Shown here one piece after another: positions 1 to 33,446 of a DNA stretch of 33,446 nt. The stretch is from Alphaproteobacteria bacterium (GTDB lineage Bacteria > Pseudomonadota > Alphaproteobacteria > UBA6615). Location: NCBI GenBank assembly GCA_003230015.1, contig QIGO01000185.1, forward strand, positions 1 through 33,446. The letters are read 5' to 3'. The position numbers and the translations under genes were made by a program. The notes beneath the pieces were generated by a model. It did no database searches. It saw only the letters and a program-made list of their open reading frames with translations, and was not told the origin of the DNA. Position 1 is the stretch's first letter. The number at the start of each line of letters is the position of its first letter.

Positions 1-654
1 GTTCAAATGAAGATGGTTCTGCGCAACCGCAACGGTGACGCCAGCACCCGCGAGCTTCGCCTTAGTACCCTCGAGGTCACCGACCCGGGGTTCGGCGACC
101 GCAGCCTCCTTATTTTCGACAAGCCCCGGGATATCGAGGGCACGGCCTTTTTGTCCCACACCCGGGTTTCCGAGCCCGACGATCAGTGGCTCTATCTTCC
201 CGCACTCAAGCGCGTCAAACGCATCTCCTCCGCCAACAAATCCGGTCCCTTCGTCGGCAGTGAGTTCGCCTATGAAGACCTGCTCAGCCAGGAGGTTGAT
301 AAATACCGGTACAAATGGCTGCGCGACGAACCTTGCGGCGACCTCGAATGTTTCGTCTTCGAACGCTACCCGGTCTACGAGAACTCTGGTTACACCAAGC
401 ATGTTGTCTGGGTTGACAAGGAAGAGTACCGCATCGCGCGCATCGACTACTACGATCGCAAGGAGAGCCTGCTGAAAACACTGCTTCTGTCCGACTACCA
501 ACAATATTTGGACAAATATTGGCGCGCCGGCACCCTGGAGATGGAAAACCTTCAAACCGGCAAGAGCACCTCACTGGTATTCAATGATTACCGATTCAAG
601 ATTGGTCTCGATGACAATGACTTTGCTTCCAACCGCCTCAAGCGCGTTCGTTAA
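1..654 (+). CDS. LolA-like outer-membrane lipoprotein-sorting domain protein, 5'-truncated by window edge
   Basis: The reading frame is open from base 1 (Val-Gln before the first Met), so the ATG at 7 is probably internal and the true start lies upstream. What remains, about 215 residues, looks like the C-terminal part of the LolA-like family annotated as 'outer membrane lipoprotein-sorting protein': the opening KMVLRNRNG, a beta-rich body with W-L-Y-L-P-A-L-K-R, and GSEFAYEDL are typical. Members are periplasmic, often encoded beside RND/MMPL exporters, and probably bind a lipid. The next gene starts 15 bp downstream and encodes a putative outer-membrane barrel, so the two are likely co-transcribed. 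No signal peptide is visible because the N-terminus is missing. The family is fairly secure; the cargo is unknown. Confidence 0.8.
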   Translation, partial: VQMKMVLRNRNGDASTRELRLSTLEVTDPGFGDRSLLIFDKPRDIEGTAFLSHTRVSEPDDQWLYLPALKRVKRISSANKSGPFVGSEFAYEDLLSQEVDKYRYKWLRDEPCGDLECFVFERYPVYENSGYTKHVVWVDKEEYRIARIDYYDRKESLLKTLLLSDYQQYLDKYWRAGTLEMENLQTGKSTSLVFNDYRFKIGLDDNDFASNRLKRVR

Positions 655-669
655 CAGCCGCGCGTCTAG

Positions 670-1947
670 ATGTCCCGATCTCCGAGCACATCCGCCAACA
701 TGTCGCGCTGGGCACACTCCCCTACGGGCCTCGGGTTAGCGGGGGAGAGCCTTCTATTGCTGGCTCTTGCGGTCCTGACCGCCACTGCCGCCGCCTCGGC
801 GGGTGAACTCGATATCGAAGGCTCAATCGCGCCCGAATTACGGCTATTTCCCAACAAACCGGCCTTTGCCGGCCAGGATAGCACCACGCTTTCCCCCTCG
901 ATCGCCTTTCAAGTGGAAGTTGTGTATGAGACGGAGAGTGGTAACGACCGTCTGACATTCTCTCCCTTTGTGCGCCTCGACGCCGACGACAACGGCCGCA
1001 CCCACGCCGACATCAGAACCGCCAGCTGGCTCCACATCGCCGATAAATGGGACACCGTAATCGGTATCGACAAGGTATTTTGGGGTGTTACCGAAGCGCG
1101 CCACCTCGTCGACATCATCAACCAGGACGATGCGGTTGAGGACATCGACGGCGAGGACAAGCTCGGCCAGCCGATGATCAACGCCAACCTGCTGTTTGAA
1201 AACACCACGGTCAGCCTGTTCATTCTGCCGGGCTTTCGCGAGCGCCGTTTCCGCGAGGACAGCGCCCGTCTAAGCGGCCGCTTTCCCATCGACGACAACA
1301 ACCCGGTTTTTGAGTCCGGCGCCGGCCGCCGCAACATCGACGTCGCCGCGCGGGTCAGTCAAACCATCGGCGATTGGGATATCGGCCTGTCTTATTTCAA
1401 CGGCACCAGTCGTGAGCCCAGCTTCTTCGCCAGCACCGATAATGACGGCAACACGGTTCTATTCCCCCGCTATGAACAGATCGATCAGATCGGCCTCGAC
1501 CTCCAGCTTACGACGGAACGTATCCTCTGGAAGCTCGAGGCCATTACCCGCAGCGGCCACGGCAGCCGCTTTTTCGCCGCCGTCGGCGGCCTCGAATACA
1601 CCCTCTTTGGCATCTTCGACAGCAACGCCGATCTCGGCCTGCTCGCCGAATATCTCTATGACGGCCGTGACGAACAGGGCGTCCCCCCTACCCTCGCCGA
1701 TGACGACGTCTTTCTCGGCGCCCGCCTTGTCCTCAATGACGAACCCGACACCCAGGGCCTCATCGGCGCCATCATCGACCGCCGCACCCAAGCCACACTA
1801 TTCTCACTCGAGGCCGAGCGCCGGCTCGGCAACGCCTGGAAAATAGAGTTGGAGGGCCGCTTCTTAGTCAATATCCCCGACGATGATCTCGCCGCCGGTA
1901 TCCGCGATGACGACAGTATCACCCTGCGCCTGACGCGCTTCTTCTAA
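670..1947 (+). CDS. Putative outer-membrane beta-barrel protein
   Basis: This is a 425-residue exported protein. An ATG at 700 is an alternative start that places a conventional signal peptide (hydrophobic LLLLALAVLTATAAASA) closer to the N-terminus. The mature part alternates hydrophobic and polar residues with many Asp/Asn/Gly turns and ends in ITLRLTRFF. A terminal Phe on an amphipathic strand is the usual recognition signal for BAM-dependent barrels. It follows the LolA-like gene by 15 bp, and the pair resembles loci in which an RND/MMPL exporter, a LolA-like protein and an outer-membrane protein occur together; that role is inferred. No named porin family was recognised. It converges with the ytoQ gene 29 bp away. 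Confidence 0.7.
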   Translation: MSRSPSTSANMSRWAHSPTGLGLAGESLLLLALAVLTATAAASAGELDIEGSIAPELRLFPNKPAFAGQDSTTLSPSIAFQVEVVYETESGNDRLTFSPFVRLDADDNGRTHADIRTASWLHIADKWDTVIGIDKVFWGVTEARHLVDIINQDDAVEDIDGEDKLGQPMINANLLFENTTVSLFILPGFRERRFREDSARLSGRFPIDDNNPVFESGAGRRNIDVAARVSQTIGDWDIGLSYFNGTSREPSFFASTDNDGNTVLFPRYEQIDQIGLDLQLTTERILWKLEAITRSGHGSRFFAAVGGLEYTLFGIFDSNADLGLLAEYLYDGRDEQGVPPTLADDDVFLGARLVLNDEPDTQGLIGAIIDRRTQATLFSLEAERRLGNAWKIELEGRFLVNIPDDDLAAGIRDDDSITLRLTRFF

Positions 1948-1976
1948 AGCTGTCCGCATAGCTGGCGCCAGGCCCG

Positions 1977-2444
1977 CTAACCCGATAGTTCGCCCGTGAT
2001 CACATAGGACAGCGCCTGCACCACCTGCTCGGGCGTCTCGGCGACCGCAAGGGCGGCGCCATCCACTTCCTTCAGCGCATGAGTGAGACTCGGATCGTGC
2101 AGCGTAATGATCGCTTTGCCCAAGGCCGCGGCGTAACCTGCATCGAAGGCCGCGTTCCACTGCCGGTACTTCTCCCCGAACCGAACCACCACCACATCGG
2201 CCTTGTCGATCAAGACGCGCGTACGCACGGCATTCAGCCGCGCGCCTTTATGGTCATGCCAGAACGCCTTCTCTTCGGCGCCAAGGATTTTCACGCCTGC
2301 ATCATCGCTAGTCCCATGGTCGCTCACCGGCCCCGACAGCATGATCGGCAGCCCCGCCGCCGCGACCCCGGCACGAATAACCTCGCGCCAGTCGGAATGA
2401 ATCTCGCCTGATAAATAGACCCGCCAACTCTCCGACTGTTTCAA
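1977..2444 (-). CDS. ytoQ: YtoQ family protein
   Basis: This 155-residue protein matches the YtoQ family, a compact alpha/beta protein resembling nucleoside 2-deoxyribosyltransferase-type folds: WRVYLSGEIHSDWR at the N-terminus, the central DHKGARLNAVRTRVLIDKAD, and WNAAFDAGYAAALGK. Its biochemical function is not established. The start is TTG: a strong GGAGG lies seven bases upstream (complement of 2452-2456), whereas the nearest ATG (2447-2449) is out of frame and terminates after two codons. It lies 14 bp downstream of the MFS gene on the same strand, so the two probably form an operon and the ribosome-binding site sits directly after the MFS stop. Confidence 0.85.
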   Translation of the reverse strand: MKQSESWRVYLSGEIHSDWREVIRAGVAAAGLPIMLSGPVSDHGTSDDAGVKILGAEEKAFWHDHKGARLNAVRTRVLIDKADVVVVRFGEKYRQWNAAFDAGYAAALGKAIITLHDPSLTHALKEVDGAALAVAETPEQVVQALSYVITGELSG

Positions 2445-2458
2445 CGCATTACCTCCAA

Positions 2459-3667
2459 TTATTCTGCCGCGACCGCGTCACTATCGCGCCGTGCCGGTCC
2501 CGCCGACGGCAACAGCGAGACCACCAGGACAACCGCTGCCGCCGCCGTCCCCAACAACATGAACAAGACCTCGAAACTACCGGTGCGGCGCTGTATCAAC
2601 GCCACCAGTTCAATCGCCAAGGGCGCCAACCCGAACGCCAGCACGAACTTCGCGCCAAACGCCAGACCGTGGTATTTGGCCGGCGTAAAATGAGCCAGCA
2701 ACATATTCTCGGCCGGCAATGACGCCGCGTTGCTCGAAACCAGGAACAGCGCCAGCAGCACCAGCGGCGCCCCGCCGATCTGTGCCATCAGCCACAACAA
2801 CGGCGCCTGCAGCACCCAGCTCATGATATAAACGAGTTTAAGCGGCAACCGATCGGACAACGCCCCGCCCAGGAGTTGGGCAAGGGCCGAAAACGCATAC
2901 ACCGCGAACACCGACGCACCGACACCGAACACACGGTCGTCGAAAAAATCCGACAGCCGCCCGGCAAACAATTTTGGCATCACCGTTTGCATGGATTGGA
3001 AAACGATCCCGGTGACCGAAACCGTCAGCAGCAAAATTACCACGGCGCGGACACGGCCGTCATAGCCAGCCGATTTCTGCGCCACGGGCGCCGCCTTGGC
3101 CTCGCGTATCCGGCCTGTTACCACGAAACCCAGCATCACCAGACCCGTCACGACGCTGCTCGCGCCGGGTATGATAAACGCCGCCCGCCAACTCAACAGG
3201 TCGATCAGCCCACCCGATACCAGTGCCGCCAGCCCAACGCCGAGAAGACCGAATATGCCGTTCAAAGCCAACGCCATGCCGACACTGCGCCGCGCCGAAC
3301 GGATGACCCAGGGAATACCCACCGGGTGATAGATCGCCGCGAACGCGCCGATACCGGCCAGCGTCAGCAGCATACTGCCCGGCCCGTCCGCCAGCCCCGA
3401 AAGGATCGCGGTCACCCCCATGCCAAGGAAAAACACCACCATCATGCCCGGCGCGCTCCACCGGTCGGCAAGCCAGCCCGCCGGCAGCGCCAGTACCCCG
3501 ACCAGCAAAGCCGCCGGCGTCCACAGCCGGATCAGTTCGTAGAATGGTTGATCCCACACACCCTCGATGGCGATCACGATGGTGAAGTAGAACGCCGTGA
3601 ACATATGAATATAGGCATGGCCGATACTGGAGAAGATCAGCGACAATCGTGACGACGTTTTATCCAC
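2459..3667 (-). CDS. MFS transporter
   Basis: This 402-residue integral membrane protein has about twelve hydrophobic segments and a loop-2 motif AGWLADRWS (a GxLaDrxG-like signature of the Major Facilitator Superfamily). The segment AAIYHPVGIPW resembles the fosmidomycin-resistance-like (Fsr) branch, so efflux of a small molecule is possible, but the substrate cannot be read from sequence. The start used is GTG at 3667, giving MDKTSSRLSLIF before the first membrane segment; no strong ribosome-binding site supports it. It is divergent from the VOC gene (43 bp between starts) and followed at 14 bp by ytoQ, with which it is probably co-transcribed. Confidence 0.85.
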   Translation of the reverse strand: MDKTSSRLSLIFSSIGHAYIHMFTAFYFTIVIAIEGVWDQPFYELIRLWTPAALLVGVLALPAGWLADRWSAPGMMVVFFLGMGVTAILSGLADGPGSMLLTLAGIGAFAAIYHPVGIPWVIRSARRSVGMALALNGIFGLLGVGLAALVSGGLIDLLSWRAAFIIPGASSVVTGLVMLGFVVTGRIREAKAAPVAQKSAGYDGRVRAVVILLLTVSVTGIVFQSMQTVMPKLFAGRLSDFFDDRVFGVGASVFAVYAFSALAQLLGGALSDRLPLKLVYIMSWVLQAPLLWLMAQIGGAPLVLLALFLVSSNAASLPAENMLLAHFTPAKYHGLAFGAKFVLAFGLAPLAIELVALIQRRTGSFEVLFMLLGTAAAAVVLVVSLLPSAGPARRDSDAVAAE

Positions 3668-3710
3668 GGCTCAAACAGCTTTCCCGGCAGCGGCCACCAA
3701 GGGACCATCC

Positions 3711-4094
3711 ATGATCATCGACAGGCTCGATCATTTCGTTCTTACAGTCACGTCAATTGAGGCCACGAGCGAGTTTTACGCCCGAATTCTTGGCATGCGG
3801 CCCGAAACCTTCGGTGACGGCCGCAAGGCTCTGGCTTTTGGCGGCCAGAAGATCAATCTGCATCAGGCGGCGGCGGAGTTTCTGCCCAAGGCGGCGCGCC
3901 CGACCCCCGGCAGTGCCGATTTTTGCCTGATCTCGGCCACCCCGCTGGCCGAGGTAATGGCTCATTTGCAGACTCTCGGCATACCCATAGAGGCCGGCCC
4001 GGTCGCCCGCACCGGCGCCACCGGCCCGATCCGCTCGATCTATCTGCGCGACCCCGACGGCAACCTCATCGAGATCGCGGAATATCAAAAGTAG
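3711..4094 (+). CDS. VOC family (glyoxalase/dioxygenase-fold) protein
   Basis: This single vicinal-oxygen-chelate domain has 127 residues. It opens with IDRLDHFVLTV (candidate metal ligand His8) and ends with LRDPDGNLIEIAEY (candidate ligand Glu121), the usual first and last metal-binding positions of glyoxalase-fold proteins. Proteins of this size act as dimers in lactoylglutathione lyase, fosfomycin/bleomycin resistance or ring-cleavage enzymes. This version resembles the 'virulence protein/glyoxalase' type and its substrate is unknown. The ATG at 3711 has AAGGGA six bases upstream. It is divergent from the MFS gene, so a shared promoter region of only about 43 bp is likely. Confidence 0.85.
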   Translation: MIIDRLDHFVLTVTSIEATSEFYARILGMRPETFGDGRKALAFGGQKINLHQAAAEFLPKAARPTPGSADFCLISATPLAEVMAHLQTLGIPIEAGPVARTGATGPIRSIYLRDPDGNLIEIAEYQK

Positions 4095-4198
4095 CGACCA
4101 CATAACCCGCACCAGCCCTCTGCCGGGGGTTCTCCTTGGCGCCCCCGTGGATCTAATCTAGTCTCATAGCCTGAAATGTCCCACACGGGGCCAAAGGA

Positions 4199-4510
4199 AT
4201 GACAAGGGCGGACAAACCACCGGTTCGGGGCAACGTCATCCCCCTTGAATTACCGCGCCAACCGCAAATTCAATCGACCCCGGCCGTACCGCGCCCCACC
4301 GCCGCTCAGCGCGATTGGTTGAGCCGCGGCCTCTCCCAGCCCAGCGGCAAACTGCCCCTCTTCGACGAACTCGGCGCCCGCATCAAGACCCGGACCATAA
4401 AAAGCTGCATCCGCCAAGGCTGGGCCGAGCCCTGGTTCGACAACCCGCTCAAGCCTGATTGGCTCATCTGCAAATTGACGGCCGCCGGCCGCGAGGCCCT
4501 GCAAGGTTGA
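4199..4510 (+). CDS. Small hypothetical protein, winged-helix-like C-terminus
   Basis: This 103-residue soluble protein was not recognised as a named family. The first 35 residues are Pro/Arg-rich and probably disordered. The remainder (AAQRDWLSRGLSQPSGKLP, then IKTRTIKSCIRQGWAEPWF and a closing LTAAGREAL) has the helix/strand rhythm and final 'LT-x-x-G-R-x-x-L' seen at the end of winged-helix DNA-binding modules such as MarR-like proteins. DNA binding is therefore a possibility only. The start has AAAGGA directly upstream. The gene stands alone between the VOC gene and the convergent SIMPL gene, whose stop is 12 bp away. Confidence 0.6.
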   Translation: MTRADKPPVRGNVIPLELPRQPQIQSTPAVPRPTAAQRDWLSRGLSQPSGKLPLFDELGARIKTRTIKSCIRQGWAEPWFDNPLKPDWLICKLTAAGREALQG

Positions 4511-4522
4511 CCGGAGAGGGGC

Positions 4523-5230
4523 TTACTCCAGTTCAAACACCACCAAGACGTTGACCGACAGCACTTGTTCGCCCGGCATCAGTGGCACCGCGTCGGCAAA
4601 AGCGACTTCGGCCCGAAACGCCCGTTGCGGCAAAGGACCGCCACCCTCCTGTATCGAAAGCACGCGCCCCAGTTCGACCCCGGCAGCCTCTGCCAGCAGC
4701 GCGGCTTTACGGCGCGCATCGGCAATCGCCGCGATCCGTGCTTCATCGAGAGCGGAGCCCGGATCATCCACCCGAAACGAGACGCCGCCAACTTGATTGG
4801 CCCCCAGCCCCACGAGCGTATCGAGGATCGTGCCGGCCAGAGCGACATCACGCAGCCGCACCAGCACCTGATTGCTGACCTGGAAGCCAACCACCGGCGG
4901 CACTTCCGCCGAGCCGGGCTTGCGGCTGCCATAGAGCGGCGACACGGAAAATGATTGTGTCTGTACGTCCGGGGCCACGATCCCGCGCTCGGCCAGCCCC
5001 TCGATGACCCGCCCCACGGCGGCCGAATTTATGCTGAGAGCCGCCTCGGCGGTTTTCGCCTGGCTCACCACCCCGGTCCTGATCTCCGCCAAATCCGGCG
5101 CGACGGTCACTTCCCCGCGCCCGGTCACCGAAATAACCTGATCCGGCTCACTGTCGGCGCGCGCCACCCCGGCCAGCGGCAAGCCCAGAACCAGGCTCAC
5201 CAACAGGGCGCCATACCAATTCCGCTTCAT
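4523..5230 (-). CDS. SIMPL domain-containing (DUF541) periplasmic protein
   Basis: This is a 235-residue exported protein of the SIMPL/DUF541 family. Starting at the ATG at 5230 gives a good signal peptide (MKRNWYGALLVSLVLGLPLAG, cleaved near ARA-DSE) preceded by a GGTGGAG purine run; the longer ORF-track start would run into the tRNA region. Family landmarks are ISVTGRGEVTVAPDLAEI at the N-terminus, VGFQVSNQVLVRLRD in the middle and ALDEARIAAIADARRKAALLAEAAG towards the C-terminus. E. coli YggE and the IRAK-binding protein SIMPL belong here; bacterial members are linked to oxidative-stress tolerance and form ring-like oligomers, but the molecular role is unclear. It sits just downstream of tRNA-Pro on the same strand. 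Confidence 0.85.
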   Translation of the reverse strand: MKRNWYGALLVSLVLGLPLAGVARADSEPDQVISVTGRGEVTVAPDLAEIRTGVVSQAKTAEAALSINSAAVGRVIEGLAERGIVAPDVQTQSFSVSPLYGSRKPGSAEVPPVVGFQVSNQVLVRLRDVALAGTILDTLVGLGANQVGGVSFRVDDPGSALDEARIAAIADARRKAALLAEAAGVELGRVLSIQEGGGPLPQRAFRAEVAFADAVPLMPGEQVLSVNVLVVFELE

Positions 5231-5305
5231 GCTCCACCCATTTTTATGGCCACGCCGGCTCGCACCCGCGAGCCCACCAGAATAGTGGCGAAATGTGGGG
5301 ACAAT

Positions 5306-5382
5306 TGGTCGGGACGCCCGGATTCGAACCGGGGACCTCCACCTCCCCATGGTGGCGCGCTACCAGGCTGCGCTACGCCCCG
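5306..5382 (-). tRNA. tRNA-Pro (anticodon GGG)
   Basis: Read on the minus strand, 77 bases fold as a complete tRNA: acceptor CGGGGCG pairing with CGTCCCG (one G-U), D-stem GCGC/GCGC, anticodon stem CCACC/GGTGG with loop ATGGGGA, and T-arm CCCGG-TTCGAAT-CCGGG. Bases 34-36 are GGG after U33, so it reads the proline codon CCC. Discriminator A and the 3' CCA are encoded. Several ORF-track entries over this region are therefore spurious. It stands between the SIMPL gene and the GntR regulator. Confidence 0.97.
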
Positions 5383-5446
5383 ACCGTGAAGGCCCGGACT
5401 ATAGGCCCGAGCCGCGAAGCTGGCAATGCGCGCAATGCCCCGCTTG

Positions 5447-5482
5447 TGTTCCATCAATGGAATATACTAGTCTATACAAGTA
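5447..5482. promoter_or_regulatory. Candidate regulator operator/promoter region upstream of the GntR gene
   Basis: Two AT-rich symmetric motifs lie 25-60 bp before the regulator start: the perfect inverted repeat TTCCAT-CA-ATGGAA, followed by the pseudo-palindrome TATACTAGTCTATA running into CAAG. HutC-type GntR regulators often bind TTGTATA/TATACAA-like half-sites, and TATACAA is present here. Autoregulation through this site is inferred, not shown. No convincing -35/-10 pair could be assigned. Confidence 0.35.
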
Positions 5483-5506
5483 ACCGGAGACGACAGGAGC
5501 AGCGGC

Positions 5507-6298
5507 GTGTTGCGACAGGTCAAGGGCAATGCCTCGGCACCCCAACCTCTCTACCGGCAGATCAAGGACTATGTCCTCACCCATATGCGCTCGGGTGAAT
5601 GGCCTGCGGGCACGCGTGTCCCCTCTGAAAACCAGCTTGTCCGCCAGCTCGGCGTCAGCCGCATGACCGTCAACCGCGCGTTGCGCGAACTGGAGCAGGA
5701 AGGTTTTCTCTCCCGCCTCCATGGTGTCGGCACCTTCGTCAAGGATCCCCCCCATCAGACCAGCCTGCTGGAGCTGCGCAACATCGCCCAGGAGATCCGC
5801 GACCGCGGCAACAAGCATACCGCCAAAGTCATCCTGCGCGAGGCCATTGCCGCCCCCGACAGCCTCGCGCGTCGTTTCGATACAGCGCCCGGATCGAACC
5901 TTTTCCACATTGTCCTCGTCCATCTGGAGAATGACAGTCCCGTCCAGATCGAAGACCGTCACGTCAATCCCGCCATTGCCCCGCATTTCCTCGAACAGGA
6001 TTTCACCACTCTCACCCCGACCGAATATCTCGTTTCGGTCGCACCGGTTGACGAGCTCGAACATGTCGTCCAGGCAAGCATGCCGACCTTGCGCCAGCAG
6101 GAACTGCTCGACATCGAACCCACCGAGCCATGCCTGGTCTTGAACCGCCGCAGTTGGTCCTGGAACCAGGTCGCCTCGGTGGTCGCCCTGATCTATCCTG
6201 CCAACCGTTACCAATTGCGCGGACGCTACCGCACATCGCCCACGGGCGGCTTCGCCGGGCAAAGCAGGCATGAGCCCCACAAAGTTCACCAAAACTGA
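5507..6298 (+). CDS. GntR family transcriptional regulator, HutC/UTRA type
   Basis: This 263-residue repressor-like protein has an N-terminal GntR winged helix (about residues 14-78: LYRQIKDYVLTHMRSGEWP, PSENQLVRQLGVSRMTVNRAL) and a C-terminal UTRA effector domain (about 95-235, including HIVLVHLENDSPVQIEDRHV and a late LNRRSW). It closely resembles histidine-utilisation repressors (HutC), which bind urocanate, but there are no hut enzymes nearby. It is followed after 30 bp by an ABC importer operon, so it most likely controls uptake of an amino acid or related nitrogen compound. The start is GTG at 5507 with AGGAG upstream. The UTRA ligand cannot be determined from sequence. Confidence 0.88.
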   Translation: MLRQVKGNASAPQPLYRQIKDYVLTHMRSGEWPAGTRVPSENQLVRQLGVSRMTVNRALRELEQEGFLSRLHGVGTFVKDPPHQTSLLELRNIAQEIRDRGNKHTAKVILREAIAAPDSLARRFDTAPGSNLFHIVLVHLENDSPVQIEDRHVNPAIAPHFLEQDFTTLTPTEYLVSVAPVDELEHVVQASMPTLRQQELLDIEPTEPCLVLNRRSWSWNQVASVVALIYPANRYQLRGRYRTSPTGGFAGQSRHEPHKVHQN

Positions 6299-6328
6299 TT
6301 GAATAGGCCTAACAAGGGAGAGGCAACA

Positions 6329-7474
6329 ATGAGACTGATACAAATCGCCACCGGCACGGTGCTGGCCCTGACGCTTTTGTCAGGCGCATCCTATGCCGAA
6401 TCGGTAAAAATCGGCTTTAACGTGCCGCTGACGGGTTTTGCCGCCGCCGACGGCAAGTCCGCTCTCGGCGGTGCCGAACTCGCCGTGGCTCAGGCCAACG
6501 CTGCCGGCGGCATCGATGGCGCTCAGATAGAGCTGGTGGTTTATGACGACCAGGCATCGCCCAAGGAAGCCGTGCCCATAGCCCAAAAGCTCATTGAAAA
6601 GGATGGCGTTTCCGTCGCCGTATCCGGCAGTTATTCCGGTTCGACCCGTGCCGCCGCGGGCATTTTTCAAGAAGCCGGCGTGCCTTACATTTCCGCTTAC
6701 GCCATCCATCCCGACATCACCCGGGCCGGTAACTTCGTCTTCCGCACATCCTTTGTTGGCGAGGTTCAGGGCCGCGCCGGAGCCAAGCTTATCGGCGAGA
6801 GCCTCGGCAAGCAGAAGGTCACGATGATCACGCTGCAGAATGATTTTGGCCAATCCTTGGCTGCCGGATTTAAGGAGGCGGCGTCCAGCTTCAACATCGA
6901 AATCATCTCCGAATATGAATACAGCATCAAGGACCGCCAGTTCGGCCCCATCGTTTCCAAGATCAAGAGTGACAACCCCGACGCCATCTATGCCTCCGGC
7001 TATTTCTTCACCGCCGGGCCGCTGGTCAGCCAGCTTCGCGCCGCCGGCATCGACGTGCCGGTCATCGGTCAGGAGGGTTACGACTCGCAAAAATTCATCG
7101 AGATTGCCGGACCGGCTTCCGAAGGCACCATCATCACCACCTCTCTTGACCGCGACTCGACCTCGGCCGAAACCATGTCGTTCATCGCCGCGTTCGAGGA
7201 GGCAACCGGACAGAAAGTGGACATGGTTGCCGCTTCCGCCCACACGGCTTTGAAGGTCGCCATTGCCGCCCTGCAGGTCGCCGGCCCCCATGACGCCGCG
7301 GCCATCCGCGATGCCATCGCGGCCACCGAACTGACCGCGTCCACCGGCAGTATTTCGTTCAACGACCTTGGCGAGGTCCGCAAGGACGTTCAGGTACAAA
7401 TCGTCAAGGACGGCAATTGGCGCTTTTATTCCGTCATCAGTGACCCGGACTTGCTGGCGCCGCCGACTCTCTAG
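6329..7474 (+). CDS. Branched-chain amino-acid type ABC transporter substrate-binding protein
   Basis: This 381-residue periplasmic binding protein belongs to the LivK/HAAT family. The ATG at 6329, preceded by AAGGGAGAGG, gives a clean signal peptide ending near GASYA-ESV (residue 23). The mature protein starts VKIGFNVPLTGFAA, followed by the family's ANAAGGIDG and VYDDQASPKEAV; the serine-rich VSGSYSGSTRAAAG corresponds to the ligand-contact region around residues 95-110. It delivers the solute to the LivHM permease encoded downstream. Members of this family also carry urea, amides, benzoates and other solutes, so leucine is not assured. A 13-bp-stem hairpin follows the stop, which often lets binding-protein mRNA accumulate above permease mRNA. 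Confidence 0.92.
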   Translation: MRLIQIATGTVLALTLLSGASYAESVKIGFNVPLTGFAAADGKSALGGAELAVAQANAAGGIDGAQIELVVYDDQASPKEAVPIAQKLIEKDGVSVAVSGSYSGSTRAAAGIFQEAGVPYISAYAIHPDITRAGNFVFRTSFVGEVQGRAGAKLIGESLGKQKVTMITLQNDFGQSLAAGFKEAASSFNIEIISEYEYSIKDRQFGPIVSKIKSDNPDAIYASGYFFTAGPLVSQLRAAGIDVPVIGQEGYDSQKFIEIAGPASEGTIITTSLDRDSTSAETMSFIAAFEEATGQKVDMVAASAHTALKVAIAALQVAGPHDAAAIRDAIAATELTASTGSISFNDLGEVRKDVQVQIVKDGNWRFYSVISDPDLLAPPTL

Positions 7475-7480
7475 CGACTT

Positions 7481-7532
7481 AACCTGCCCAGCCCTATCGC
7501 AACGGTTGATCATGCGTTTGGCTGGGCAGGTT
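7481..7532 (+). promoter_or_regulatory. Intercistronic hairpin between binding-protein and permease genes
   Basis: AACCTGCCCAGCC (7481-7493) and GGCTGGGCAGGTT (7520-7532) are perfect inverted repeats of 13 bp around a 26-base loop. No T-run follows, so full termination is unlikely. Position, six bases after the stop of the binding-protein gene and about 30 before livH, suggests mRNA 3'-end protection or partial attenuation, giving more binding protein than permease. The role is inferred. Confidence 0.75.
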
Positions 7533-7564
7533 CCCAACGACGATAGGACAGGCAAGTCGGTGCC

Positions 7565-8428
7565 ATGCTGTCTGTAGAGCTTTTTGTTCAGGGCATAGTC
7601 CAGGGCAGCATCTACGCTTTGATCGCCCTCGGACTGACCCTCGTATACGGGCTGCTACGCATTCTTCACGTCGCTCATGCCGCCCTGTTCACCCTTGGCG
7701 CTTATATCGGCGTCCTTGTCACCAACCAGACCGGCAGCCTGCCCCTGGCCCTGGCGGCCGCCGCCCTTTTCGCCGGTTTCGTCGGCATGGCCATTTACAA
7801 ACTGGCCTACGAACCGCTGCTCTCGCGCCCCCCCTACATCGCCCTCATCGCCTCAATCGCCCTTTTCATCGCCTCCGAGGAGATTTACCGGATAACCTTT
7901 GGCCCCTATGGGCTCTCCTTTGTCGATCCGCCGTTGCAGGGTCAAATCCAACTATTCTCCGGTTTCTATTTGAAACATGGCGAAGTCCTGGTCATCGGCC
8001 TCTCGGTAACACTGCTGGGCTTGCTCGCCTGGCTTTCCTCGAGCACCCGCACCGGCATCGCCTGGCGCGCCACCGTCACCGACCCCGAGATCGCCCAGGC
8101 TTGCGGCGTCAATATCCAAAGCGTGCGATATCTCAATTTCTTCATCGGTTCCGCCTTGGCCGCCATCGCCGGCGTCCTCGTCGCCCTGCTCAACAATTTG
8201 GTCGAACCCACCATGGGCAGCGTGCCGTCATACAAGGCCCTCGCCATCATCGTCCTTGGCGGTTTAGGCAGCATTCGCGGCACCCTCCTGGCCGCCATGG
8301 CGCTTGGCGTCATCGAAGCCTTTGGCACCATATATATTGGCCGCATGCTCGACCGCGACGCCATCGCTTTTGCGTTTCTGATCGCGGTTCTCATGGTCCG
8401 CCCCCGCGGCTTGCTAGGCGCGCGTTGA
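7565..8428 (+). CDS. livH: Branched-chain amino-acid type ABC transporter permease (LivH family)
   Basis: This 287-residue inner-membrane permease has about eight hydrophobic segments. LivH-family landmarks are visible: the opening FVQGIVQGSIYALIALGLTLVYGLLRILHVAHAALFTLGA-type stretch, the cytoplasmic coupling region GIAWRATVTDPEIAQACGVN (around residues 160-180), and the late ALAIIVLGGLGSIRGTLLAA. It pairs with the LivM homologue to form the transmembrane pore of a HAAT importer. The ATG at 7565 lacks a strong ribosome-binding site. The stop is followed two bases later by the livM start, indicating translational coupling within one operon. Confidence 0.92.
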   Translation: MLSVELFVQGIVQGSIYALIALGLTLVYGLLRILHVAHAALFTLGAYIGVLVTNQTGSLPLALAAAALFAGFVGMAIYKLAYEPLLSRPPYIALIASIALFIASEEIYRITFGPYGLSFVDPPLQGQIQLFSGFYLKHGEVLVIGLSVTLLGLLAWLSSSTRTGIAWRATVTDPEIAQACGVNIQSVRYLNFFIGSALAAIAGVLVALLNNLVEPTMGSVPSYKALAIIVLGGLGSIRGTLLAAMALGVIEAFGTIYIGRMLDRDAIAFAFLIAVLMVRPRGLLGAR

Positions 8429-8430
8429 GC

Positions 8431-9274
8431 ATGGCCTACGAAATAACCCTGCTCACCACCATGGCGATCAGCGTCCTCTTTGCCCTAAGCCTGAATTTCA
8501 TCAGCGGCTTCTGCGGCCAGATCAGCCTCGGCCACGCGGCATTCCTGGGCACCGGCGCCTATACTTCCGCCCTGCTCACCAAAGCCTCGGTACCGTTTCT
8601 CTTAACCCTTCCCCTCGCCGCCATGACAGCCGCGTTGCTGGGCGTGCTCGTCGGCCTGACCAGTCTGCGCGTTCGCCATGACTTTCTTGCCATCACCACC
8701 ATGGGTGTGGCCTTTCTATTCGTCGGCATTGTCCGCCAGCAGGATTTTCTGGGTGGCGAGATCGGTGTTTCCGGAATTCCCCCGACCGGCTTGGGCCGCG
8801 TCGGTTTTTTGATCCTTGCCATCTCCCTCGCCGCCGCTTTTGCCGCCTTCTCGCTCTATGTTCGCCGATCCTGGATGGGTTTCGTCTTTAAGTCCATTGC
8901 CGACAACGAGGATGTGGCCCGGCTTCTGGGCATCGACGTGCCACGCTACAAGCTCGCCGCCTTCGTCGTCGGCACGGCGGTCGCCGGCGTCGCCGGTGCG
9001 CTTTATGCCCATCATTTCCGCTTCCTCGCCCCTGACAGCTTCGGCTTTATTGAGTCCGTCAGCGTTCTTGCGATGGTCATTGTCGGCGGCATCGGATCGG
9101 TTTGGGGTGTCGCCTTCGCCGCCGCCATCCTCAGCGTCTTGCCCCTGATGTTCCAATTCGTCAATGACTTCAAACTCCTGCTCTACAGCGCCCTCCTCTT
9201 TGCCATGATGCGATTTTCACCCGACGGCGTCGCCGGCTTGGTCCGCCGATTTCTCGTAACAGGCCCCCGCAACC

Positions 9275-9282
<8 letters not shown>
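8431..9282 (+). CDS. livM: Branched-chain amino-acid type ABC transporter permease (LivM family)
   Basis: This 283-residue membrane protein is the second permease subunit. The ATG at 8431 is chosen because the ORF-track start at 8101 lies inside livH and its first 110 codons are out-of-frame livH sequence. Landmarks are LNFISGFCGQISLGHAAFLG near residue 25, the coupling helix IADNEDVARLLGIDVPRYK (about 155-173), and SVLAMVIVGGIGSVWG in the last third. It is shorter than E. coli LivM (about 425 residues) but normal for this branch. It overlaps the livG start by 8 bp. Confidence 0.92.
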
Positions 9283-10023
<741 letters not shown>

Positions 10024-10024
<1 letters not shown>

Positions 10025-10734
10025 TGTTGGAACTGCGCGATCTTAGCTGCGGTTACGGCGATATCACCGCGTTGCGTTCCCTCTCGCTCACCCTCGACCC
10101 CGGCAAGATCCTCGCTCTGATCGGTCCCAACGGCGCCGGCAAGACCTCGACGATCATGTGCCTGGCCGGTCTGGTAACCCGGCACGGCGGCGAAATACTC
10201 TTGGCCGGCAAGGATATTTCCAACCTCCCCGCCCGCGCCCGCCCGTCCCTCGGGCTTGCCATTGTGCCCGAGGGCCGCCGCGTATTCGCCGAACTGACTG
10301 TCGGTGAAAATCTCATTGTCGGCGGCCACACCGTGGATCGGCTGGCCTTGCAGCGCAATCAGGCACGAATTTTCGAATATTTTCCGCGCCTGCGCGAGCG
10401 TCGCGGCCAACATGCCGGTTCCCTGTCCGGCGGCGAGCAGCAGATGCTGGCGATCGGCCGCGCCCTCATGTCCGACCCCAAAATTCTGTTGGTCGACGAA
10501 CTCTCCCTTGGCCTTATGCCCAAGATGGTCGATGAATGTTACGAAGTGCTCACCCAATTGAGTGCCGCCGGCGTCGCCATCATGCTTGTCGAGCAAAGTA
10601 CCGAGCGCGCTCTATCCGCCGCCGACCATGTCTGTGTGCTCGAAGCCGGCAATGTAACCTGGCAAGGCTCAGCCACCGCCGCGCACCAAAATAAAGAGGT
10701 CATAGAGGCCCTGCTCGGCACCAACACGGGCTAG
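10024..10734 (+). CDS. livF: ABC transporter ATP-binding protein (LivF family)
   Basis: This 236-residue nucleotide-binding subunit is the partner of LivG. Visible motifs are Walker [10 protein letters not shown] (about residues 37-45), the LivF-type [17 protein letters not shown] after the Q-loop, signature [15 protein letters not shown] and Walker [12 protein letters not shown]. It is the last gene of the importer operon. Its final four bases overlap the 3' end of the convergent MerR gene (both stop codons lie within 10731-10734), so there is no room for an intergenic terminator. Confidence 0.93.
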
Positions 10735-11186
10735 TTTGCAAGTTTGGCCAGCAGGTCCTGCAAGTCCTTCAGCTCGTTCTGCAAGTCCACAAGGACATCC
10801 CGCTGGCTCGAACTGAGCGCTGGTGCCGGCGCCGGCGCCTCTGCCCCTACCGAATTAGCCTTTTCTTCGCCGCCGCTTGTTTCCGCGCTCGCGGCCGGCG
10901 CGGGTGCTTTGCCACCGCCTTCGCGCAGCAGCCTTTGCACGCCTTTGATGGTATAGCCCTCGTCATAGAGCAAGCTGCGGATACGCTCCAACAGGTCGAC
11001 ATCTTCGGGCCGGTAGTAGCGGCGGCCGCCGCCGCGTTTCAGTGGCCGCACCTGGCCGAATTTGGTTTCCCAAAAACGCAACACATGCTGCGGCACGTCG
11101 AGCCGCTCCGCCACTTCACTGATCGTTCGGAACGCGGCCGAGGACTTGCCCGACCTTCTCTTTGTTGTCTCGGTGGCCTCAGCCAT
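10731..11186 (-). CDS. MerR family transcriptional regulator
   Basis: This 151-residue protein has a MerR-type winged helix at about residues 20-90: [24 protein letters not shown], then [19 protein letters not shown] and [10 protein letters not shown]. The middle is an Ala/Pro-rich linker and the C-terminus ([21 protein letters not shown]) is a short coiled coil suitable for dimerisation. No cysteine-based metal site is visible, so metal sensing is unlikely. A gene of this type regularly follows ihfA in alphaproteobacteria; its target is not known to me. It is 10 bp downstream of ihfA on the same strand. Confidence 0.88.
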
Positions 11187-11196
11187 ATGGACCTAG

Positions 11197-11556
11197 CTAC
11201 CCTGCCGAGCCAGATCCCGGTGATTGCCTGCCTACCTGTCCGGTCCCCCGGGACACACCGGCCATATTTTTGTTGATCTCTTCCTTCAACACATGGCTGG
11301 GTCTAAAAACAAGAACCTTGCGCGGCAGGATCGGAACCTCTTCTCCCGATTTCGGGTTCCGCCCCATACGCGGCCCCTTCTGTCGCACCGAGAAGCTACC
11401 GAAAGAGGAAAGTTTTACCATTTCGCCGCGCACCAGCGCATCTGACATCTCGCTCAATACCGACTCGACCAAGTCGGCGGATTCGTTCCGCGACAGCCCA
11501 ACTTCTTGGTACACTGCTTCCGACAAATGCGCACGCGTAATAGTGGACGGGGCCAT
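11197..11556 (-). CDS. ihfA: Integration host factor subunit alpha
   Basis: This 119-residue member of the HU/IHF DNA-bending family starts at ATG 11556 ([20 protein letters not shown]) with a G-rich ribosome-binding site four bases upstream; the longer ORF from 11613 begins inside the promoter. Landmarks are ETVK-like [12 protein letters not shown], the beta-arm with [12 protein letters not shown] (the Pro that intercalates into DNA) and [18 protein letters not shown]-alpha pairs with IHF-beta to make sharp DNA bends. The C-terminus has about 20 extra residues, Gly/Ser rich, compared with E. coli. A near-consensus promoter lies just upstream although fabH is only 102 bp away. Confidence 0.93.
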
Positions 11557-11584
11557 GGTTCCCCCCAAAAGAGGCCTGTCCAAC

Positions 11585-11613
11585 ATATTAAGGCATGTCG
11601 AGAAAACCGTCAA
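11585..11613 (-). promoter_or_regulatory. Sigma-70-type promoter for ihfA
   Basis: On the minus strand, TTGACG (complement of 11608-11613) is followed after exactly 17 bases by TAATAT (complement of 11585-11590). Both hexamers match the consensus at five of six positions. It lies in the fabH-ihfA gap about 29 bases before the ATG, so ihfA can be transcribed independently of the plsX-fabH genes. Confidence 0.7.
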
Positions 11614-11658
11614 TATCAGGGGATTGAGCCAATTGCTTAAGGTAAGCTGACTCGCGGC

Positions 11659-12633
11659 CTACCAGCGTATTAGATTAGAACCCCAAGCCAAACCGCCGCC
11701 TAGAGCCTCGATCAGCACCAATTGCCCACGCTCGATGCGGCCGTCCCCGGCCGCCTCGGCTAATGCCAGCGGGATCGACGCCGCCGACGTATTGGCGTGG
11801 CGGTCGACGGTGATCACCACTTTTTCGCGATCCAATCCTAACTTTTTCGTCGTCCCATCGATGATCCGCCGATTCGCCTGATGCGGTACGAACCAATCCA
11901 CATCCGCGGCTTGAAGTTCATTTGCCGACAGCGCCGCTTCGGTCGCTTCGGCCATTTTGATCACCGCATGTTTGAACACATCGCGGCCGGCCATTTTCAA
12001 CACACCGACTTTGCCCGTCGAAGAAGGACCGCCGTCCACATAGAGCATATCGTGGTGGCGGCCGTCCGAATACAGGTGGCTCGACAAAACCCCCCGATCC
12101 GCGACCGTCCCCTCGCCCACGCCGGCCTGCAGGACCAGCGCCCCCGCGCCGTCGCCGAACAACACGCAAGTACTCCTGTCCGTCCAGTCCAGGATCCGCG
12201 TAAATGTCTCGGCCCCGATGACCAGCACCGTATCGACCTGTCCGGCTTTGATGAAATTATCCGCCGTCGCGACCCCATAGACGAACCCGGCGCAAACCGC
12301 CTGTATGTCGAAGGCCAGGCCGCGGTGCATCCCCAACTGGGCTTGCACGATGGTTGCCGTTGCCGGAAAGGTTTCATTCGGTGTCGACGTCGCGACCAGC
12401 ACCATGTCGACCGCGTCCGCGCCAAACCCGGCTTTGTCGAGGGCCGCTTGCGCGGCCCTGACCGCCAGATCCGAGGTCAGCTCCCCGTCAGCCGCGACAT
12501 GTCGCTGGCGAATCCCCGTCCTCTCGACGATCCACGCATCCGACGTATCCACCTGCCGGGCCAGTTCATCATTGGTCAGCACCCGCGCCGGCAGGTATGA
12601 TCCGGACCCCGCAACCACCGAGCGTCGCACCAT
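11659..12633 (-). CDS. fabH: 3-oxoacyl-ACP synthase III
   Basis: This 324-residue KASIII condenses acetyl-CoA with malonyl-ACP to start fatty-acid synthesis. The complete catalytic triad is visible: Cys114 in DIQAVCAGF, His251 in [10 protein letters not shown] and Asn281 in RHANTSAAS. The N-terminal [14 protein letters not shown] and C-terminal GGGLAWGS are also typical, and the length is normal. The ATG at 12633 overlaps the plsX stop by one base (TGATG), so the two are translationally coupled; the ORF track starts one codon earlier at TTG. The genes upstream (plsX, rpmF, YceD) are its usual neighbours. Confidence 0.97.
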
Positions 12634-13673
12634 CAAGAAGCAGCCAAGCTATTTTTGATTTGCGCCGCCGCGGCCCGTTCCGCAATGCTATTGTTGACGG
12701 CCTTCTTGACCATATCGACGGCCACACCGATCGCCGTCGCGAACCCCACCGCGTCCGTCGCCCCATGGCTCTTGACGCACACACCGTTGAGCCCCAGCAG
12801 CATGGCCCCGTTGTAGCGCCGCGGATCCGTCCTCACGCGTAACTTGTCCAGGGCGCGTTTGGCAAACAGATACCCCACCTGCGCCAACACCGAACTCTTA
12901 AACGCCTCGCGCACAAAACCGCCGATCAGCTTGGCGGTACCTTCGGCCGTCTTCAGCGCCACATTGCCCGTGAAGCCATCCGTCACCACCACATCCACCG
13001 TGCCCGAAGGAATGTCGTTGCCCTCCACGAAACCGTAGAACCGGTCGGCCAGATCGGAGTCACGCAGCATCTGCGCCGCCTGTTTTAGGGCCTCATTCCC
13101 CTTGATGTCTTCCGACCCGATATTCAGCAACCCGATGGTCGGCTCCTTGGTGCCCAGCACTTCCCGCGCGAAGACCTCTCCCATGATCGCGAACTGCACC
13201 AGATTGTCCGCGTCGTAAGAAACATTGGCGCCCAGATCGAGCATCAGCGTCTCGCCATGCAGGGTCGGGAAAAACGACGCCATCGCCGGCCGGCTGATTC
13301 CCGGCAGCCGCCTCAGGGTAAGCACCGCCATCGCCATCAGCGCCCCGGTATTGCCGGCCGAAACGATGCCCCCTGCCCGGCCCTCTTTCACCGCATCGAT
13401 GGCCAGTCGCATGCTCGTCTGTTTGCCGGTTCGAACGATCTGAGATGGTTTGTCGTCGGCCAGCACCCGTTCGCTGGTGTGATGGATCTCGACCACATCG
13501 GGCAGGCCGCGCAGCTTCTTCAGCCGCGGCGTCAGTTCCGTCTCATCGCCGAACAGGATAAACCGGGCATCGGGATAGCGCAGACGCGCGATATTCGCTC
13601 CCGCCAGCACAATGTGAGGCGCGTTGTCGCCGCCCATGGCGTCTAACGCTATTGTGAAGCACTCAGCCAACAC
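12633..13673 (-). CDS. plsX: Phosphate acyltransferase PlsX
   Basis: This 346-residue enzyme converts acyl-ACP to acyl-phosphate, the first step of phospholipid synthesis in bacteria using PlsX/PlsY. Diagnostic segments are [12 protein letters not shown] near the N-terminus, [16 protein letters not shown] (about residues 98-113), [15 protein letters not shown] and [18 protein letters not shown]. The assigned start is GTG at 13673; no clear ribosome-binding site precedes it, so the start is less certain than the gene. It follows rpmF by 50 bp, a gap containing the palindrome GCCGCAATTGCGGC, and is coupled to fabH downstream. Confidence 0.96.
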
Positions 13674-13723
13674 TGCACGCTTTGTTGTGCCGCAATTGCG
13701 GCGCTACCTGGGGGCAAGCGGTG

Positions 13724-13906
13724 TCAGTCGCCCGTAACCTCGGCAACCTCACGACCGCCATAATAGCCACACGCCGAACAGACATGATGGCCACGCTTCA
13801 ATTCGCCACAATTGGAGCATTCACCGACACTCGAGGACTTTAGCCCATGATGTGACCGGCGCATATTGCGACGGGACTTTGACACTTTCTTCTTTGGCAC
13901 TGCCAT
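13724..13906 (-). CDS. rpmF: 50S ribosomal protein L32
   Basis: This 60-residue basic protein starts [20 protein letters not shown], the standard L32 N-terminus, and carries a four-cysteine zinc ribbon CSNCG...CSACG around residues 30-47. Zinc-binding cysteines are retained, so this is the C+ form. It sits in the widespread YceD-rpmF-plsX-fabH order. Length and sequence are typical. Confidence 0.97.
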
Positions 13907-13987
13907 GGTGGATGCTCTCGATTCAGACGACGGCCTTCCTCGGCCAGCCGATGGTAGTTATACAAAAAGCCGGCACGGGGCAAGCCG

Positions 13988-14527
13988 TTATGACTTCCCG
14001 GCCAACCGGTCGCGCAGCCCTTCCAGGCCGGAGAAGGGCTTATGAGTGCCATTGCCGCCCTGCGGGCCGGTATTGACCGCCGGATCCGTCTCCACGCCGC
14101 GCGCCTTGGGATAGGGATCCAGCGCCAACCCCAGCTGCTGGGCGGCTATTTCCCCCAGATCGAGCACCTCGCCCGGCCACGATTCCGGCAGCTCGGCACT
14201 GGCCAAATCATTGCCTTCTTTGGAAAAAACCAGCGCGAAAGTTTCATCGATTTTCCCTGCGACCGGCTCCAGACTGGCCACGCAGGACTGCACCGGACGC
14301 GCCTCTATCCGCCCCTTCAGCACCAGGTCGCCCCGGCGGTCCAGCGTCAACGCCCCGTCCACCGCAAAACCATCCAGCGCTCGCAAATCGAAGCGCCGCG
14401 CCAACCCGGCGCATTCCCCCGCGGTCGCCTGAAATGAGAAATTAAAGGCTCCGCGACGGCGCTCCTCGCCCAATTCAGCGATCGCAAACGGCCGGCTCAA
14501 CTCCGGCTCTGGCCCTGTTACCACCAT
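13988..14527 (-). CDS. YceD/DUF177 family protein
   Basis: This 179-residue protein belongs to the DUF177 (YceD) family encoded upstream of rpmF. The start at ATG 14527 has GTGGAG three bases upstream and clears the preceding stop; the track's start at 14572 would overlap the chaperone gene by 32 bp. Landmarks are the N-terminal PELSRPFAIAEL, the core RFDLRALDGFAVDGALTLDRRG and the acidic GEVLDLGEIAAQQLGLALDPYPK before the C-terminus. In E. coli and chloroplasts YceD homologues are connected with 23S rRNA accumulation. The usual paired Cys positions are reduced here to one Cys (SCVASL). Confidence 0.85.
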   Translation of the reverse strand: MVVTGPEPELSRPFAIAELGEERRRGAFNFSFQATAGECAGLARRFDLRALDGFAVDGALTLDRRGDLVLKGRIEARPVQSCVASLEPVAGKIDETFALVFSKEGNDLASAELPESWPGEVLDLGEIAAQQLGLALDPYPKARGVETDPAVNTGPQGGNGTHKPFSGLEGLRDRLAGKS

Positions 14528-14540
14528 CGTCTCCACGACC

Positions 14541-15089
14541 TCAGACGCCAACCGGCTCGAAAACCACAGCACCGCTCATCAGGGCGCTCTCCTCCTGCCG
14601 TTCCAGCCCGGCCGCTTGCCGCCTCATATAGCCCGCCAGCGCCGTAATCTGGTCTGGCCTGGCATCGCTCTCCGCGAACAGATTACGCTCCAGCGCCGCC
14701 ACCAGAATATCATCCGCCCCACCCAGCCCTTCGTCATAGGCTGCTATGCGGCCGTAGAGATTTTTCGCCAATTTTTTCACCTTTTTGCCCACGCTCAGAT
14801 CGCCGACCCCCATCTCGCGCAGACTTCTGTCCATATCGGCAAACATCACGTCATGCACCCCTTGACCGAGCGCCCGGCCGGCCTGTCCCATCCCGCTGAG
14901 CCGCCGGAAAAGCAGGAAAGCATGCAGGGAAATCATCTCGAACCGGCCCAGCGGCGTATCGGGAACGCCCATATCCCGATAGAATACCGGCTGCCGGGCC
15001 TGCCCGACAACGCTGAGATAGAGCCGTTCGGGGGCCGCGATCTGGCCCCCAAGGCGCTTGCCGCGCCCTGCCAACAGCGCCCTCAGCAT
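14541..15089 (-). CDS. Ubiquinol-cytochrome c chaperone (CBP3-like) family protein
   Basis: This 182-residue protein is of the CBP3/UQCC1 chaperone family, which in mitochondria helps synthesis and assembly of cytochrome b in complex III. Motifs seen: YLSVVGQARQPVFYRDMGVPDTPLGRFE-type N-terminal region, ISLHAFLLFRRL around residue 55, and VHDVMFADMDRSLREMGVGD, followed by KKVKKLAKNLYGRI. Alphaproteobacteria carry this gene next to YceD, as here. The start has a run of six G about six bases upstream. It is divergent from bamE, with 204 bp between the starts. Confidence 0.88.
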   Translation of the reverse strand: MLRALLAGRGKRLGGQIAAPERLYLSVVGQARQPVFYRDMGVPDTPLGRFEMISLHAFLLFRRLSGMGQAGRALGQGVHDVMFADMDRSLREMGVGDLSVGKKVKKLAKNLYGRIAAYDEGLGGADDILVAALERNLFAESDARPDQITALAGYMRRQAAGLERQEESALMSGAVVFEPVGV

Positions 15090-15293
15090 TATTTTCCCCC
15101 CATCGCTAGAGATCTCCAGTCAAACGCGAGCCCGTTGACATAGCAGCACTCCCGGTGCCAAGTTCACCGCCAACAATCGCGTCCAAGCCGCAACTCCGCA
15201 AGCGGCGAATGCGGGACAGTTGGCCAGCAGCATGCATAGGGTCGGTTAAGGGCACCATCTGTTGGATTTTATCCACTAACACGGAGCGAACTG
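15090..15293. other. Divergent intergenic region, chaperone gene / bamE
   Basis: This 204-bp spacer must hold promoters for both the minus-strand chaperone-YceD-rpmF-plsX-fabH series and bamE. A TTGACA at 15135-15140 could be a -35 box on the plus strand but no good -10 follows at the right distance. I see no other structure here. Confidence 0.4.
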
Positions 15294-15728
15294 ATGCGGT
15301 GGTCGGGCCGGATTCGTCTCATTGCCCTCGCTTTCACCTTTGCCGTGGCGGCATGCTCGCCCACCCTCGACAGCCGCGGCTTCGTCGCCAACGAAGACGC
15401 CCTGGCGTCCCTGGAGCCCGGCCAGAACAGCCGAACCGACGTCTCGCAGGCCCTGGGTACGCCATCGACACAAGGTACCTTCGGCAACGATACCTGGTAT
15501 TATATGAGCGAACGCACGGAGACCGTGGCGTTCCTCCGCCCCAAAGTGATCGAGCGCAAGATCATTGCCATCACATTCGATCAAGCCGATCTCATAGAGG
15601 ATATCTTCATCTACACCGAAGCCGACGGTCAGCCGGTCAAATTGGTTAGCCGTGTGACACCCACCGCCGGCAACGAATTCACCTTGATTCAGCAGATATT
15701 CGGCAATCTCGGACGCTTCAACAACTAG
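15294..15728 (+). CDS. bamE: Outer membrane protein assembly lipoprotein BamE (SmpA/OmlA family)
   Basis: This 144-residue lipoprotein component of the BAM complex, which inserts beta-barrels into the outer membrane, has a short signal sequence with lipobox VAA-C (Cys21). The SmpA/OmlA core follows: LASLEPGQNSRTDVSQALGTPS, then TWYYMSERTETVAFLRPKV. The C-terminal FGNLGRFNN is usual in alphaproteobacteria, so the protein is full length. Its TAG stop coincides with the CTAG target duplication of a MITE-like element that begins at the next base, so the insertion just spared the coding sequence. Confidence 0.93.
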   Translation: MRWSGRIRLIALAFTFAVAACSPTLDSRGFVANEDALASLEPGQNSRTDVSQALGTPSTQGTFGNDTWYYMSERTETVAFLRPKVIERKIIAITFDQADLIEDIFIYTEADGQPVKLVSRVTPTAGNEFTLIQQIFGNLGRFNN

Positions 15729-15892
15729 CAGGCTGCTGAAGAAGTCTGGCGGGAATCAAAATGAAGACAAATTTCGCAGCAATAGGAGTAGATTTGTTCG
15801 CATATCGGGAATATGCGATCAAATGTACGACGCATTGATGCGGGAATTGGATCATTTTGATTCCCGTCACGACTTTTTCAGCAGCCTGCTAG
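15725..15892. mobile_element. 160-bp palindromic MITE-like element with CTAG target duplication
   Basis: The element (15729-15888) is bounded by CTAG at 15725-15728 and 15889-15892. Its ends are inverted repeats, CAGGCTGCTGAAGAAGTC against GACTTTTTCAGCAGCCTG (one mismatch). Further in, GGGAATCAAAATGA pairs with TCATTTTGATTCCC, and the centre pairs CGCATAT with ATATGCG around CGGGA, so the whole unit is one long imperfect hairpin. It has no coding capacity. Four-base CTAG duplications are known for some IS5/IS1182-like transposases, which is inferred as the mobilising source; no such transposase is in the window. Confidence 0.85.
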
Positions 15893-15927
15893 CCGCCAAG
15901 GCCGCACCCGGTCGCGGCCTTGGCGGC
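15892..15927. terminator. Strong bidirectional hairpin between bamE and hppA
   Basis: GCCGCCAAGGCCGC and GCGGCCTTGGCGGC form a perfect 14-bp stem with an eight-base loop. It lies eight bases after the hppA stop on the minus strand and, before the MITE insertion, would have begun immediately at the bamE stop. No T-run follows on either strand, so it may end transcription inefficiently or work with Rho, or simply protect 3' ends. Confidence 0.65.
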
Positions 15928-15934
15928 CTGGCTC

Positions 15935-18040
15935 TTACGCCAGCGCGGCCAGCAGCAGCAGCGCCACGATATTCGTAATCTTGATCATCGGGTTCACGGC
16001 CGGTCCGGCGGTGTCTTTGTAGGGATCGCCGACCGTATCGCCGGTAATCGCCGCATGGTGGGCATCCGAACCCTTACCGCCATGATGGCCATCCTCGATA
16101 TATTTCTTCGCATTGTCCCAGGCGCCACCGCCGGCGGTCATCGAGATCGCCATGAACAGGCCGGTAACAATAACCCCCAGCAACATCGCACCCACGGCCG
16201 AGAAAGCCGCCGAACGGTCGGCGATCACCAGCACCACCCCGTAAACCACCAACGGCGCCAGCACCGGCAGCAATGACGGCACCACCATCTCGCGGATCGC
16301 CGCACGGGTCAGCAGGTCGACCAGCCGGCCGTAATCCGGCTTGGCGGTGCCTTCCATGATGCCCGGGATCTCCTTGAACTGCCGCCTCACCTCCACCACC
16401 ACCGATCCGGCCGCCCGGCCGACCGCGGTCATGCTCAGCGCGCTGAATAGATAGGGCAGCAGACCGCCAATCAGCAAACCGACCACGACATAGGGATTTT
16501 CCAGCGAGAAATCCAGTGTCACATCGGCGAAATACGGATGCTCCTCCGGGTTGCTGATGAAGAGATTGAGATCCGACGTATAGGCGGAAAACAGCACCAG
16601 CGCGCCCAGGCCCGCCGACCCGATTGCATAACCCTTGGTGACAGCTTTTGTCGTGTTGCCAACGGCGTCGAGCGCATCGGTGGTCTTGCGCACCGACTCC
16701 TCGAGATCGGCCATCTCGGCGATGCCGCCCGCATTGTCGGTCACCGGCCCGTAGGCGTCCAGTGCCACGACCATGCCCGCCAACGCCAACATTGCGGTGA
16801 CGGCGATAGCAATGCCGAACAGCCCCGCCAGCGAGAAGGAAATGATGATCGCCGCGCAAATTATGATCGCCGGCACCGCCGTCGCCTCCATGGAGATCGC
16901 CAGGCCCTGGATGACGTTGGTGCCATGCCCCGTTGTCGAGGCCTGCGCGATCGACCGCACCGGCCGATAGTCCGTGCCGGTGTAATACTCGGTCACCCAG
17001 ATGATCAGCCCCGTGACCACCAAGCCGACGACCGCGGAAAAGAACAGCGACAATCCCGTAAAGCTTTTATCGCCGACGGTTAATTCCGTGCCGAACCCGA
17101 CGATCCACGCGGTGACGATGGCAATACCCACCAGTGATATCAGGGCCGAAACGATGAAGCCCTTATACAGGGCGCCCATGATGTTCTGGCTGTCGCCCAG
17201 TTTGACGAAGAATGTGCCGATCACCGAGGCAATGATGCAAACCGCACCGATGGTCAGCGGGTAGGCCATCATCGACCCGACCACCGCCGACCCGGCAAAG
17301 AAGATCGATGCCAGCACCATGGTCGCGACCACCGTCACCGCATAGGTTTCGAACAGATCGGCGGCCATCCCGGCGCAATCGCCGACATTATCGCCGACAT
17401 TATCGGCGATAACCGCCGGGTTGCGCGGATCATCCTCGGGAATGCCGGCTTCGACCTTACCCACCAGATCGGCCCCCACATCCGCGCCCTTGGTAAAGAT
17501 GCCGCCCCCCAGCCGTGCGAAAATCGAAATCAGCGACGCGCCGAAACCCAGTGCCACCAGCGGGTCGATCAAATCGCGTCCCACGGCCCCCGAAACGAGC
17601 AGGTACCCGTAATAGCCGGTCACCGCCAGCAATGCCAACCCGGCCACCAGCATGCCGGTGACGGCACCGGCACGGAACGCCACGCTCAGCCCTTCTGCCA
17701 AGCCCTTCCGCGCCGCTTCTGCCGTGCGTACATTGGCCCGCACCGAGACCATCATGCCGGAATACCCGGCCGCCCCCGACAGCACCGCACCGATGAGGAA
17801 ACCCACGGCTACCTTTAGCCCAAACACCAGAAAAAGGATCACCGCCACGACCACGCCGACAACGGCGATCGTCGTATATTGCCGATTCAGATAGGCTTTT
17901 GCGCCTTCTTGCACGGCAGCGGCGATTTCCTGCATACGCTCGTTGCCGGCACTGGCGGCAACGGTGACGCGGGCGGCCCAGATCGCATAAAGCAGCGCCA
18001 AAATTCCACAGGCAAGCGCAAACCAGAGTGGTCCTGACAT
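15935..18040 (-). CDS. hppA: K+-independent membrane-bound proton-translocating pyrophosphatase
   Basis: This 701-residue integral membrane protein has about 16 hydrophobic segments. It hydrolyses PPi and pumps H+ outward. The substrate-site signature [21 protein letters not shown], followed by [18 protein letters not shown], is intact, as are the C-terminal [18 protein letters not shown] residues. The segment [10 protein letters not shown] has Lys where K+-dependent enzymes have Ala, which marks the K+-independent class, as in Rhodospirillum rubrum. The ATG at 18040 is preferred over the track's TTG one codon earlier; AAGGGAAG lies upstream. It converges with bamE and is divergent from the cyclase gene. 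Confidence 0.96.
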
Positions 18041-18372
18041 CAATAATTCTTCCCTTTGGTAGCCAAACTAGCGAGATTCAGTTGGAAGCCCATGGCACGG
18101 GCACCCGCGACTCTGCGGCGGTTGCTGGAAAGCGCCGGGAACATGCCAAAAAGGCACGCCATTGGCAACCGCTCAGGTACGAACCGCCAGGGGAATCGCA
18201 TTAGGGAAAAGAGCTTGCCTTGAGTGAAGGTCCGGTTGCTGTCCCCAACTTCCTGAGATCTCGCGGCGAGGCGACCCTCGAGCGCTGACTTCTCTCCAGT
18301 AAGCCGCGCCGATGGATCGCGCGGATCAAACACGATAGGCTTGACCGCGCTCTGCGTATCTGTGAGGCGAAT
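18041..18372. other. Intergenic region between hppA and cyclase gene
   Basis: This 332-bp region lies between divergent genes. It must contain the hppA promoter, but I could not assign hexamers convincingly. A minus-strand ORF across it (18040-18459) has no recognisable protein character and overlaps the cyclase start, so it is not annotated. No repeats were noticed. Confidence 0.4.
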
Positions 18373-21300
18373 ATGGCTTCTGACATCGGCGAATGGCTCG
18401 ATGGACTCGGTCTCGGTCGATACGCTGAGGCGTTTGCCGATAACGAGATCGATCTGCACGCGCTACCTCACATCACAGAGGAAGACTTGAAGCAGGTCGG
18501 CATCGCGCTCGGGGCGCGGCGCCAGCTGCTCTCGGCGATCGCCGAACTTGGTGATTTGGACGAGCCGGCCACAGCGGACGAGAGGTCAGATAAACGATCC
18601 GCCAGCGCCGAGGCCGAGCGCCGGCAGTTGACAGTGATGTTCTGCGACCTGGTGGGCTCGACGGCGCTCGCTGAGTGGCTCGATCCCGAGGACCTGCGCG
18701 ACGTAATCCGCGCCTACCAGGAAACTTGCGCCGAAGCCGTGGAGCGGTTCGAGGGGCATATCGCCAAATATATCGGCGACGGGCTGCTCGTTTATTTCGG
18801 CTATCCCCAGGCACACGAGGACGACGCACGGCGGGCTGTGATGGCAGGCCTCGGCATCGTCGCTGGCCTCGATACCCTCAACCGGCGCCTCGGCGCCGGC
18901 CACGGCGTCGAGCTCAGTGTGCGCGTTGGTATCCACACGGGGTTCGTCATTGTCGGCGAGATGGGCGGAGGTGAGACCCGCGAGGCCGACGCTATCGTCG
19001 GCCGGACGCCCAACGTCGCCGCGCGGTTGGAAGGGCTGGCGGAGCCGAACACTGTGGCGATCAGCGCAGCCACCCAGCGCTTGGTAGTGGGGCTGTTCGA
19101 CTACGACGACCTTGGCCCACAAGAACTGAAGGGCGTCTCTAAACCGGTTCGTATCTTCCGTGTGCTCGGCGAAAGCGCGGCGCGGTCGCGCTTCGAGGCT
19201 GCGGTAGAACGCGGGCTGACACCGCTCGTGGGGCGCGAGGAGGAGGTCGCCCTGATCTCGAAACGCTGGGAGCAAGCCAGGGACGGCGAGAGCCAGGTGG
19301 TGGTGCTCTCCGGCGAGGCCGGCGTCGGCAAGTCGCGGATCGTCCGGGCGGTCCGCGAGCGGCTCGAGGGCGAGCCCCACAGCCGCATCCTCTACTACTG
19401 CTCACCCTATCATCAGAACAGTGCACTCTATCCGGTAATCGACCAGTTCGAGCGGATACTTCGCTTCGCGCGCGATGACGGTCCGGCCCAGAAGTTGGAC
19501 AAGCTCGAAGCTGCGCTTGAAAATATCGGATTGGCGGTGGCAGAGACGGCACCGCTCTTCGCGTCGCTACACTCGATCCCCGCAGATGGTCGCTACCCGC
19601 CGTTGGAACTCGCCCCGGAGCAGCTGAAAGCGAGGACGTTGGAGGCCATCGTCTCGGTCTTCCAGGCCATGGCGGCGCAGGCCCCTGTTCTCATAGTGTT
19701 GGAGGACGCCCACTGGATTGACCCCTCGAGCGTCGAGCTGTTGGGCCTGGCCATCGCGCGGCTGAGCGCGGCGCGCGTGCTGATGATAATCACCTGCCGG
19801 CCCGAGTTCGAGCCGCCCTGGGCGAGCGAGACTCACTTTTCCTCACTCGCCCTCAACCGCCTGGGCCGCCGGGACGCCGCCGCGATGGTCGCGAACGTGA
19901 CCGGCCGCAAGGCGCTGCCCAGCGAGGTCCTCAATCAGATTATCGCCAGGACCGACGGTGTGCCGCTTTATGTCGAGGAGCTGACCAAGACGGTGCTGGA
20001 ATCGGGGGTGCTTAAAGAGGAAGGCGACGGCTATGTGCTGACCGGGCCATTGCCGCCTTTCGCCATTCCGGCCTCGCTCCAGGATTCGCTGATGGCGCGC
20101 CTCGACCGCCTGGCGCCAGTCAAGGAGGTGGCGCAGCTCGCCGCCGTGCTGGGTCGGATGTTCGAGCGCGACCTTCTCGCCGCCGCCTCGCCGCTTGGCG
20201 GCGGCGACCTTGATAATGCGCTCGAGCAACTGGTCGGGGCAGGCCTCGTCTATCGCCGCGGCCTCGCCCCTAATGAAACCTTCGAGTTCAAGCATGCGCT
20301 CGTCCAGGAAGCCGCCTACCACTCGCTCCTGAAGACCACCCGCCAACAGCATCACGCACGTGTGGCGCAAGTCATCGAAGAGCGTTTTCCCGAGACGACG
20401 GAGACCCAACCGGAACTCCTGGCCCGGCACTTTTTCGAAGCCGGGCTCGCCGAGGCGGCCGTCCCGCACTTCCACCGCGCGGGCCAAAGGGCGGCGGAAC
20501 GATCGGCCAATCTGGAGGCCATAGCGCACCTAGCCAAGGGGATCGAGCTGCTGGCGACGCTTCCCGACACCCCCGAACGCGCCAAACAGGAGCTAGCCCT
20601 CCAGATCGCCCTTGGCCCGGCGATCATGGCATCCAGGGGCTTCATGGTGTCCGAGGTGGAACGGGCTTACCTGCGCGCGCGCGAACTGAGCCGTCAGCTG
20701 AGAGACGAAAAATGGCGGTTCACGGCGGATTGGGGGTTGTGGTTGTTCAATACTTCACGCGCCCGGCACCAAACGGCCCGGGGCCTGGTGGGCGACCTTC
20801 GCACGACCGCGGAACATAAAGACGACCCCGCCCTGCACCTGCAGACGTGCCACGCGGCCTGGACCACCGATTTGTTCTTGGGGCGGTTCGGCTCAAGCCG
20901 GGACCACTCGGAGCAAGGGCGCGGCCTCTACGATTCGCACGAGCACCGCGCTCACAAGTTTCTCTATGGCGGGCACGATCCGGGCGTCTGCGGCCGGTCC
21001 TTCGGCGGCATGGCCCTCTGCCTGCTCGGCTACCCCGATCAGGCGGTGGAGCGTGCGAACGAAGCCGTAGCCTTGGCCGAGCAGCTGGCGCATCCCAATA
21101 GCGCGGCGAACGCCCTGTGCTTCGCCGCCTTCACAAACCAAATTCTCCGCGACCTGCCGAGGTGCGGGGAGTTGGCGGACGCCGCGGTCGCGCTAGCCAA
21201 GGAGCATGGGAACGCGTTTTTTCTCATGCTGGCGACCCATGTACGGGGCTATTCACTGGCCCAGCAAGGGCTGGCGGATAAAGGGATCGAGATGATGCGC

Positions 21301-21747
21301 CAGGTTCGTGTCGCCATGGACGCCGCCAAGTTGGAGATGCAGGCGCCGTACTTTCGCGCCCAGCTGGCCGAGACGCTAGGACAGGTCGGGCAGGCGGAAC
21401 AAGGGTTGTCGCTGCTCGACGAGGCGCTGGCCATCGTGGAACACACGGACGAACAATTTTTCGAGGCCGAGATTCACCGCCTCAGGGGAGAGCTGCTGCT
21501 TTCGCGCTCGGCGCGGAGCAAGACCAAAGCCGAGGCCGCGTTCCGCCAAGCCATCGAGACGGCCGGCGGGCAGGAGGCCAAGTTGCTGGAGCTACGCGCC
21601 GCGACGAGCCTCGCGCGGTTGTGGGGCGAGAACACGAAGCGCGCCGAGGCCCGCGAGCTCCTCGCGCCTGTCTACGGCTGGTTCGCCGAGGGCTTCGACA
21701 CTCCCGACCTCAAGGACGCGAAGGCACTTCTCGACGAGCTTCGTTGA
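18373..21747 (+). CDS. SAM-adenylate/guanylate cyclase-AAA ATPase-TPR signalling protein
   Basis: This protein has 1124 residues. Domains in order are a SAM domain (1-60, IGEWLDGLGLGRYAEAF), a class III nucleotide cyclase (84-265), a large AAA/STAND-like ATPase (about 283-620) and TPR-like helical repeats to the C-terminus. Cyclase metal ligands are present (Asp92 in MFCDLVGST, Asp136 in KYIGDGLL), as are Asn214 and Arg218 in NVAARLE. The ATPase has Walker A GEAGVGKS (314-321) and Walker B VLIVLEDAHWID (439-450). Such proteins probably couple ligand or partner binding to cyclic-nucleotide production or act as regulators; the product nucleotide is not proven. GAGG precedes the ATG. Nothing nearby indicates its partner, and it stands alone between hppA and an orphan gene. 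Confidence 0.88.
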   Translation: MASDIGEWLDGLGLGRYAEAFADNEIDLHALPHITEEDLKQVGIALGARRQLLSAIAELGDLDEPATADERSDKRSASAEAERRQLTVMFCDLVGSTALAEWLDPEDLRDVIRAYQETCAEAVERFEGHIAKYIGDGLLVYFGYPQAHEDDARRAVMAGLGIVAGLDTLNRRLGAGHGVELSVRVGIHTGFVIVGEMGGGETREADAIVGRTPNVAARLEGLAEPNTVAISAATQRLVVGLFDYDDLGPQELKGVSKPVRIFRVLGESAARSRFEAAVERGLTPLVGREEEVALISKRWEQARDGESQVVVLSGEAGVGKSRIVRAVRERLEGEPHSRILYYCSPYHQNSALYPVIDQFERILRFARDDGPAQKLDKLEAALENIGLAVAETAPLFASLHSIPADGRYPPLELAPEQLKARTLEAIVSVFQAMAAQAPVLIVLEDAHWIDPSSVELLGLAIARLSAARVLMIITCRPEFEPPWASETHFSSLALNRLGRRDAAAMVANVTGRKALPSEVLNQIIARTDGVPLYVEELTKTVLESGVLKEEGDGYVLTGPLPPFAIPASLQDSLMARLDRLAPVKEVAQLAAVLGRMFERDLLAAASPLGGGDLDNALEQLVGAGLVYRRGLAPNETFEFKHALVQEAAYHSLLKTTRQQHHARVAQVIEERFPETTETQPELLARHFFEAGLAEAAVPHFHRAGQRAAERSANLEAIAHLAKGIELLATLPDTPERAKQELALQIALGPAIMASRGFMVSEVERAYLRARELSRQLRDEKWRFTADWGLWLFNTSRARHQTARGLVGDLRTTAEHKDDPALHLQTCHAAWTTDLFLGRFGSSRDHSEQGRGLYDSHEHRAHKFLYGGHDPGVCGRSFGGMALCLLGYPDQAVERANEAVALAEQLAHPNSAANALCFAAFTNQILRDLPRCGELADAAVALAKEHGNAFFLMLATHVRGYSLAQQGLADKGIEMMRQVRVAMDAAKLEMQAPYFRAQLAETLGQVGQAEQGLSLLDEALAIVEHTDEQFFEAEIHRLRGELLLSRSARSKTKAEAAFRQAIETAGGQEAKLLELRAATSLARLWGENTKRAEARELLAPVYGWFAEGFDTPDLKDAKALLDELR

Positions 21748-22235
21748 CTTTGCTCGAGTCGCTGTGACCGGCCGTCGCGGCTGCACGCATGTCCGTTTAT
21801 GGCTGGCTATGAGCTGTAGTCAGGGCCACCTCACCGGTGCGCCCGCTCTTGTTAAGGGTTGTCCGACGCCTGCCGTGTCTGTGCGACTGCCGCGCACTTT
21901 ATCGGCAGGCGTCGGACAACCCTTTATACAAGTCTCGATGATGATGACCCATAGAGATTTGGCATAAGTTCAATTTATTAGAGCTGCGACAACCCAACCG
22001 TAGAATCGCTGCCGTCCACGGTTTTGGGCGCCATTTAAGCCGAAACCAATGTGACTCCGTCCGCCATTTGCTTCAAACTAGGCCGCGGATTGGGGGGACT
22101 TGGCGCTAATACAGTCCGTCAGGGGATCGTTACTAACCGGTCCGCGACGCGCTGTTTTATTCTTGGCCCGCCATTTCCGCCAATTGATTTCGGTCAAGCC
22201 GTCTAAAACAGATATTAACCGGGAGGCGTACTCTT
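21748..22235. other. 488-bp gap downstream of the cyclase gene
   Basis: Apart from the inverted repeat annotated separately, this region shows no credible ORF, RNA gene or insertion sequence. The last 30 bases carry the ribosome-binding site GGGAGG for the next gene. The ORF 21764-21967 has no protein-like features. Confidence 0.5.
21854..21924. repeat. Perfect 21-bp inverted repeat, 71 bp overall
   Basis: AAGGGTTGTCCGACGCCTGCC (21854-21874) is exactly repeated in reverse complement at 21904-21924 around a 29-base loop. It lies 107 bp after the cyclase stop and is followed by TTTATACA. It could be a rho-independent-like terminator, but the long perfect arms also resemble paired transposon ends with the interior deleted. 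No matching target duplication was found beside it. Confidence 0.8.
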
Positions 22236-23105
22236 ATGGACCTCAGGTTTAATCTATTCAAAATGCTCACTTTGCTGGGCGCGGGCATGTTGTTCAGCCT
22301 GACCGCCTATTCGGGCGCCATGGCGCACGGAGAAAAGAGCGTCGGCGTCAGCCAGGATGCCGGCGGTAAGGTCAAATGGATAATGCCGGGGCCGCGCATG
22401 CTGGATCCCGTTGTCTTCGGTTCGCCGGCGCAGCCGACCGCGTTCAAGAAAGACATTGGCGTGCCGGTCAAAATGCGCAAGGTTTCCGCCGACGGGAAAT
22501 CCTTCACGATGACCGCCGGCCCGACCCCGTTCTCCGATCGATTCAAGCCGGTGACGGGCTCCTTTTCCATGGATTTGACCGATGTTTCACGCTTCGATTC
22601 GATGCAATCGAAAGACCGCGCGAGCGGCGAATTTCGCTTCACCGACCCGTCCGGCAAGAACAACTACGTGGTCAAGATCAAGAAGTTCATTCCCATGGGG
22701 CCGGGCCGCCAATTTTTCGGTGGCGTGCTGATCGATGGATTCCTGCACGGCACCACCGGGTTCGGAACCGCGCTCATGCCAACCATGTACAGTTACGGCG
22801 CCTTCTGGGTGGTCGGCGAACTCAGCATCAACGGCAAGGTTGTCGCTGGCAACCGGCTCGTCCATGTCATGACGTCAGAGAACGTGCGGTCGCCCGAGAG
22901 TTCAGGTTACAAACTTCTGATGGACAAAGACCTGCCGCACAAGGGCATTCAGACCCATCTGATCCTGCCGCCGACGGTGGTGACGCCCGAGGGTCTCAAG
23001 CCGGGGCCCGTCCCAAGCGGGTTCAAATTGCCCAACGGCGAGGACCAACCCTTCATCCACATTATGTATGACACGAACAAAATGACGGGCTTGCCCATCC
23101 TCTGA
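22236..23105 (+). CDS. Exported protein of unknown function (289 aa)
   Basis: I do not recognise this family. The protein has a clear signal peptide (hydrophobic core LTLLGAGMLFSLTAYSG, likely cleavage near AMA-HGE, residues 31-34) and a mature part with no membrane segment, so it is probably periplasmic. The body is beta-rich with many Gly/Pro turns: KVKWIMPGPRMLDP, a repeated-sounding FTMTAGPTPFSDRFKPVTGSF, then KKFIPMGPGRQFFGG and GFLHGTTGFGTALMPTMYSYG. There are no cysteines and no catalytic motif that I can name. GGGAGG sits eight to thirteen bases before the ATG. It is alone on its strand, between the inverted repeat and an IS remnant. Intact and apparently well translated, but function is open. 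Confidence 0.75.
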   Translation: MDLRFNLFKMLTLLGAGMLFSLTAYSGAMAHGEKSVGVSQDAGGKVKWIMPGPRMLDPVVFGSPAQPTAFKKDIGVPVKMRKVSADGKSFTMTAGPTPFSDRFKPVTGSFSMDLTDVSRFDSMQSKDRASGEFRFTDPSGKNNYVVKIKKFIPMGPGRQFFGGVLIDGFLHGTTGFGTALMPTMYSYGAFWVVGELSINGKVVAGNRLVHVMTSENVRSPESSGYKLLMDKDLPHKGIQTHLILPPTVVTPEGLKPGPVPSGFKLPNGEDQPFIHIMYDTNKMTGLPIL

Positions 23106-23444
23106 CGGCCATTGTCACGTTGATCGGGGGCGGCTGGCCGAAACAAAAAACCGCCGCTCGATCAGAGCGACCCGTCCGTACAGCAGGTTAAGATGGTTGC
23201 GGGGGCCCGCAACCGTCGATGTCAGCAGGGCCTTTTCCAAGCTGCGGCATAGTGAGCCAAATACATCCAAGAACTAGTTCGACACCTGTAATTCGCGTTG
23301 TGGGTACAAAGCCGCTCAGCACCGTGGTCGAAGAGAAAGAATATTTGGAACATAGGTTATTGCGCATCTACGAGCGATACTACATGCGTGCCAGGTCCCA
23401 GTACGTCGACCGCAATTTCTATCAGATGCGGATGACGAGTGTAG
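23106..23444. other. Gap with possible terminator hairpin
   Basis: This is about 340 bp without a supportable gene. GATCGGGGGCGG (23121-23132) can pair with CCGCCGCTCGATC (23150-23162) around AACAAAAAA, a possible terminator for the orphan gene. The rest (23220-23440) is lower in GC than its surroundings and carries an ORF fragment (EEKEYLEHRLLRIYERYYMR) that I could not assign; it may be foreign sequence next to the IS remnant. Confidence 0.4.
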
Positions 23445-23938
23445 AACAACACCTGCGTCCGCGCGGACAGCACCACCGAACTCGACAAGGGCCATGGCCG
23501 CATCGAGACCCGCACGGCCAGCCTCAGTAGCGAAATTGCTTGGCTTCAGGACAGCCATCACTGGCCCGGACTCGAGGCCATCGGCAAGGTCGTCGCCAGC
23601 CGCCAGATCGGCCGCCGCACCAGCACCGAGACCCGCACCTATCTGCTCAGCAAGGCCTTCGCGCCCGAGCGCTTCAACGCTATCGTGCGCAGCCACTGGA
23701 GCATTGAAAACCAACTCCACTGGGTGCTCGACGTGTTCTTCAACGAGAATCAGGCCAGAAACCGCAAGGACCACGGACCGCAGAACCTGGCCCTGCTGCG
23801 CAAGCTCGCCCTCAACCTCGCCAAGCTCGAACCCTCAAAAGGCTCCATGCGCGGTAAGCTCAAGCGCGCCGGTTGGGATAACGCCTTCCTCGCCACCATG
23901 CTCTCACAGTTCGCCGATCCTCAAATGCGATGGCCCTG
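23445..23938 (+). pseudogene. ISAs1-family transposase, 3' remnant
   Basis: An open frame after a TAG at 23442 encodes about 160 residues matching the C-terminal half of ISAs1-family DDE transposases: DKGHGRIETRTA, then WPGLEAIGKV, the highly diagnostic RSHWSIENQLHWVLDVFF around 23688, and NLALLRKLALNLAKLE. Full-length proteins are about 370 residues, so roughly the N-terminal 200, including the first catalytic Asp residues, are missing and the element cannot move itself. The right end appears to be at CAAATGCGATGGCCCTG (ending 23938), resembling a terminal inverted repeat of this family. The left end was not identified. The remnant is antisense to, and overlaps, the end of the MFS gene. Confidence 0.85.
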
Positions 23939-25118
23939 TACGAACCGCCTGCCCCTTCGTCCTTATCCACAGGTTCGACGCAAGAACGGCCAGAATCAGC
24001 GGCACCACCAGGAGGTTCACCATCGACCAGCCAAGAGCTGAATAGACGGCACCCGAACTCAACGCCGACACCGCGACCATACCGAACACCATGAAGTCGT
24101 TTAGTGCCTGGGTTTTCGCTTGCTCGGCCTGGCTGGGAACTGTGGTCAGCAAACTCGTGCCCCCGATAAACATGAAGTTCCAGGCGATACCCACCAAAAA
24201 CAGCCCCATCCAGAACTGCCACAACCCATTGCCGGAGAGATTCACCGCCACCGCCGCCGCCGCCAGCACCGCCCCCGTTGCGATCACGTTCAAGACCCCC
24301 ACCCGCCTGATAAGGGCGCCGGTGAAGAAGCTCGGCGCGAACATACCAAGGGCATGCCATTGAATGACAAAAGCCGTATCCCCAAAACTATGGGACCCAC
24401 CGGCCATCGCCAGCGGCGTCGAGGTCATCACCAGATTCATCGCCGCATATCCGAACATGGCGCTAACCACGGCAACGATAAATGTTGGCAGCCGGCAGAT
24501 TTCTCCCAGTGGCCGCCCACTGCCCCGCCGGACCCGGGCCGGCGGCTTCGGCACCTCCAGAAACAACAGGATCACCACCGCCGCGAGCTGCAACATGGCA
24601 ACAGCCGCATAGGAGCCGGCGAAAATCGCCGCCGCCAGCAGGTCGCGCGACCAAATCGCCAGGCTCGGTCCCACGAAAGCCGCGACGACGCCGCCCGCCA
24701 AGACCAGGCTGATTGCCCGGCTGCGGTAATTCTCCGAAGCCGCGTCCGCGGCCGCGAACCGGTACAATTGCCCGAACGCCGCGCCCGCGCCCATAAATGC
24801 CGACGCCAGGCAGAAAAGCCAGAAATTGGCGTCTATAATGGCGTAAACGCCAAGCCCGGATCCGCTCATCCCGACGCCCAGACCAATTATGAACCCCAAC
24901 TGCCTGCCCACATGACGCATCAGCAGCGAGGCGGGAATTGTCGCCAACGCCGTGGCCACGAACTGAAACGCCAACGGCACCGTGGCAAAAACCTTGACCT
25001 CGGCCAGGCCGAAGCCAATCAGCGCCACGATCGTGATAAGCAACCCCTGCCCGGACATAAACAGGGCCTGGCACGCCGCCAGCAGACCGACATTTTTGGC
25101 ACTTTTTGAAATCCACAT
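23904..25118 (-). CDS. MFS transporter with IS-derived C-terminal tail
   Basis: This Major Facilitator Superfamily protein has about 404 residues from the ATG at 25118 (MWISKSAKNVGLLAACQALF); a GTG at 25154 would add 12. About twelve hydrophobic segments are present, with the inter-helix motif LLMRHVGRQLGF, so the transport fold looks complete. The substrate is unknown. The last ten or so residues (GPSHLRIGEL) and the stop codon are encoded inside the ISAs1 remnant, showing that the original 3' end was lost when the IS inserted. It lies 43 bp downstream of the second FliL-like gene and is probably the last gene of the rpiB-thiL operon. Whether it still works depends on how long the lost tail was. 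Confidence 0.82.
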   Translation of the reverse strand: MWISKSAKNVGLLAACQALFMSGQGLLITIVALIGFGLAEVKVFATVPLAFQFVATALATIPASLLMRHVGRQLGFIIGLGVGMSGSGLGVYAIIDANFWLFCLASAFMGAGAAFGQLYRFAAADAASENYRSRAISLVLAGGVVAAFVGPSLAIWSRDLLAAAIFAGSYAAVAMLQLAAVVILLFLEVPKPPARVRRGSGRPLGEICRLPTFIVAVVSAMFGYAAMNLVMTSTPLAMAGGSHSFGDTAFVIQWHALGMFAPSFFTGALIRRVGVLNVIATGAVLAAAAVAVNLSGNGLWQFWMGLFLVGIAWNFMFIGGTSLLTTVPSQAEQAKTQALNDFMVFGMVAVSALSSGAVYSALGWSMVNLLVVPLILAVLASNLWIRTKGQAVRTGPSHLRIGEL

Positions 25119-25161
25119 GGCGCCGACAATCGGCAATCTCACGACCGCGCGCAAGCCCGCG

Positions 25162-25620
25162 TCAGCTTCGGTTCAGGGCCTGCACCAGCACATCGCGCAC
25201 GGCATCCTCGCCCAGCCGCCTGACGATGACGGTCTTCATCCGGCGTTTGATTTGGGCGATGGAGAACTCCCGCCCGAGGCGTTCCTCACGCGCCGACAAC
25301 CGCTGCAACTCCTGAATGAGGGCATCGCGCAGCTTCGTGTGACGCACCGCTGCGGCCGCCGCCAGCGTCTCACTGGCCATTTCGAGGGTGAAAACGGCGG
25401 AAATTCGGCCCACCCCCCCATCTTTGCGAAAGACTGTCACGATCAGCGGCGCGATCGTCAAATAGACGCCTTCCACCCGCGCCCCCCGGCTACCGTCGTG
25501 AGCCGGGCTCTCGCCGTCTCCGTCGGCCGCGGCATAGGCCGGCGCCGCAAACAGCCAGATCGCGATCCCGAAGAGGCCAATCAACGATCCAAGACGCACC
25601 TTACCGGGCTCCAAAATCAT
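25162..25620 (-). CDS. Exported FliL-like protein (second copy)
   Basis: This 152-residue protein has an N-terminal hydrophobic signal (LGSLIGLFGIAIWLFAAPAYA) that may be cleaved near AYA-AAD. The rest resembles the periplasmic domain of flagellar FliL: VYLTIAPLIVTVFRKDG, then ISAVFTLEM, a KLRDALIQEL helix and a final AVRDVLVQALNRS. FliL is a stomatin-like ring protein around the flagellar stator, but it is normally anchored by an uncleaved helix and no flagellar genes lie near. The gene overlaps its upstream paralogue by 20 bp, so both are translated together. A non-flagellar role is inferred from the operon with thiL and the rib genes. Confidence 0.65.
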   Translation of the reverse strand: MILEPGKVRLGSLIGLFGIAIWLFAAPAYAAADGDGESPAHDGSRGARVEGVYLTIAPLIVTVFRKDGGVGRISAVFTLEMASETLAAAAAVRHTKLRDALIQELQRLSAREERLGREFSIAQIKRRMKTVIVRRLGEDAVRDVLVQALNRS

Positions 25621-26062
25621 TGATATTGCGTATCAGGACACCCGCCACCACATCCTCGCCAAGCACCGCATCGCTCGCTTTGGCCAGCCTCGTCTTAACC
25701 TCTTCCATATCGATCCGCTCACGCGCCGATTGCACCAGCGGCGGCGAACTCAGCGCCAACAGATAAGCGTCGCGCAGCTGGCGTTTGTTGCCCGCCACCA
25801 CCTCGATGTCGCCACCCGCGGCCACCTCCAGGGTCAGCAACAGCGACAGATTGCGCCGCCGGCCGTCCGATTGTCGCGCCTGCACCATGAACCACTCCAG
25901 GTCCACATACTCAGGCCCCCCACCGCCTTCTTCATATCCCTCGTCGCCTTCTTCATATCCCTCGCCGCCTTCTTCCGGCGCATCCTCGGCCGCCCTGGCT
26001 TCGCCGAGCCACCCGCCAACGGCCATCATCGCCAGGACCAGCAACACCGGCCGCCGGCCCAT
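25601..26062 (-). CDS. Exported FliL-like protein with acidic repeat (first copy)
   Basis: Counted from the ATG at 26062, the protein has 153 residues with a signal peptide (MGRRPVLLVLAMMAVGGW, cleavage near ARA-AED). An alternative ATG at 26131 has a fair GAGGG site but would overlap thiL by 53 bp and bury the signal sequence. Residues 30-48 are an acidic GEGYEEGD-type repeat. The remainder is FliL-like: YVDLEWFMVQAR, LSLLLTLEV, KRQLRDAYLLAL and GVLIRNINDF, the same layout as the gene that overlaps its 3' end. Function unknown; the two may assemble together in the periplasm. It follows thiL by 16 bp and is in the same operon. Confidence 0.65.
   Translation of the reverse strand: MGRRPVLLVLAMMAVGGWLGEARAAEDAPEEGGEGYEEGDEGYEEGGGGPEYVDLEWFMVQARQSDGRRRNLSLLLTLEVAAGGDIEVVAGNKRQLRDAYLLALSSPPLVQSARERIDMEEVKTRLAKASDAVLGEDVVAGVLIRNINDFGAR
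25924..25976 (-). repeat. 21-bp tandem repeat within FliL-like gene
   Basis: CGCCTTCTTCATATCCCTCG plus one variable base is repeated twice (25924-25944, 25945-25965) with a third partial copy. It is in frame and encodes EGYEEGD / EGYEEGG. Length variation between strains by whole heptapeptides would be expected. Confidence 0.85.
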
Positions 26063-26078
26063 CGATCCGCTAGATCGC

Positions 26079-27053
26079 TCAGAAATGTCTGTATCCGCCT
26101 GTCGGCACATCAACGAAATGTCCTTTTTCATCGAGCACCCTCAAGCCTTCCGCCGCGGTAATCCGGCCAACCTTGGTTAACGCAAGATCTAAACGCTGTT
26201 CCAGATCGCCGATCCCGGCTTCGGCCGGGATCGTAAACAGGAGCTCATAATCGTCGCCACGATCCAGCAGGCTAGCGTCCATAGGTTGACCTTCTGTTAC
26301 CACCCCCTGGGCGACAGGCACCTCGCCAAGGCCCAATTCGGCCCCCACGCGGGAGGCTTTGGCTAATTTGGCAAGATCCCCCAGCAGACCGTCCGATATG
26401 TCCATGGCGGCCGTCGCCAGGCCCCGCAAGGCCCGTCCCAGGGCCAGCCTCGGCACCGGCATCCGATAACGGCTGATGGCCGCCTCCAGCGCCGCCGCGG
26501 GGAGCTGCGGCGGATCTCCCTTTAGCGCTGCCAAACCAACGGCCGCACCGCCGATCGCCCCGGACACATAGATATTATCGCCGGCCCGCGCCCCCGACCG
26601 CCGCAGCGCCTCGCCGGCCGGCACCACCCCCATCGCCGTCAGCGACAAGGTTAACGGCCCGGGCGTTTTTACGCTATCGCCGCCCACCAGCGTAATGCCG
26701 AATTCCGCCTGATCGGCCGCCAGGCCGGCGGCGAAGCCGGCCAGCCAGTCCCCATCGACCCAGTCTGGCAAAATCGTCGCCAGCGTATAGGACCGCGGTT
26801 CCGCCCCCATGGCCGCCAGATCCGACAGATTGACCCGCAGCAGCTTCGCACCGATGGTCTCGGGCGGATCGTCAGGCAGGAAGTGAACCCCGGCCACCAT
26901 CGCATCGCTGGTCACCACCAGCGACTGTCCAGGTTCCACCCATAAGGCGGCGGCGTCATCCAGGAGGCCGAATGCACCCGCCTCTCCGCGCGCCAAGGGC
27001 GCGAAGTATTTGGCGATCAGACCGAATTCATCCAGCGCCGGCTGTCGCGCCAT
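26079..27053 (-). CDS. thiL: Thiamine-monophosphate kinase
   Basis: This 324-residue enzyme phosphorylates thiamin monophosphate to thiamin diphosphate with ATP. Motifs are DEFGLIAKYFAPL at the N-terminus, GLLDDAAAL with the metal-binding Asp pair, TSDAMVAGVHFLPDD, NLSDLAAMGAEPR, LVGGDSVKTPGPLTLSLTAMG and MDISDGLLGDLAKLAKAS, then LDRGDDYELLF near the C-terminus. The ATG at 27053 overlaps the end of nusB by 26 bp; the longer ORF to 27113 lies wholly inside nusB. Alphaproteobacteria commonly have nusB-thiL in this order. Confidence 0.95.
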   Translation of the reverse strand: MARQPALDEFGLIAKYFAPLARGEAGAFGLLDDAAALWVEPGQSLVVTSDAMVAGVHFLPDDPPETIGAKLLRVNLSDLAAMGAEPRSYTLATILPDWVDGDWLAGFAAGLAADQAEFGITLVGGDSVKTPGPLTLSLTAMGVVPAGEALRRSGARAGDNIYVSGAIGGAAVGLAALKGDPPQLPAAALEAAISRYRMPVPRLALGRALRGLATAAMDISDGLLGDLAKLAKASRVGAELGLGEVPVAQGVVTEGQPMDASLLDRGDDYELLFTIPAEAGIGDLEQRLDLALTKVGRITAAEGLRVLDEKGHFVDVPTGGYRHF

Positions 27054-27543
27054 CGCCACGCCCGCCCATTTCGTCCTCGCGCAAAACCCGGCCCAGTTTA
27101 TCCAGCACCCCATTCACCAGGCCCGGCTCTTTGCCGCCGTAGAAGGAGTGCGTTACCTCGACATACTCGTTGATCGTCACCCGCGGCGGCACATCGCTTC
27201 GCGACCGCAATTCATAGGCACCGCACATCATGATCGCCCGCAGCACGACTTCCAGGCGCTCCAGGCGCGCCTCGTCTTTCAAGGCCCCGCCGACAAGTTC
27301 GGCCAGCGCCTCTTTCGCCGTGACGACCCCGCGCACCAAATCGAGGAACAGGCTGCGGTCGGCATCCCGTCCCAGCCGGAAGCGCACGAACTCCTCGACC
27401 ACGGTTTCCACCGCGCTACCGGTTATGTCCATTTGATAGAGCGCCTGCACGGCCAGCAGGCGGGCCACGCTGCGGCCGTTTCCGCCCGGTCGCGGGCGTT
27501 TGCTTTTTTTGCCGTCTGCTCCGGTCGAAACTTCAGCACTCAT
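27028..27543 (-). CDS. nusB: Transcription antitermination factor NusB
   Basis: This 171-residue all-helical RNA-binding protein, partner of NusE (S10) in rRNA antitermination, is recognised from SVARLLAVQALYQMDITG at about residues 25-42, and from the end region RVTINEYVEVTHSFYGG with VNGVLDKLGRVLRE. The N-terminus has a 20-residue basic extension (GKKSKRPRPGGNGR) and the C-terminus a Gly/Ala tail that overlaps the thiL start. ATG 27543 is chosen over the track's TTG at 27552. It follows ribH by 18 bp, the classical ribH-nusB linkage. Confidence 0.95.
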   Translation of the reverse strand: MSAEVSTGADGKKSKRPRPGGNGRSVARLLAVQALYQMDITGSAVETVVEEFVRFRLGRDADRSLFLDLVRGVVTAKEALAELVGGALKDEARLERLEVVLRAIMMCGAYELRSRSDVPPRVTINEYVEVTHSFYGGKEPGLVNGVLDKLGRVLREDEMGGRGDGATAGAG

Positions 27544-27561
27544 AATCGGCAATCCACCCGC

Positions 27562-28026
27562 CTAACGGGGATATAAATGCAATTGTGTTTTGATGCCGAT
27601 CATCCGCAAACAGGTGTAGGCCGCCGCCCCGCCCTTGTTAAGCCCATCCACCGCTGCCCTGGTTTCGGCCTGCTCACGGTTATCGACGGTCAGGATGCCG
27701 TTGCCCAGGGCCAAACAATAGCGGCAGGCCAAATCCTGCAGCGCCCGGGCCGTTGCCTCGCAGATGACGTCGTAATGGCTGGTCTCGCCCCGGATCACGC
27801 ACCCTAACGCCACATAGCCGTCGAAGCGGCGGCGGCCGGCATAGAACTCCATCGAACGCACGGCCATGGCGATCGCCGCCGGCACTTCGAACGCACCGGG
27901 CACGGCCAGCCTCTCGAAGGTCGCCCCGGCCTTTTCAAGCTCGCTGGCGGCACCCTTCGCCAGCTCCTCGGCGATATCGTCGTAATACTGCCCTTCGACA
28001 ATCATGATATGTGGCTGATCGGACAT
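27562..28026 (-). CDS. ribH: 6,7-dimethyl-8-ribityllumazine synthase
   Basis: This 154-residue enzyme condenses the ribityl-pyrimidine with the butanone phosphate made by RibB to give lumazine. Signatures are VEGQYYDDIAEEL near the start, the phosphate/substrate segments PGAFEVPAAIAMA and ALGCVIRGETSHYDVICE with the catalytic-site His, and GNGILTVDNREQAETRA. The ATG overlaps the ribBX stop by one base (TGATG). Length is normal for an icosahedral or pentameric lumazine synthase. Confidence 0.96.
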   Translation of the reverse strand: MSDQPHIMIVEGQYYDDIAEELAKGAASELEKAGATFERLAVPGAFEVPAAIAMAVRSMEFYAGRRRFDGYVALGCVIRGETSHYDVICEATARALQDLACRYCLALGNGILTVDNREQAETRAAVDGLNKGGAAAYTCLRMIGIKTQLHLYPR

Positions 28027-29198
28027 CAGCTATCTCCCTTGCCAAGCGACCGTGTTTCCACAACCCTCAGGCCAAACCCGTCGAGGCCGACAATCGAGGG
28101 CCGCGAATTGGATAGCAAGATCATATCGCGAACCCCGATATCCAGCAAAATCTGCGCCCCGATGCCATAGTCGCGCAATTCGCCCACGGCCTTGCGCGGT
28201 TGCGTCATGCTTTCATGTATGCGGTCGCTCAGTGCCGTTGGCCGCGGCTCGCGAATAACCACGACCGCCCCGCGCCCGGCCTCGCCGATCATCCTCATCG
28301 CCGCTTGCAAAGAGCTGCCGCCGGAGCCTTCCAGGCTGCCCAGCACGTCGCTGAATAGGTTGAGGGCGTGCATCCGCACCAACACCGGCTCGTCGGTCGT
28401 GATATCTCCCTTCACCAGCGCCACATGTTCGGCATATTCGATCCTGTTGTGATAGACCAGAACCCTGAACTCGCCGCCAAACTCGCTATTCAGCGTCGTT
28501 TCCAGCAGCAGCTCGACGATCCGGTCATGACGCCGCCGGAAGGCGATAAGATCGGCGATCGACCCGACCTTTAGGCCATGAAACTGGGCGAATTTCACCA
28601 AATCGGGCAGCCGCGACATATTGCCGTCATCATTCATGATCTCGCAGATCACCGCCGACGGGTTAAGGCCGGCCAGCCGCGCGATATCGACGCTGGCTTC
28701 GGTATGCCCGGCCCGCACCAGCGTGCCTCCGTCCCGTGCCGCCAGCGGGAACACATGGCCGGGGGTGACGATCTCCGCCGCCGTTGAGCGCGGATCGATT
28801 GCCGCGGCGATGGTGCGCGCCCGGTCCGGCGCCGAGATCCCCGTCGACACCCCGTCCCTGGCTTCGATGGAAACCGTGAAATTGGTCTGCAGCCGGTTGG
28901 CATTGGATTGCGGCATCAGCGGCAGCCCCAATTGCTCGATCCGCTCCCGCGGCAAGGCCAGGCAGATCAGCCCGCGGCCATGGGTGGCCATGAAATTGAT
29001 CGCCTCCGGCGTCGCCATTTGGGCTGGAATAACCAGATCGCCCTCATTCTCCCGGCCCTCATCGTCGATCAGCACCACCATCTTGCCGTTTCGCGCATCC
29101 TCGATGACTTCTTCAATCGAGGAAAGAAAGGCGGCATCGTCGCTCGCCCGGACGACTGCCTGCTTGCCGACCGTCCTTGTTGTTGTGTCTTGTTTCAC
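28026..29198 (-). CDS. ribB: 3,4-dihydroxy-2-butanone-4-phosphate synthase with degenerate GTP cyclohydrolase II domain (RibBX type)
   Basis: This protein has 390 residues. Residues 20-222 form a complete RibB domain with LIDDEGRENEGDL (43-55), ATHGRGLICLAL and the catalytic-region RAGHTEASVDIARLAG. From about 245 the sequence is homologous to GTP cyclohydrolase II (PVLVRMHALNLFSDVLGSL), but the three zinc cysteines are replaced (Asn280, Gly291, Gly293 by alignment to E. coli RibA), so GTP hydrolysis is not expected. It supplies the C4 unit for ribH. The start is GTG, overlapping the ribE stop by one base; the stop overlaps ribH. A real RibA must exist elsewhere in the genome. Confidence 0.93.
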   Translation of the reverse strand: MKQDTTTRTVGKQAVVRASDDAAFLSSIEEVIEDARNGKMVVLIDDEGRENEGDLVIPAQMATPEAINFMATHGRGLICLALPRERIEQLGLPLMPQSNANRLQTNFTVSIEARDGVSTGISAPDRARTIAAAIDPRSTAAEIVTPGHVFPLAARDGGTLVRAGHTEASVDIARLAGLNPSAVICEIMNDDGNMSRLPDLVKFAQFHGLKVGSIADLIAFRRRHDRIVELLLETTLNSEFGGEFRVLVYHNRIEYAEHVALVKGDITTDEPVLVRMHALNLFSDVLGSLEGSGGSSLQAAMRMIGEAGRGAVVVIREPRPTALSDRIHESMTQPRKAVGELRDYGIGAQILLDIGVRDMILLSNSRPSIVGLDGFGLRVVETRSLGKGDS

Positions 29199-29791
29199 TA
29201 CTCGCTCCGTTCCAGCAACCGGCTCGCATAACGGGCCATGACATCGACTTCCAGGTTAACCGGGTCGCCGACCGCCAAACCGCCAAAAGTCGTATGCCGC
29301 AGGGTATGTGGAATGACATTGACGGAAAAGCATGTTCCATCCGCTTCATTCACCGTCAGCGACACCCCGTCGACCGTGACCGACCCTTTTCGGGCGATAA
29401 ATCGGGCGATTTCGTCCGGCACGGCAAAGCTCAGCCGCCGATTTCCCCCATCCGCCCGGCTGTCTTCCACCTGCCCGACCCCGTCCACATGGCCCAGCAC
29501 CATATGACCGCCCATTTCATCGCCAACCCGCAGCGAACGTTCCAGATTGATTGCCGTCCCCGCCCGCCATTGCCCAACGGTCGTGCAGGCCAGAGTCTCG
29601 AACGAGGCGTCGACGCCCAGCCAGTTCGGCCCCTTCTCATCCACGGTAAGACAGGTGCCGCTGAAAGCCACCGAGGCGCCGAGATCGATCTCGGCCGTAT
29701 TGTAGGCGGTTTCTATTTCCAGGCGCCGTCCGGCCTCGGTTTCCTTGGCCTGCAGGACTCGTCCCACATCCGTGATGATCCCTGTAAACAT
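29198..29791 (-). CDS. ribE: Riboflavin synthase, alpha subunit type
   Basis: This 197-residue enzyme with two tandem lumazine-binding domains dismutates two lumazines to riboflavin and the pyrimidine. The N-terminus MFTGIITDVGRV is invariant in the family; domain 1 has GASVAFSGTCLTVDE and domain 2 GSVTVDGVSLTVNEADG, with GGHMVLGHVDGVG between them. Length is normal. It lies five bases after ribD and overlaps ribBX by one base. Named ribE here following alphaproteobacterial practice; it is ribC in E. coli. Confidence 0.96.
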   Translation of the reverse strand: MFTGIITDVGRVLQAKETEAGRRLEIETAYNTAEIDLGASVAFSGTCLTVDEKGPNWLGVDASFETLACTTVGQWRAGTAINLERSLRVGDEMGGHMVLGHVDGVGQVEDSRADGGNRRLSFAVPDEIARFIARKGSVTVDGVSLTVNEADGTCFSVNVIPHTLRHTTFGGLAVGDPVNLEVDVMARYASRLLERSE

Positions 29792-29796
29792 GCCGG

Positions 29797-30948
29797 CTAC
29801 TCCACCATCTCACGCATGTAGGTCTCCAGCACGTCATCGCCAAGGTCGGTCCGCGCCACCGGCCGAAAACCGCGCGCCTGGGCGACATCATCCATATTCA
29901 GCCCAGCCGCCGCCGGCAGGCCGTCTCCGCCAATGATTTTCGGTGCCCGGAACCAGGCGATCTCGTCAACCAGATCGGCCTGCAGCAGCGATGCCGCCAG
30001 ATGCGCCCCGCCCTCCACCAAAACCCGCGTCAGCCCGCGCGCGCCAAGCGCTTCCAGGGCTTTGTCCAGAGCGACCCAACCATCCCCTCCCGCCGCCACC
30101 ACCAGCACCTCGACACCGGCTTCCCGATGAGCCTCGATACGGCTTTTATCGGCGGTTTTGGTCGTCACCAGCCAGGTCGGGTGACGCCCGGCGGTTTGCA
30201 CCAACCGGCTCGTCAAAGGCAGCCGCAGCCGGCTATCCACGACAATCCGTACCGGCGTCCTGTCCTCAAGTCCCGGCAGCCGGCAAGCCAGGCTGGGATC
30301 GTCCCGCGACGCCGTTTCCGCACCGATCATGATCCCATCATGCTGGGCCCGTAATAGATGGCCCCGGGCGCGCGCATCGACGCCGGTGATCCATTGGGAA
30401 TCGCCGTTATGGGTCGCGATCTTGCTGTCGAGGCTGGTTGCTGTCTTCCAAGTGACCCAGGGCCGCCCGCTTGCCTGGCATTTCAAGTAGCCGGCATTCA
30501 GCGCCCGCGCCGCCGCCTCGCCAACGCCAACGTCGACACGCACGCCAGCCTCGGTCAAGGCCGTGATCCCGGCCCCGCAAACCCGGCTATCGGGATCCTC
30601 CATCGCCGCCACGACCCGCCCGATCTTAGCCGCCAGCAAGGCCTCGACACAGGGTGGCGTCTTCCCGTGATGGCTGCACGGCTCCAGGGTCACATAGGCC
30701 GTGCCGCCGGCCATTATTTCGCGTCCGCCACGTTGCGCCCGTGCCAGGGCCTCGGTTTCGGCATGCGGCCGCCCGCCCGGCTGGGTCCAGCCGCGCCCCA
30801 GCACCCGCGCCCCATCTTTGTCTACAATGACCGCGCCGACGGCCGGGTTGGGCCAGCAATTGCCTAGGCCGCGCCGCGCCAGCCGCAAGGCGAGCGCCAT
30901 ATACGCACGATCATCCTCACCCCCGGCAGTGCTAGGCCGGTCGGCCAT
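29797..30948 (-). CDS. ribD: Bifunctional diaminohydroxyphosphoribosylaminopyrimidine deaminase / 5-amino-6-ribosylaminouracil reductase
   Basis: This 383-residue enzyme catalyses two consecutive riboflavin steps. The N-terminal deaminase has the zinc site HAETEAL (His62, Glu64) and LEPCSHHGKTPPC (Cys91, Cys100). The C-terminal NADPH-dependent reductase starts near residue 145 (PWVTWKTATSLDSKIATH) and includes SQWITGVDARARGH and VLVEGGAHLAASLL. The ATG at 30948 has GGGAGG five bases upstream, preferred to the track's 30963 start. It follows nrdR by 11 bp. Confidence 0.96.
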   Translation of the reverse strand: MADRPSTAGGEDDRAYMALALRLARRGLGNCWPNPAVGAVIVDKDGARVLGRGWTQPGGRPHAETEALARAQRGGREIMAGGTAYVTLEPCSHHGKTPPCVEALLAAKIGRVVAAMEDPDSRVCGAGITALTEAGVRVDVGVGEAAARALNAGYLKCQASGRPWVTWKTATSLDSKIATHNGDSQWITGVDARARGHLLRAQHDGIMIGAETASRDDPSLACRLPGLEDRTPVRIVVDSRLRLPLTSRLVQTAGRHPTWLVTTKTADKSRIEAHREAGVEVLVVAAGGDGWVALDKALEALGARGLTRVLVEGGAHLAASLLQADLVDEIAWFRAPKIIGGDGLPAAAGLNMDDVAQARGFRPVARTDLGDDVLETYMREMVE

Positions 30949-30959
30949 AGCACCCTCCC

Positions 30960-31424
30960 TCAAATATCGTCGGTCGCAAGTTTCTCAATACCGATAAAGT
31001 CTTCGAAATCCTTCGCTTCGCGGAAGTTCTTATAGACCGAAGCAAAGCGTACATAGGCCACGGAATCCAGGTTCGCCAGCGCATCCATGACCATCTCGCC
31101 AATATTCGACGCCTCGATTTCGCTCTCGCCGGAAGATTCCAGCCGTCGCACGATGCCGCTGATCACCCGATCCACGCGATCGGCATCCACGGGCCGCTTG
31201 CGCAGCGAGATACGCATGGACCGTTCCAGTTTTTCCCGGTCGAACGGCACCCTCTGGCCCGACTTCTTGATCACGGTCAGATCTCTAAGCTGCACCCGCT
31301 CGAAGGTCGTGAACCGCGCCCCGCAGCTCGGACAGAAGCGCCGGCGCCTGATCGCCGTATTATCCTCGGTCGGCCGCGAATCCTTAACTTGTGTGTCAGC
31401 GTGGCTACAGAATGGACAGCGCAC
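30960..31424 (-). CDS. nrdR: Transcriptional repressor NrdR
   Basis: This 154-residue repressor of ribonucleotide reductase genes has an N-terminal zinc ribbon with Cys3, Cys6, Cys31 and Cys34 ([22 protein letters not shown]) and an ATP-cone domain from about residue 49 ([20 protein letters not shown]). ATP/dATP binding to the cone controls oligomeric state and DNA binding. Its targets (NrdR boxes near nrd genes) are not in the window. It sits 25 bp after glyA, the usual alphaproteobacterial neighbour. Confidence 0.97.
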
Positions 31425-31449
31425 GGATTTGCCTCCAGCTTCCTATCGC

Positions 31450-32754
31450 CTACCCGGCGGAATAGATCGGAAAACGCGCGCACAGCGCGGCGACCCGATC
31501 GGCCACGGACGCCTCGACGGCCGCATTATCCTCTCGGCTGGCCGCCAGCCCGTCCAACACTTCGGCGATAAGGTCGCCCACCAGCTTGAACTCGGCAAGG
31601 CCGAAACCACGGGTCGTTGCCGCCGGCGTGCCCAGCCGCACGCCCGAGGTCACTGTCGGTTTTTCCGGATCGAACGGCACGCCATTCTTGTTGCAGGTAA
31701 TGCGGGCCCGCTCCAGGGCCGCCTCGACGACATTGCCCGTCAGACCCTTGGGGCGCAGATCCACCAGCAGCAAATGTGTATCCGTGCCGCCCGATACGAT
31801 GTCCAACCCATGTCTTTGTAATGTCTCCGCCAGTATCTTGGCATTCTCGACCACCGCCTTGGCATAGTCCCTGAAGGCCGGTTCAAGCGCCTCGCCGAAC
31901 CCCACCGCCTTGCCGGCGATTTGATGCAGCAGCGGCCCGCCCTGCAGGCCGGGGAACACTGCTGAGTTGATCTTCTTGCCCAAGGCCTCGTCCATGGCCA
32001 GGATCATACCGCCACGCGCCCCGCGCAGGGTCTTGTGGGTCGTCGTCGTCACCACATGGGCGTGGGGTAGCGGACTTGGATGCGCGCCGCCGGCAACCAG
32101 GCCGGCGAAATGCGCCATATCCACCATCAATATGGCCCCGACCTCGTCGGCGATTTCGCGAAACCGTGCAAAGTCGATTTGCCGCGCATAGGCCGACCCG
32201 CCGGCAATGATCAGCGCCGGTTTATGTTCCCGTGCCAGGGTTACGACTTCGTCGTAATCCAACAGCCCATCTTGCCGCCGCACGCCATATTGCACCGCAT
32301 GAAACCATTTTCCCGACTGATTGGGCGGTGCCCCATGGGTCAAATGACCGCCGGCCGCCAGCGACATACCCATGATCGTGTCGCCGGGTTTCAGCAGTGC
32401 CATGAACACGGCCTGATTGGCCTGAGCGCCGGAATGGGGTTGTACGTTGGCGAAGTTACAGCCGAACAGCGCCTTCGCCCGTTCTATCGCCAGCGTCTCG
32501 ACAATATCCACATGCGCGCAGCCGGCATAGTAGCGCCGGCCTGGATACCCTTCGGCGTATTTGTTTGTCAGCACCGTGCCCATGGCATCCAACACCGCCT
32601 GGGAGACGATATTTTCAGACGCGATAAGCTCCACCTCGTTCTGCTGGCGCGACAGCTCGCCGGCGATCGCCCGCGCCACGTCGGGGTCCATTTCAGTCAG
32701 CCGGCCGCCAAAGAAGCCACCGGACTGCGCTCCAAAATGCTTGTTAACTGTCAT
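31450..32754 (-). CDS. glyA: Serine hydroxymethyltransferase
   Basis: This 434-residue PLP enzyme interconverts serine and glycine with tetrahydrofolate. The PLP lysine is Lys241 in [16 protein letters not shown]; other landmarks are [28 protein letters not shown], and [13 protein letters not shown] with the PLP-facing Asp. The start at ATG 32754 ([13 protein letters not shown]) has GTGGGA upstream; the 39 extra residues of the longer ORF come from the rpiB end. It follows rpiB by 22 bp and precedes nrdR. Confidence 0.97.
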
Positions 32755-32776
32755 GCCGATTTTCCCACTGAGACCA

Positions 32777-33211
32777 TCACCCGAGTTTATCCACCCGGCG
32801 TGCGTGCCGACCGCCTGCGAAGGTTGTTTCGAGGAAGGTATTGAGACTGTCTTGCGCCACCTGGCGCCCAATCAATCTCGAGCCAAGCGCCAGGACATTA
32901 GCGTCATTATGCTCCCTCGACAAGCGAGCGCTCGTCACGTCATGACACAGTGCCGCCCGCACCCCCTTATGCCTGTTCGCGGCGATTGAGATACCAATTC
33001 CGGTACCGCAAACAGCCACCCCGAATCGGGCGCGGCCGCGGCTCACCGCCTCCCCTAGGGCATGGCCGAAGTCCGCATAATCGACGCTTGTTTCGCTGTC
33101 GGTGCCCAGATCCAAAATTTCATGCCCCCGCGCGCTCAAGGTCTCTTTCAGCCACTCCTTGAGTTCGAAGCCGGCATGATCCGCCGCCACGGCTACAACC
33201 AGCTTGTCCAT
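32777..33211 (-). CDS. rpiB: Ribose-5-phosphate isomerase B
   Basis: This 144-residue enzyme from the ATG at 33211 (GGAAGAGGG just upstream) interconverts ribose-5-phosphate and ribulose-5-phosphate, the latter being the RibB substrate, which makes its place at the head of a riboflavin operon metabolically sensible. Motifs are [16 protein letters not shown] (Asp11-His12), ILDLGTDS, the active-site Cys68 in [17 protein letters not shown] and the C-terminal [11 protein letters not shown]. It is the first gene of the minus-strand operon and the upstream 235 bases should contain the promoter. Confidence 0.96.
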
Positions 33212-33355
33212 ACCCTCTTCCAAACTCGGCATCGAATGGCCGAAATCTACCACATCTCGTCTCTAGCCACCAACAAAACACAAGCCCTCGGCATCCGATT
33301 CCAATTGTGGCCTTTGGCCACGTGGCGTTCCTGCATCTCGCCTTTCTCCATTTGC

Positions 33356-33426
33356 CTAGAGCTTTTTCCATTCAAACGGATTCGTTTGAACGATAAGAAA
33401 ATGCGTTAAAACAACAAGCTAGAGCA
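33356..33426. repeat. Palindromic intergenic block, probably dispersed repeat
   Basis: TTCAAACG-GATT-CGTTTGAA (33371-33390) is a perfect 8-bp stem with a four-base loop. It is embedded in an AT-rich block flanked by direct copies of CTAGAGC (33356-33362 and 33419-33425). Very similar TTCAAACG/CGTTTGAA blocks ending in AGAGCA recur between genes in alphaproteobacterial genomes (recalled, not searched). It lies upstream of rpiB and could also affect its transcription. Confidence 0.6.
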
Positions 33427-33446
33427 CATGAAGTGAGCGCAAGCGA

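Follow-up and report, generated by a model that had tools for sequence, protein, structure and literature searches.

The insertion sequence IS5 of E. coli duplicates a four-base target of the form YTAR, chiefly CTAG, an under-represented tetranucleotide (15 of 24 cases in ISfinder as quoted in PMC5493358). MITEPsy1 of Pseudomonas syringae pv. phaseolicola, a short element that was trapped moving, duplicates CTAG or YTAA (PMC3189936). The element described here lies in a window of 33,446 nucleotides on one contig of an alphaproteobacterial genome assembly. Like MITEPsy1, it is short and gene-less, has 18-nt terminal repeats containing ...CTGAAAAAG, and has a target duplication of four nucleotides (CTAG or YTAA in MITEPsy1), and MITEPsy1 is likewise thought to derive from a full insertion sequence, ISPsy2; unlike it, MITEPsy1 has 100 nt and other outer repeat bases, and it was trapped experimentally in a coding target (PMC3189936). 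With E. coli IS5 the element has in common the 4-bp YTAR duplication with CTAG as the most frequent target (PMC5493358), but IS5 is a full IS and also uses CTAA, TTAG and others. The same or similar ends, CAGG...GAARAAG, are found in a group of ISAzs10-like IS5 elements (ISAzs10 of Azospirillum sp. B510 and IS of Methylobacterium and of the genomes G304, G024, G102 and G089), which also have YTAR-type flanks and whose transposase is a DDE enzyme of NCBIfam IS5_4, but these IS measure 1.3-1.5 kb including a transposase gene, whereas the present element is gene-less, and beyond the ends no similarity was seen. A further comparison is offered by the IS1182 family with IS1272 (PMC5678879), the N-terminal transposase profile of which is related to that of the IS with the ends in question. 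The element is of a known kind, an IS5-family MITE that inserts at CTAG, and its enrichment at stop codons is modest. The reading that we favour, with a probability of roughly 0.93, is that an ISAzs10-like IS5 transposase inserts the MITE at CTAG, that insertions in genes are lost, and that those which remain are concentrated at stop codons and between genes.

The MITE proper is a near-palindrome of 160 bp at positions 15729-15888, flanked by CTAG at 15725-15728 and at 15889-15892, which are the two copies of the target duplication by comparison with the flanks of other copies and with the empty and filled sites treated below. The left terminal inverted repeat CAGGCTGCTGAAGAAGTC (15729-15746, forward strand), which recurs at the ends of full IS elements, differs by one mismatch from the right one, CAGGCTGCTGAAAAAGTC when reverse-complemented (15871-15888, reverse strand). 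The preliminary description of this DNA had already given the 160 bp, the 18-bp ends with one mismatch and the CTAG on both sides, all of which was confirmed; it had also placed the element one base after the bamE stop and called the interior fully palindromic, and here the location at the stop and the palindromic nature hold, but the first base of the element directly follows the TAG at 15726-15728, and the interior is a quasi-palindrome with only 78% identity to its own reverse complement. The ORF list contains no ORF of at least 80 aa within the element. Its strand folds with -104.6 kcal/mol, compared to a mean of -41.3 for shuffled sequences (z = -16.9), and as the sequence is multi-copy, a chance origin is ruled out. 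An Rfam scan of the whole window gave no match at the element, the sole match being a tRNA at 5309-5382, and a structured non-coding RNA was rejected on these grounds and because the limited covariation of the copies is explicable by arm-to-arm copying.

The ORF on the 5' side of the element (15294-15728, forward strand, 144 aa) matches the Pfam BamE family (PF04355, E = 5e-16) and thus is bamE, the gene of the outer membrane assembly factor BamE, which was detected in 23 of 24 genomes searched, the own genome counted. Its TAG stop at 15726-15728 lies inside the left CTAG, the C of which is the third base of the preceding AAC codon, so that the earlier view of a stop supplied by the CTAG and of a gene left intact is well founded. 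On the other side, a convergent ORF on the reverse strand (15935-18043) has its 3' end 42 bp beyond the right CTAG; it is putatively an hppA-type gene (membrane pyrophosphatase), and among 14 relatives inspected, 12 have a homologue of it downstream of bamE. A GC-rich hairpin at 15893-15926 (-29.7 kcal/mol, z -4.3) is probably the original intergenic hairpin of bamE and hppA, now parted from bamE by the insertion; as it has no T tract, it was rejected as a standard intrinsic terminator.

Mobility of the element is indicated by its copies and by sites that lack it. With the 168-bp query, about 20 places were matched in the own genome (G000), an assembly of 244 contigs that is 74.6% complete and breaks at repeats. 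Full copies are mostly 85-96% identical, half copies stop at contig breaks in the centre of the palindrome, and apart from decay at single bases, nearly all copies have CTAG on either side; the target duplication of the copies tallied is CTAG, rarely CTAA or TTAG. In the window as a whole, CTAG occurs 27 times, compared to about 116 times expected from base composition, and is thus some fourfold scarcer. A search of plasmids for MITE copies found none.

The own genome also contains a second repeat family, family B, of 107 bp (CTAGAGC...GCTCTAG, more than 30 matches), which has an internal CTAG. Empty family-B sites read ...CAACAAG-CTAG-AGCA..., with at least six copies continuing through the CTAG, and a filled copy reads ...CAACAAG-CTAG-MITE-CTAG-AGCACATGG..., split over the contigs C33 and C181, whose joining we infer. 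Family B thus serves as a target for the 160-bp family; it also extends to the window's right end (33356-33446; L068-L097) and often sits at stop codons itself. Among 23 genomes of the same family, none has a copy of the element, it is absent from the bamE 3' ends of all 14 relatives inspected, and in one of them (G002, locus L240) the bamE stop is an uninterrupted CTAG, the relatives with an orthologous bamE site belonging to other genera. Far from being a single-copy sequence present in all relatives without an empty CTAG site, the element is therefore multi-copy and absent from the relatives. Replacement of a stem-loop target in the manner of IS1272, which replaces inverted-repeat targets without target duplication (PMC5678879), was rejected, as here CTAG is duplicated, being kept on both sides and present once in the empty site, and no target is lost. 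That CTAG belongs to the element, which would then have 164-168 bp and insert elsewhere, is highly improbable: all well-kept copies and IS do have CTAG at either end, but the empty family-B sites and the bamE site of G002 carry their own CTAG, the TAG serves as the in-frame stop of the gene in the stop-codon cases, and adjoining elements have one common CTAG (L127, L055). With a length below 500 bp, no transposase gene, terminal repeats, about 20 dispersed copies with CTAG flanks, an empty site (its filled counterpart lying on two contigs) and the ends of an autonomous element, the sequence deserves the name MITE that had been tentatively given to it.

The autonomous element was found in other genomes. 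If one mismatch at most is allowed, the 22-bp end occurs in 12 of 385 genomes of the same class, and in four same-class genomes a full IS lies between two such ends, each with CTAG at both ends: L127 (779-2293, 1515 bp), L128 (619-1953, 1335 bp), L131 (264-1798, 1535 bp) and L142 (116-1622, 1507 bp). The transposases of these four have 364-386 aa and score 233-279 bits with the NCBIfam model transpos_IS5_4 (cut-off 140), and the one tested against Pfam contains DUF772 and DDE_Tnp_1. An assignment to the IS1182 family was rejected, as with 187-203 bits the transposases remain below the 270-bit cut-off of that model and the best stretch is N-terminal. Plasmid records of Alphaproteobacteria hold relatives that are annotated as IS5 family, including ISAzs10 of Azospirillum, with ends that adjoin TTAG, and the IS end TTAGCAGGCTGCTGAAGAAGTCTGGCG of Methylobacterium bullatum equals the left end of the MITE over 26 bases after the first base. 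MITEs of 156-181 bp whose ends agree but whose cores differ are found in G248 (dozens of matches), G138, G145, G102 and G259, those of G248, G138 and G145 having palindromic cores unrelated to that of the window MITE, and the shared ends thereby tie palindromic repeats of about 160 bp with differing cores, from several genomes of the class, to one group of IS5-type transposases. A scan of contigs with a 25-base end, which probably was too specific, found only one Sediminimonas MAG, and a literature search for the end sequence and for ISAzs10 found nothing. With an IS5-type DDE transposase in elements with these ends and a 4-bp YTAR duplication, the element is, judged from its sequence, a non-autonomous IS5-family MITE with CTAG target duplication, a kind already known. 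A full IS with the same ends, which the preliminary description had proposed to look for, thus exists in the four genomes and is absent from the own assembly, where one protein query and one family model revealed neither a full parent IS nor an intact transposase that matches, and only two short fragments of the transposase family below the cut-off. The parent IS appears to have been lost, or to be missing in the incomplete assembly.

The mobilization may be envisaged as follows. The enzyme would be a DDE transposase from the ISAzs10-like group of IS5 elements, stemming from the full IS that is lost or missing here. It would recognise the 18- to 22-bp ends and join them to a target cut in a staggered manner at CTAG, a palindromic tetranucleotide, which would result in the 4-bp target duplication. 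As CTAG holds TAG on both strands, an insertion at a CTAG stop would keep the stop whole on both sides, whichever strand the gene is on; the bamE site would have read AACAACTAGCCGCC before the insertion. Insertions at a CTAG within genes would be purged by selection, and survivors would thus gather at stop codons and in intergenic DNA. The case illustrates by what means a mobile element whose target has four bases can maintain itself in a genome dense with genes, this target being scarce in genes and stops being restored on both sides.

The copies of the own genome also decay. Relics of 24 bp, which read CTAG-CAGGCTGCTGAAGAAGTCTG-CTAG, number five or six and lie at C1:36216 and C57:13442 (each with one change), C10:10821, C14:19703, C48:8774 (left flank TTAG) and, in tandem with a full end, C41:87-114, the last of which resembles the 25-bp tandem duplication at the left end of IS1272L (PMC5678879). 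The relics retain the left 20 bases and the CTAGs and have one recurrent junction, at which CTG is common to the left arm and the right end, and this junction would suit a slippage deletion across the hairpin; in eleven other genomes, the pattern used found no such relics. The tip of the palindrome is missing in the copies L007, L010 and L016, and in L016 the right CTAG has become CCAG, which leaves an adjoining minus-strand ORF without its TAG stop. GATTCCC, which lengthens the stem, is peculiar to the window copy, the other copies having GAGCCC in its place. The pair 79/93 at the tip is C-G in five copies and A-T in four, and the pair 12/167 changes from C-G to G-C in one copy, but the covariation term of the copy alignment is overall unfavourable (+2.27), and template switching from arm to arm would account for covariation in the arms of a palindrome.

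These features bear on the question whether the repeats might be kept for a hairpin function at 3' ends (transcript end protection, termination or RNase III processing), similar to REP elements, with mobility being secondary. The very strong hairpin, the compensatory changes between the arms at several positions and the location of half of the copies directly after a stop codon would fit such a role, but arm-to-arm copying in hairpin replication yields the same pattern as the compensatory changes, whose overall term is unfavourable as stated, the copies lose their tips and shrink to 24-bp relics, the relatives do without the element, and the other half of the copies is away from gene ends. A hairpin function is thus an improbable reason for the persistence of the repeats, and they are better understood as the surviving insertions of a CTAG-specific MITE.

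The preliminary description had considered CTAG stops as a preferred safe target. With genes called by a purpose-written codon-usage ORF caller and no standard gene finder, CTAG is the stop of a flanking gene at 11 of 22 sites of the own genome (full, half and relic), while its 442 other CTAGs, in 823 kb, comprise 213 in genes, 164 in intergenic DNA and 65 at stops, the stops thus making up 65 of 229 (28%) of the non-coding background. For the MITE of G248 with its unrelated core, stops are found at 13 of 30 sites, compared to 22 of 104 non-coding CTAGs (21%). The first tally, pooled from both genomes, gave an odds ratio of 2.7 (p = 0.0007), but it joined flanks with an artificial CTAG, and truncated family-B copies could create false stops. 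A strict recount with real flanking bases and equal flank lengths for sites and background gave an odds ratio of 2.5-2.8 with a one-sided p of 0.004-0.005 (0.05-0.44 for single sets), a smaller excess that is still there, and all these p-values are indicative, as the tests were designed post hoc and two half copies may belong to a single insertion as its paired ends. There are no clear gene interruptions by the MITE family, compared to 46-48% of background CTAGs inside genes, and the only case scored as coding in the recount (L008) lies about 22 bp 5' of an ATG that is preceded by GAGGA. Roughly every second site is a different intergenic CTAG; one of these lies within another repeat and one about 22 bp before a start codon, and a stop codon is therefore not a needed target.

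The excess at stops can be understood because CTAG is the target, insertions in genes or near promoters are lost, and stops are restored on both sides. Most of it is probably due to CTAG specificity, to the scarcity of CTAG in genes and to purifying selection, and recognition of stop codons is not needed. It would alternatively be conceivable that the transposition machinery has a genuine preference for stop-codon CTAGs, guided for example by local DNA structure, the topology at transcription ends or nearby hairpins, as an evolved safe harbour. The 2- to 3-fold excess in two genomes with unrelated MITE cores agrees with this, and family B in the same genome leans likewise, albeit weakly, but the excess is modest and, in the strict recount, has a p of about 0.005 in the pool and of 0.05-0.44 in single sets, and most intergenic CTAGs of the background precede a gene (at a median of 96 bp from the start), where insertions are costlier, so that selection suffices. 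MITEPsy1 and IS5 moreover enter coding genes when this is selected for. A true preference hence seems unlikely to us, and the part of the earlier claim that stands is the excess itself, which selection explains equally well. The broader idea that CTAG-targeting IS5-type MITEs prefer CTAG stops, so that a tetranucleotide seldom found in genes would offer harmless places to land throughout the genome, with the stop kept on both strands, is just as doubtful. We know of no mechanism for a stop-codon preference.

Some minor observations concern the relatives with the same ends. In L127 (627-2293), a full IS directly adjoins a MITE of its own type, with one CTAG in common. In L131, L127 and L142, the transposase gene is followed, before the IS end, by a second ORF of about 105-115 aa; these ORFs are mutually similar, the two tested had no significant Pfam match, and the ORF is a possible passenger gene. 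The MITE cores of G248, G138 and G145 (L130, L129 and L134), CCTTCGAGACG...CCTCAGGATGAGG, are alike across these genomes and look like a common palindrome that was captured between these ends.
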